56,632 bases of DNA, from the NCBI GenBank assembly GCA_001819985.1, contig MHOE01000024.1:4704-61335 (forward strand), read 5' to 3'. Both the position numbers and the translations under genes were made by a program. The DNA is from Candidatus Spechtbacteria bacterium RIFCSPHIGHO2_02_FULL_43_15b. GTDB lineage: Bacteria; Patescibacteriota; Minisyncoccia; Spechtbacterales; HO2-43-30. The notes below the pieces were generated by a model that saw only the letters and a list, made by a program, of their open reading frames with translations, did not search any database and was not told the DNA's origin. Positions 1-56,632 of the stretch are shown here, piece after piece (position 1 is the first letter of the stretch; each line of letters begins with the position of its first letter).

Positions 1-1273
<1,273 letters not shown>

Positions 1274-1514
1274 TTGTACAACAAATTCTAGAGCTCTTCT
1301 CAAACTCGCGTAAAGCGAGCCAAGAAGTGCTGTATTTGCTACAAGTTATTTAGTCCTTCTCGTCTTTCGCTTTCGCTCAAGCTGGGAAGGACAATGTGTT
1401 TTGCATACTTACCCGCAAACGGGTTTGTATAGAAAACACTCGATATGCACCATATAAAGCACATAAAACGCACAAGCTTATTCACTTTTCAATGAGCTAA
1501 TGAGCTTATATTAA

Positions 1515-1544
1515 ATACTAGCGCAAAACCTCTAAATTAGTCAA
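1515..1544 (-). promoter_or_regulatory. Putative sigma70 promoter of the rRNA transcript
   Basis: Minus strand TTGACT - 18 nt - TAGTAT upstream of the 16S. Two hairpins lie in the leader (GTGTTTT..AAAACAC with ACCCG/CGGGT, and GTCCTTC..GAAGGAC). Confidence 0.5.
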
Positions 1545-1608
1545 TACTCCGCTCCGGACTTTTGGAATCGGGGCTTTAACAATCCAAGTACACGATTTTT
1601 CGGTCAAG

Positions 1609-2376
1609 CTAAGCGCTGTTACAGTCACGCTCGGCACGACGCCACTCTTCTATCTTCTTATGGTCCCCTGACAACAAAACTTCCGGTACTTTCCACTCAA
1701 CTTTTTTGCCCTTGCTTTTGCCGCCTCGACTCTTTCCGCCCGCCCCTCCAGCTCTTTGCGTCGAACGCGTTCCTTTATTAGACGGACTAAACACCGCCGG
1801 CCGCGTGTAAACGGGATGCTCATACTTCACTCCAGTTGAAAATGACTCGCCTTCTTTCGATGATTCCCTGCCTATAACTCCCGGGATCATACGGCTCACC
1901 GCGTCAACGACAAGCATCGCCGGGACTTCTCCTCCAGTTATTACATACTCTCCGATAGAAAGCTCTTCGTCCGCTATATGCTTTGCCACGCGTTCATCAA
2001 CCCCCTTGTAATGCCCCGCTATAAAAATCAGCTGGTCGTATCGCGAAAGTTCCCGGACTTTCTTCTGCGTTAAGACCTTGCCTTTTGCGGATAACAGAAT
2101 CACTCTTTTCCTCGCTGTTTTTCCTTTCACCTTTAACGGCGCCATTTTCTTTACCACTCTGACTCCCTCGTATATGGGTTCTACTTTCATAACCATGCCG
2201 GGTATTCCTCCGTACGCCGCGTCGTCTGTAATTTTGTGCTTATCCTTTGTATAATCCCTTAAATTGTGCACTCTTATTTTTATCTTTTTATTCTTCTGCG
2301 CCCTGCCCAAAATAGAACTATTAAAATAGCCCGGAAACATTTCTGGAAAAATTGTCAGAATATCAAAAGTTATCAT
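1609..2376 (-). CDS. trmD: tRNA (guanine-N1-)-methyltransferase TrmD
   Basis: MITFDILTIFPEMF.., DDAAYGGIPGMVMKVEP, SIGEYVITGGEVPAMLVVDAVSRMIPGVIG motifs. Internal Met chosen as start. Confidence 0.96.
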   Translation of the reverse strand: MITFDILTIFPEMFPGYFNSSILGRAQKNKKIKIRVHNLRDYTKDKHKITDDAAYGGIPGMVMKVEPIYEGVRVVKKMAPLKVKGKTARKRVILLSAKGKVLTQKKVRELSRYDQLIFIAGHYKGVDERVAKHIADEELSIGEYVITGGEVPAMLVVDAVSRMIPGVIGRESSKEGESFSTGVKYEHPVYTRPAVFSPSNKGTRSTQRAGGAGGKSRGGKSKGKKVEWKVPEVLLSGDHKKIEEWRRAERDCNSA

Positions 2377-2468
2377 GAAACTTTCGGTATAAAACAAAAC
2401 ATACTGCGTAAGCGAACGCATATAAAGCTCGACAAAAATTATGTTTTAAGTTTTATTACGACCTAACG

Positions 2469-2503
2469 AAAACCGTGCCACGAAAAATCATAGCACGGTT
2501 TTC
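2469..2503 (-). terminator. Hairpin terminator after khpA
   Basis: AAAACCGTGC ... GCACGGTTTT inverted repeat. Confidence 0.7.
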
Positions 2504-2534
2504 ATATGTTGATAAGCCAAAAGCTTATCGAGTT

Positions 2535-2849
2535 TTATATACTAAGATCGCCTACCGCGTCATCTACGCTGGTTCTTGGTGCCCTTGATCCGCCTTCCGG
2601 CTCTTCGATCTTAAGGTTTACTCGCGCGTTATTCTTCAATCCGACTATTCGAAGGAGTGAACGAATGGATCGAGCGGTAGAACCTCTCTTTCCTATTATT
2701 TGACCCATATCTTCAGCGTGTACTGAAAGGGTTATTAACACACCCATTTCATCAACTTTTCTGCCGGTTTTTACATCATCCGGATGGTCAACTAAGGATT
2801 TAACAAGGTACTCAAGAAATTCTTGGTCAACAGACTTTGATGTAGCCAT
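2535..2849 (-). CDS. khpA: KH-domain RNA-binding protein (KhpA/YlqC family)
   Basis: Single KH domain with MGQIIGKRGSTARSIRSLL; ~104 aa. Confidence 0.88.
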   Translation of the reverse strand: MATSKSVDQEFLEYLVKSLVDHPDDVKTGRKVDEMGVLITLSVHAEDMGQIIGKRGSTARSIRSLLRIVGLKNNARVNLKIEEPEGGSRAPRTSVDDAVGDLSI

Positions 2850-2909
2850 GTTTTGTGAATTCTCGCTTCGTTGATCGTTATTATAACGAAGCCAGATCAT
2901 TCCTCAATC

Positions 2910-3029
2910 TTAATTCCATATCAGCATCCGCATATACATATCCGTATATGTGCGGAGCAAGCCTCGCCAGACACACAACCGCACCTGACGGGCAAACGAC
3001 CTTTCCTTACGACTGCGGTAAATCAACAT
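2910..3029 (-). CDS. Putative 39-aa Arg-rich leader ORF upstream of khpA (MLIYRSRKERSFARQVRLCVWRGLLRTYTDMYMRMLIWN)
   Basis: Not in the ORF track (<60 aa). GGAG 9 nt before ATG. Directly downstream of a consensus promoter (3074-3102). Confidence 0.4.
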   Translation of the reverse strand: MLIYRSRKERSFARQVRLCVWRGLLRTYTDMYMRMLIWN

Positions 3030-3073
3030 ATAATTATTCTCCGCAAACGCAAGGAAATGTTCTGTATGCCCTG

Positions 3074-3102
3074 ATTATACCAAAATATAAAAAATTTGTC
3101 AA
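3074..3102 (-). promoter_or_regulatory. Consensus sigma70 promoter
   Basis: TTGACA - AATTTTTTATATTTTGG (17 nt) - TATAAT on the minus strand. Confidence 0.85.
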
Positions 3103-3115
3103 GGGTAAATATGGC

Positions 3116-3505
3116 CTATTTCTCGGGTGTAGGAGCGCTACTCCCGTCCGCTACCGCCGATTCGGCCTTAGGATTTTTTTCTACTGATGCATTTGCTTCC
3201 GTTACCGCCTTATCCGCCTCTGGCTCCGCTGACTTTTTGGATTTTTTATGCACAGCGATTTTTTTGCCTTCCAAAATACCGCAAGAAATAAGCATATTTT
3301 TAGCGCTATCCGAAGGAATGGCTCCTTTTGAAATCCAATATTCGATACGCTCTTTCTTGAAAGACCTGTCTTTTTTAAGAGGATCGTAATGACCCAGCAC
3401 CTCTAAAAATCTTCCCGACTGGGAAGATGATCTCTGCGGCAAAACCGCCAACCTGTAATTTGGCCTGTTTCTTTTTCCGTTCCGTATTAATCTTATTCTT
3501 AACAT
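3116..3505 (-). CDS. rpsP: 30S ribosomal protein S16 (bS16) with a charged C-terminal extension
   Basis: MLRIRLIRNGKRNRPNYRLAVLPQRSSSQSGRFLEVLGHYDP. Confidence 0.97.
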   Translation of the reverse strand: MLRIRLIRNGKRNRPNYRLAVLPQRSSSQSGRFLEVLGHYDPLKKDRSFKKERIEYWISKGAIPSDSAKNMLISCGILEGKKIAVHKKSKKSAEPEADKAVTEANASVEKNPKAESAVADGSSAPTPEK

Positions 3506-3513
3506 ATTAACTA

Positions 3514-3542
3514 TTATTATCCGAAATAACCTTTTGTGTCAA
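3514..3542 (-). promoter_or_regulatory. Putative sigma70 promoter of rpsP (predicted leaderless transcript)
   Basis: TTGACA - 17 nt - TAATAA; the ATG lies ~9 nt downstream of the -10 box. Confidence 0.65.
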
Positions 3543-3598
3543 CTCTTATTTAGTTTAAGAATCCTAATATAAAAACTAGGATCCTCTCGCCTCGAATA

Positions 3599-3630
3599 TA
3601 AAAAATTCCGCTTAGATAGCGGAATTTTAT
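3599..3630 (-). terminator. Intrinsic terminator after ftsH
   Basis: AAAATTCCGCT atcta AGCGGAATTTT followed by T-rich sequence. Confidence 0.8.
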
Positions 3631-3633
3631 TTA

Positions 3634-5442
3634 CTACATATCCGAGGAAAGCACTTGCTGAAGCTCCTCGCCTTCGAGTATCTCGACGGCCAAAACCTTT
3701 TTTGCTAGATATTCCAGCTTTTTCCTGTACTTTTCTAATATAGTCCTTGCCTCAAACTCGGCTTGTCTGATTATCAGATTTATTTCGTTGTCTATTTTCT
3801 CCGCGACCGCCTCGCTGTAACTAGGCCCATTCGCGAATTCTTTGCCCAAAAAAACTACATCCTGGCCCCCGCCAAAACTAATAGGTCCGAGCGAGCTCAT
3901 CCCATATTTTATCACCATGTCTCTTGCGATATTAGTAGCCCGCTCGAGATCATTCGAAGAGCCGGTTGTCACATCATTAAAAACCAATCTCTCGGCAATT
4001 TGCCCGGCCATCAGCACGGCAAGAGTAATCTTCAACTGCTTCATTGACCAGTACGACCGGTCTTCCTCCGGAATCTGCTGGGTATACCCTCCGGCAATAC
4101 CCCTTGGAATTATCGTAATTTTATGGACCGGGTCCGCTCCGTCCATATTATGAGCTACCACCGCGTGCCCGGCTTCGTGGTACGCGGTAATTTCGCGTTC
4201 CTTTTCGCTTGTCTTTCGGCTTTTCATTGCCGGTCCAGCTATAACGCGATCTACTGCTTCGCCGAAATCCTCGGCTTCGATCAATGTTTTTGATTTCCTT
4301 GCGGCAAGTATCGCCGCTTCGTTCATTACATTGGCTAAGTCGGCTCCGGAAAACCCGTGCGTCCGCCTTGCTATAATCCGCAGATCAACGCTCGGAGAAA
4401 TCGGCTTGCCCTTAGCATGAACCTGGAGTATCTGCTCCCTGCCCTTAAGATCCGGGAGAGGCATAATAACGCGCCGGTCAAACCTGCCCGGCCGCAAAAG
4501 CGCTGGGTCCAAAATATCCGGTCTGTTTGTCGCCGCTATAACAATGACATTAGTGAACGAGTTGAATCCGTCCATTTCCGTAAGCATCTGGTTTAATGTC
4601 TGCTCCCGCTCGTCGTGACCTCCGCCTAAACCGCTTCCCCGATGACGCCCTACGGCATCAATTTCGTCAATGAATACAATCGCCGGCGCATTCGCCTTCG
4701 CGCGAAAAAAAAGATCCCTCACGCGAGCCGCGCCTACACCCACGAACATTTCCACAAATTCGCTTCCGCTTGTGGAAAAAAAGGGCACTCCCGCTTCTCC
4801 CGCGACAGCGCGGCTTATGAGGGTCTTACCCGTCCCCGGGGGGCCTATAAGCAACACGCCTTTCGGAATTTTAGCGCCCATACTTTGAAATCTTTCCGGC
4901 GATTTTAAGAATTCCACTATTTCCGCAAGCTCTTGCTTCGGCTCCTCGGCCCCTGCTACATCCTCAAATTTTACGCTAGGTACCTCTTCCGCGGGAAACC
5001 TTTTTGCTTTACTCCTGCCCAATCCCCCGACCCAGTCCGCTCCTTGCCCGCGCGACGACCTTTGCATTAGAACAAACATAAAGTACAATAAAAAAATCAG
5101 CGGAAACAGACTAAGCAGGGAAGACAGGAGATTTCCGGATTGCACAACTGAAATTTCGACATCCTTTCCCGCTTCTACGCCCCTAACGCTAAGCATTTCG
5201 TATAGTGATACACCGCTTTCTTTGCGCGAAGTGAAAGTTTCGTTATTTTTTGTTACAATACTCAAATTATTCCCGTTAACATCTATTCTCAATATTTCTC
5301 CGCGCTCTGCCATTGATATTACGGAGCCAATAGGCAAATTCTTGCTTGATTCTCCTCGTGGTAGTATCGAATACAAAATTAAGAATCCAAAAATTATTAC
5401 CGCTATAACAATTAAACTTTTAGACGAGCCAAAACCCCTCAT
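3634..5442 (-). CDS. ftsH: ATP-dependent zinc metalloprotease FtsH
   Basis: AAA+ Walker [12 protein letters not shown] region, HEAGH zinc motif, N-terminal TM segments. Confidence 0.98.
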
Positions 5443-5626
5443 CGAAATCTCCTTTCAGCGAAAATTTTTTGCGCTTGGCTAAATTTTTAATGTACTTGCG
5501 GAAACAAACCACCATTTTCAAACTAAACGGTAGCGTTTATATTAGCGACATTATAATACATAATCAAAAAAAGTAAACCCTAAATTCGGTGAAATTAGGG
5601 TAAAACTATTAGAAATCCTATTTGCA

Positions 5627-6313
5627 TCACCACCCCTTTGCTTCCAGCCCGTTCGAAGCCGCGCTTTCCTGGGCTTCCTGCTTGCTTGAACCCTCGCCTT
5701 TCGCCACCATATCTTTATCCAGAAAAACCCCTATAACAAAATGTTTTTCGTGATCAGGCCCCCACTCATCGAGAACCTCGTATGTCGGAGTTACATTCAC
5801 TCGCTCCTGCGCTTCCTCTTGGAAACGGCTTTTTGGATCCTTATACAATTTCTTTTCGATAATTTCAGGCAGATACGGCACTATTTCCCTGCAAACAAAC
5901 TCATCAGCCCCCTCAAATCCCTGGTCAAGATAGATAGCTCCTATAATCGCCTCCATCGCATTCGCGAGTATGTATTCCCGCGCGCGCCCCATATCTTTTG
6001 CTTCTCCTCGCGAAAGAAAAAGAAAATCGTTTATCCCTATATTTTTTGCTATCTGCGCGAGCATCTTGCTGTTTACAAGAGCCGCCCTCCAAGAAGTAAG
6101 CTCGCCTTCGGGGTTCGTGTAATTGCCATATAAATACTTTGTTACCACAAGTTCAAGCACCGCATCACCTAAAAACTCCAGACGCTCGTTGTGCGAAAGC
6201 CGAAATTGAGGATTTTCATTTATGTAAGAACGATGAGTAAGCCCTTGAAGCAAAAGGTCTTTTTCGTTAAACTTGACCCCAAGAGATTCCTCTAAGCTAG
6301 AGAGATCCTTCAT
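5627..6313 (-). CDS. rnc: Ribonuclease III
   Basis: NERLEFLGDAVLELVVTKYLY signature plus C-terminal dsRBD. Confidence 0.97.
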   Translation of the reverse strand: MKDLSSLEESLGVKFNEKDLLLQGLTHRSYINENPQFRLSHNERLEFLGDAVLELVVTKYLYGNYTNPEGELTSWRAALVNSKMLAQIAKNIGINDFLFLSRGEAKDMGRAREYILANAMEAIIGAIYLDQGFEGADEFVCREIVPYLPEIIEKKLYKDPKSRFQEEAQERVNVTPTYEVLDEWGPDHEKHFVIGVFLDKDMVAKGEGSSKQEAQESAASNGLEAKGW

Positions 6314-6426
6314 TGAATTTCAATTTTCTAATTTTCAATTTTCAAACAATATTCCAAATTCCAATTCTCAAAATTTAATCGGCAACTTCTGGATTGTTTG
6401 ACAATTGATAACTGAAAATTTATAAT

Positions 6427-6975
6427 TTAAGAACTTTGTTTTTGCGAAGAATTTCCTTTTTCTTCCGTTAATTCATCCTCTTTTTTCGCGTCTTCTTTCT
6501 TGGGAGACACTTCATCTTTCCCTGGCTCTCCTATTTCTCGATAAATAGTTCCGAGAACTCCATTTACAAATCGGCCCGAGCTTTCCCCGCCAAAATTTTT
6601 GGCAAGCTCGATAGCTTCGTTTATCGCGACCTTTGGAGGCACTTCTTCGCGGTTTCCCCAAAGCAACTCATAGATGCCTATCCTTAAAACATTCCTGTCA
6701 ACTATTGTTATCTGCTCCAGCGGCCATTCCGGAGCGCACTTTTCTATAATCTCATTTACCTTGTCCAAATGCTCTGTGACACCTTTCACTAGATCCTTGA
6801 TAAAACTCGTATCTTCAAGACCGGGACCGAACTCTTTGATATTCGACTCCATTATTTCTTCCAGTAATATTTTTTTCGCGCCGTTTTTTTTACCGCTCTC
6901 GCTGGGCATGCCCCAAAAATCCCACTCGTAGAGCGATTGCATTGCGATACTCCTTGAAAGATGTCTGCTGGCCAT
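6427..6975 (-). CDS. nusB: Transcription antitermination protein NusB
   Basis: [18 protein letters not shown]..; [42 protein letters not shown]. Confidence 0.94.
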
Positions 6976-7089
6976 AATTTTTAAGATTCTACTGGAAAAT
7001 TCACTTTTTTAACTTAGAATTTTTAATCTTAACTTACGAACCGTAACTTGCCAAAACTCATACGGCTGTTTGAATTATCAAATTGAAAA

Positions 7090-7374
7090 TTACTTCTTAG
7101 AAAGTTCTTCCATGCCAGATGCGCCGCCCTGCCCTTGCTCTTTCTCGTACGCGGCCTGTTCTTTCTCCCGCTTCTTCTTTTCTTTTTTGTCTAGTTTTGC
7201 AAAAACATTCACCACCTCTCGTTTTTTATATGTCCCGCAATTTACGCATATTCTGTGCGGCAAAATCGCGTTTCCGCATTTTTCACAACGAAAAACTACT
7301 ATCCGCTTCAGAGCGTCGTGCGATCTCCTGTTTCCCTGTCTTGATTTAGTTTTCCTCTGTTTTGGTACTGGCAT
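7090..7374 (-). CDS. rpmF: 50S ribosomal protein L32 (bL32) with C-terminal extension
   Basis: MPVPKQRKTKSRQGNRRSHDAL.. with C-x2-C ... C-x2-C zinc ribbon. Confidence 0.95.
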   Translation of the reverse strand: MPVPKQRKTKSRQGNRRSHDALKRIVVFRCEKCGNAILPHRICVNCGTYKKREVVNVFAKLDKKEKKKREKEQAAYEKEQGQGGASGMEELSKK

Positions 7375-7453
7375 ATAAGTTTAGATTCTCTAAAAATTTG
7401 AGACATTACAATTTACTGGTTTTATATCATGTTTCTATTTTTTTTGCAAATTT

Positions 7454-7477
7454 AATGGGCGCCCGATTGGCGCCCAT
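7454..7477 (-). terminator. Hairpin terminator
   Basis: ATGGGCGCC aatcg GGCGCCCAT just after the 7482 gene stop. Confidence 0.6.
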
Positions 7478-7481
7478 AACT

Positions 7482-7799
7482 TTATCGTTTTGCGAAAAAT
7501 AATGCCCTGATCAGAAAAAATATAATAAGCGCGAAAACTAGAAAAACTATTACGGCACTTGCAAGGCTATACGCGAATTGTAACAATATGGTCCTTGCTA
7601 CATCATTAAAAATTCCAAATAGCACTATAACTACCAAATAAACTACCCACACCCTCGCCCCTATTCTTTTCTTGAGGAATCTGTGCGCGTCTCCCGCTAC
7701 CAGTAAAAAACCCTTAACTATTTCCCATAGAACCTTCGCGGCATTTTTTACAAAAAATCCTGCCGCAGTTTTTATTTTATCCCGCAGTCCCATGCGCAC
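7482..7799 (-). CDS. Small membrane protein of unknown function (~105 aa)
   Basis: Two hydrophobic segments (VWVVYLVVIVLFGIF, AVIVFLVFALIIFFLI). Confidence 0.6.
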   Translation of the reverse strand: MRMGLRDKIKTAAGFFVKNAAKVLWEIVKGFLLVAGDAHRFLKKRIGARVWVVYLVVIVLFGIFNDVARTILLQFAYSLASAVIVFLVFALIIFFLIRALFFAKR

Positions 7800-7875
7800 C
7801 TCCTTTTTATCTTTTGTCCTATGCGGATAGTATCATTTTTAACCCGATAAGTCAAGGTTAAATGAAATCCGCTTG

Positions 7876-8208
7876 CTAATTTTTTTGCTTTCTTTTCCCG
7901 AAAACTCTTAGGAAATTTTCGAGCGTAATATTTTCGTTTCCCGTATCTTTATGCGCGAAACCGTCTTTCTTGCAATCAATGCCTAGTCCCGCGTCATATT
8001 CATTTCTCTTTCTTTCATCTCTTAATGTGCGATACGCTTCGTTTATCCGCTTAAATTTTTCTTCGGATTCGGCAGATTTATTTCTATCCGGATGCCACTT
8101 TTTCGCCAACCTGCGGAATGCCTTGCTTATTTCCTCTTTTGAAGCATTTTCCGAAACTTCCAGAACTTCATAGTGCGTGCTCACTTCATCCTTTTTTCGG
8201 TGGCGCAT
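7876..8208 (-). CDS. J-domain (DnaJ-like) protein
   Basis: [35 protein letters not shown] motif. Confidence 0.92.
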
Positions 8209-8215
8209 TTACCCT

Positions 8216-8266
8216 TACAATAACAAACAGCCCGCCTTAGTTCAAGGTGGGCTGTTTGTTATTGTA
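8216..8266 (-). other. Long near-perfect hairpin immediately upstream of the J-domain gene start
   Basis: TACAATAACAAACAGCCC.CCTT ... AAGG.GGGCTGTTTGTTATTGTA; the SD-like AAGGG directly abuts the 3' arm. Confidence 0.85.
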
Positions 8267-8337
8267 GTAAATAATCATAATTCGGAGGAACATCGGTAAT
8301 GCGACTTTCCTTTTTTCGCATATTTATAACCTTATAC

Positions 8338-8371
8338 GAGAAGAGGACTTCCTTTCGAAAATCCTCTTCTC
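8338..8371 (-). other. Perfect 10-bp hairpin in the small-ORF region
   Basis: GAGAAGAGGA ... TCCTCTTCTC. Confidence 0.8.
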
Positions 8372-8391
8372 TATAAAGTTGTAAAATGGTT

Positions 8392-8541
8392 CTACAAGAG
8401 AACCAAAGGTGGAGGAATAAACATAAAGTCGATTACTCCACCATCGGTTGCCTCGTACGCCATCGGATTTGCAAATCTTGCTTGGAATTGGAATTTGTTC
8501 TGATCACTTAACTCTCCATCTCTATACGGATATAGTAGCAT
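8392..8541 (-). CDS. Possible 49-aa (or shorter) ORF ...ARFANPMAYEATDGGVIDFMFIPPPLVLL; start uncertain
   Basis: Open frame; the stop TAG lies at the loop/3'-arm junction of hairpin 8387-8405. The ATG overlaps the promoter spacer (8532-8560), so the real start or coding status is unclear. Confidence 0.3.
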   Translation of the reverse strand: MLLYPYRDGELSDQNKFQFQARFANPMAYEATDGGVIDFMFIPPPLVLL

Positions 8542-8560
8542 ATTCTACGCAAAATGTCAA
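8532..8560 (-). promoter_or_regulatory. Consensus sigma70 promoter with extended -10
   Basis: TTGACA - TTTTGCGTAGAATATGC (17 nt) - TACTAT. Confidence 0.8.
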
Positions 8561-8656
8561 ATAATTTTACGGACGCTATCGCGATGACACTCGTTCCGCG
8601 CTCATAATCCAACTCACAATTCTTTTTATTATAAGCTCGATTATGAGGGGGCGTCA

Positions 8657-8770
8657 TCAAATGATGCGCCCCAGCCATGCCCCCGCAAGGGGGGCAAGGA
8701 CTACCCCTACCCAAAAAATTGGGTCGGGAATCTTTATCTGTAAAATTTTTATTATTACCGTAAATAACAT
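8657..8770 (-). CDS. Putative 37-aa hydrophobic small protein (MLFTVIIKILQIKIPDPIFWVGVVLAPLAGAWLGRII)
   Basis: Not in the ORF track. Strong SD GAGGAG before ATG; consensus promoter upstream (8807-8835); one TM-like segment. Confidence 0.65.
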   Translation of the reverse strand: MLFTVIIKILQIKIPDPIFWVGVVLAPLAGAWLGRII

Positions 8771-8806
8771 AAAAAACTCCTCAAAATTTGCTTCTTAATT
8801 GTTTAC

Positions 8807-8835
8807 ATTATAGCATATCCAGACCATTTTGTCAA
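8807..8835 (-). promoter_or_regulatory. Consensus sigma70 promoter with extended -10
   Basis: TTGACA - AAATGGTCTGGATATGC (17 nt) - TATAAT. Confidence 0.88.
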
Positions 8836-8856
8836 TAGTTTAGGTGGCACAATTCC

Positions 8857-9486
8857 TTAAACCCCCAAATAAAAACTTCTTCTATGGATAGGGCTTACGC
8901 CGTATTTTTGTATCATATTGAAATGCAATTTTGTTCCGTAACCTTTATGAAGGTCGAATCTATATTCGGGATATTTTCTGTGCGCGCGAATCATCATCCC
9001 GTCTCTTGTAACTTTCGCTATTATGGACGCTATCGCGCATAAAGCTATTTTTTCATCCCCCTTAACTACGGCAATCTGATTTCTAGCAATATTTATGTAG
9101 GTTTTTCCATCCAGTATCACAACATCAAAATTCCGGCCGGCTTTCTTCTCCAGTTTCATCACGGCCCTCTTTGCCGCGAGCCTTCTTGCCTCATAAATGT
9201 TTATGCGGTCAATAATTTTTTCCGAAACGCTTGCTATGGCATAGCTAATTTCCGGCAATTCCATAAAAATCTTGTAAAAATCCTCGCGCCTTCTCGCTGT
9301 CAACGCCTTGGAATCGCGTAAATCACCTACGAGTTTTGAGATTATCACCCCAAAGTTTTGAGGCGCTGTAACCGCCGCGGCGGTTACAGCGCCCGCGAGA
9401 GGCCCCACGCCCACTTCATCAACGCCCACCAAAAAATGGCTTCCTTCGCTTATCAATTTTTTTTCGTATGAAAAATCCGGACGCAT
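8857..9486 (-). CDS. rnhB: Ribonuclease HII
   Basis: LVGVDEVGVGPLAGAV; DSKALTARRRE; VVILDGK; IIAKVTRD. Confidence 0.94.
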   Translation of the reverse strand: MRPDFSYEKKLISEGSHFLVGVDEVGVGPLAGAVTAAAVTAPQNFGVIISKLVGDLRDSKALTARRREDFYKIFMELPEISYAIASVSEKIIDRINIYEARRLAAKRAVMKLEKKAGRNFDVVILDGKTYINIARNQIAVVKGDEKIALCAIASIIAKVTRDGMMIRAHRKYPEYRFDLHKGYGTKLHFNMIQKYGVSPIHRRSFYLGV

Positions 9487-9505
9487 AATATTTAAGTATA
9501 ACAAA

Positions 9506-9527
9506 AAAAGGGCCGATATGGCCCTTT
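9506..9527 (-). terminator. Hairpin terminator after the 9557 gene
   Basis: AAAGGGCC atatc GGCCCTTTTTTT on the minus strand. Confidence 0.8.
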
Positions 9528-9556
9528 CGATGTTAAAAAATACTTTTAGTTTCTAG

Positions 9557-10510
9557 CTATCCTATCCAAAAAACTTTATCCCGTAACCCTTCCACGAAAA
9601 CACCCATCTGCCGAAGCACTTCAGCATAATCCATGGGGCACTCGGGGTTCATAACTAATTTCAGTTCCTGCCGCAATTCAGCAGGATCTTTGGAGTTTGG
9701 ATTATGCGTCACAAAGCTAAGGTGAGTTTCTATTCCCTTTTCGTACCCTCTCTGCCCCTTTATCTCCACGATATATTCCGAATATCCTGTCACCGAATTA
9801 CTCGCAAATACTTTGTGGAAATAGCTCGTCTTAGACGACCGGGACTCACCGCTCGTTTCTGTAGGTATAAGATGAACAAGCACGGTGTCCATAGCCCAGT
9901 TATCCATAAAGACATTTTGCAATTCCAAAACTTTCTTCCGCAAAGCTTCATATTTTTTTGTCGCGCCACTATTGTAAAGTGTTAGCGTGTTTGTGCCGTA
10001 TTTGTCGAGTGCGATAATGTCTCTGTAATCTATCCATGGGACAACTATGACATACTCACCCTCGACATCTACGATCCCCGCCTTCGCGGGCAAAAGATGC
10101 CTGTGGTCTTTATGTATTTTTAAGGCAACGGGGATATTTGGTTTTTGATCCTTCAAATGGGCTTGGCGTTGCCCAATGCTTTGAATCAGGATAATCTCCT
10201 TAATGCGAGAATACTTAAGATCCTGACCCCAAATATCAAGCGAACATAAGCAGACCATCTCTAGATCTTCTTCGAATTCCAAATAACACTTAAACCGTTC
10301 CTGATCCTCCATATGCACAGGCACGGGAGGATACTTGGAAAAACCAAAATGTCTTTTGTCCGCAAGCAACCTAACTGCTTCCTGAAATTCCGGCGATCCA
10401 TCCGACGGATTAAATCCTGATGTTTTTCCGGCATCTAAAGTAACTTCCGAGGATAATTGCAGTTCTTCCGCTTTTTTCCTCAATACCCTGATTGCCTCTT
10501 GTTTATACAT
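9557..10510 (-). CDS. Hypothetical protein, 317 aa, no family recognised
   Basis: Good SD (AGAGGAGGATTC ATG), promoter and terminator present; coding-like composition. Confidence 0.8.
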   Translation of the reverse strand: MYKQEAIRVLRKKAEELQLSSEVTLDAGKTSGFNPSDGSPEFQEAVRLLADKRHFGFSKYPPVPVHMEDQERFKCYLEFEEDLEMVCLCSLDIWGQDLKYSRIKEIILIQSIGQRQAHLKDQKPNIPVALKIHKDHRHLLPAKAGIVDVEGEYVIVVPWIDYRDIIALDKYGTNTLTLYNSGATKKYEALRKKVLELQNVFMDNWAMDTVLVHLIPTETSGESRSSKTSYFHKVFASNSVTGYSEYIVEIKGQRGYEKGIETHLSFVTHNPNSKDPAELRQELKLVMNPECPMDYAEVLRQMGVFVEGLRDKVFWIG

Positions 10511-10593
10511 GAATCCTCCTCTTTTAGCAGGGCAGTCTGCTTTGTCGGAGCTCGGCTCGCTTTCTTGCCGGAATTCGGTTTACACCGACGCAT
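10480..10593 (-). CDS. Putative 37-aa basic leader ORF (MRRCKPNSGKKASRAPTKQTALLKEEDSCINKRQSGY) overlapping the start of the 317-aa gene
   Basis: Internal Met of a track ORF whose annotated 5' end lies upstream of the promoter -10. Overlaps the 317-aa gene by 31 nt out of frame. Confidence 0.35.
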   Translation of the reverse strand: MRRCKPNSGKKASRAPTKQTALLKEEDSCINKRQSGY

Positions 10594-10655
10594 CAGCAAG
10601 ATAACCTCGCCCCTAAGGTACGACCCGCGAATGCTAAATTTGCGCGGGGCAGTCA

Positions 10656-10683
10656 TATATATCACTTCTACTCGAATTGTCAA
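10656..10683 (-). promoter_or_regulatory. Putative sigma70 promoter
   Basis: TTGACA - 16 nt - TATATA on the minus strand. Confidence 0.65.
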
Positions 10684-10689
10684 ACGCGC

Positions 10690-10720
10690 AAAACTACCGG
10701 GGTCTGACCCCGTTAGTTTT
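10690..10720. repeat. Dispersed palindromic repeat, copy 1
   Basis: AAAACTACCGGGGTCTGACCCCGTTAGTTTT; near-identical to the copy at 19685-19715. Confidence 0.85.
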
Positions 10721-10764
10721 GTTAATCATCGGCGAAGTGATATAATAGTGGAATAAAAATCTTT

Positions 10765-13700
10765 ATGGCTTCAAGTTTCACCCACCTACATGTACACTCC
10801 CATTACTCTCTTCTGGATGGCTTATCAAAAATTCCCGATCTTTTGGATTACGCGAAAAAACTCGGCATGGATTCTGTCGCGCTTACCGATCACGGCGCGA
10901 TGTATGGAATAATTGAATTCTACAAAGAAGCCAAAAAACGAGGCATTAAACCTATCCTAGGCATAGAGGCGTACATAGCAAACAGGACAAGATTCAACAA
11001 GCAACCGGGCATGGATGACAAGCGATACCACCTCACGCTTCTTGCCAAAACCAACCAGGGCTACAAAAACTTAATAAAGCTTTCTTCCAAATCCTATCTT
11101 GAGGGTTACTATTATAAACCGAGGATGGATAAAGATTTGCTTCGCGAATATTCTTCGGGAATAATCGCTCTGTCCGGATGCCTCAACGGCGAAATACCCA
11201 AAGCAATCCTTGGAGCGCGCAATAAAGACGCGGAACGACTTATCATTGAATACTCCGAAATATTCAAAGACAATTTCTATCTTGAACTCCAGCACCACCC
11301 CAATATTCCCGAACAGCAAAAATTAAATAAAGCCCTTGTGGAATATGGAAAAAAATTCTCGATTCCGCTTGTCGCCACTCAAGATTCGCATTATCTTCAT
11401 CCGGAAGACGCTGAAGCGCAGGATATTCTCCTTGCCATACAAACCGGGGAAAAAATAACCGACCCCAAAAGAGGACTCACTATGAAGGACGAGGATTTTT
11501 CCCTTAAATCCTCGGATGAAATGCGGGACGCTTTCAAAGATACCCCTGAAGCTTTTGAAAACACCGCTAAAATAGCGGATCAATGCGATGTTGAAATTGA
11601 ACTTGGCAAAAATAAATTGCCTTATTTTGAAGTCCCCGATGGCTATGCCGACAGCAACGGTTATCTAAAAAAATTATGCCTCGACGGACTAAAGCGAAGG
11701 TTTGATTTCGACATATCAAAAATATCGAACTATGAATTGCCCGTAGCCGAACAAATTCACCGCCTTTCTCCGTCTTTGCCAAAACATAAAGATTCTTCCC
11801 GAGAACCCGAAACAAATTCCGCGCCTTTAGACGATGAAAAAACCGCCGTCATCGCGCGGCGGCTCGATTATGAACTCGGTGTAATCCGACAAACCGGTTT
11901 CGCTCCATATTTTTTAATAGTGCAGGATTTCATAAACTGGGCGAAAAATACGGGAATAGTGGTTGGGCCGGGCCGAGGATCCGCCGCCGGTTCTTTGGTT
12001 TCCTACCTCCTCAATATTACGAATGTGGACCCCCTCAAATATGACTTGATTTTTGAACGATTTCTCCAGCCGGAACGAAACGAAATGCCCGATATAGATG
12101 TTGACTTTGCCGACACTAGGCGCGATGAAGTTTTGGAATATGTTGCTCAAAAATACGGCCGAGAAAATGTTTCCCAGATAATAACTTTCGGAACAATGGC
12201 GGCGCGCGCCGCGATAAGAGATGTCGGAAGGGTGCTCAATTACCCATACGACTTCTGCGACAAGGTTGCAAAAACAATACCGATGATGATGAATTTCGAA
12301 AAAGCCCTGAAGGAAAGCCAGGAATTCGCCACGCTTTATACTGGGGATAGCGATGCGAAACGCCTCATTGATGCCGCGAGAAAACTGGAAGGCGTGGCGC
12401 GGCACGCCTCAACCCACGCATGCGGAGTCGTCATATCCAAAGAACCACTATCAAACATAACCCCCCTTCAGCTTCCATCACAAAACGGAGCGGGAGTCAT
12501 CTCGCAATACGAAATGCACGCCATAGAGTCGCTTGGACTCCTAAAAATGGACTTCCTTGGGCTTAAAAACCTCACGATAATTGAAAAAACTCTTGACCAA
12601 ATAAGAAGATCTAAAGACACCGACATAGACATAACAAAAATACCGCTGGATGACGAAAAAACTCTTCGCCTTTTCCGTCAAGCCAACACAACGGGAGTAT
12701 TTCAGCTTGAAAGTTCCGGAATGAAACGGTACTTAAAAGAACTCAAACCAAGCGCTTTCGAAGACATAATCGCCATGATAGCGCTGTATCGTCCGGGTCC
12801 AATGGAATTGATTCCCGATTTTATAAACAGAAAGCACGGCAAAACTCCTATAGAATACCTACATCCCAAATTGGAACCCATATTAAAAAACACCTACGGA
12901 ATAGCCGTCTATCAGGAACAGGTCCTCGAAATAGCGAGAGAGCTCGCGGGTTTCACCTACTCGGAAGCGGATGTTTTGAGAAAAGCCATAGGCAAGAAAA
13001 TCAAGGAACTGCTCGAAGAGCAGAGGGAAAAATTCATCAAAGGAATAGAAAAAAATGGCCTTCCCCGCCAGCTGGGAGAACGCCTATTTCAATTCATTGA
13101 ACCGTTCGCCAGATACGGCTTCAACAGAGCTCACTCCACATGTTACGCTACAATCGGCTGGCAAACTGCGTACTTAAAAGCCCACTATCCCACGGAATTT
13201 ATGGCCGCGCTTCTAAACGCCGAGCAAAGAAACATAGACAGGATCTCTTTCCTAATAGATGAGTGTCGAGATATGAAAATAAGCGTTCTGCCTCCGGATA
13301 TAAATGAAAGCCAGCACGATTTCACAGTTTCCTCGGGCAATATAAGATTCGGCCTCGCGGCCGTCAAAAATGTGGGCGACCATATAGTTGAGGAGGTGAT
13401 CAAAGAAAGAAACGCTCATGGTCCGTACGCGAGCGTTGAAAATATGCTCGAAAGAGTCCAAGATAAGGACTTAAACAAAAAGTCCCTCGAGAGTTTGATA
13501 AAGTGCGGGGCTTTTGACAAACTGGATGAAAGAAATCGGCTCCTCCAAAACATTGACGCGCTTCTCAAATATTCAAAAGATCACAAATCAATAGCGAATT
13601 CTTCCCAGATAAGCCTATTCCAAGACCAGCCGATATTCGCCGGGTCGCTTAGATTAGAACAGGCTGAACCCGCAAAGCAAAACCAGATGCTTGCCTGGGA

Positions 13701-14049
13701 AAAAGAACTTCTCGGATTCTATCTTTCAAGCCATCCCCTCGAGGAACACAGAGAAAAACTAAAATTTTTCCCGAAGATAAAAACTCTTGCCGTAAGAGAC
13801 ACCGGAAGAATGCTCAAAATAGCAGGTATAATCTCCAGCATAAAAAAAATTGTTACTAAAACCGGACAGCCGATGCTTTTCATAGGAATTGAAGATTTAA
13901 GCGCCAAAATGGAAGGACTCGTATTCCCTTCAGTGCTAGAAAAAAATCCGGCTATATTCGTGGAAGGTACGGCTGTCAGCATAAAAGGACGGCTCTCCGA
14001 CAAAGACGGCGATCTAAAAATATTATGCGAGGAGGTCAAAGAATTGTAA
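10765..14049 (+). CDS. dnaE: DNA polymerase III subunit alpha
   Basis: PHP domain HVHSHYSLLDG, PDIDVDFAD, GPGRGSAAGSLVSYLL, RHASTHACGVVIS, YQEQVLEIA. Confidence 0.98.
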   Translation: MASSFTHLHVHSHYSLLDGLSKIPDLLDYAKKLGMDSVALTDHGAMYGIIEFYKEAKKRGIKPILGIEAYIANRTRFNKQPGMDDKRYHLTLLAKTNQGYKNLIKLSSKSYLEGYYYKPRMDKDLLREYSSGIIALSGCLNGEIPKAILGARNKDAERLIIEYSEIFKDNFYLELQHHPNIPEQQKLNKALVEYGKKFSIPLVATQDSHYLHPEDAEAQDILLAIQTGEKITDPKRGLTMKDEDFSLKSSDEMRDAFKDTPEAFENTAKIADQCDVEIELGKNKLPYFEVPDGYADSNGYLKKLCLDGLKRRFDFDISKISNYELPVAEQIHRLSPSLPKHKDSSREPETNSAPLDDEKTAVIARRLDYELGVIRQTGFAPYFLIVQDFINWAKNTGIVVGPGRGSAAGSLVSYLLNITNVDPLKYDLIFERFLQPERNEMPDIDVDFADTRRDEVLEYVAQKYGRENVSQIITFGTMAARAAIRDVGRVLNYPYDFCDKVAKTIPMMMNFEKALKESQEFATLYTGDSDAKRLIDAARKLEGVARHASTHACGVVISKEPLSNITPLQLPSQNGAGVISQYEMHAIESLGLLKMDFLGLKNLTIIEKTLDQIRRSKDTDIDITKIPLDDEKTLRLFRQANTTGVFQLESSGMKRYLKELKPSAFEDIIAMIALYRPGPMELIPDFINRKHGKTPIEYLHPKLEPILKNTYGIAVYQEQVLEIARELAGFTYSEADVLRKAIGKKIKELLEEQREKFIKGIEKNGLPRQLGERLFQFIEPFARYGFNRAHSTCYATIGWQTAYLKAHYPTEFMAALLNAEQRNIDRISFLIDECRDMKISVLPPDINESQHDFTVSSGNIRFGLAAVKNVGDHIVEEVIKERNAHGPYASVENMLERVQDKDLNKKSLESLIKCGAFDKLDERNRLLQNIDALLKYSKDHKSIANSSQISLFQDQPIFAGSLRLEQAEPAKQNQMLAWEKELLGFYLSSHPLEEHREKLKFFPKIKTLAVRDTGRMLKIAGIISSIKKIVTKTGQPMLFIGIEDLSAKMEGLVFPSVLEKNPAIFVEGTAVSIKGRLSDKDGDLKILCEEVKEL

Positions 14050-14098
14050 TAACGCCCCATATTTGGTATTTAATACTTAGTATATCCAAAAATTTCTT

Positions 14099-15901
14099 AT
14101 GAAACACGAAATAGAAAACATTCGGCACTCTTTCGCCCATTTATTGGCGGCGGCTGTGAAAAATCTTTATCCCGCCGTTAAATTCGGCATAGGCCCTACT
14201 ATCGAAAACGGATTTTACTACGACTTCGATAATATCGAACTAAGCGATAAAGAGTTGCCAAAAATTCAAAAAGAAATGGTAAAAATCGCCAGACAAGGGC
14301 ATGAATTTAAGTTTGAGGAATGGGACGCGAATAAATCAAAGGAACACTTCCGAAAACTGAACCAGCCGTACAAGATTGAGCTAATAGAAAATTTAGTCAA
14401 AGAAGATCCCGCAAAAAACAGCAAAGTCGGCATGGTCCACACCGGAGACGCTCTGCTTGATCTCTGCCGCGGAGGCCATGTTGAAAATACAAAGGACTTG
14501 CCTGTAAACGCTTTTCAATTGACAAGGGTAGCCGGTGCTTACTGGCGAGGCGACGAAAAACGCCCCATGCTCACGCGCGTTTACGGACTCGCTTTCAACA
14601 CTAAAGACGAACTGGAAAAATATCTCACGCTCCAAAAAGAAGCCGAAAAGCGCGACCACAAAAAACTGGGTAAAGAACTCGGACTTTTCATTTTTTCGGA
14701 ACTTGTCGGTCCCGGGCTTCCATTATTTACCCCTAAAGGCGCGAAGGTGAGAAAAATTTTAACCGATTTCGTGGAAAACCTTGAAAGACAAAACGGATAT
14801 GAAGAGGTTTGGATTCCCCACATAACGAAACCGGATCTATACAAAACATCGGGGCACCTCGAAAAATTTAAGAATGATTTGTTTTACATAAACGGATCTC
14901 CTAAAAATCCCGAGCAATCGGAATTCATCTTGAAGCCCATGAACTGCCCGCATCACACGCAAATCTACAAATCTCAAATGCGAAGCTATAAAGACCTGCC
15001 CGTGAGATTTTTTGAGACCACGACGGTTTATAGAAACGAACAAGCCGGAGAACTCGGCGGACTTACCAGAGTCCGCTCCATAACGCAGGATGACGGCCAT
15101 GTTTTTATGAGGGAAGACCAGATTGCCCAAGAATTCAAAACGATCATAAAAATACAGCAAACTCTCGCAAAGGCGGTAAATCTTAAAGATTACTGGATAC
15201 GGCTGTCTTTGCGCGATGAAAAAAACAAAGGCGCGTACATAGGAGACGACAAAACCTGGCAGAACGCACAGCGGGAAATGGAACAACTCCTTAAAGACCA
15301 TGCCATAAACTACGAATCCAAGCAGGGCGAAGCGGCGTTTTACGGCCCAAAAATGGATTTTATCGCGCGGGACTCTATTGGCAGGGAATGGCAGTTTTCG
15401 ACAATACAGCTTGATTTTAACCTGCCCGAAAGGTTCGGTCTTGAATATGTATCCGAAGATGGTTCTAAAAAAACACCTATAATGATGCACCGCGCTTTTA
15501 TGGGCTCTGTCGAAAGATTTATGGCAATGCTTATCGAGCACTATGCCGGAGCGTTTCCTTTGTGGCTCGCGCCGGAACAGATCTGGATAGTGCCGGTCAG
15601 CGAAAAATTCAACGATTACGCCCAAAAAGTGTCCGAAATGCTCGAGGAAGAATACGGAAAAAACGCCGCGCAAGAAACGCCAAAACTGCGACTTTCAATA
15701 AAATCTCAAAACGAAACTTTACCCAAAAAAATAAGAGCGGGGCAGATTCAAAAAGTCCCTTATATCCTTATAGTCGGGGAGAGGGAACAAAACGCCCAGG
15801 CAATCGCTGTGCGAGATCGCGAAAAGGGCGATCTTGGACTATCCACAATTAAAGAATTCGTCATAAATGTTAAACTGGAATTACAGCAAGTTAACAAATA
15901 A
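14099..15901 (+). CDS. thrS: Threonyl-tRNA synthetase lacking the N-terminal TGS domain
   Basis: Begins at the editing domain (HSFAHLLAAAV; DLCRGGH), then class II core MNCPHHTQIYK, RVRSITQDDGHVF, anticodon-binding C-terminus. Confidence 0.97.
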   Translation: MKHEIENIRHSFAHLLAAAVKNLYPAVKFGIGPTIENGFYYDFDNIELSDKELPKIQKEMVKIARQGHEFKFEEWDANKSKEHFRKLNQPYKIELIENLVKEDPAKNSKVGMVHTGDALLDLCRGGHVENTKDLPVNAFQLTRVAGAYWRGDEKRPMLTRVYGLAFNTKDELEKYLTLQKEAEKRDHKKLGKELGLFIFSELVGPGLPLFTPKGAKVRKILTDFVENLERQNGYEEVWIPHITKPDLYKTSGHLEKFKNDLFYINGSPKNPEQSEFILKPMNCPHHTQIYKSQMRSYKDLPVRFFETTTVYRNEQAGELGGLTRVRSITQDDGHVFMREDQIAQEFKTIIKIQQTLAKAVNLKDYWIRLSLRDEKNKGAYIGDDKTWQNAQREMEQLLKDHAINYESKQGEAAFYGPKMDFIARDSIGREWQFSTIQLDFNLPERFGLEYVSEDGSKKTPIMMHRAFMGSVERFMAMLIEHYAGAFPLWLAPEQIWIVPVSEKFNDYAQKVSEMLEEEYGKNAAQETPKLRLSIKSQNETLPKKIRAGQIQKVPYILIVGEREQNAQAIAVRDREKGDLGLSTIKEFVINVKLELQQVNK

Positions 15902-15969
15902 TCCATAGCCAGTAGTAATAACCAAACAATAAAAATCTTTCGGCAAGGTTTGGGTATTGCGTCCGCCTG

Positions 15970-18516
15970 TTGATTATTCCATATATGCAAATCACGCAAA
16001 AGATATCCGCATCGCCGGCACTAATAATTTTTTCCGTTGCAATCGCCCTGCTCTTGTCATCGGGGTTTTTATTTGCCAACGCCCAGGAAAATGAAACCGT
16101 AAGCGAAGAGGAAGCCGAAGCGGAAGAACTGTCCGAACAAGACGAAAATATAACTCCGCAGGATCTCGGCGTAGATGACCCGTCAATACTGCCCGGGAGT
16201 CCTTTGTATTTCTTCAAAGGAATAGGCAGGAGTTTTCAGTCGTTTACAACATTTGATTCCGTAAAAAAAGCGGAACTAAAGCTCAAATTCGCCAACGAAA
16301 AACTAATAGAAGCTAAAAAAATCGCTGAAGACAATCCCGATTCTGAAAAACTCGAAAAAGCCCTGGAAAGATACGGAAGGGAAGTGGAGAGGCTCGAGGA
16401 ACGGATTCAAAAACTTGAAGGCAAAAATAAAGAAAGAGTTGAAAAACTGATTGAAAAAGCCGCAGATAATCAGATAAAGCATCATAGAATCCTCGGAAAG
16501 CTTATGGAAGAAAATGCCGATATCTCCGCGGAAATAGAACAGCGAAAAGCGGAAGCAATGAAACATTTTGCTGAATCGATGTCCAAAGTTGTTGACCCGG
16601 AAATTCTGGAAGAAAAGTTTATAAAAGCCATAAGTGAAAAAGACGGCAGTTTTCTTAGGCAATTCAAAAACATAGAAGTTCTTGAGGAAGTTAAGGATAA
16701 TGTACCCGATAAGGCAAGGGGTGCGATACAAAACGCCATAGAACAGTCATCAAAAATTTTCGGCGAAGAATTTGCCGATGCAAACGATCATCAGCGAAAA
16801 ATATTCCATAGATATATTGAAAAAATAGGCGGCAATGAAATCAGGCATCTTGAAGCATTTGATTCAATAGACGCTTTCGCCGATATGCCCGCGGATATGC
16901 TTGAGGAAATGGAAAAAGCGCGGGAAAAAACAAGGGAACGAGTGGAAGAACGGATGAAATCCATTGATGACGACGAACGAAAAAAAATATTTCTTTCCCA
17001 TCTCGAAAGCGGACAAATTGAAAACGCCAGAATCTTAAAAGAACTGGAGAACAATCTGTCTCCCGAAACCGCCGGAACTATAACAGAGCTAAGATATAAA
17101 ATGGAGCAAAAGATGCGGGAAAGATTTGAAGAGGCCGAATCCGAAGATGACATTGAAAGTCTGCTCAAGGAAGTGGAAACATTCAGCGATGTTGACACCC
17201 TTCAAACCCTTGGTGAAATGGACGAACTAATGCCTGACGACAAAAAACACCTATGGGATCGAATGAAACAAAGGGTTTTGGAGGATATGCAGAGAAAAAC
17301 CGACAAAGCGAAAGCAACCGGAAACCTTGAAGATGAAATGCGAAAAATGGCAACTTTTGACCCCGAAGCTTTGGAAATTTTCCGAAAATTCGAAAACGAA
17401 TTCAGCGGCCGGTTTGATTTATTCGAAAACATAAAAAGTCAGCAGGCGCAAAAAATAGAAGATAGATTCCTTGCTTTCTCGCAATCATACAGCGAACATC
17501 CCGAAGACGAAAAACTTGTGAAACGAGCCGAGGAATTTAAGACAAGAATTGAAGAGAATAAAGAAGCGCGAAATAATGTCGAGCAATTCGCGCCGGAAAT
17601 ACAGCGACATTTCGATGAATTTGAATCTCAAAAAGAAATTTCCGGCATATCCAGACAGAGAGTCATGGAAACAATCGAAAGAGCCGCGCTTCTCATAAAA
17701 ATCCTTGAGGAAAAAATATCTTCGCTCGATGACGAAGGCAGTACCGCGGCTGAATCCGCGACCCGCATGCTTGTAATCGCGAGTGAACATCTTAGAGGCG
17801 CGAAAGAATATATGGATCAGGAACGGCTGGGCGCCGCATTCGGAAAAGCGACATCGGCGGAGCATACCGCCGGAAACGGCATACGGCATCTTGAAATGGC
17901 GCAGTTTGAGAAATCAAGGCGTGAATACTTTATGGGAAAAGAGGGTATGGATCGCGAAAACCATCCCGATATGCGGGGTTCCGAAACGCCTAAATTTGAT
18001 CTCGAACGAGTGCGTCTACCTGAAAGCATAGACGCTCCTGAAAAAATGCGCGTGATTGACGACGAAAATCGCGAAAAAATATGCGCGGAAGTTATTACGC
18101 CGGCGAGAAACAAGAACACAAAGGAATGTAAAGTATTCCCCAATTCCTGCCTGCCCGAAGGATGGGTTCCCGACAGGACTTGTTCCGCGAAAACGCAATG
18201 CCCCGCGATAGATCTTGAACTTTTCAAAAGGGAATGCGCGGAAAAGGGAGGAACTGTAACTCGAGTAACCAGTCAATCATGCGGAGATGTCCCCTATTGC
18301 AAAGTGGCTACTGAACAACATGACGCATCAAAAATAGACGGCGAAGACGATACTGATGTCAGATCAGACCTCACGGGAATAAAAACCGAATCAGACGGCG
18401 ATTCGACGGAAAAATCAAGATTCATCGAACTTTGCAAAGCTAAAAGCGGAGTCATCTTTTCCGAACGGCCGTTAATGTGCCGCCTGCCCGGCGGACAAAT
18501 TACCGAATTCCAATAA
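15970..18516 (+). CDS. Large secreted DUF5667-like coiled-coil protein
   Basis: N-terminal signal/TM; ILPGSPLYFFKGIGRSFQSFTTFDSVKKAELKLKFANEKLIEA (DUF5667-like); long charged helical region; Cys-containing C-terminus. Confidence 0.8.
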   Translation: MIIPYMQITQKISASPALIIFSVAIALLLSSGFLFANAQENETVSEEEAEAEELSEQDENITPQDLGVDDPSILPGSPLYFFKGIGRSFQSFTTFDSVKKAELKLKFANEKLIEAKKIAEDNPDSEKLEKALERYGREVERLEERIQKLEGKNKERVEKLIEKAADNQIKHHRILGKLMEENADISAEIEQRKAEAMKHFAESMSKVVDPEILEEKFIKAISEKDGSFLRQFKNIEVLEEVKDNVPDKARGAIQNAIEQSSKIFGEEFADANDHQRKIFHRYIEKIGGNEIRHLEAFDSIDAFADMPADMLEEMEKAREKTRERVEERMKSIDDDERKKIFLSHLESGQIENARILKELENNLSPETAGTITELRYKMEQKMRERFEEAESEDDIESLLKEVETFSDVDTLQTLGEMDELMPDDKKHLWDRMKQRVLEDMQRKTDKAKATGNLEDEMRKMATFDPEALEIFRKFENEFSGRFDLFENIKSQQAQKIEDRFLAFSQSYSEHPEDEKLVKRAEEFKTRIEENKEARNNVEQFAPEIQRHFDEFESQKEISGISRQRVMETIERAALLIKILEEKISSLDDEGSTAAESATRMLVIASEHLRGAKEYMDQERLGAAFGKATSAEHTAGNGIRHLEMAQFEKSRREYFMGKEGMDRENHPDMRGSETPKFDLERVRLPESIDAPEKMRVIDDENREKICAEVITPARNKNTKECKVFPNSCLPEGWVPDRTCSAKTQCPAIDLELFKRECAEKGGTVTRVTSQSCGDVPYCKVATEQHDASKIDGEDDTDVRSDLTGIKTESDGDSTEKSRFIELCKAKSGVIFSERPLMCRLPGGQITEFQ

Positions 18517-18529
18517 AAATCCGCGCGTT

Positions 18530-18557
18530 ATAAAACCCGCTTTAATTGAGGCGGGTT
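18530..18557. terminator. Bidirectional terminator between convergent genes
   Basis: ATAAAACCCGC tttaattga GCGGGTTTTAT. Confidence 0.85.
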
Positions 18558-18563
18558 TTATTT

Positions 18564-19610
18564 TTATAAACCAAGAGCTTTTTTTCCGTTTATGGTCAGC
18601 ATATCCGCTATTTTTTCGATGCTTCCATGATATCTAGCGGAATGAACAAGAACGGAGACATCCTTCCAAATATCGCCGTCGCACCACGGCATATACAAGT
18701 CCCGTACATTATCTATGCCGACGGCCACATTTACCTTAGCTTTAAGAGCCAGTGTCCACGGCGCGATTGAATTATGCGTAGGCGCGAGAACCTCTCTTAT
18801 CTGTAGGTTATCGAGCGTGGCCCTTGGGCATACTATCATGCTTACATTGCTTTCAGCCATCATCGTAAGCGTGTACGAAATAAGCTGATCGTCATTCCAT
18901 GCCGACATCGAAAGACAATGCGTCGCGCATATCGGCTTTTTGTATCCCATATCTCTGTATCTTGCCGCTATATTTGCGAGATAAAAAGTTTCTTTTTCTT
19001 CGGGATGATTTTTTTGGTCAACCTGCATATCCACGCCTTTTCCGAACTCCGCGGCAATCTCGAAAGCGCGTTCCATCTCCGCAAACACCGCGGGGTCTTT
19101 CACTACGCCCCTCTGCCGTTCTCTCGACGGAAGAAAACCGATTGAATCCACTTCTTGGCGCCTGCATGCTTCTCTCAATAACGCATCCATGGCGGTATTT
19201 TTAAGCGCTAAGGTCGGATACACGGCTATTTTAAGAATGAAACCATACCTTCTCCATAATCTTTTTGCTTCTATACAGACATTAAGCGCATCGAGGTCTA
19301 TATCTGGACCTACATCCACATATGTTTGCCACGCGCAAATACCCATTGCTCTTCGACGCGTTATTGAATAATTGAGTCGCCTTACAAGCGTCGCGAGAGC
19401 TTCTTTTCGTACCTTTCCGATCTCCACCCATATATCGTCGAGTTCCAGATCTTTTTTGCCTCGCTTGTCGTATTGCGCCTGTGTCGATGTGTTTTCTGTC
19501 ACAGCATGACCGTGGCAATCTACGATTCCCCCAAACACTAACTTCTTTAATTCGTCTATCGGTGAATAGCAAGGAGCTTCGTGGGACAAATCCAAGCATA
19601 CTTCCATCAT
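18564..19610 (-). CDS. Amidohydrolase, cytosine deaminase-like
   Basis: DCHGH metal motif, VDQKNHPEE, ATHCLSMSAWNDD, GIDNVRDLYMPW; SD GAGGCG before MMEVCLDL. Confidence 0.75.
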   Translation of the reverse strand: MMEVCLDLSHEAPCYSPIDELKKLVFGGIVDCHGHAVTENTSTQAQYDKRGKKDLELDDIWVEIGKVRKEALATLVRRLNYSITRRRAMGICAWQTYVDVGPDIDLDALNVCIEAKRLWRRYGFILKIAVYPTLALKNTAMDALLREACRRQEVDSIGFLPSRERQRGVVKDPAVFAEMERAFEIAAEFGKGVDMQVDQKNHPEEKETFYLANIAARYRDMGYKKPICATHCLSMSAWNDDQLISYTLTMMAESNVSMIVCPRATLDNLQIREVLAPTHNSIAPWTLALKAKVNVAVGIDNVRDLYMPWCDGDIWKDVSVLVHSARYHGSIEKIADMLTINGKKALGL

Positions 19611-19684
19611 CGCCTCGCTCTTAGTTTTTGTTAAATGCGCGTATGCGCAAAAATTGTACAATAAATCGCTTTTTCGCGCAACCA

Positions 19685-19715
19685 AAAACTAACGGGGTCA
19701 GACCCCGTTAGTTTT
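19685..19715. repeat. Dispersed palindromic repeat, copy 2
   Basis: AAAACTAACGGGGTCAGACCCCGTTAGTTTT. Confidence 0.88.
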
Positions 19716-19721
19716 GAAAAA

Positions 19722-19808
19722 GCCACAAAGCTATAAAGGATATGTGAGAGTGAGGAGAGAGTTTTTGTTCAAAAGAACAACTCTCATATTCCCTTACAGC
19801 TTTGTGGC
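19722..19808. repeat. Long imperfect foldback inverted repeat
   Basis: GCCACAAAGCT...AGCTTTGTGGC outer arms; TTGTTC AAAA GAACAA apex. Confidence 0.85.
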
Positions 19809-19821
19809 GGCTAGTGTTGCG

Positions 19822-20106
19822 TTAACCCGCAACACTAGCCGAAGATTCTTCTTGCCAAATTATACCTACATCCCCCAAGTACGCAGTGTCCTTTTGCCGT
19901 TCTTTGTAAACGGCACGCACCACATCCCATGGCGCATCCGTCACCAGGAAAAATAATTTCTCCTGGCCATCATTATCGAGCTCCTCGAGCTCGATAAAAT
20001 AAATTTCGGTTCTGCCTTTTCCTTCTAACCCCGTCGCCCGTATTGAACGGGCAAAATCGTAGGCGGCCAAACCACCGCCTATAAACCCAAAAGACACGAT
20101 ACCCAT
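19822..20106 (-). CDS. Small hypothetical protein (94 aa)
   Basis: SD AAGGGAG before ATG; stop TAA in the loop of hairpin 19809-19840. Confidence 0.7.
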   Translation of the reverse strand: MGIVSFGFIGGGLAAYDFARSIRATGLEGKGRTEIYFIELEELDNDGQEKLFFLVTDAPWDVVRAVYKERQKDTAYLGDVGIIWQEESSASVAG

Positions 20107-20207
20107 ATTATCTCCCTTTTTATTTGTTATTTCTCACGGGTCTGGAGGACTGAAGCCCAAGCAAAGTAACTGGCCCTCCTCCAGGCCCGCAAGAAATAAT
20201 TTTGGGA

Positions 20208-20241
20208 GCGTACAGGAATTTTTTCAATATTTCCCGTACGC
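20208..20241 (-). other. Hairpin between the 84-aa and 94-aa small ORFs
   Basis: GCGTACGGGAA ... TTCCTGTACGC. Confidence 0.75.
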
Positions 20242-20259
20242 CCCTAGTCGCCGTGCAGG

Positions 20260-20514
20260 TCAATTCCTCGACCTGCACGCCCTGCACTCGCAGGGACGAG
20301 GCCCCCGCAGAATGGCCTTCACGATCTCCGCGGGGGTTACCCCCCCGATTCCCGCTACATCCGGCCCCCCGCGGAGCCGGAAGGCCTCCCTCACCATGGC
20401 CATGGCCTCGGTGAGGATTTTTCTGCTCAGCGCCCTATCCGGCGCTGAGATCACACCACCTCTCCTCACCACGGCCATGGCCTCGGTGAGGAGAGGGCTT
20501 CCAATAGTAGTCAT
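20260..20514 (-). CDS. Small hypothetical protein (84 aa) with internally repeated LTEAMA[VM]VR motif
   Basis: SD AGGGAGGAG before ATG; GC-rich; several internal hairpins; stop inside hairpin 20253-20278. Confidence 0.65.
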   Translation of the reverse strand: MTTIGSPLLTEAMAVVRRGGVISAPDRALSRKILTEAMAMVREAFRLRGGPDVAGIGGVTPAEIVKAILRGPRPCECRACRSRN

Positions 20515-20516
20515 AA

Positions 20517-20564
20517 CTAACTCCTCCCTCTCTTCTGATTTGAATTTGGCCTACGACGACCCAT
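20517..20564 (-). CDS. Putative 15-aa ORF MGRRRPNSNQKRGRS
   Basis: AAAGG upstream of ATG; sits directly before the 84-aa ORF. Confidence 0.35.
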   Translation of the reverse strand: MGRRRPNSNQKRGRS

Positions 20565-20620
20565 GATTAACACCTTTCGCAAGCGCTAAAGCGCTTGCGG
20601 GCTCACGGGCCGAGCGTCGG

Positions 20621-20770
20621 CTAGTCTTCAACGAAGACATACCTCAAGACATAATTTGCTTTGCTAAATAATCTGCTTAAAATCGAAGCTCGCTTAACTT
20701 TTTTGCCGGAAACCTTAGCGGTTTTGGCAGTTTTAACGCGAACTTTAATCGCGATGTCTCGTTTTTTCAT
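20621..20770 (-). CDS. Putative 49-aa basic protein MKKRDIAIKVRVKTAKTAKVSGKKVKRASILSRLFSKANYVLRYVFVED
   Basis: Not in the ORF track; Lys/Arg-rich with a hydrophobic/aromatic C-terminus; downstream of a consensus promoter. Confidence 0.6.
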   Translation of the reverse strand: MKKRDIAIKVRVKTAKTAKVSGKKVKRASILSRLFSKANYVLRYVFVED

Positions 20771-20853
20771 ATTTGTGTCAGAAAAAAGCTCCAGAATCGC
20801 ATAAATAAGCCATTGCTTTTAATATGCAACTGAATCTTTTAGATTATATCTGT

Positions 20854-20882
20854 ATTATAGCATAAATAGCCAAGTATGTCAA
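20854..20882 (-). promoter_or_regulatory. Consensus sigma70 promoter with extended -10
   Basis: TTGACA - TACTTGGCTATTTATGC (17 nt) - TATAAT. Confidence 0.9.
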
Positions 20883-20920
20883 TATTTATACCACAAACCT
20901 TGCGTGCTAGAGTAATAGTA

Positions 20921-22267
20921 ATGAAAAACCTCTTAAAATATCCAAACCTCAAAAAAACAGACCCGGAAATCGCTGGAATAAATACCTCCGAAGAAAAACG
21001 GCAATTTTTGTACGCGAATTTCATAGCTTCCGAAAACTACGCCTCTCCCGCCGTTCGAGAAGCAAGCTCATCGGTCGCAACGAACAAGTATTCCGAAGGT
21101 TACCCCTCCAAAAGATACTATAAGGGAAATGATGTCGCCATAGATCCGGTTGAAATTTTAGCCCAAAAAAGAGCGTTAAAACTTTTTCAGTTAGACGAGG
21201 AGCAATGGGGCGTCAATGTACAGCCCGCTTCCGGAAGCGAAGCGAATATGGCGGTTTACGGCTCGCTTTTGAAAGCAAAGGGTCAAAATGAAGATATCGC
21301 TCTTGGAATGCGCCTAGATTTCGGAGGGCATCTCACGCACGGTTTCCATGTGTCGTTTTCTGGAAAATTTTTCCATTTTGAACAATACGGATTGGATAAA
21401 AGCGGACGCATAAACTATGAAGAGATTGAAATTTTAGCCCAAAAATTTCAGCCAAAACTGATAGTTTGCGGGGCTTCCGCCTATTCCCGAGTAGTTGAGT
21501 TTGATAAATTCGGCGCGATAGCCAAAAAATATGGGGCTTTGCTCATGGCCGATATCGCCCACATAGCAGGGCTCATAGCCGGAGGCGTTCATCCGTCTCC
21601 ATTCCCCCATTGCGACATAGTAACAACCACGACCCACAAAACCCTGCGAGGCCCGAGAGGCGCGATGATTTTCGCAAGAAAAGACAAAACTCTGGAAACC
21701 GCGTCCAAAACTTCCCCGCTGAATCGGAATTTGAATTCAAAAAAACAAAAATCTCTCTTTGATCTAATAAATTCTGGGGTTTTCCCCGGACTTCAGGGCG
21801 GACCGCATAACCAGCAAACAATGGCGATAGCCGTGTGCCTCAAGGAGGCCGATACTTCAAAATTCCGCAATTACGCCTCGAGGGTTGTAAAAAACGCGGA
21901 AATTCTCGCGGATGAACTTGTCAAATGCGGATTCAGCATAGTTTCCGGAGGCACAGACAACCACCTTATGCTTCTCGATCTCCGGCCTTTTCAAGTGAAC
22001 GGCGAAGATGTTTCGCAATGGCTGTATCTTGCGGGAATCGTTACGAATAAAAACGCCGTACCGAACGACCCTCTGCCCCCGCAACAGGCATCGGGCATAC
22101 GGCTCGGCACGCCTGCTATGACCACAAGAGGTATGGGTCCAAAGGAGATGAAAATGTTCGCGAAATGGATACATTCCGCGGTAACGGATCATTCGGATAA
22201 GAACCTTGAAAACATAAAAAAGCGAGTTCGCGATTTGTGCAAAAATTTTCCGCCGCCCGGATTCTAA
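20921..22267 (+). CDS. glyA: Serine hydroxymethyltransferase
   Basis: ASENYASPAVREA, TNKYSEGYPSKRYYKGN, TTTTHKTLRGPRGAMIF. Start chosen at internal Met; the track start is 20876. Confidence 0.96.
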   Translation: MKNLLKYPNLKKTDPEIAGINTSEEKRQFLYANFIASENYASPAVREASSSVATNKYSEGYPSKRYYKGNDVAIDPVEILAQKRALKLFQLDEEQWGVNVQPASGSEANMAVYGSLLKAKGQNEDIALGMRLDFGGHLTHGFHVSFSGKFFHFEQYGLDKSGRINYEEIEILAQKFQPKLIVCGASAYSRVVEFDKFGAIAKKYGALLMADIAHIAGLIAGGVHPSPFPHCDIVTTTTHKTLRGPRGAMIFARKDKTLETASKTSPLNRNLNSKKQKSLFDLINSGVFPGLQGGPHNQQTMAIAVCLKEADTSKFRNYASRVVKNAEILADELVKCGFSIVSGGTDNHLMLLDLRPFQVNGEDVSQWLYLAGIVTNKNAVPNDPLPPQQASGIRLGTPAMTTRGMGPKEMKMFAKWIHSAVTDHSDKNLENIKKRVRDLCKNFPPPGF

Positions 22268-22308
22268 ATAACACGGCACAAAATTCTACGTTTTGCGAGG
22301 TAAAAAAT

Positions 22309-23199
22309 ATGGCAACAATTCTTGACGGCAAAAAACTGTCCAAAAAAATGCTCGAGGATCTTCTGCCTCGAATTGAACGAGTAAACAGACGGCTATACCC
22401 GGGGCGGCTTCGCCTTGATATTTTTATGGTCGGAGACAATCCCGCTTCCCAAACTTTTGTTCAGAGAAAAAAAGAAACCGGCTCAAATATAGGAGTTGAA
22501 GTTAATGTACATCATTCACGAAGCGCAAGCACTAACGCGCTTCGTTCCGAAGTTGCCGAACTTGGGAGAAACAAAAATGTTCACGGTATAGTTGTACAGC
22601 TTCCGTTGCCGCCAAATATAAATGAGCAAAAGATACTCGACGCGGTGCCGCCTCATAAAGATGTGGATGTTCTCGGCTATAAAGCCGTGGGTAAATTCAT
22701 AACGCGCAATAAGCAATTTCCAATTCTGCCCTCGACTCTGTCAGGAATACTAAAACTGCTTGAAGCGTACGGAATAAAAGAATTTCGCGGCCAAAATATG
22801 GTTGTTGTGGGCGCGGGAAAACTTGTCGGCCTGCCTGCCGTTAACTATTTTATGCGAAAGGATGAAAAAGACGCGACGGTTACGAATGTATGCCGCCACA
22901 CAAGAGACCTTTCTCAAATTCTTCAAATGGCGGATGTCCTTATTTCAGGTGCCGGAAATCCCGGATTTATAAAGGGAGATATGCTAAAGCCAGGCGCGAT
23001 AATCGTGGATGCCGGAACCTCAAAAGACCCGGCTACTGGAAAACTGGTGGGCGATATTGATTTTGAAACTGTTGAAAAAGTTGCGAGCTTTATAACTCCC
23101 GTACCCGGAGGCGTGGGCCCCATGACTGTCGCGATGATATTTTATAACCTCGTGGAACTTGTGGAGATGAAATACAAAATTCAAAAAGCCGCTTTGTAA
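22309..23199 (+). CDS. folD: Methylenetetrahydrofolate dehydrogenase/cyclohydrolase FolD
   Basis: GIVVQLPLPPNINEQKILDAVPPHKDVDVLG; VVGAGKLVGLP; TPVPGGVGPMTVAM. Confidence 0.96.
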   Translation: MATILDGKKLSKKMLEDLLPRIERVNRRLYPGRLRLDIFMVGDNPASQTFVQRKKETGSNIGVEVNVHHSRSASTNALRSEVAELGRNKNVHGIVVQLPLPPNINEQKILDAVPPHKDVDVLGYKAVGKFITRNKQFPILPSTLSGILKLLEAYGIKEFRGQNMVVVGAGKLVGLPAVNYFMRKDEKDATVTNVCRHTRDLSQILQMADVLISGAGNPGFIKGDMLKPGAIIVDAGTSKDPATGKLVGDIDFETVEKVASFITPVPGGVGPMTVAMIFYNLVELVEMKYKIQKAAL

Positions 23200-23208
23200 G
23201 CGGCTTTT
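23184..23208 (+). terminator. Intrinsic terminator overlapping the folD stop codon
   Basis: AAAAGCCGCTT TGT AAGCGGCTTTT; stop TAA at 23197-23199. Confidence 0.9.
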
Positions 23209-23385
23209 AAGTTTAACTTTGATCTAATGTAAATATCCTCTCAAATCTATTTGACCTCAAAATTGGAATAGAACTGAAGAGTGCTCCTGCCACACGATCT
23301 GCCTGTCGACGGGCAGACATTAGAACCGTGATACAAAGTTAAAGGACGACCTGTTTGCTGGTCGCCCTTCATTAAGAGTGGCGAC

Positions 23386-23679
23386 CTACCCTTGAAGCCT
23401 CAATTTGTATTCAGTGAGCGCAATCTGAAGCTTCAAGCGCGCTTCTTCAAGTTGCACTTTAGCAAACCCTTCCAGGTTCCCCAGAATCTCCTCCTCGCGT
23501 TTTCTATGGATATCGGAAGAGGCTTCATTAATCCTTTTCCGAGCTCCTCGAATGGAGGCTTGTCCTAGCTCTTCTGTACTTCTATACAAGTACAGCGCTG
23601 ACCGAACCCCCTCCACTGATCCAACTATTTTCTGCGCTTCTTCAGTAAGCGCAGTAGTCTGATTCAGATCTTGACTCAT
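23386..23679 (-). CDS. Small hypothetical helical protein (97 aa)
   Basis: SD GAGGAGGGGG; upstream TTGACA at 23750-23755. Confidence 0.7.
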   Translation of the reverse strand: MSQDLNQTTALTEEAQKIVGSVEGVRSALYLYRSTEELGQASIRGARKRINEASSDIHRKREEEILGNLEGFAKVQLEEARLKLQIALTEYKLRLQG

Positions 23680-23925
23680 TTTTACCCCCTCCTCTAGATT
23701 TCACTGATTTGATAATATGCCATCATAGTACAATAGATATAAAGAGTACTGTCAATAGGTTTGGGTAATGTGATGATAAAGAAAATAACAAAGGGAAGAC
23801 GGAAGACGGAAGACGGTAACGAAAATTAGAAGCGCTTATTGACTGATATTTATGAATTATTGATTAATGTTTACGAATGACTTTACAAAAAATTTAGCGG
23901 CTGACCCTATGCCGGTGGAGGCATG

Positions 23926-25491
23926 CTACTGCTCAACAATTTTCCTTTTGAGAACTTCCGCGACAACCTGCGGGTTCGCCTTGCCATTTGTTTCTTTCAT
24001 TACCTGGCCCACTAGAAACTGTAAAAGTCCAACCTTACCCGCTTTGTATTTCTCTACCGCGTCTGAATTTTCATTTATTGCTTTCTCCACAGCTCCTTCA
24101 AGATCTTTTGCGTCACTCACCTGCGAAAGCCCCCTTTCCTCGACAAGATGATGCGGATCCGCTCCGGTTACGATCATATCCGGTAACAGGTCTTTAGCCC
24201 CGCGACTCGAAATTTTACCCGTGTGAATTAAAATCACAAATTCGGCGAAATCCTCCGGCGACATTTTGCTATCGGAGATCGCCATACCTTTATCCGACAA
24301 GATTTTCCTTACATCTGTTGTTATGTAGTTCGCGCAAAGATTTATCAATTTTTGGCGAACTATTTCTTTCTCGTCTTTATGACCTTCCGTTTCTTCCCAC
24401 GACAAAAGCTCGCTCACAATTTGTTCATAATAACCCGCTAAGACCCTGTCATTTATAAAGATTTCTATAAGCGCGTGGTCTATCCCGTATTCTTCAGCGA
24501 ATCTTTTTCTTTTTGACTGCGGAAGCTCCGGAATTGACGATATTATGTCGGCAATCACGAAATATCCTTGTCCGCTCGCTTCGTTCGCCGGTCTTTCTTT
24601 CATTAAGCGAATCGGCGGGATATCCGGCTCCGGAAAATATCTGTAATCATGCGCCTCTTCTTTGGCTCTCTGTGAAAATGTAACGCCCTTCAAATCATCC
24701 CACCCCCTTGTTTCCTGCGGCATCTTTTCCCCTCTTTCTAAAATTTCGGTCTGCCGCCCAATCTCATGCGCCACGCATCTTTCAACCGCTCTGAAAGAAT
24801 TCAGATTTTTAATTTCCGTTTTTGTGCCGAGCTCCTTTGAACCCTCCGGAGCAATTGAAATATTCACTTCGACGCGCATCTCTCCTTTTTCCATATCCGC
24901 GTCAGACGCTCCTATATACCGCAGTATAAGCTGGAGCTCCTCGGCAAATTTGCGCGCGTCTTCGCCGGAGTGAATATCCGGCTCTGTTACGAGTTCCATA
25001 AGCGGCACGCCCGCTCTATTGAAATCCACAAGGGAGTAATTCTCGCCGGAAGGATGGGAAAGCCCCCCCGCGTCTTCCTCGAGATGTATCCTTGTTATTC
25101 TTATTATCTTTTCCTCCTTTGATTTTTCCGATAATGAATCCACCGAACGCGCCGAGCCGCTTTTACCAATATCAAGATACCCGCCCTTGCAGAATGGCTT
25201 GTCGTATTGGCTTATCTGGTAACCTTTGGGCAAATCCGGATAAAAATAACTCTTCCTGTCGAATTTTGAAAATTCAGCAATCTCGCAATGAAGAGCCGCT
25301 CCTGCCTGTATCACCTTTTTTATTGCTTCGGCGTTGGGTACGGGCAAAGTCCCGGGATGACCCATGCATATCGGACATACATTTACATTGGGTTCTTTTT
25401 GTTCAGGATCGTTCAAGCAGTCGCAAAACATTTTGGTCTTCGTTTTTAACTCCGCGTGTATTTCGAGTCCTATTGTTGGAATGTAAGCCAT
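23926..25491 (-). CDS. gatB: Asp-tRNA(Asn)/Glu-tRNA(Gln) amidotransferase subunit B
   Basis: IGLEIHAELKTKTKMFC; DLPKGYQISQYDKP; VDFNRAGVPLMELVTEPD. Confidence 0.97.
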   Translation of the reverse strand: MAYIPTIGLEIHAELKTKTKMFCDCLNDPEQKEPNVNVCPICMGHPGTLPVPNAEAIKKVIQAGAALHCEIAEFSKFDRKSYFYPDLPKGYQISQYDKPFCKGGYLDIGKSGSARSVDSLSEKSKEEKIIRITRIHLEEDAGGLSHPSGENYSLVDFNRAGVPLMELVTEPDIHSGEDARKFAEELQLILRYIGASDADMEKGEMRVEVNISIAPEGSKELGTKTEIKNLNSFRAVERCVAHEIGRQTEILERGEKMPQETRGWDDLKGVTFSQRAKEEAHDYRYFPEPDIPPIRLMKERPANEASGQGYFVIADIISSIPELPQSKRKRFAEEYGIDHALIEIFINDRVLAGYYEQIVSELLSWEETEGHKDEKEIVRQKLINLCANYITTDVRKILSDKGMAISDSKMSPEDFAEFVILIHTGKISSRGAKDLLPDMIVTGADPHHLVEERGLSQVSDAKDLEGAVEKAINENSDAVEKYKAGKVGLLQFLVGQVMKETNGKANPQVVAEVLKRKIVEQ

Positions 25492-25593
25492 ATTACTTTT
25501 TATATTACCACATACCCAAAACCTATGAACAGCCCGCGCCATTTTACATAACATTTTTGCGTTTCGGATTTATTGCTTGTTTGAAGTTTTGAA

Positions 25594-25614
25594 AAGCCCT
25601 GATACGCAGGGCTT
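25594..25614 (-). terminator. Hairpin terminator after the Nudix gene
   Basis: AAGCCCTG cgtat CAGGGCTT. Confidence 0.65.
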
Positions 25615-25656
25615 GAAGTTTAAGTTGCTTTATTACGCTTTCAAGCATTAAAAAGT

Positions 25657-26088
25657 TTATTCTTTTATATACCCGAGCTTCAAAAACCAATGCCGCCATA
25701 CCGGCTCAAGATTTAGGTGCTCAATTTCCCGCGGCGTAAACCAGCCAAATCCTTTCACTTCATCGGATTCAATGCTTATTTCGCCATACTTTTCCTGCCT
25801 TAATTTGAATAAATACCAATAGTGGCCGTCTGTCTTATTCCTCCAGCAATAATTCCACGAAACCATTTCCTCGTGAACGGGAGCAGATTCCTCGAAACCT
25901 TGAAGCCCGACTTCTTCCCCTATTTCGATCAAAATCATCCCCTCTGGAGTTTTTCCTTCGTCCAGATGACCCGCAACGCCAGCCCAGCCATGCGGCTCGT
26001 TTACCCTGTCAATCAGTAAAATTTTAAGCACCCCGTCTTCCACCTTTTCTATAAACGCCCCGACAGATTTTCTTGGACATTCGCTCAT
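25657..26088 (-). CDS. Nudix hydrolase
   Basis: Nudix-box-like GHLDEGKTPEGMILIEIGEEVGL; SD GAGGAGG. Confidence 0.85.
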   Translation of the reverse strand: MSECPRKSVGAFIEKVEDGVLKILLIDRVNEPHGWAGVAGHLDEGKTPEGMILIEIGEEVGLQGFEESAPVHEEMVSWNYCWRNKTDGHYWYLFKLRQEKYGEISIESDEVKGFGWFTPREIEHLNLEPVWRHWFLKLGYIKE

Positions 26089-26124
26089 AAAACCTCCTCT
26101 TAATTTAATCGCATCTACCGCTTA

Positions 26125-26284
26125 GCCATTACCTGGCAACAGTATTTTGGAACACCCGCAGGCGAGCGGGCATGGTTTCCGACTACCTATAAATTAAATA
26201 GGAATCGGAAGAGCGAGCCGAGGACAGAGTGAGCAAACACGCTAGTTTACGAACGCTTCCAAAATACTGTTGCTCCGTAATGGC
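26125..26284. repeat. Nested inverted repeat
   Basis: Outer arms GCCATTAC..GCAACAGTATTTTGGAA / TTCCAAAATACTGTTGC..GTAATGGC; inner hairpins CCCGC/GCGGG and TTCCGA..TCGGAA. Confidence 0.85.
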
Positions 26285-26305
26285 GGAGTTCTTAAGGCAA
26301 ATTTA

Positions 26306-26737
26306 TCACAGAAGTAACGCGCTCAATTCTTTCGCGTCTCTTATGACTTTGTTAACCAGAATCTCCGCGCATATCTCCCGAACTTTTCCGTCAACCATCA
26401 TTTTTTCGTCATGCGAGCAGATAAATTTCTCCTTCCCTGCCGCGAAGAACAATTCCCCAAGAGTGTTGTGGCCAATATAGCCGTCTTTATTAAAAATATA
26501 AACAACATCCGCGGGCGCTATCTTTTTCCAAAGATGGCTCAAAACAAACGCTGGCACTCTTTCCCTATACCATTGTTTTTTTAGCCGGTCGAACTCTTCT
26601 TTATTTACCATTTCATCGGAAAGATCCCTGAAATCCGGTTCCAGGATTATTCCGACCTTAAATCCCCTAAGTTTTTTTGTAAACCTAGCCAGGTCGTCTC
26701 TAAATCTCATGCTTGAACATATAACAATGCTTCTCAT
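26306..26737 (-). CDS. Nucleoside 2-deoxyribosyltransferase-like protein
   Basis: N-terminal IVICSSMRFRDDL and ADVVYIFNKDGYIGHNTLGELFFA, resembling this fold; inference. Confidence 0.5.
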   Translation of the reverse strand: MRSIVICSSMRFRDDLARFTKKLRGFKVGIILEPDFRDLSDEMVNKEEFDRLKKQWYRERVPAFVLSHLWKKIAPADVVYIFNKDGYIGHNTLGELFFAAGKEKFICSHDEKMMVDGKVREICAEILVNKVIRDAKELSALLL

Positions 26738-26798
26738 AAATTTTCTTTTAGAGCATCAAATTACATTACCACTAAAATACGGGTATTGCAACACAAAA

Positions 26799-26819
26799 AA
26801 ACCGCGTTATGCGGTTTTA
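26799..26819 (-). terminator. Hairpin terminator after deoC
   Basis: AAAACCGC ataac GCGGTTTTTTT. Confidence 0.8.
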
Positions 26820-26832
26820 ATTACTTTGCTTA

Positions 26833-27522
26833 TTACCAGTTATCCGCGATTTGTATGGCTGATTTCCAGCTAACCCCCAATATGTCTGCGCCGGCGTCAA
26901 AAAGCATTTCGACATCTTCCCTTGTCCGTATGCCTCCGGCGGCTTTTATTTTAAGTTTGGGAAATGCCTCGCGCACCAAGCGCACATGGCGCGCCTTTTC
27001 CGGAATTTGAACCTTCGGATCCCGACCCGTGGATGTCTTCCACATAAAATTATACTTACTCGCAAATTCAGCTGATCTTATAATCTGGCTATCGGATAAG
27101 TATCCAGTTTCAGCGATAAGTTTCAAAACCACACCCCTATCGCCAGCTTCTTCCATTAACCTTCTGAATTCGAATTCTAAACTTTCCAGTTTGTTACTTA
27201 AAAATCTTCCCATAGGCATCACGATGTCGCACTCGCCAGCCCCTGAAAACCCTGCATTATTTACAAGCCAAATTCGCGACATTGTGGTTAAATTTCCGTC
27301 GGGAAAATCTATCACTGCGCACACCTTCACCCTATGCGGACGCATCGGATTATCCGAGCTCCATTTTTTAATAGCCAAACTTGAAGGATAAATTCCTATC
27401 ATCGGCACGCATACGGCCCTACAGCCCGTTTCGCACGCTATACCCGCCATAGCGGTAAAATCATCGGGCGTAGCGCTTGCTTCTAGCAAAGTTAAATCAA
27501 CTTTGGATAAGAATTCGCGCAT
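26833..27522 (-). CDS. deoC: Deoxyribose-phosphate aldolase
   Basis: VDLTLLEASAT; CRAVCVPM; VVLKLIAETGYL; FMWKTSTG; IKAAGGIRT. Confidence 0.9.
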   Translation of the reverse strand: MREFLSKVDLTLLEASATPDDFTAMAGIACETGCRAVCVPMIGIYPSSLAIKKWSSDNPMRPHRVKVCAVIDFPDGNLTTMSRIWLVNNAGFSGAGECDIVMPMGRFLSNKLESLEFEFRRLMEEAGDRGVVLKLIAETGYLSDSQIIRSAEFASKYNFMWKTSTGRDPKVQIPEKARHVRLVREAFPKLKIKAAGGIRTREDVEMLFDAGADILGVSWKSAIQIADNW

Positions 27523-27704
27523 TGCGACCTCCTTAAAAATTTTGGGCGCGATAATTCGCAAACCCTTCGGTATTGCTCTCTCGCTGATTTTAAGCCCTGC
27601 TAAATATGGCCTATGAAACTAATTGGGCTTTATCGGATAAAAGCAACCCCGAAGGATTTTCTGTGGATACTTAATGGGAATTATACCTAGTATAATTACA
27701 TCAA

Positions 27705-28328
27705 ATGAACAAAAAAACTAGATATATAGCTATAGCAGGAATTATGGGCTCTGGCAAGTCCACCGCCGCAAGGATACTTGCTGAAAAACTCAATTTCTAT
27801 CTCATAAAGGAAAAACCTAGCAAAAACCCATTCCTTAAACCGTTCTACAAAAATATGCCGCGCTGGGCACTCCATGTTCAGTTATCCTATTTGATGAATA
27901 AAATAAAAGAACTAGAGCGGGAGCGGCATAATTTTGCCACGCGAAATGTGATAGAAGATGCTCCTATTGATGTAAGCTTTGAAGTTTACGCAAAAACCCA
28001 GGTGAAATTCGGCAATATGACAAAAGGCGAACTTGAAGTATATCGACAAATATTCACTTCCTATAAGCACCTAATACCACAGCCGGACCTTTTGATAGTA
28101 ATGGATACGCCTATTGATTTAATCATTCGTCAGATTGAAATGCGGGGCAGGAGTTACGAAAACGGCGTAGATCCGAAATACTTAAAAACTTTAATCTCTT
28201 TCCAAAATCAATGGCTTCAATCGTATCCTGATAATAAAAAACTTATCGTCAAAAGGAATTATATAAACCTTAGAAAGACGCTAGATAAGAATATTTTCGC
28301 AGATACAGTGATGAAAAAATTACTTTGA
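27705..28328 (+). CDS. Deoxynucleoside kinase family protein
   Basis: IAIAGIMGSGKSTAARILAEKL P-loop; EDAPIDVSFEVYA; LLIVMDTPIDLIIRQIEMRGRSYE. Confidence 0.88.
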   Translation: MNKKTRYIAIAGIMGSGKSTAARILAEKLNFYLIKEKPSKNPFLKPFYKNMPRWALHVQLSYLMNKIKELERERHNFATRNVIEDAPIDVSFEVYAKTQVKFGNMTKGELEVYRQIFTSYKHLIPQPDLLIVMDTPIDLIIRQIEMRGRSYENGVDPKYLKTLISFQNQWLQSYPDNKKLIVKRNYINLRKTLDKNIFADTVMKKLL

Positions 28329-28485
28329 GCCGCATTTGAAAACCGTAAATGAAAGCTCTCCTCGCGCTATCTTAACCGGCTCCAACGACTAAATTAAATC
28401 CGCCTTGTTATTCAAATAGGCGGATATTTCTATAAATTGAGCAAGGTATCCAGTAATTCGACGCTCATGAAATATTTTGGAGCGA

Positions 28486-29295
28486 CTAACTTTCGCTTCC
28501 GGAATTAAAGTTCTCAAAGTCAAAATTTTTCAGTTCGGCGATTGACAGCAATGTGGCCACTCGCGGATGCTCTATTCTAGGCGACGAATATATGTCCTGC
28601 CCCAGTTCTTTTTCAAAAACTGGTGATGTTGAGCGATCCGGTATGTGTATGCCGAACCATCTTTCCGATATCTCAAGCGCCGGTAAAATATCGCTTGCTC
28701 CGTTGCCTATTGAATAAAACAGAATGTTTTCATTTTTACCTTCTCCGTATCCCGATACATTTACAAAATCGGCGCTCGTTTTCCTGTTCGGTATGACAAG
28801 AATATTGCTGAAATATTTATCAACCCCCAAAAAAGCGCTTTTTTCGATCCATACGATTTCATCGCAGCATGTAAGCAGGCATAACGAGTAACCTTCGCGG
28901 CCGCGCAATTCTTCAAGTAAATCGGCCGCGTGTTCTTTCCACTTTTGCCCCCTAAAATTAAACGGCTGGTCTCCTATATCAAAAATTTGCTTTTCCTGCC
29001 GTATCCTCGCATTTTCTGTCGGCAGATATTCTTTCCCGAATTTTCTTTCTATATGGCTCAAAATTTCGTGATACACTTCGCGCATTGCCATATACCATCT
29101 GCCGCGGCTTATACCCCACTCCGGAAATAATTTCTTGTCTATCTCATCAAATCTCTGCTTAAGCGAATTGAGATTCGGAGTAATATCCCGGAATTCAGAA
29201 TAAAGATAAGCAAAGAAATCAGCCAATGCTTTGGAATATTGCCATTCAGTCCTCCAAAGAGTGTCGTCCGCGTCAAACACAAGCACTATTTTCAT
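28486..29295 (-). CDS. HAD-superfamily hydrolase
   Basis: VLVFDADDTLW (DxDxT) motif; LCLLTCCDE. Confidence 0.8.
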   Translation of the reverse strand: MKIVLVFDADDTLWRTEWQYSKALADFFAYLYSEFRDITPNLNSLKQRFDEIDKKLFPEWGISRGRWYMAMREVYHEILSHIERKFGKEYLPTENARIRQEKQIFDIGDQPFNFRGQKWKEHAADLLEELRGREGYSLCLLTCCDEIVWIEKSAFLGVDKYFSNILVIPNRKTSADFVNVSGYGEGKNENILFYSIGNGASDILPALEISERWFGIHIPDRSTSPVFEKELGQDIYSSPRIEHPRVATLLSIAELKNFDFENFNSGSES

Positions 29296-29327
29296 TTTAT
29301 TGCTCCTTTTTCAATGTGCAGATGCAT

Positions 29328-29981
29328 CTATTGTTTTAAGTCAAACTCTTTTTCGATGACGGCACGGATCTCCCTCGACACTTCGGATATTGAACATTCG
29401 CCGTTTACTGTGCGGAAACTTTTGTATATTTGCGAGAGCTTAACATAATTGGAAAAAACTCTTTTTAACATCGCTTCTTTTTCGTAAAGTTCAAGATGCT
29501 CCCTCGATTTCTTCATCCTATTCATCGAACTCTCTGGTCTCGCCTTTAGAAAAACTGTTATGTCCGGCTCTAAAAATGTCTTATTCATCGCGATAAGGCA
29601 ATCCCAAAGCTCGCGGTCTTCGGCCGCGCCGTATGCAATCGTAGAAAAAGCGTATCTATCTGTTATAACCGTATTACCTTTTATAAGATTCGGGATAATC
29701 TCGTTCTCCAAGTGATGCGCCCTGTCAGCCACAAAAAGCGCCTGCATCATCAAGGGCCCGTGTATTTGGCCGTATCTCCATCTTTCCCTAAGGCCTTCTC
29801 TTATAAAACCCCCAAATACGCCGGTACTTGGCTCTTTTGTGGCGTAAACAGACGGCTTGTTTGGCAAATCTTTGTAAATCCTTCTTAAATGTTTTGCTAA
29901 TCTTTCAACCTGCGTGGATTGGCCCGAACCGTCCAACCCTTCAAACGCAATAAATTTTCCGGGATAGGAATTTTTTTTCAT
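29328..29981 (-). CDS. tmk: Thymidylate kinase
   Basis: KFIAFEGLDGSGQSTQVERLAKHLR; ATKEPSTG; ITDRYAFSTIAYG. Confidence 0.92.
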   Translation of the reverse strand: MKKNSYPGKFIAFEGLDGSGQSTQVERLAKHLRRIYKDLPNKPSVYATKEPSTGVFGGFIREGLRERWRYGQIHGPLMMQALFVADRAHHLENEIIPNLIKGNTVITDRYAFSTIAYGAAEDRELWDCLIAMNKTFLEPDITVFLKARPESSMNRMKKSREHLELYEKEAMLKRVFSNYVKLSQIYKSFRTVNGECSISEVSREIRAVIEKEFDLKQ

Positions 29982-30014
29982 ATTCCAATAATCCAGTTTT
30001 ACTGTAATGTATTT

Positions 30015-31706
30015 TTACTTCTTGAGCGCTCCGCGCAAAAATTCCTCTTTTTTCTTAATGCTTTCCTCCGCGCCCCTTCTTGCGACTTCGTAGTCATTCA
30101 TATCGAATTTTGCGAATCTTGCTATCAGCGGATATACTTTTGCCGCCAAACGAAATTTCTCCTGCTCTATTTTTCTATAGTCGGGGTGGCCTTGAGAAAT
30201 TGTCCTAAGCTCTCCTTCCCAAAAGAATTGCCGGACATTCTGGTATTGATAGAATCTTATGCGATGGGCGAGTGTTGGAACATATTGCGCCACATACGGG
30301 TCGTGGCTTTCAATTTTTCTGAAAAGTTTCTCAACTGAATTCATAGCTTTTTTGAATTCGTCCGCCTTTCCCGCCTGTTCGATTTCTTTAGGCACATCGT
30401 ATCCGTGGTAAACCGAAAAAAACTGCCGCTCTTGCGTGTGCATTCTGTGCCTATGAAGATCGCGATACGCGCCAAGATTCATTGTAATTTCAAAACGGAT
30501 AAAAGCATTTTCAAAAGCGCGTCCTATTTTCTGCCATCTTTCAGTTCTGCCCGCGAAATGCTCTGACAAAATTTTAACCTTCTTTCTATCCGACATCTTT
30601 TCCACTAAACTTAAAATCGTGTTCCATCCCCTGTGCTCCCGCGGTCGTTCAAAAAGAAGAGCCGCCACAATTTTGTTTTCCCCGTCTTTATCGTAATCAA
30701 TAAGTTTTACGCTGGGTTTGTTTTCGCTTTCCACATAAATTTTTGAGTTCGCAAATAATATCGGCTGAACACTATCCCGCCTCGTCCCAAGCCACTTCTG
30801 GTACGACTTCGACTGGTCGCTTTCAAGGCGCAAAAGTATTGAGTACAACTCCCTATTCAACGCGTTTTTCGCTACTTTCGCGACCCACCTTAGCTCTCCC
30901 ATCGGATGCTCCGCCGCTCTTGCTATCATATATTCAAATGCCTGGCCATTACCCATAAAAGCTACTTGGCTTAGAGTAGCTGAAGGCAATAGTCCGCGCA
31001 AAGTATCAAATGCCTTTGTGCGCCACACTACTTTCCCGTCGTTTGGGTATAAATCTTTGAATCGCTCCGTAAAAACCGGCGCCAATGAGGAGTACAAATC
31101 AAACAGCCCATCCAACACTTCGCGGTACTCTCGCGATAAACCCATTTTGCCAAGCGTAGGGTCGGTATAGTAGAGGTATCTCCCGTTTACTTTGCTTGAA
31201 TAATCCACATATCTAGTTGATTTTTCTATCGGCGCGAGCCCTATTCTTTGATCCTCGACAAATTTAAGCGCTGGTTGCGATAAACCCCAAAACATAAGGT
31301 GCGCTCCGGTAACTTGAGATATGGAATCGTCTCCGTATTGAGCGTACCATTTTATGTAAAATTCCTGCGCCCTTTTATTTCTCAAAACTTCATGGAAGCT
31401 ATGCTTATGTAAAAAATTTATAACTGTTTTTAGCTCCCTTGAAACATTGTCCTTGCCTTCGAGTATCGGGTATATGTATTCGCTCAAAAACACCCTCCTC
31501 AAATCACCACCCGCGCGGCTCGCTCTTGAACAAAGAGCCCCTATCAGCTCCGGCAGAGGACTCCAGAACGAATAAACCAATCCGTCTATGTCGGATACAA
31601 AGGGCTTCAGATAATATCTGTCTTTTTCGCTCCAATTTTCCGCTTTGAATTTGGGACTAAAATCCATAACTTTACTGGTGTTTGAAAAAATCCCTGCCCG
31701 CGACAA
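30015..31706 (-). CDS. Fused two-copy ThyX-like (FAD-dependent thymidylate synthase) protein, 563 aa
   Basis: N-half EDQRIGLAPIEKSTRYVDYS and C-half HRHRMHTQERQFFSVYHGY each resemble the ThyX RHRxxSxNExSxRY region. Confidence 0.8.
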   Translation of the reverse strand: MSRAGIFSNTSKVMDFSPKFKAENWSEKDRYYLKPFVSDIDGLVYSFWSPLPELIGALCSRASRAGGDLRRVFLSEYIYPILEGKDNVSRELKTVINFLHKHSFHEVLRNKRAQEFYIKWYAQYGDDSISQVTGAHLMFWGLSQPALKFVEDQRIGLAPIEKSTRYVDYSSKVNGRYLYYTDPTLGKMGLSREYREVLDGLFDLYSSLAPVFTERFKDLYPNDGKVVWRTKAFDTLRGLLPSATLSQVAFMGNGQAFEYMIARAAEHPMGELRWVAKVAKNALNRELYSILLRLESDQSKSYQKWLGTRRDSVQPILFANSKIYVESENKPSVKLIDYDKDGENKIVAALLFERPREHRGWNTILSLVEKMSDRKKVKILSEHFAGRTERWQKIGRAFENAFIRFEITMNLGAYRDLHRHRMHTQERQFFSVYHGYDVPKEIEQAGKADEFKKAMNSVEKLFRKIESHDPYVAQYVPTLAHRIRFYQYQNVRQFFWEGELRTISQGHPDYRKIEQEKFRLAAKVYPLIARFAKFDMNDYEVARRGAEESIKKKEEFLRGALKK

Positions 31707-31785
31707 TTTATCGAAACATTACTGCTTCGCTTCACGCAAAACAATACTGCTTGCCGGAAAAATTGCTGACAAAAGATCTTTTACG

Positions 31786-32355
31786 CTAAAACTCTAGAAT
31801 TTCATGTTCTTTCTCGCTTTCATCCATCACCATATTTGAAATATCTTCGATGGGATAATAAGTATTAAGCAGATTTGTTATATGCACTTCCGGAATCTTT
31901 CTTAGTTTTATACCCGCCTGCGAAGCAAGTTCTTTTGCCATTTGATACCTAGGTTTATAGCTTTGATATTCATTCTCATAGACAACCTCGGAAATTCCCG
32001 CCGCGATTATCGGTTTCATGCAGTCAATGCAAGGCAAATACGAAGTATAAAGACTACCGCCCGTTACTTCCTTGGAATTTTGAAGCACCGCGTTATGCTC
32101 GGAATGAATTACGCGCCTGCATGAAGTCCCCTCGTCTTCAAAGGTCATACACCCCACCTCCGTGCAATGCGGCTGTCCGGCCGGCGCGCCGTTGAAACCC
32201 GACGAGATGATACGCTTGTTCTTTACTATAACAGTTCCGACGCGCAGTTTTGGACATGTTGCCATAACCGCGATTAATTTTGCCGCCATCATAAAATATT
32301 GGTCCCACGATGGGCGTGCCTGCCCGTTAATCGTTTTGTAAGAATTAGAAATCAT
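31786..32355 (-). CDS. dCMP deaminase family protein
   Basis: HSEHNAVLQ and LPCIDCMKPIIAAGI zinc motifs. Confidence 0.92.
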   Translation of the reverse strand: MISNSYKTINGQARPSWDQYFMMAAKLIAVMATCPKLRVGTVIVKNKRIISSGFNGAPAGQPHCTEVGCMTFEDEGTSCRRVIHSEHNAVLQNSKEVTGGSLYTSYLPCIDCMKPIIAAGISEVVYENEYQSYKPRYQMAKELASQAGIKLRKIPEVHITNLLNTYYPIEDISNMVMDESEKEHEILEF

Positions 32356-32378
32356 ACTTTGATTTGAATTTTATATTT

Positions 32379-32801
32379 TCATACACCACTACTCCCAAAG
32401 CCCTTACCTCCCCTGTCCGTTTCATCATCAACTATACCTTCTTCGATTTCAGCCGTCTCTATCGGCTTTATCACCAGTTGCGCTATCTTAGACCCCCTTT
32501 CCGCTCTGTATTCCTCCTTGCCTAAATTCGTCAGCACCACCATAAGCTCTCCGCGATAATTTGAATCGATAACTCCGGCCATAGTTTTAAGATGATGCTT
32601 TACCGCTAATCCGGATTTGTCCCAAACAAACCCCGCGTACCCTTTTGGTATTTTGAACTTGAGTCCGGTCTTTAATACCGCTTTTTCGCCTGCGGGTATA
32701 GAAACTTCTTCCAGCGAAAAAAGATCCATTCCGGCATCCCCGTCGTATGCGTATGACGGAATTTTTGCGTATGAATCCATTTTCTCGATGCTTATTTTCA
32801 T
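32379..32801 (-). CDS. dut: dUTP diphosphatase
   Basis: YDGDAGMDLFS; AGVIDSNYRGELMVVL; DRGGKGFGSSG. Confidence 0.95.
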   Translation of the reverse strand: MKISIEKMDSYAKIPSYAYDGDAGMDLFSLEEVSIPAGEKAVLKTGLKFKIPKGYAGFVWDKSGLAVKHHLKTMAGVIDSNYRGELMVVLTNLGKEEYRAERGSKIAQLVIKPIETAEIEEGIVDDETDRGGKGFGSSGV

Positions 32802-32935
32802 AAAATAAAATTCAAATCCTAAAATCTTTCTATTCTATAAAAACTGAAATATATTGAAAGATGAAATATTGTGGATAACTTTGCTGTTCGCCTTAGACCA
32901 GCTTAAATCATCGCGCGCTCATAACGGTCTTTCCG

Positions 32936-33568
32936 TTACTCCACGAAACTGAATGTGCGTAAAATTGTCCCGAAAATTTCGGCCTCTCTTTTATGATAAG
33001 AGTCCGAAAAAACATTTGCTCCGCTAAAATCAATGACAAAATCTAGCTCGTAACATCTCGCGCCTTTTTTTATATAATAATGCTCAACCTTGCTAGCTCC
33101 CGCGGCTTCGCTGTTTATAACTTCAATTTTCTTAAATACCATATCTCTCAATAAGAATGTTTGCGACTTTGATCTAAAAATTCCATATTCCTCGTCACAA
33201 AAACCCGCGCCTTCATCGCTCGTTGAAATTTCCGCGTATTTGCTCCTGAAAAGTCCTGAATATGTTACCTCAAGATCCAGGCGAACCTTGTTTCTTCGCC
33301 CATCCTCTCTTTTTATCAGCTCTGCATTTCTTGGATACATTATCTCGAATCCAAGATCGTAATTTCTGTATGTAAACCAATTAGCCGGTCTCGCAATGTT
33401 TCCCGCGATTTGCGCGCTATCGCTTGTTTCCGCGTTACTTCTTATTTGCGATACAAAAAGCCACATCGCCAAACTCACAATCAAAAAAAACACAATTAAA
33501 TTTACATAAATTATGAACACTGAAAATTTCCTTATTATTTCACTTGCGACTTCTCCTTGGAAACTCAT
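32936..33568 (-). CDS. Hypothetical single-TM membrane protein
   Basis: N-terminal TM VYVNLIVFFLIVSLAMWLFV-like segment, then extracytoplasmic domain. Confidence 0.65.
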   Translation of the reverse strand: MSFQGEVASEIIRKFSVFIIYVNLIVFFLIVSLAMWLFVSQIRSNAETSDSAQIAGNIARPANWFTYRNYDLGFEIMYPRNAELIKREDGRRNKVRLDLEVTYSGLFRSKYAEISTSDEGAGFCDEEYGIFRSKSQTFLLRDMVFKKIEVINSEAAGASKVEHYYIKKGARCYELDFVIDFSGANVFSDSYHKREAEIFGTILRTFSFVE

Positions 33569-33761
33569 AGTACTTATAATTTTAGCTCTTTCCCGGAAAT
33601 ATGAAAGCGCTAACTCGCGTAAACAAAAAAACCGCCATCAAAAATAGAAGTCAGTTTCATTGGCGAACAAATGTTAAGTTAATATATTAAGCTCAAATAA
33701 TTCCAAATAACCCGATAACAAATAACAACGCGATTCCTCAAGGGATCATTGAAGCCGAAAA

Positions 33762-34184
33762 TTAACCGACATCAATCCCCATGCTTCTCGCGGTTCCCTC
33801 AACTATCTTCATAGCCCTGTCCACATCATACGCGTTCAGGTCTTCCATTTTCATCTCCGCGATTTCTCTGATTTGAGCTTTTGTAACTTTCCCCGCCTTT
33901 ACTTTCGGCGCGTTGCCGGATCCTTTTTCAACTTTCGCGGCTTTTCTTAAAAGATCGGACGCGGGTGGCGTTTTCATCTTGAAATCGTAAGAACGGTCTT
34001 CGTAAACAAAAATCTCAACGGGTATCACATTACCCGCCTTTTCCTTGCTTGCCTCGTTGAATTTACTGCAGAATTCCTGAATATTCAAACCGTGCTGACC
34101 CAAAGCTGGTCCAACTGGAGGCGCAGGATTTGCTTTTCCCGCGGGGATCTGAAGTTTTACAATTGTCTTTAATTTTTTAGGCAT
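33762..34184 (-). CDS. rplK: 50S ribosomal protein L11
   Basis: [30 protein letters not shown]. Confidence 0.98.
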
Positions 34185-34244
34185 ATAATTTTAGAGCAAT
34201 TTCTGCTATTTTATTTATAAATTTCTTGAAATCTGCGCGAACTC

Positions 34245-34790
34245 TTATAATCTCTTTATCTGCAAATAATCGAGCTCCACCGGAGTTTCTCTGCCGAACA
34301 TTGAAACAAGCACTATTACCTTGCCTCGCTCGCTGTCAACGCTTGATATTTTTCCGTCAAAATCCTTAAATGGCCCATCCGTTATTTTTACAGCATCCCC
34401 CACTGATACATCAATCTTATAAGTAGGTTCTTCAACTCCCATTCGTTTTTGCAATATATCAATTTCTTTTTTTGAAACGGCTATAGGCGTTGTTCCTGAA
34501 CCCACAAACCCCGTAACTCTGGGTGTATTCCTGACGACATACCAAGAGTCATCAGTTACTATCATCTCGACAAGCACATAGCCCGGATATATTTTTTCTT
34601 CTATAACCTGCCTCTTGCCGTTTTTTATCTTAATCTTTTTTTCTTTGGGTACAAGAACGGTGAAAATCTTATCTTCCATACCCAAAGATTCTATTCTTTG
34701 CTTAAGATTTTGCGCCACCGCGTCCTCATATCCTGAATATGTGTGAAGCACATACCAGTTTTTACCTTGTTCTAATTGCTGTTTAGGCAT
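34245..34790 (-). CDS. nusG: Transcription termination/antitermination protein NusG
   Basis: WYVLHTYSGYEDAVAQNLKQRI; KOW GDAVKITDGPFKDFDGKIS. Confidence 0.97.
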   Translation of the reverse strand: MPKQQLEQGKNWYVLHTYSGYEDAVAQNLKQRIESLGMEDKIFTVLVPKEKKIKIKNGKRQVIEEKIYPGYVLVEMIVTDDSWYVVRNTPRVTGFVGSGTTPIAVSKKEIDILQKRMGVEEPTYKIDVSVGDAVKITDGPFKDFDGKISSVDSERGKVIVLVSMFGRETPVELDYLQIKRL

Positions 34791-34850
34791 TTAATTTTTG
34801 CCCGAAGGGCCAAATAAATGGTAATAAACTAAGACATTGCGCCTCAGATG

Positions 34851-35054
34851 TTAAACAATATACTTTGCTATAATCCATTGTACCACGAAATCAATAGCCC
34901 CAAGATAAGCCGCTACTGCCAAAGAAAAAACTACAACCATTAGAGTATACCTAAAAACATCCTTTCTTGTAAGCCAGTTTACCCGCTTCATTTCCATTCG
35001 CACTTCTTTCAAAAATTGCTTCAGCTTTAATATGAATTTCATCTTGTTTTCCAA
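34851..35054 (-). CDS. secE: Preprotein translocase subunit SecE
   Basis: FLKEVRMEMKRVNWLTRKDV plus TM; located upstream of nusG. Confidence 0.93.
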   Translation of the reverse strand: MENKMKFILKLKQFLKEVRMEMKRVNWLTRKDVFRYTLMVVVFSLAVAAYLGAIDFVVQWIIAKYIV

Positions 35055-35284
35055 ATAGCCAGGTCCTCATTTTTCACCTTGAAAAATCGTGAAAAATGAG
35101 CCGCTTGCTGTTATTAAAAAGCCCGCGTGGGCTTGTAGATATATCAACAATAATCCTTTGTCCATTAAGTGTCAAGGTTTTTCTCCCGAATTCTGTAAAT
35201 AATAAGCGCGAAGAGCCCATGCAAACATTTGTAAAATATACTAAAAACAGGCGGATGCGTTAACAAAAATGCCGTTACAACGCC

Positions 35285-37321
<2,037 letters not shown>

Positions 37322-37359
37322 TTAAAAAGAAAAATTAGCTATTTTCATTTTAGCTTGAG

Positions 37360-39408
37360 CTATCTTACTTCCCACCCTTTTTCGTTAATATTTTCATTTA
37401 TCCCGTTCATTATACTATCCACCTCTTCGGAGGTCAAAGTGCGATCCTCGGACTGAAATATGAGATGAAAAGCTAAATTTTTCATTCCGTCCGGCAAGTT
37501 CTCGCCTTCATACATATCGAACAAATCCACATCGCGAAGAAGTTCGCCTCCCGAAGAATTGATTAAGTTCATAACATCAACTACTCTTACATCCCTAGGC
37601 GCCAATATTGCCACATCCCTCACAACATCTGGGTATTTGGACGGCTTTTGGTATATGTGCTCGTCCTCCGCTTCGTCCGCTATCTCGCCAAAATCAATCT
37701 CGGCGCAAAATACCCTGTTTTTTAAACTATATTCCGAGCAAAGAGCTGGGCTAACTTCCCCCATAAAACCGGCAAATTTACTGTCAATAAATATATTTGC
37801 TCTTCTGCCCGGATGCAAAAGAAACCCGTGGCGCTTTTCGTCTTCCGAGGAAAAAGCTGGGTCGAAATAGAAATCGGTAATTCCGAATTTTTTTAGGACA
37901 TCATCGAGATACCCTTTTAACCTGTAAAAACCGATGCTCTCGAAATCATTAAGAGCGATGATAATATTTTCTTTTTCTTCATTGCCGCAAAAAACTTTTC
38001 CTGTTTCAAAAATTTGCGCTGTTTCTCCGTATCTTGAATTACGCGCCATGTTTTTAAGAATGCCCGGGATTAGCGACGGGCGCAAAAATCGAAATTCGTC
38101 ACTCACCGGATTCGCTAATTCTCTAATCTCAAACCCAAAACCCGAAATTTCGTCTCGGGAAATCAGCGAGTAATTGTAAACCTCGGAAAATCCGGCGTCT
38201 CTCAAAATTCCACGCGCCATTCGACGCCACAATACGCGATCGTTGCGATATGGCGTAATAAGAATGCCTCTGGGAGGATCTCCGTTTATATTCTCATAGC
38301 CGTATATACGGCCGATCTCTTCTACCAAATCTTCGCGAATGTTGAGATCTAAACGGTAATCTGGAACTTCTACCGATAATTCCCCGGCAAACCCGCCCGC
38401 CTTTTTATCGCTTTCTCTCAATGCCGAAACCGTACAGCCCAGCCGTTTAAGAATAACCCTTACTTCGTCTTCTGGAATATTTACTCCAAGAAGACCGTTA
38501 ATGTACCCGTACGATAAACTCACGCGCTTTGGTTTTGCGGGATCGCTGTAGATATCTATCTTCTGAACAATTTTCGCGTCCGGATTTGTCTCCATTAAAA
38601 GTTCCACGCCCCTTCTAAGCGCTTTCACGGGGAGATTAGGGTCAAATCCGTGCATATATCTCATCGCGGCATCAGTCCGTAATCCAAGATATTGGCTTGA
38701 ACGGCGTATATGCGCGGCGTCGAAAATAGCCGCCTGCAAAACAATCGTTTTTGTGTCTTTATCTATTTGAGTATTCGCCCCGCCTTTGATTCCGGCAAGA
38801 TCGATCAGCCGTTCCGAATCTTCGATTATTAAAGTTCGATCGTCCAGCTCTCGTATTTCTCCATCTAGGGTCTCAACCTTTTCTCCCGCTTTAGATAGCC
38901 GCACTGTCATTTCCGAACCCTTGATCTTTTCGAAATCAAAAGCATGCAGTGGCTGGCCGAGTTCCCATACTATGTAATTCGTTACATCAACTACATTGTT
39001 TATCGGCTTTTGTCCCACAGACTCCAATCTCCCTTTTACCAGATCCCGCGACTCCGTTATTTTTACTCCCTCAATCACATACGCTGAATATCTACGGCAT
39101 AGGTCGGTATTTAATATTTTTACGCTCAAAACTTCCTTGTCTTGTCCGTCTTTGGGTTCATTTCCAAGCGCCGGCAAAGATGCCATCTCTAATACAAACA
39201 GCGCCGCGCATTCCCTTGCCAAACCATAATGGCTCAAGCAATCGTGGGCTCTATTGGGCAAAATATCAATCTCTAACAAATAATCGCCGTTTTTCTTTTC
39301 CACGCCCTCGACTTCAAAAGAATGCATAGTCAAAGCATCCGCCAATTCATCCGGTTCTGGTAACGCCTTTTTGAAATAAGATTGTAGCCAGTTGTAGCTA
39401 AACTTCAT
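37360..39408 (-). CDS. pheT: Phenylalanyl-tRNA synthetase beta subunit, short form lacking the N-terminal tRBD insertion
   Basis: MKFSYNWLQSYFKKALPEPDELADALTMHSFEVEGVE directly followed by LEIDILPNRAHDCLS; FDX-ACB at C-terminus. Confidence 0.95.
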   Translation of the reverse strand: MKFSYNWLQSYFKKALPEPDELADALTMHSFEVEGVEKKNGDYLLEIDILPNRAHDCLSHYGLARECAALFVLEMASLPALGNEPKDGQDKEVLSVKILNTDLCRRYSAYVIEGVKITESRDLVKGRLESVGQKPINNVVDVTNYIVWELGQPLHAFDFEKIKGSEMTVRLSKAGEKVETLDGEIRELDDRTLIIEDSERLIDLAGIKGGANTQIDKDTKTIVLQAAIFDAAHIRRSSQYLGLRTDAAMRYMHGFDPNLPVKALRRGVELLMETNPDAKIVQKIDIYSDPAKPKRVSLSYGYINGLLGVNIPEDEVRVILKRLGCTVSALRESDKKAGGFAGELSVEVPDYRLDLNIREDLVEEIGRIYGYENINGDPPRGILITPYRNDRVLWRRMARGILRDAGFSEVYNYSLISRDEISGFGFEIRELANPVSDEFRFLRPSLIPGILKNMARNSRYGETAQIFETGKVFCGNEEKENIIIALNDFESIGFYRLKGYLDDVLKKFGITDFYFDPAFSSEDEKRHGFLLHPGRRANIFIDSKFAGFMGEVSPALCSEYSLKNRVFCAEIDFGEIADEAEDEHIYQKPSKYPDVVRDVAILAPRDVRVVDVMNLINSSGGELLRDVDLFDMYEGENLPDGMKNLAFHLIFQSEDRTLTSEEVDSIMNGINENINEKGWEVR

Positions 39409-39503
39409 TGAATTTTGAATTTATAATTTCCGAATCGAAAATTTTTCCAGGGCTGGTTTCAAAATTTAGTTGCCTTAATTTGCCGCAAACTGAAATCCGG
39501 ACA

Positions 39504-40535
39504 TTAGAATTGCCGCAAAAATTTTAAATCCCCGCCATAAAACAATCTAATGTCGTCAATCTTGTATTTCATCATCGCAATCCTATCGATTCCGATGCCA
39601 AAAGCAAAACCCTGCACTTCGTTCACATCGTAACCGACAGCTTTGAACACATTTGGATGGACCATCCCCGCCCCCATCACTTCCAGCCATCCGGTCTTAC
39701 TGCATACCGGGCATCCTTTAGCATCGCAGTTTGCGCAACTCATCATAACCTCAAACCCGGGCTCCACAAAAGGAAAATACGCTGGCCGCAACCTTGTTTG
39801 CACTTTTCCGGCGAATAACCCTTTCAAAAACTCGCCTATAACCGCCTTAAAATTCGCCACGGTTATATTTTTATCCACCATAAGACCTTCGAGTTGATGA
39901 AACTGTATATCGTGTGAAGCATCCGATGCCTCATGCCTGAACACGCGCCCAGAAGTTATTATCCTTAACGGCGAATGGTGCGTTTCCATATATCTTATCT
40001 GCACAGGCGAAGTATGAGTCCGTAAAAGTAAATTTTGATTTTTAGTTTCGGATTCCCGATTCTCCGGTGCCAACCAGAATGTATCCCACATATCTCTTGC
40101 CGGATGATCCTCTGGAATATTCAAAGCATCGAAATTATACCATTCCGTTTCAACTTCCGGCCCCTCTACTATTTCAAAACCCAAAGAAGTGAAAATTTCA
40201 TTCATCCTATCCTGAACCTTAGTCAGCGGATGAATATGCCCCATTTCAATCTTTACGCCCGGAGCGGTAATGTCAATAATCTCGCTTTCCAAACTGCTTT
40301 CTATTTCTTTTCGTTTTAGGTATCCGGCCCTTTCGACAACAGCCGCGTCTATTTCTCTTTTCAATCTCTGAAGTTCCGGAGCTTTTGCTTTTCTTTCGTC
40401 CGGCGGAAGATCCTTTAGCGCTTTTAACTCGACATTAAGAGACCCGTTTTTACCCAGGTATTTTTTATGCGCCGCGTCTAATTCTTTGAGGTTTGACTTG
40501 GACAGTATTTCTTTTTTTATTTCGCCGATATCCAT
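39504..40535 (-). CDS. pheS: Phenylalanyl-tRNA synthetase alpha subunit
   Basis: GHIHPLTKVQDRMNEIFTSLGF; HTSPVQIRYM; GRVFRHEASDASHDIQFHQLEG. Confidence 0.97.
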   Translation of the reverse strand: MDIGEIKKEILSKSNLKELDAAHKKYLGKNGSLNVELKALKDLPPDERKAKAPELQRLKREIDAAVVERAGYLKRKEIESSLESEIIDITAPGVKIEMGHIHPLTKVQDRMNEIFTSLGFEIVEGPEVETEWYNFDALNIPEDHPARDMWDTFWLAPENRESETKNQNLLLRTHTSPVQIRYMETHHSPLRIITSGRVFRHEASDASHDIQFHQLEGLMVDKNITVANFKAVIGEFLKGLFAGKVQTRLRPAYFPFVEPGFEVMMSCANCDAKGCPVCSKTGWLEVMGAGMVHPNVFKAVGYDVNEVQGFAFGIGIDRIAMMKYKIDDIRLFYGGDLKFLRQF

Positions 40536-40610
40536 AGGATAAAAACTTCGCTTCTAATTGAAAATATATCCTAAATCCCGCTACGCATCCCTCTAAATAT
40601 CCTCAAATCT

Positions 40611-40982
40611 TTAATTTCCATTTCTGGCTGAATTTTTAGCTTGATACGCGAACATCATCTCCATCCCCACGACAAGCATAACCAAAGCCGATGCGTTTCC
40701 CAGATTTAAGACAAGAAATTTTTGCAGTAATACCATGGATAGAACTACAAGCCCTAGAAAAATTCCTCTTCTTAAGAAAACCGTGTATTCGGCTTTTTTA
40801 TTCCCGAATTTCGCAATAACAGCCCCGCAAATGCTGAATATTCCCGCTAGCGATAAGAACATCGCGGAAAAAAACATAAAAATCACGGTTCCGCTAGCCA
40901 GAAAAGGGTCTGAAAAAAATAGCAAACCCAAAAAGGGAACAACTGAAAAAGATGTAAGTACGGAGAGAAAAATGAAATCCAT
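40611..40982 (-). CDS. Hypothetical multi-TM membrane protein
   Basis: Four hydrophobic segments over 123 aa. Confidence 0.6.
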   Translation of the reverse strand: MDFIFLSVLTSFSVVPFLGLLFFSDPFLASGTVIFMFFSAMFLSLAGIFSICGAVIAKFGNKKAEYTVFLRRGIFLGLVVLSMVLLQKFLVLNLGNASALVMLVVGMEMMFAYQAKNSARNGN

Positions 40983-41102
40983 GACCGTATTTTACCTTAT
41001 TTTTGAAGCCCGAACAAGTATTTAGATCTTCGTCGCATTCCCGAATAAGCTCCCCAACTCATAAATTTATCGAAAATAAAAACCCGAATTTTAATCCGGA
41101 TT

Positions 41103-42095
41103 TTAGTTGGATTCTTTCAGGGATACATATTCCGTAATTATAGTTTCGATAGCCCTCTCGCCTCTTAGCGCGCGCACTGTTGACGCTTGAACCATATCAG
41201 CTCCGGCGCATTCATACTCGATGACATCCAGACCACGCTGTACCCCTCCTATCGCCATTATGCCCTGATTTGGACGCAAAATTCTTCTGAATATACTTAC
41301 GAATGAAATGACTATGGGCTTCATAATCGGTCCGCCCATACCTCCCACCAATACTTGCTTATCCTCAACTTTTGTGCGAATAGCCGGCTCCCCGTTTTCC
41401 TTAAAAATCAAAACATTCCCGAGGGTGTTACAAAGCGTAACAATATTCACATTTAAGTCCCTTAGAAGTTCCGCCATATTATACGCGTAAGAACTTTCAA
41501 AAATATTGCATTCGCTAAGATCCGCCTTTATTTTCAACCCTCGAAGAGATGCCTCAAGATCTTCTTTCTGGCCAATGTCGATAAATGGCGAGAGCTTAAC
41601 ATCAACCGGAATGCTGACATTTCCCATAACACTGCATACGATTTTTTCGGTTGTTCCAAGCGAATGACAAAATAGCTCATTTCCGTCGTGTACATTCGGA
41701 CAGGAAAGGTTGAGCTCCACCCAATCGGCTCCGCAATCTTCAACAAGTTTTGCGAGCTCCACAAACTCTATGTCGCTAAACCCGGCAATATTTACTCCGA
41801 TCGGCTTTCCCGCCGTACGAGATATTTTAACCATTTTTGGCAGAATTGCTTCAAGACCAGCCATCCCGGGATTTGGCATCCCCAAAGCGTTTACGCTTAA
41901 TTCCGGAATGTCAAAATACGCCGTATCGCCCGGATTTCCCGATCTTGCCATTTTTGTAAACGCGCCTACAACAATCCCCGACGACAACGATTCGGCAAGC
42001 GTTACCGCTTCATCTAAACTTTTGCAATTCACTCCCGGTCCGTTCATTACCGGATGCGCAAATTTCATTCCCGCGATATTTCTTTCGTAGTTCAC
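41103..42095 (-). CDS. pyrD: Dihydroorotate dehydrogenase family protein
   Basis: VMNGPGVNCKS; WVELNLSCPNVHDG; IMAIGGVQRGLDVIEYECAGADMVQASTVR. Confidence 0.85.
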   Translation of the reverse strand: MNYERNIAGMKFAHPVMNGPGVNCKSLDEAVTLAESLSSGIVVGAFTKMARSGNPGDTAYFDIPELSVNALGMPNPGMAGLEAILPKMVKISRTAGKPIGVNIAGFSDIEFVELAKLVEDCGADWVELNLSCPNVHDGNELFCHSLGTTEKIVCSVMGNVSIPVDVKLSPFIDIGQKEDLEASLRGLKIKADLSECNIFESSYAYNMAELLRDLNVNIVTLCNTLGNVLIFKENGEPAIRTKVEDKQVLVGGMGGPIMKPIVISFVSIFRRILRPNQGIMAIGGVQRGLDVIEYECAGADMVQASTVRALRGERAIETIITEYVSLKESN

Positions 42096-42787
42096 GCGCC
42101 GTACTCCTTTACCGCCGCATTCAATAATTTTCGGATCTCCTGTTTAAGCCGCGCATTTTTTTGAACAAAGAATTCAAGCCAAACCGTCGTTTTGCCTTCC
42201 TTGCGCCTCCTTACTCCGATTATGTCGAATCCGCAATCTTCGAGTATCGCTTTGAATTCGTCCTCCCCGTAATATGCAAAGAATCTTTTCCCGTTTTGCG
42301 ACCAGTCCTTGCCTTCATCAATCATTTCTCCCTCTCCCTCCTTGAGCACAATCAAACCAACGGCTTTCTTTTTTAGCTTGTTTCGTATTCCCAAAAGAAC
42401 CTTTCTTATATTTTCCTTCTCTATATGCAAAAGTGAAGCTACCGCCCAAAATCCTTCGAATGATTCGTCTCCGAAGGGCAAATTCCGTATGTTAGCCAGC
42501 ATAAATTCTCTTTCGGGATTCAACAATCTTGCTTCCTCGAGAAGCCCTTCCGAAAAATCAACGCCGACATACTCATACCCAGCTTCCGTGAAAACTTTAC
42601 AATCCCTTCCAAATCCGCAACCCAAATCCAAAATTTTTCCCTTTTTCCCAACCAAACGGTCCAATTCCCAGCTGAATATCGCGAATTCGCAAAGCCAATA
42701 ATCACGATCCTGATGCGTCTTCATCCACTGCCCTCCGGATTGATTATAGGTATCTCTTGTTATTTTCTCATTATCGCTATAGCGCAT
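42092..42787 (-). CDS. SAM-dependent methyltransferase (class I)
   Basis: GKILDLGCGFGRDCKVFTEAGYEYVGVDFSEGLLEEAR; 4-bp overlap with the pyrD-like gene. Confidence 0.88.
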   Translation of the reverse strand: MRYSDNEKITRDTYNQSGGQWMKTHQDRDYWLCEFAIFSWELDRLVGKKGKILDLGCGFGRDCKVFTEAGYEYVGVDFSEGLLEEARLLNPEREFMLANIRNLPFGDESFEGFWAVASLLHIEKENIRKVLLGIRNKLKKKAVGLIVLKEGEGEMIDEGKDWSQNGKRFFAYYGEDEFKAILEDCGFDIIGVRRRKEGKTTVWLEFFVQKNARLKQEIRKLLNAAVKEYGA

Positions 42788-42924
42788 GACCCCACTCCTT
42801 GATTTGAAATAACCTTTCGTTTAATACCATACTATACGCAAAATAAAAAGCCGCGATGCTGGCTTGAAAATATGCTAGAGGAAATCTTTTCGCTACTTTA
42901 TCTATCCGTTTACCTTTCTTAATT

Positions 42925-43584
42925 CTAACCGCGCCTCTTCAATAAATACTTTTTGAAAACATAAGAAAATGCGATTCCCGTAAAAACCAGCACTCCCGCC
43001 CAGATAAAAATGCCTTTTACCGTCGAGAAATCAACATTTTGAAACACCACCGCGAAAGCTAGCACGGGAATCGCGCTGAATACCGATGTTATAAAAAAGT
43101 ATTTTTTGAAATCAATAATTGTTAGCCCGTAAGCGTAAGATACGATTTCAAAAAACGCGAATCCGAAAAGACGGCTTAAAATTAAAATTCGGGTTCCGGA
43201 CTTTTCCGTAAATTCATCGATTTCTTTCATTCCCTTAGACCCGACAAGTCTCAATATCACGCCTCTGCCAAATTTTCTCGCTATGTAAAAGTTAATTACG
43301 GAACTGATGACGCCACCTATGTAATTGTAAAACATCGCTTCGTAGATTCCGAAAACAGCGACGCTCGCTAGTAGCACCGGCATAGCCACAACAGGCGCGA
43401 AAATGTGTGAAAGTATAACATAGGCAATAACTACTAACGGCCCAAGTATTCCAAACTTATCGATTATCTCCCTAAACTCTTCGGAGGTCATTTGTTGTAT
43501 GGCGAGTGACGACACTATCCATACAAAAATTATTACCGCGCTTATTTGAAAAAATTTCGATATTACGGATTTTGAGATTTTCAT
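42925..43584 (-). CDS. TVP38/TMEM64 (DedA/SNARE-associated) family membrane protein
   Basis: Multi-TM; ARKFGRGVILRLVGSKGMKEIDEFTEKSGTRILILSRLFGF. Confidence 0.85.
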   Translation of the reverse strand: MKISKSVISKFFQISAVIIFVWIVSSLAIQQMTSEEFREIIDKFGILGPLVVIAYVILSHIFAPVVAMPVLLASVAVFGIYEAMFYNYIGGVISSVINFYIARKFGRGVILRLVGSKGMKEIDEFTEKSGTRILILSRLFGFAFFEIVSYAYGLTIIDFKKYFFITSVFSAIPVLAFAVVFQNVDFSTVKGIFIWAGVLVFTGIAFSYVFKKYLLKRRG

Positions 43585-43739
43585 AATTGCGCTACTTTAA
43601 CTCTATCAAAAAATCGCCTTCTTGGCGACCACTATAAGCTACATTGAAATACGAATAGAAAAAATTAATCTTAAAAATTTGTAACGCCGAAATTAGGACT
43701 GCCGCGCTTGAACCAGTTTCGATAAATACTTTGAAACTG

Positions 43740-43813
43740 CGGGGACGGCCGGACTTGAACCGGTGACCTCCACAGTGACAGTGTGGCGCTCTAACCAGCT
43801 GAGCTACGCCCCC
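43740..43813 (-). tRNA. tRNA-Asp(GTC)
   Basis: GGGGGCGTAGCTCAGCTGGTTAGAGCGCCACACTGTCACTGTGGAGGTCACCGGTTCAAGTCCGGCCGTCCCCG; anticodon loop CTGTCAC. Confidence 0.95.
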
Positions 43814-43854
43814 ACGACCGCAGTTTCAAAGTATTTATCTTTGTATTTCCAGTT

Positions 43855-43930
43855 TGGTGGCTGTGAGTGGAATCGGACCACTGACCCTGCGCTTATGAAA
43901 CGCATGCTCTAACCACTGAGCTACACAGCC
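43855..43930 (-). tRNA. tRNA-Met(CAT), elongator type (or CAT-Ile2), CCA encoded
   Basis: GGCTGTGTAGCTCAGTGGTTAGAGCATGCGTTTCATAAGCGCAGGGTCAGTGGTCCGATTCCACTCACAGCCACCA. Confidence 0.9.
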
Positions 43931-43957
43931 CTACGCGGCTTAGTGGAGTCGGAAATG

Positions 43958-44029
43958 TTGCGGGGGAGGGAATTGAACCCCCTTTATCAGGGTTATGAGC
44001 CCTGCAAGATACCATACCTTCCCCCCGCG
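43958..44029 (-). tRNA. Initiator tRNA-fMet(CAT)
   Basis: C1xA72 mismatch (CGCGGGG...CCCCCGCAA), GGG/CCC pairs in the anticodon stem CAGGG CTCATAA CCCTG. Confidence 0.9.
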
Positions 44030-44134
44030 GCGAACGCCTAAATTGAAAAAGGAATTATCCCGACGATTTATTAAAACCATGCACATTCAGCAAATATTCT
44101 AACTTATCAAAGATAAAATATCAAGCTTAAAGCT

Positions 44135-44662
44135 CTACAGAGTCAATCCGGTTTCCCTAAATATATCCTTATAAATTTCGAATACCCGCGCCACAACTTC
44201 TTTGCTTGGCTTGTATCTAGGATCTTCTTCCAAAAATTTTCTGACCTTATGCGCCCGCCATGCGTCTTCAAGCGTTGGAAACTGATCTAAATGCACATTT
44301 TCAAGGCGTTTATCCATAGTGTCACCTAAATATCCCACCTTTTTCAAAATCTCGTCCAGCATATTATCGGCATCTATTATCGCGGCTTTCCAGCGCAAAG
44401 AATCGCCTGACTCCAAAGAACGCTCGATTAACATCCATCTCTTCGTCATTTTTTTCATTGGTATGTAACTTGCGTTCCAAGCTCTAATTAAGTGTCTAAT
44501 ATGTCGTTGCATACCGCCTCCTCTTTTTAACAAAATTACCGTCGAGACAAGGAAAAACAAGGAAACTATACCCGAAAGAACCTGAAAAATAACGAATATG
44601 GTTGATTCAAAAAAATATGCCGGATTGTTTAATATAAGTTGTATCTCCTGCTCTGGGCTCAT
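44135..44662 (-). CDS. Hypothetical membrane-anchored protein (175 aa)
   Basis: One N-terminal TM, then charged helical domain. Confidence 0.65.
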   Translation of the reverse strand: MSPEQEIQLILNNPAYFFESTIFVIFQVLSGIVSLFFLVSTVILLKRGGGMQRHIRHLIRAWNASYIPMKKMTKRWMLIERSLESGDSLRWKAAIIDADNMLDEILKKVGYLGDTMDKRLENVHLDQFPTLEDAWRAHKVRKFLEEDPRYKPSKEVVARVFEIYKDIFRETGLTL

Positions 44663-44703
44663 TTGCTATGTTTAATTTCAATTAAAAATTATTTTTACAA
44701 ACC

Positions 44704-46158
44704 CTATAAATTTTCGTAAAGTTTAGCTATTTCAAGAATTTCAAAGTCGCCGCCCTCTCTTCCGATTATCTGAAAACTAATAGGCAATTCCGACCCGCCC
44801 TCTTTAACCCAATCGCAAGGCAGAGTAATCGCGGGCAATCCCGCGAGGCTTGCTCCGACAGTAAAAACATCTGACAGGTACATCAAAACTGGATCTTTCG
44901 ATTTGTCCCCGAATTTGAAAGGCACGCTGGGAGTCGCTGGTGTCATTATAACATCCACTTTCGAAAATACATTCACAAAATCCTGTTTTATAAGAACGCG
45001 AACTTTCTGGGCTTTCAAGTAATAAGCGTCATAGTATCCGCTCGAAAGAGTGTGCGTGCCAAGCATTATCCTGCGGCGAACCTCTTCGCCAAATCCATAT
45101 CTTCTTGTTTCTTCGTATGTATCAAATAAACTATCTGCTTTCGCTCTTTGCCCGTACCTTATCCCGTCGTATCTTGCGAGATTCGCCGAAACTTCGGAAG
45201 GCATAATTATATAATAGACCGCCAAGCCGTACTCTGTATGAGGCAAACTAACCTCTTCCACTTTTACTCCGTTTTCTTCATACTTTTTTATCGCTCGCTC
45301 CACGGCTTCTTTCACTTTATCATCAATTCCCTTTCCAAAATATTCCTTAGGCACGCCCACGCGCAAATCTTTTATTTTTTCGCTCAACTCACTAATCGGA
45401 TCTTCGAATCTTTTGGCGCTTTCTTTGTCTGATCTAAAATCCATATCGAAAGATGTCGCGTCAAGCTTGTCCTTTCCCCTAATCACATTGAAAACCGCCT
45501 TCACATCATCCACGCTGGCGCCTATCGGTCCTATCTGGTCCAAAGAAGAAGCCATAGCTATAAGACCGTAACGGGAAACCGCGCCGTATGTCGGCTTGAA
45601 ACCGACAGTACCGCAAAACGCCGCCGGTTGACGAATTGATCCGCCCGTGTCCGAACCAAGGGACAGAGCGCACATACCTGCCGCCACCGCGGCCGCCGAA
45701 CCTCCGGACGATCCTCCGGGAACTCGGCTTAAATCGCAAGGATTTTTTGTCGGTCCGTACGCGGAATTCTCGGTTGAAGAACCCATGGCAAATTCGTCTA
45801 AATTCGTCTTGCCCAAAATTATAGCTCCCGCTTCGCGAAGTTTTCGTATTACCGTGGCGTCATAAGGAGCTCTATAATTCTCGAGCATTTTAGATCCGGC
45901 GGTACATTTGAATCCCCTCGCTAAAATATTATCTTTGACAGCTATTGTTACACCCCCTAATAACCCTATGTCTTCGCCGTTATCAACTTTTGAATCTACG
46001 CTATCCGCTTGCATCATTGCCTCTTCTTCGTTTATATCCAAATACGCGTGTATCTCGCTGTCCTTTTCTTTTATCACATTTAGGTATTCTTTTACTGCAT
46101 CCCTAGCCGAAACCTCCCTGTCTTTAATTTTTTTTTGCGTGTCATTTATCAACGACAT
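44704..46158 (-). CDS. gatA: Asp-tRNA(Asn)/Glu-tRNA(Gln) amidotransferase subunit A
   Basis: GSSTENSAYGPTKNPCDLSRVPGGSSGGSAAAVAAGMCALSLGSDTGGSIRQPAAFCG amidase signature. Confidence 0.98.
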   Translation of the reverse strand: MSLINDTQKKIKDREVSARDAVKEYLNVIKEKDSEIHAYLDINEEEAMMQADSVDSKVDNGEDIGLLGGVTIAVKDNILARGFKCTAGSKMLENYRAPYDATVIRKLREAGAIILGKTNLDEFAMGSSTENSAYGPTKNPCDLSRVPGGSSGGSAAAVAAGMCALSLGSDTGGSIRQPAAFCGTVGFKPTYGAVSRYGLIAMASSLDQIGPIGASVDDVKAVFNVIRGKDKLDATSFDMDFRSDKESAKRFEDPISELSEKIKDLRVGVPKEYFGKGIDDKVKEAVERAIKKYEENGVKVEEVSLPHTEYGLAVYYIIMPSEVSANLARYDGIRYGQRAKADSLFDTYEETRRYGFGEEVRRRIMLGTHTLSSGYYDAYYLKAQKVRVLIKQDFVNVFSKVDVIMTPATPSVPFKFGDKSKDPVLMYLSDVFTVGASLAGLPAITLPCDWVKEGGSELPISFQIIGREGGDFEILEIAKLYENL

Positions 46159-46178
46159 AAAAAATAAATTGCTAATTG

Positions 46179-46490
46179 TTATTTATTCAATATCTGATCC
46201 ACTTCTATGTACCCATTTCTTGTTTTAGGCGCCATATTCATAAGGATAGCGCGGTCCGGATGCGCCCCCAGCGCTGATTCTTTATCGGACGAATTTTCGC
46301 GGAATCCGTTTTTGAAACTCGCGCCCGCGATTCCGACTTCAGATTTTATTTCCGAAACATCCACTTCTTTTAGCTTATCCACATATTCCAAAACTGACTC
46401 CAAGCTTGCTCGGAACTTTTCAACCTCGTCTTCGCCAATCCCTATTCGCGAAAGACCGGCTATATGCTTAACAAGATCATTATCTATCAT
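46179..46490 (-). CDS. gatC: Asp-tRNA(Asn)/Glu-tRNA(Gln) amidotransferase subunit C
   Basis: VKHIAGLSRIGIGEDEVEKFRASLESVLEYVDKLKEVDVSE. Confidence 0.92.
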   Translation of the reverse strand: MIDNDLVKHIAGLSRIGIGEDEVEKFRASLESVLEYVDKLKEVDVSEIKSEVGIAGASFKNGFRENSSDKESALGAHPDRAILMNMAPKTRNGYIEVDQILNK

Positions 46491-46570
46491 TTTTTAACGG
46501 ATTGTTATAAAGCCGCCATCCATGAATGTAAATTTTTATCATGAAATCGCAAGCTCCTTAATCCCTCCTT

Positions 46571-48604
46571 TTAATTTGCCATATCTATAAATTGCTTTTC
46601 GCTTATAACTTTTACTCCCAATAATTTCGCTTTGTCGTATTTGGATCCGGGATTTTCTCCGGCAACGACATAATCTGTTTTTGCCGATACCGACCCTGAA
46701 GCGTCTCCACCGAACATTCGAACCTTTTTCTCCGCTTCTTGTCGAGTTAATATCTTTAGCGATCCCGTAAACACGAATGTCAACCCTTTAAGTTTTGTCC
46801 CGATCCTTTCGGGTTTTTTTATCCTCACACCCTTTTTCAAAAGCGATTTTACAAAACTAGAATTGTTTTTATCGCTAAACCATTCTCGTATTTCGCTGGC
46901 TACAACATTTCCCACATCGGGTATCTTTTCCAGATCCTCTAAACTTGCCTTTTCCAAATTTTCTATACTCCCGAAATATTGAGCCAAGTGTTCCGCGGTT
47001 TCCTCGCCGACATGTCGTATGCCAAGCGCGTTTATGAAGCGAGCTAGTGTTATACTTTTTGAATCCTCTATCGCTCTTACTGTATTTGACGCTGATTTTT
47101 TCTCGAATCTTTCCAGCGTCATTAAATCTTCCTCTGCTATGTCAAAAAGGTCAGGGGGTTCGGAAATAAGATTGTTCTCGGCAAGCTGGTCTATTATTTT
47201 TGGACCTAATCCATCTATATCGAATGCCTTTTTGGAAACAAAATAATGCAGATATTCACGGGAACGAGCGGCGCAATTCTTATTGGGACAACGGAGCACA
47301 ACCTCTCCCTCGGGTCTCGCAAGATCGTTCGCGCATACCGGGCATTTAGCGGGCATAGTGAAATTTTTTTCCTTTCCCGTTCTCAACCCCTCGATAACTC
47401 CCACCACATCTGGTATCACATCCCCCGCGCGTTCGACTATAACGGTATCGCCTATTTTTACCCCTAAACGCTTTATTTCGTCCTGATTATGAAGCGTTGC
47501 TCTTCTGACTTTAACCCCGCCTATATTCACGGGGGTAAGATGTGCTATGGGAGTCAAAGCACCCGTCCTGCCTATATGAACTTTTATATCTTCTATGATC
47601 GAAATTGTCTGCTTTGGAGCGAACTTCAAAGCTCTTATGCCCCTCGGGCTTTTGCCTGCAACTCCCAGCCGCGAAAATAATCTGTTATCATTTACGCTTA
47701 CCACTACGCCGTCAATGTGGAACGGCAAGGAATCTCGCTTGCTTGAAGCATCCGTCCAAAAATCTATGACTTCGCCGGTGTTTTGACAAATTTTTGCGAG
47801 ATCGTCTGTTTTGAATCCAAGCATACGGGCGATCTCATGCTCCTCGCTGTGATTGGTCTGGCCTGCGTCGCCAACTATGTCATACGCTAAAAATTTTAAA
47901 TTTCTCGAAGCTGTAAATTTGGGATCAAGCTGTCTCACCGATCCTGCCGCTAAATTACGCGGATTCGCGTATTCTTTTTCTCCTTTCTTTTTTTGCTCCC
48001 GGTTTACCTCGTCGAAGGTCTTTTTGTCCATATAAACCTCTCCCCTCATTTCAAATATTCCGTTCCGAAATATTTTTTTCAGCTCCCTTTTAACATTTAC
48101 GCTTATAGCTCCTTCGCCGATTGAAAGGGAAAGCGGTATGCTTTTAATGGTTTTTATATTTTGGGTCACATCTTCCCCGATTTTTCCGTTTCCCCTAGTC
48201 GCCGCCCTGATAAGTACGCCGTCATTATAAATCAAACTAATGGCAAACCCGTCTATTTTAAGTTCGCAAAAATACTCAAATTTATCATCTAAAACCAGCC
48301 GTTTTATGTGGGACTCCCATTCCCCGACTTCTTTTTCGGAAAACACATCATCTATGGAAAGCATCGGCGAAGAATGCTCGACTTTCTCAAATTTTTCCAA
48401 CGGTTCTCCTCCAACTCTTTGAGTCGGAGAATCCTTTGTTATAAGCTCGGGGAATTCTTCTTCCAATTTCTTTAGTTCGTTTTTCAGTAAGTCCAAAGCC
48501 GCATCGGAAATTTCTTCTCTATCAAGAACATGATACAGATAACGGTGATGGTTGATAACCTTTTTTAACTTCTCTATGCGCTTTTTCGCTTCTGCCTTGG
48601 TCAA
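46571..48604 (-). CDS. ligA: NAD-dependent DNA ligase
   Basis: FCELKIDGFAISLIY (KxDG), ANPRNLAAGSVRQLD, Zn finger CPVC..C..C, BRCT. Confidence 0.98.
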   Translation of the reverse strand: MTKAEAKKRIEKLKKVINHHRYLYHVLDREEISDAALDLLKNELKKLEEEFPELITKDSPTQRVGGEPLEKFEKVEHSSPMLSIDDVFSEKEVGEWESHIKRLVLDDKFEYFCELKIDGFAISLIYNDGVLIRAATRGNGKIGEDVTQNIKTIKSIPLSLSIGEGAISVNVKRELKKIFRNGIFEMRGEVYMDKKTFDEVNREQKKKGEKEYANPRNLAAGSVRQLDPKFTASRNLKFLAYDIVGDAGQTNHSEEHEIARMLGFKTDDLAKICQNTGEVIDFWTDASSKRDSLPFHIDGVVVSVNDNRLFSRLGVAGKSPRGIRALKFAPKQTISIIEDIKVHIGRTGALTPIAHLTPVNIGGVKVRRATLHNQDEIKRLGVKIGDTVIVERAGDVIPDVVGVIEGLRTGKEKNFTMPAKCPVCANDLARPEGEVVLRCPNKNCAARSREYLHYFVSKKAFDIDGLGPKIIDQLAENNLISEPPDLFDIAEEDLMTLERFEKKSASNTVRAIEDSKSITLARFINALGIRHVGEETAEHLAQYFGSIENLEKASLEDLEKIPDVGNVVASEIREWFSDKNNSSFVKSLLKKGVRIKKPERIGTKLKGLTFVFTGSLKILTRQEAEKKVRMFGGDASGSVSAKTDYVVAGENPGSKYDKAKLLGVKVISEKQFIDMAN

Positions 48605-48713
48605 GATGGTAAATTCGCAGATTTAAGATTCGAAATTTAACTCTCAAGAATTGAATATTCCCGCTAAAGCTATTTCTTTGGTTAAATCCTGCACCTTAAA
48701 TCTCAAATTTTAA

Positions 48714-49082
48714 TCAGTAGCTAACTTCGACCGCCCTCCGCGTATTGCCGAATTCTCCCGTAGATTTTACACAGTAATTAGATGCCGCGCAAGTGCTTCC
48801 GTCCGGTTTCGTCGCCCCTGAAGGAGTCACAACAACCGAATAACTTGCCCCGTTCGTAAGAGTTGTATCCGGTATTGATACTGGCGCGTATCTTCTCATT
48901 AAAACCTTTTCAATGCCAGTATCGGCGGCGAAAAACGCGATTACATAATCGCCGGCATCTCTTGTAAAACCCAATTCCCGCAGTACAAGCGTTGAAATTC
49001 CAAGGCCCATCGCGAGAATACTGCTCAATAAAAGCACCGCAATAACCACCGCTATGCCTTTTTCGTTAGAATTTGATGTCAT
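48714..49082 (-). CDS. PilX-like type IV pilus assembly/minor pilin protein
   Basis: N-terminal hydrophobic segment NEKGIAVVIAVLLLSSILAMGLGIS; in the pilin operon. Confidence 0.6.
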   Translation of the reverse strand: MTSNSNEKGIAVVIAVLLLSSILAMGLGISTLVLRELGFTRDAGDYVIAFFAADTGIEKVLMRRYAPVSIPDTTLTNGASYSVVVTPSGATKPDGSTCAASNYCVKSTGEFGNTRRAVEVSY

Positions 49083-49663
49083 GGCACATCTATATTTCTT
49101 GCCGAAATTGTCGTCTGGACTTCTATGCTTAGATTGTCTTCCGGCCTCTGACCCGAAGTTTCGGCTTCAATAATAACTGTAACCCTTGGCTGTTCGCCGT
49201 CGTCTGATTCGCGTCCATCTACTGTAAATTCAAGGCTGTTGATAATGATATCATCGGAAGTCATATCGGAAAATGATTCCCCGTCATCCGGCCTTATCTG
49301 TATTTTTTCTCCGGCTAACTGGTATGTTATGCAATCCCCATCGTAACTGATGAAACTTATGTCCGAAGCGCTCTCGGTAAACATCGAGTCCGCGCTTCCC
49401 GTGCATGATCCGGCAATATCTTGTTGCGCCAAGCGTATTTGACGCGACATAAATTCAATCGCGAACCTAACATTATCAATAAGGTTTTGACGAGCTATCG
49501 TGTTTCGTTGCCCCCTTACGCTCATAAGAAAAAATCCTCCAATCGCAATAGCGACAATTGAAAATACCGCGAGAGACACCAGTATCTCGACTAATGAAAA
49601 ACCCTTATTGTTATTTTTTTTGAAAAATTTCGGCGAATTGAAACCTGTTTTAAGAAATTTCAT
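49079..49663 (-). CDS. Minor pilin (PilW-like), prepilin N-methylation motif
   Basis: KGFSLVEILVSLAVFSIVAIAIGGFFL. Confidence 0.85.
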   Translation of the reverse strand: MKFLKTGFNSPKFFKKNNNKGFSLVEILVSLAVFSIVAIAIGGFFLMSVRGQRNTIARQNLIDNVRFAIEFMSRQIRLAQQDIAGSCTGSADSMFTESASDISFISYDGDCITYQLAGEKIQIRPDDGESFSDMTSDDIIINSLEFTVDGRESDDGEQPRVTVIIEAETSGQRPEDNLSIEVQTTISARNIDVP

Positions 49664-49731
49664 TATGCAAATTGACTGATAAACATTGCAAATTGCGGCG
49701 CGGCGCACAATTTGCATGCTTAGAACTAAAA

Positions 49732-50253
49732 CTATTCCCAATCATACAGCAGTTCTTCCGTCTCAAATGATTTTCCGCGCCAATCCACTATGCTTTTTAC
49801 CCGCATAAATATATCTCCGTCATCATCGCTGTCATACGAAATCTCCAAATGGCGCGAAAATATCCCTCCGGAGCTATGCTTATAATTTGAACCGTCCCAG
49901 GGCAATTCCCAATCGTCCGGATCGGAATTTTCCGATATTGAAGAGCTGTCAAAATTTACGGTTGCCAATATCGGGCAATTGGATGTGTCGAGCGGCGAGG
50001 TAGAACATCCTGATTTATCAAGTCCCTCGTTCCAATCCTTGTCCTGTATCCAGTTTGTATTCCGTATATTGTGCGTCACTTCTATGCCCTCTTGAGCCAA
50101 TCCTGACGCGATCAACTGCTGTTGTATTTGCGTACCCGAAATAACCAAACGATTTATGAGCGCCAGCATTCCGGAAATGCCCACGGCCAAAACAAAAACC
50201 GCTATCGAAAGTTCTATTAAAGTAAATCCTTTGTTGAACTTGGCTTTAAGCAT
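49732..50253 (-). CDS. Minor pilin (PilV-like)
   Basis: KGFTLIELSIAVFVLAVGISGMLALI. Confidence 0.85.
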   Translation of the reverse strand: MLKAKFNKGFTLIELSIAVFVLAVGISGMLALINRLVISGTQIQQQLIASGLAQEGIEVTHNIRNTNWIQDKDWNEGLDKSGCSTSPLDTSNCPILATVNFDSSSISENSDPDDWELPWDGSNYKHSSGGIFSRHLEISYDSDDDGDIFMRVKSIVDWRGKSFETEELLYDWE

Positions 50254-50336
50254 AAATTATTCGAGTATCCGTAAATTCGCGAGAGATCACGGGGACGCGA
50301 TACAATTCTTTAACGCAAATGCGATCTAATCCGCGG

Positions 50337-50855
50337 CTAATCAACATCCACACTACCTCCCGAAGTTATGGTAATAGACCTGCCTCCGGTTATGACAACT
50401 CTCACGCTTGTCCCGGGCGGAGGATGAAACGATATCAGGGGGTTTGGAGGCGCAAAAAGTATATTCGCGTCGTTTTTTGAGGAATTACCTATAAGAATAT
50501 CAGTTATTACTATTTCGCCCTCAAGTTCAAAACTTTTCAAATCTTCCCCGGAACTGAATTTTTTGTTTTTTGGTCCGCCGTTTACCCCGTCTCCAAAAAT
50601 CAATATCCGGCTTGGGGATTTATCCACATATACTCCGTACGCGCATGGTTTATCTGCCGGGTTTCCCGTGCAATTCAGAGCAAGGCCGCTCAAAGCCATA
50701 TTCTGCGCTTCTCTAAAAACCTGCGCTATGGTTTGCGCCGATCTTACCTCCGCGTATTGAGAAGAAGAACTCCTATAACTTGCGAGTCCTATGCTAAAAA
50801 TTATGCTCACAATGCCGATTGAAATAATCAATTCTACGATAGTAAACCCCTTCAT
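50337..50855 (-). CDS. Minor pilin (FimT/GspH-like)
   Basis: MKGFTIVELIISIGIVSIIFSIGLASYRSS. Confidence 0.82.
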   Translation of the reverse strand: MKGFTIVELIISIGIVSIIFSIGLASYRSSSSQYAEVRSAQTIAQVFREAQNMALSGLALNCTGNPADKPCAYGVYVDKSPSRILIFGDGVNGGPKNKKFSSGEDLKSFELEGEIVITDILIGNSSKNDANILFAPPNPLISFHPPPGTSVRVVITGGRSITITSGGSVDVD

Positions 50856-50885
50856 TGCGTTTTAACTCGCAGGATTTGTAGCTTT

Positions 50886-51770
50886 CTAAAAACCTAGGAG
50901 TCCAAAATACCATTTTATTATTTCATCTCCCCAAAACATCGCGGTAAATGTTCCGGTAACCAAAAATGGCCCGAATGGAATCTCGCTTTTTAATACCTTT
51001 TTACCGGTCATTAAAAGCGCTATCCCTATTATAGCACCCAACACCCACGCTCCAAATAGGCCCACAATTATAGATGGCCAACCAAGGAAAAAACCCATAA
51101 AGAACGCGAATTTCACATCTCCGAATCCAAGGCCTCGACCCTTTGTAATTAAAAAAATTGAAAGGAAAAACGCCAAAGCCCCCGCAGCGGCGAGAAAAGA
51201 ATAGAGAAGCGGTTTCAAAACCTCAAATTCAAGATTTGAAATCCCAGACAAATCCCAATTTATAAAACTCCAAAAATCGAAAAGTTTATAGCAAATAACG
51301 AGAATTATCGCGGGGTACAAAATTTTATCGGGTATGATGTAGTGTTTCAAATCATACGCGAAAATAACTATCATCATGCTCAAAACAGCCCAAAGATATA
51401 AAATATTCAAAAATTGAAAAGCTAACAGTTTAGTGAATATTGAAAATTCCAAAGCCCATCCGAAGTCCTGCCATATAGCTGGAAAATTAAAAACTACAAC
51501 CATTAAAAATAAAATTCCCCCAGCACCCTCTACAAGGGGGTATTGCATGGAAATACGGTGTTTGCACCTCCTGCATTTTCCTTTTTGTATAAGGAAACTG
51601 AAAATCGGCACAAGTTCGTACCATTCCAAAATATGCCCGCAGTGCGGGCAATGAGAACGCGCTTTAACAATCGGTTCTTTCGTGTGAAGCCGATAGATAA
51701 TCACATTCAAAAAACTGCCTATAAACGCGCCTAATATAAATATGGCCGTGTAACAAAAATATGGAAACAT
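50886..51770 (-). CDS. pilD: Prepilin peptidase
   Basis: GSFLNVIIYRLH, CPHCGHILEWYELVPIFSFL..C..C, GFGDVKFAFFMGFFLGW. Confidence 0.94.
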   Translation of the reverse strand: MFPYFCYTAIFILGAFIGSFLNVIIYRLHTKEPIVKARSHCPHCGHILEWYELVPIFSFLIQKGKCRRCKHRISMQYPLVEGAGGILFLMVVVFNFPAIWQDFGWALEFSIFTKLLAFQFLNILYLWAVLSMMIVIFAYDLKHYIIPDKILYPAIILVICYKLFDFWSFINWDLSGISNLEFEVLKPLLYSFLAAAGALAFFLSIFLITKGRGLGFGDVKFAFFMGFFLGWPSIIVGLFGAWVLGAIIGIALLMTGKKVLKSEIPFGPFLVTGTFTAMFWGDEIIKWYFGLLGF

Positions 51771-51789
51771 ATTCTTGCCTTATTCTACC

Positions 51790-51821
51790 ACAAAAGCGTC
51801 CCACGAAGAGTGGAACGCTTT
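51790..51821 (-). terminator. Hairpin terminator after the major-type pilin
   Basis: AAAAGCGTTCCAC tcttc GTGGGACGCTTTT. Confidence 0.8.
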
Positions 51822-51846
51822 TCAAATTCCATGAATCCGATCAATA

Positions 51847-52323
51847 TTACGGCTGTAAACAAAACGCTGGATCAGTGCAAACGCACCCAAATACATTGGC
51901 GGTGTCAACATCGCCTGCTAAAGCGCTGTGTGTTGTATCCTCTAGCGTAGCAACTAAAACATAGTTCTGATCATCGGCTATTGCCTGATCGTAAAAATAA
52001 TTGTTACTACCAGGATCTGCCGGCAAACCAGGCACATAAGAAGGGGTTAAATCTCCCACTAAACCAACATCAACAAAGTCCATGACGCATGTAGCATCGT
52101 CCCCATCGCCTGCCGGATACGCCCTTACATCATCGTAATATGACTCCAGTACGACCTGCATCTGCCTCATATCTCCGACTCTCTTTACATCTCTAGCTTT
52201 CTGCCTAGCGCTGTTCAAAGATACCAATACTATTGTGGCCAGAATTCCTATTATAGCTATTACGACTAATAATTCTATTAGCGTAAAACCCTTTGAATTC
52301 TTTTTTACTAATTTTTTAAACAT
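51847..52323 (-). CDS. Type IV pilin (major-type)
   Basis: KGFTLIELLVVIAIIGILATIVLVSLNSARQKARD. Confidence 0.92.
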   Translation of the reverse strand: MFKKLVKKNSKGFTLIELLVVIAIIGILATIVLVSLNSARQKARDVKRVGDMRQMQVVLESYYDDVRAYPAGDGDDATCVMDFVDVGLVGDLTPSYVPGLPADPGSNNYFYDQAIADDQNYVLVATLEDTTHSALAGDVDTANVFGCVCTDPAFCLQP

Positions 52324-52514
52324 TATTTTAAGCTCCCATGCCCCGCTTTTCTTCCGCAAAAGGAAGGTAATAAGCTAGGAATACAAGGAGCCAATTCACG
52401 ACCTTTCTAAAATTTTAACTTTTCGAGTGGTAACCCTCGAATCACTCTTTATATATAATACAACAATCAGTAAATATGTTAAATGTGGATAAACTTGGCG
52501 TACCTATGAAGCAC

Positions 52515-53723
52515 CTAAAATGTTCCCGCCATATTGTATATCGGGAGCATAACTCCCGCCACAAGCAGGCCAACCCCCAAACCCATGATGACCAGCATCA
52601 ACGGCTCAATTAAAGATGTCAAACTGTCTATCGCCACATTAACTTCTTTCTCGTAGAAATCCGATATGGTATCCAAAACCATATCCAATTTTCCCGCTTG
52701 TTCGCCCACCGCGACCATCTGGCTCACCAAAGGCGGGATTTCATCGTAAATCACTAGTCCCTCGCCAAGAGACGCGCCTCTTTTTATGCTGTCGCGCGCG
52801 CCGTGCACGATTCTTCTGAATACTTCATTTCCGGTTACATCTCCGGCTATTGTTAAGGATTTTATTATCGGTATTCCTCCTTTTATCAGGGTTCCTAAGC
52901 TTTCGGAAAATCTAAAAAGATAAACTTTTTTCAAAATCCCGCCGAATACCGGTATTTTGAGCTTAATCCTATCCAATATTTGCCTTCCCGCTTCGGTCTG
53001 CCTGTACTTCCATACAAAAAACCCAATAACGGGGAGAAGCACAATCAGAACATACCACCTTGTCCTTAAAAAATCAGACGCTCCAACTATCACCCTCGTC
53101 AAAAACGGCAGATCTTGTCCCGACTCTTCAAAGATATCCTGAAGTTGCGGAATGACAAATATCATAATCATCAGCACAACCGTCCCAAACGCGAATGTAA
53201 TAAAAGCCGGATAAATCATAGCTCCTTTTATCTTAGACGCGACCTGATATTCACGCTCGATATTATCCGCTAAATATACGAGGATCTCGTCTAATTTACC
53301 CGATACTTCTCCAGCTTTCACCATCTGTACATAAAACTCTGAAAAAATTTTTTTGTGTTTGCTTAAAGCATCGGAAAACGGCACCCCTCCCTCTACATCC
53401 GCCGCTATTTCAGAAACCTTTTCCCTAAAAACGGGGTTTCTTGTCTGGCGAGCTATAGTTCTAAGAGCCATAACCAACGGTATTTCCGAAGCGAACAGCG
53501 TTGTTAGCTGGCGACAAAAAATCACTATCTCTTTCTTCTTTACGCCCTGAAAAATCTTTATATTCCTTGAATAAATGGGGACATCCTGGCTTCTTTCAAT
53601 AAGCGTAACTATCAGCCCGTGCCGCTGAAGAATTTCGGCGGCTGACTCTTTGCTTGTCGCTTCCACTCTCCCTTCCTGTATTTCCCCTTCTTTTGTTCTT
53701 GCTTGATAATTGAAAACAGACAC
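52515..53723 (-). CDS. pilC: Type IV pilus inner-membrane platform protein PilC
   Basis: T2SSF domain, two repeats; FNYQARTKEGEIQEGRVEA; IEPLMLVIMGLGVG. Confidence 0.95.
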   Translation of the reverse strand: MSVFNYQARTKEGEIQEGRVEATSKESAAEILQRHGLIVTLIERSQDVPIYSRNIKIFQGVKKKEIVIFCRQLTTLFASEIPLVMALRTIARQTRNPVFREKVSEIAADVEGGVPFSDALSKHKKIFSEFYVQMVKAGEVSGKLDEILVYLADNIEREYQVASKIKGAMIYPAFITFAFGTVVLMIMIFVIPQLQDIFEESGQDLPFLTRVIVGASDFLRTRWYVLIVLLPVIGFFVWKYRQTEAGRQILDRIKLKIPVFGGILKKVYLFRFSESLGTLIKGGIPIIKSLTIAGDVTGNEVFRRIVHGARDSIKRGASLGEGLVIYDEIPPLVSQMVAVGEQAGKLDMVLDTISDFYEKEVNVAIDSLTSLIEPLMLVIMGLGVGLLVAGVMLPIYNMAGTF

Positions 53724-53793
53724 CTGAAATTTTGAATGCCGACCTCTGGCTTATGCCAAAAAACAAACCATCTGCCAGTTGCCGACTATTAAT

Positions 53794-54864
53794 TTATTTT
53801 CCAACCAAACTTCTCACTTCGCCCGCGTTTAGAGAATAGGTCTCTGCCGTCTCAAGAGATATGACACCGTCTTTTACCAAATTCGCCAGAGATCTGTTTA
53901 ATGTCAGCATCCCCTGATCCGAGCTTGTTTCTATGACAAGATCAATCTCATGAATTTTCTTGTCCCTTATGAGATTCCTGATTGCGGAATTCACTATCAT
54001 AATCTCGCACGCGGGCAAAAGTTCGCCTTCCATTGTAGGCACTAACCTTTGGGAAACGACACCTATGAGAGAAAGCGAAAGTTGAGATCTTATTTGATTT
54101 TGCTGTTCAGCCGGAAATGAATCTATTATACGGTGAATTGTCTGTGCGGCATTGTTTGTATGCAATGTCGCGAATACGAGATGCCCCGTCTCTGCCGCGC
54201 TTATAGCTGTCGCCATCGTCTCCGCGTCTCTCATCTCTCCCACCATCAAAACATTGGGGTCTTGCCTGAAAGATGACCTAAGGGCGCTGGAAAAACTTTT
54301 AGTATCCCTGCCCACCTCTCTCTGATCAATTATGCATCTGTCGGGGGTGAATATGTATTCTATAGGATCCTCTATTGTTATAATGTGGTCTTGCCTTGTA
54401 TGGTTTATTTCGTCTATTAGAGCCGCGAGGGTAGTTGATTTTCCCTGGCCGGAAGGCCCAACGATGACAAAAAATCCCTGCGAAGGAGTCGTGAAACGAT
54501 GCAATATGGGAGGCATACCCAATTCCTCAATCGTCCTTATTTTGGCGGGCACAAACCGCAAAGCGATAGACACGAATCCCGACTGGCAATAAACATTCAC
54601 TCTGAACCTCGCCTTATCTTTGTAGACATAAGAAAGATCTACCTCTTTATACTCCTTAAATGTCTCCCTTTGATCTTCGGTTAAAAGCGACATACCGAGA
54701 CCTTCCGCGTCTTCCTTGCTCAAAACTTCGTGCTTAACAAGCGGGGTAAGACGACCCGATACTCTCAATGTGGGCGGGCGACCGACCGATATGTGGAGAT
54801 CCGAAGCCCCCTCATCTACTACTATTTCCAAAAGCTGGCTAAGTTTTTGATTGTAATCTGGCAT
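53794..54864 (-). CDS. pilT: Twitching motility ATPase PilT
   Basis: ASDLHISVGRPPTLRVSG; GPSGQGKSTTLAALI; HIITIEDPIEY; GEMRDAETM. Confidence 0.96.
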   Translation of the reverse strand: MPDYNQKLSQLLEIVVDEGASDLHISVGRPPTLRVSGRLTPLVKHEVLSKEDAEGLGMSLLTEDQRETFKEYKEVDLSYVYKDKARFRVNVYCQSGFVSIALRFVPAKIRTIEELGMPPILHRFTTPSQGFFVIVGPSGQGKSTTLAALIDEINHTRQDHIITIEDPIEYIFTPDRCIIDQREVGRDTKSFSSALRSSFRQDPNVLMVGEMRDAETMATAISAAETGHLVFATLHTNNAAQTIHRIIDSFPAEQQNQIRSQLSLSLIGVVSQRLVPTMEGELLPACEIMIVNSAIRNLIRDKKIHEIDLVIETSSDQGMLTLNRSLANLVKDGVISLETAETYSLNAGEVRSLVGK

Positions 54865-54907
54865 AATATTGCGTTAGGTCTGGACCTTACGGGTTAAAAC
54901 CCAAAAC

Positions 54908-55282
54908 CTAAGAAGATTTATCTAGTATTTCCTTAACTTTCGCGACTACTTCCGTTGGCGTGTAATGAGCTTTTATGTAGTACGCTTCCGCTCCAAGCGA
55001 CAATCCTTTCTTGACATTTTCTTCCTCTCCCAAATTAGACAAAATAACCACCGGAATATTTTTTACTTCAGGATCGTTTTTTAGAGAACGCAAAACTTCA
55101 AAACCGTTCATGTTTGGGATTACTATATCTAGCAGAATCAGATCATATTTTTTTTCTTTTGTTTTGGATATCCCAAGTATGCTGTCCGCCGCGACTTCTA
55201 TTTCGAAATTCGCATCTCTAAATTTAGCCGCGTAAATTTCCGCCAGAAACGGATCGTCTTCGATTAGCAGTATATTCTTCAT
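54908..55282 (-). CDS. Single-domain response regulator (REC)
   Basis: ILLIEDDPFLAEIY; DLILLDIVIPNMNG; VVILSN; YYIKAHY. Confidence 0.93.
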   Translation of the reverse strand: MKNILLIEDDPFLAEIYAAKFRDANFEIEVAADSILGISKTKEKKYDLILLDIVIPNMNGFEVLRSLKNDPEVKNIPVVILSNLGEEENVKKGLSLGAEAYYIKAHYTPTEVVAKVKEILDKSS

Positions 55283-55352
55283 AAATTAAAATTTTAACAT
55301 TAATTACGATGCGACTCTATTTAAGAAACGAACTCCCAAGATTGCCAGGAAT

Positions 55353-56632
55353 CTAATTTTCCTCAACTACCCTTAGCACCTCCTCAATTGAAACCACGCC
55401 TCTTAATGCTTTTATTATTCCGTCTTGCAATAGTGTCGTCATTCCTTGCCGGTTTGCTTCACTTAATATGCTCATTTCGTTAGCTTCTTTATAAACAATC
55501 GCCTTCAATTCTTTCGTCATTGAAAACATCTCGAATATGGCTATTCTACCAATTGTACCTTTTCTCGCGCATCTCTCGCAACCTTTCCCGCTCCATAAAT
55601 CGTATTCGTCTTTCAGTTTAACATTAAAACCAGCCAGCACATCTTCCTTTATCAACGACAACTCTCTGTTTACGAGCTTTGCTATATTATCGGGGGCTTT
55701 GTAAGAAAACCTGCAAAACGAGCATAGTTTTCTCACCAATCTCTGCGCTATCGCCAATTCAAGAGAACTAGGAATCAAAAACTGGTCAACTCCCATGTCT
55801 ATCAATCTTGGTATCACTCCTATCGCGTTATTGGTATGTATTGTCGAAAATACTAAATGACCCGTGAGAGAAGCGTGCACCGCGAGCTGGGCAGTTTCAG
55901 TGTCTCGTATCTCTCCGACCATTATAATATCTGGGTCCTGCCTTAAAATATGACGAAGCCCAGAAGCGAAAGTATACCCGATCTCCTGTCTTATTTGGGA
56001 TTGATTCACTCCTTCGATCGTATACTCGATAGGATCTTCTAAACTCACGACATTGTAAGATTCCCTCTCGACGGAATTCAAAGAAACATAAAGCGTTGTC
56101 GATTTTCCCGATCCCGTAGGGCCGGAGATAAGAACCATTCCGAAAGGTTTTGTTATTGCTTGCTTTATCAAATCCGCGTTCCTTCCCCACAGGCCCAGAT
56201 CCTCGAATCCGTTTATATTAGATGACGGATCCAAAACCCTAAGCACCACTTTCTCGCCCATTCTTGTAGGAAATGTCGATACTCTGAAATCTATGGTCTT
56301 TCCGTTCATATCCGTGGCAAATCTGCCATCCTGCGGCATACGCATTTCATCTATCCTTAAATTTGAAAGCACTTTTATTCGCGAAACTATGGCGCTGTGT
56401 ATTTTTGACGGAAGGAGCAAACTCGCGTGCAATTTCCCATCGACCCTGAACCTCACCTGCGTGCGATCCGGACTTGGTTCTATATGTATATCGGACGCTT
56501 TACCTTCCACGGCATGCTTCAAAATCACAGCGACCATCTTTGTAACCGGCGCTTCTTTCACCATTTCCGGAAGAAGCCGATCTACCGCGGACATCTTTTT
56601 TTTCCCGCCTTTTGTTTCTTCTTCTTCAAATT
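55353..56632 (-). CDS. pilB: Type IV pilus assembly ATPase PilB (partial; frame open to the window edge)
   Basis: GPTGSGKSTTLYVSLN; VVSLEDPIEYTIEG; RQDPDIIMVGEIRDTETA; Cys4 C..C..C..C. In-frame sequence continues upstream of Met 56594. Confidence 0.95.
   Translation of the reverse strand, partial: FEEEETKGGKKKMSAVDRLLPEMVKEAPVTKMVAVILKHAVEGKASDIHIEPSPDRTQVRFRVDGKLHASLLLPSKIHSAIVSRIKVLSNLRIDEMRMPQDGRFATDMNGKTIDFRVSTFPTRMGEKVVLRVLDPSSNINGFEDLGLWGRNADLIKQAITKPFGMVLISGPTGSGKSTTLYVSLNSVERESYNVVSLEDPIEYTIEGVNQSQIRQEIGYTFASGLRHILRQDPDIIMVGEIRDTETAQLAVHASLTGHLVFSTIHTNNAIGVIPRLIDMGVDQFLIPSSLELAIAQRLVRKLCSFCRFSYKAPDNIAKLVNRELSLIKEDVLAGFNVKLKDEYDLWSGKGCERCARKGTIGRIAIFEMFSMTKELKAIVYKEANEMSILSEANRQGMTTLLQDGIIKALRGVVSIEEVLRVVEEN

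Follow-up and report, generated by a model that had tools for sequence, protein, structure and literature searches.

The unit divergent from glyA and its promoter

The window, by which we mean the whole 56,632-nt stretch of DNA analysed, contains the serine hydroxymethyltransferase gene glyA at 20921–22267 on the plus strand (an ORF with a predicted start codon) and, reading away from it on the minus strand, a series of small ORFs punctuated by hairpins. These lie downstream of an extended sigma-70-type promoter at 20854–20882 (minus) that agrees with the consensus at 12 of 12 positions (TTGACA-N17-TATAAT, with TG before the -10 hexamer), as an earlier reading of this DNA by eye (hereafter the sequence-only reading) had described it. 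That reading's minus-strand ORFs of 49, 15, 84 and 94 aa are all present, and so are its hairpins at 20578–20599, 20252–20279, 20208–20241 and 19808–19841 and its foldback at 19722–19808. There are 18 perfect stems of at least 10 bp (loop no longer than 60 nt) in the 56.6-kb window, and seven of them lie at 19621–20496. The promoter of glyA itself would abut the minus-strand promoter.

Exact TTGACA-17-TATAAT sequences stand on the strand opposite glyA in five of the seven genomes of the order (G000, which is the genome of the window, and G002, G003, G004 and G006), and the glyA-divergent promoter of G001 differs by one mismatch (-10 sequence TATACT). Such exact sites number just 5–15 per genome in the order (15 in G000, a Patescibacteria genome of 939 kb, where the reversed control gives none), so the divergent promoter can be considered conserved across the order. 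The glyA genes of the closest relatives are 62–77% identical, and an alignment across the three members of the window's family covers both the minus-strand promoter and the glyA side; among 13 genomes further away, none has a perfect divergent promoter at its glyA locus. As judged from these comparisons, the order has kept the unit's promoter and its position, and the small ORF content differs between genera, since a homologue of the 84-aa ORF is found in G001, a probable one of the 49-aa ORF in G002, and the 94-aa ORF is an orphan. The conserved elements of the unit are largely RNA, as described below.

The small ORFs and their hairpins

The Lys/Arg-rich 49-aa ORF (20621–20770, minus) is the best of the six frames by codon usage, but weakly so. 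In G002 this place holds a 44-aa Lys/Arg-rich ORF that aligns with it (shuffle p about 3e-4) and, by sequence, is probably its homologue; the similarity to an ORF of family f41 is marginal (shuffle p 0.04), and homology to a basic ORF near the G001 RNA described below is unsupported (shuffle p 0.25). The hairpin that follows at 20578–20599 (minus) has a fold z of -2.8, and beyond it lies the 15-aa Arg-rich ORF MGRRRPNSNQKRGRS (20517–20564, minus), read from the sequence, whose end overlaps the ribosome binding site of the 84-aa gene (GAGAGGGAGGAG, 20519–20532, minus).

The 84-aa ORF (20260–20514, minus) has a duplicated LTEAMA[VM]VR motif, encoded by a 29-bp direct repeat (20389–20417 and 20464–20492, 97%), and a C-terminal CxCxxC. 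The duplication, the internal hairpins and the high GC content had all been pointed out from the sequence and are seen here, the last as 67.5% GC at 20300–20499 versus about 45% around it. A genome search found an 81-aa homologue in G001 (E 7e-5), also divergent from glyA; the two proteins are 52% identical across the last 29 C-terminal residues with CxCxxC kept, and none of 20,000 shuffles aligned as well. On this comparative evidence the 84-aa ORF is a real gene. Weak matches of the 84-aa alignment profile in G323, G385 and G533 are due to chance, consisting of overlaps with genes in other frames or containing stops. The stop codon of the 84-aa gene lies inside a perfect hairpin at 20252–20279 (minus, fold z -6.4), and a further hairpin follows at 20208–20241 (minus, fold z -6.7).

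The 94-aa ORF (19822–20106, minus) has a GGGAG ribosome binding site and a codon score of 0.129, which falls within the range of the window's long genes, and its stop codon lies, by sequence and folding, inside a perfect hairpin at 19808–19841 (minus). It has no relative in 286 genomes, and neither it nor the 84-aa ORF has one among 50,697 phage records. Structure prediction, which the sequence-only reading had proposed for each peptide, gave an unusable model of the 84-aa protein (pLDDT 53) and a possible lead for the 94-aa protein. One of five AF2 models of the latter, built from the single sequence, has a pLDDT of 73 and a ferredoxin-like topology, and its best PDB matches in Foldseek are PII-like (E 1e-4, TM 0.5–0.6). 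The modelled fold is beta-alpha-beta-beta-alpha-beta, like that of the PII-like proteins SbtB and TTHA0516; unlike them, the 94-aa protein matches no PII profile of Pfam or NCBIfam (its only match there is DUF1292 at E 0.03, below the cut-off), its identity to them is about 10–15%, and the TM-score stays at 0.5–0.6. A PII-like or ferredoxin-like fold is thus possible from the model, as a lead and not as a classification.

Structured RNAs in the unit

RNA-A is a hairpin at 20127–20199 (minus; model core 20134–20191). At the same place in G002 there is a 58-nt ungapped match with 20 pairs, five of them changed on both sides; 97.5% of the cells are paired, falling to about 50% when the partners are slid by one column. 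With two sequences to go on, the shuffle control is of modest strength (25 of 500). A pattern search of 188 genomes and a model search of 122 found one copy each in G000 and G002, both adjoining glyA, with no model match in the 120 other genomes. The compensatory changes indicate that RNA-A is a structured hairpin that one sister genus has conserved at the corresponding position. Similar-looking GGAGGAG hairpins in G003 and G006 were picked out by eye and dropped because the model missed both at E 5, and matches of model R2 in G016, G021 and G122 (E 0.02–0.08 per genome) are what chance would be expected to give across 122 genomes.

RNA-B, at the predicted end of the transcript, is a terminal foldback at 19722–19808 (minus) followed by U5. 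Its fold z is -9.6 with 34 pairs spanning the loop, and folded together with the hairpin at 19808–19841 it reaches -13.9. The loop motif AAACUCUCUCCUCAC (19750–19764, minus) is predicted to be unpaired (P(unpaired) 0.97). The longest word common to the glyA-divergent transcripts of G000, G004 and G006 is CTCTCTCCTC (2 of 2000 shuffles gave one as long), and in each of them it stays unpaired, as the loop of a long hairpin close to where the transcript would end. The outer stems of these three hairpins differ in sequence yet pair in register around a near-identical loop: over 13 pairs there are six double changes, 94.9% of the cells are paired, none of 500 shuffles did as well, and slid versions are less than 50% paired. 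A two-sequence covariance model in a blind search recovered the window RNA-B at E 0.88 only. G002 and G003 keep the divergent promoter and lack the exact loop motif. From the folding and covariation we are highly confident that RNA-B is truly a structured RNA and a conserved one.

A CU-loop RNA class in other genomes

We define the class to which RNA-B belongs by an AAWCUCUCUCCUCMC loop that is unpaired within a long stable hairpin. The pattern AAWCTCTCTCCTCMC occurs at nine places in nine of 223 genomes of the taxonomic class and its reversal at none. Six of these matches are new, in G001, in G117 and in four genera of family f41; in G001 the motif lies elsewhere than at glyA, 834 nt downstream of a different perfect promoter. 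Every one of the nine is part of a very stable hairpin (z -7.3 to -10.9, 21–49 pairs across the loop), and the chance control, ten exact 16-mer matches in viral contigs, does not (z -3.9 to +1.1). A stem pattern, CTGGAGGA...TCCTCCAG, was also tried in viral contigs and was too unspecific for use.

In the four f41 genera the RNA is a stand-alone conserved rod of about 155 nt. It has an M16 peptidase gene on one side and, as G189 and G116 show, a divergent typA-like GTPase gene on the other. Its own promoter, TTGACA-16-TATAAT, precedes the loop by some 107 nt, and the closing stem is followed by a run of U. The probability that the loop is unpaired is 0.54–0.61 in G001 and G117. The window, G117 and G001 have the loop within the apical hairpin or on its 3′ side and the other members have it on the 5′ side, so the overall topology of the class is not fixed.

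No Rfam 15 model (6S, SRP, tmRNA, RNase P and riboswitches included) matches the island or its relatives at the gathering score, and the sole match at E 0.002 among the RNA members is to a microRNA model, far below cut-off. Our literature search found nothing on such an RNA, nor any work on regulatory RNAs from the Candidate Phyla Radiation, and the class is apparently undescribed. The sequence-only reading had recognised no known family here, and indeed neither a protein nor an RNA family matches the unit; its picture of a real, expressed-looking small-gene unit divergent from glyA holds, and what it had overlooked is the conservation of two hairpins as structured RNAs, one of which, at 20127–20199, was absent from its list. 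As the class can be found with a 15-letter pattern and confirmed by folding, it is a directly testable RNA class in mostly unculturable organisms, and at the glyA-divergent locus such an RNA stands alongside rapidly changing small proteins.

Shine-Dalgarno pairing and other explanations

The RNA-B loop is complementary to ribosome binding sites of the GAGGAG type. Its predicted duplex with the ribosome binding site of the 84-aa gene (-17.3 kcal/mol) is the best among the 34 long-ORF starts of the window and the unit's own; the other start sites reach -12.3 kcal/mol at best, with a median of -3.5, and 0.1% of random 28-mers from the window pair with the loop as well. Within the transcript it pairs most strongly with the GGUGAGGAGAGG arm that lies in the 84-aa gene (-21.4); the 84-aa ribosome binding site comes next, and then other purine-rich stretches that include an arm of RNA-A (-15.6). 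The loop is unpaired in full-transcript folds, and against partial 16S rRNA it finds no complementarity better than two mismatches. The G004 loop pairs with the window's ribosome binding site better than the window's own loop does, cross-genus pairing is equally good, and shuffled loops equal the real pairing in 2.6% (window), 28% (G004) and 11% (G006) of cases. Because the pairing is not specific to its own partner, the Shine-Dalgarno step is one that we infer.

The best overall explanation, to which we give a probability of roughly 0.6, is a glyA-divergent unit that encodes small proteins together with RNA-B as an anti-Shine-Dalgarno regulatory RNA. It would be a single transcription unit under a strong promoter, its ORFs turning over, that expresses the 49-, 15-, 84- and 94-aa proteins and ends in RNA-B, the closing stem and U-run of which would probably double as the terminator. 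The loop would be an anti-Shine-Dalgarno sequence that pairs with GAGGAG-type ribosome binding sites, above all, in cis, with the one that serves the 84-aa gene and in addition with others in trans, and would thereby lower translation. The pairing step taken by itself we rate at somewhat under even odds.

It may be instead that the small proteins are what matters, for example as a Cys-rich metal-binding peptide and a PII-like sensor, and that the RNA only tunes their translation. The syntenic 84/81-aa pair with its CxCxxC, the PII-like model of the 94-aa protein and short ORFs containing Cys that occupy this place in G004 and G006 would suit such an account; it is made doubtful by the lack of ORF conservation across the order and by the f41 RNA, which has no such ORF. 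The loop could also be a site for a protein or the ribosome, serving as decoy or sponge for a protein that binds pyrimidines, with an sRNA logic like that of 6S or CsrB. Near invariance of the loop between families, which could not have the same targets throughout, would be expected of such a site, and the rod-like stems and the stand-alone f41 RNA with its consensus promoter are in keeping with it. We consider it rather unlikely, given that the loop is a good complement of Shine-Dalgarno sequences and that no 6S or other credible Rfam match appears even at E 10 on 261 nt.

That the hairpins are merely terminators or mRNA-stabilising 3′ ends, with the loop similarity a by-product of composition, would agree with the U-run that follows the closing stem both in the window and in f41, and with the intercistronic hairpins that overlap stop codons. 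This is improbable: a plain terminator has no need of a conserved 14-nt unpaired loop, the stems diverge while the loop stays conserved, and G004 and G006 have a separate terminator-like hairpin 3′ of RNA-B. An integron-like cassette array or a transposon or phage remnant is brought to mind by small ORFs that each have a hairpin under one promoter and by a dispersed palindrome that adjoins the unit, and the sequence-only reading had itself named such a remnant, or neutral decay without homologues, as what would speak against it. The hairpins share no common sequence in a repeat search, so there are no shared attC-type sites; the 84- and 94-aa ORFs have no relatives among the 50,697 phage records; and the promoter and its place at glyA are conserved in the order. 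This origin seems to us scarcely credible, and with homologues found at the same locus in sister genera the unit is not decaying.

Parcubacteria are thought to have few regulators. A broader version of the anti-Shine-Dalgarno explanation, which we regard as speculative and less likely than not, is that they use a family of hairpin RNAs with a near-invariant anti-Shine-Dalgarno loop lineage-wide as a general translational regulator, fused at glyA to fast-evolving small proteins under RNA control.

Comparison with known systems

By analogy, RNA-B would work like known Shine-Dalgarno-binding regulatory RNAs, and it is a member of no family tested. Anti-Shine-Dalgarno sRNAs of alphaproteobacteria (alpha-r14/cuckoo RNA) carry CCUCCUCCC loops, usually several. 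RNA-B resembles them in having a conserved anti-Shine-Dalgarno loop on hairpins with variable stems; it differs in its loop sequence, those RNAs carrying CCUCCUCCC, and the comparison, made through the Rfam scan, gave no match. The f41 form is like 6S RNA in being a rod whose ends pair and in having a strong promoter to itself, but it has no Rfam 6S match at E 10, its loop is single-sided and a central bubble is not demonstrated.

In the icaR 3′-UTR of Staphylococcus aureus, a UCCCCUG motif has been shown by experiment to pair with the Shine-Dalgarno sequence (PMC3868564). As there, the transcript has towards its 3′ end, in RNA-B, a pyrimidine motif that can pair with a Shine-Dalgarno sequence of the same mRNA; here, however, the motif (CUCUCUCCUC) is in a hairpin loop, the pairing is predicted, and the class also occurs as a stand-alone RNA. 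The Gram-positive sRNAs with C-rich loops (RsaE/RsaA type; RsaA, PMC3961350) likewise have an unpaired C/U-rich stem loop that can bind Shine-Dalgarno sequences, but RNA-B has another loop and another architecture and is without Rfam similarity to them. The predicted pairing would fit cis feedback like that of the icaR 3′-UTR, a trans-acting anti-Shine-Dalgarno sRNA, or both.

Neighbouring elements and similar loci

The dispersed palindrome AACTAACGGGGTCAGACCCCGTTAGTT at 19685–19715 is REP-like, has about 11 further copies elsewhere in the genome and one in G001, and probably does not belong to the unit. An amidohydrolase/cytosine-deaminase-like gene (18564–19685, minus) follows the unit in the window; G001 and G002 lack it between these neighbours. 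In G004, a cREC_REC (cyclic-phosphate processing receiver) protein is encoded downstream of RNA-B (L055:5047-5403; Pfam E 6e-22).

The glyA unit is not the sole one of its style, since a second unit with promoter, small ORF and hairpins lies in the window at 8216–8835 (minus), between rnhB and a DnaJ-like gene. This unit has its own perfect extended promoter, which drives a hydrophobic ORF of 37 aa (MLFTVIIKILQIKIPDPIFWVGVVLAPLAGAWLGRII), with a further promoter-like site and several hairpins. Elsewhere in the same genome, at L226 (G000:C16:11300-12600), a perfect promoter at 12473 (minus) is directly followed by the hairpin AGGUUCUCCUCC...GGAGGACCU, another hairpin RNA of Shine-Dalgarno/anti-Shine-Dalgarno-like character, and at L224 (G000:C8:1-115, minus) a perfect promoter with a terminator-like U7 hairpin some 75 nt beyond it marks a likely unannotated sRNA. 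Finally, the glyA-divergent region of G003 (L178, 505–1500) has three perfect promoters, of which two agree at every position of a 29-nt stretch, and downstream of every one stand GC-rich hairpins in an arrangement that resembles an sRNA array.
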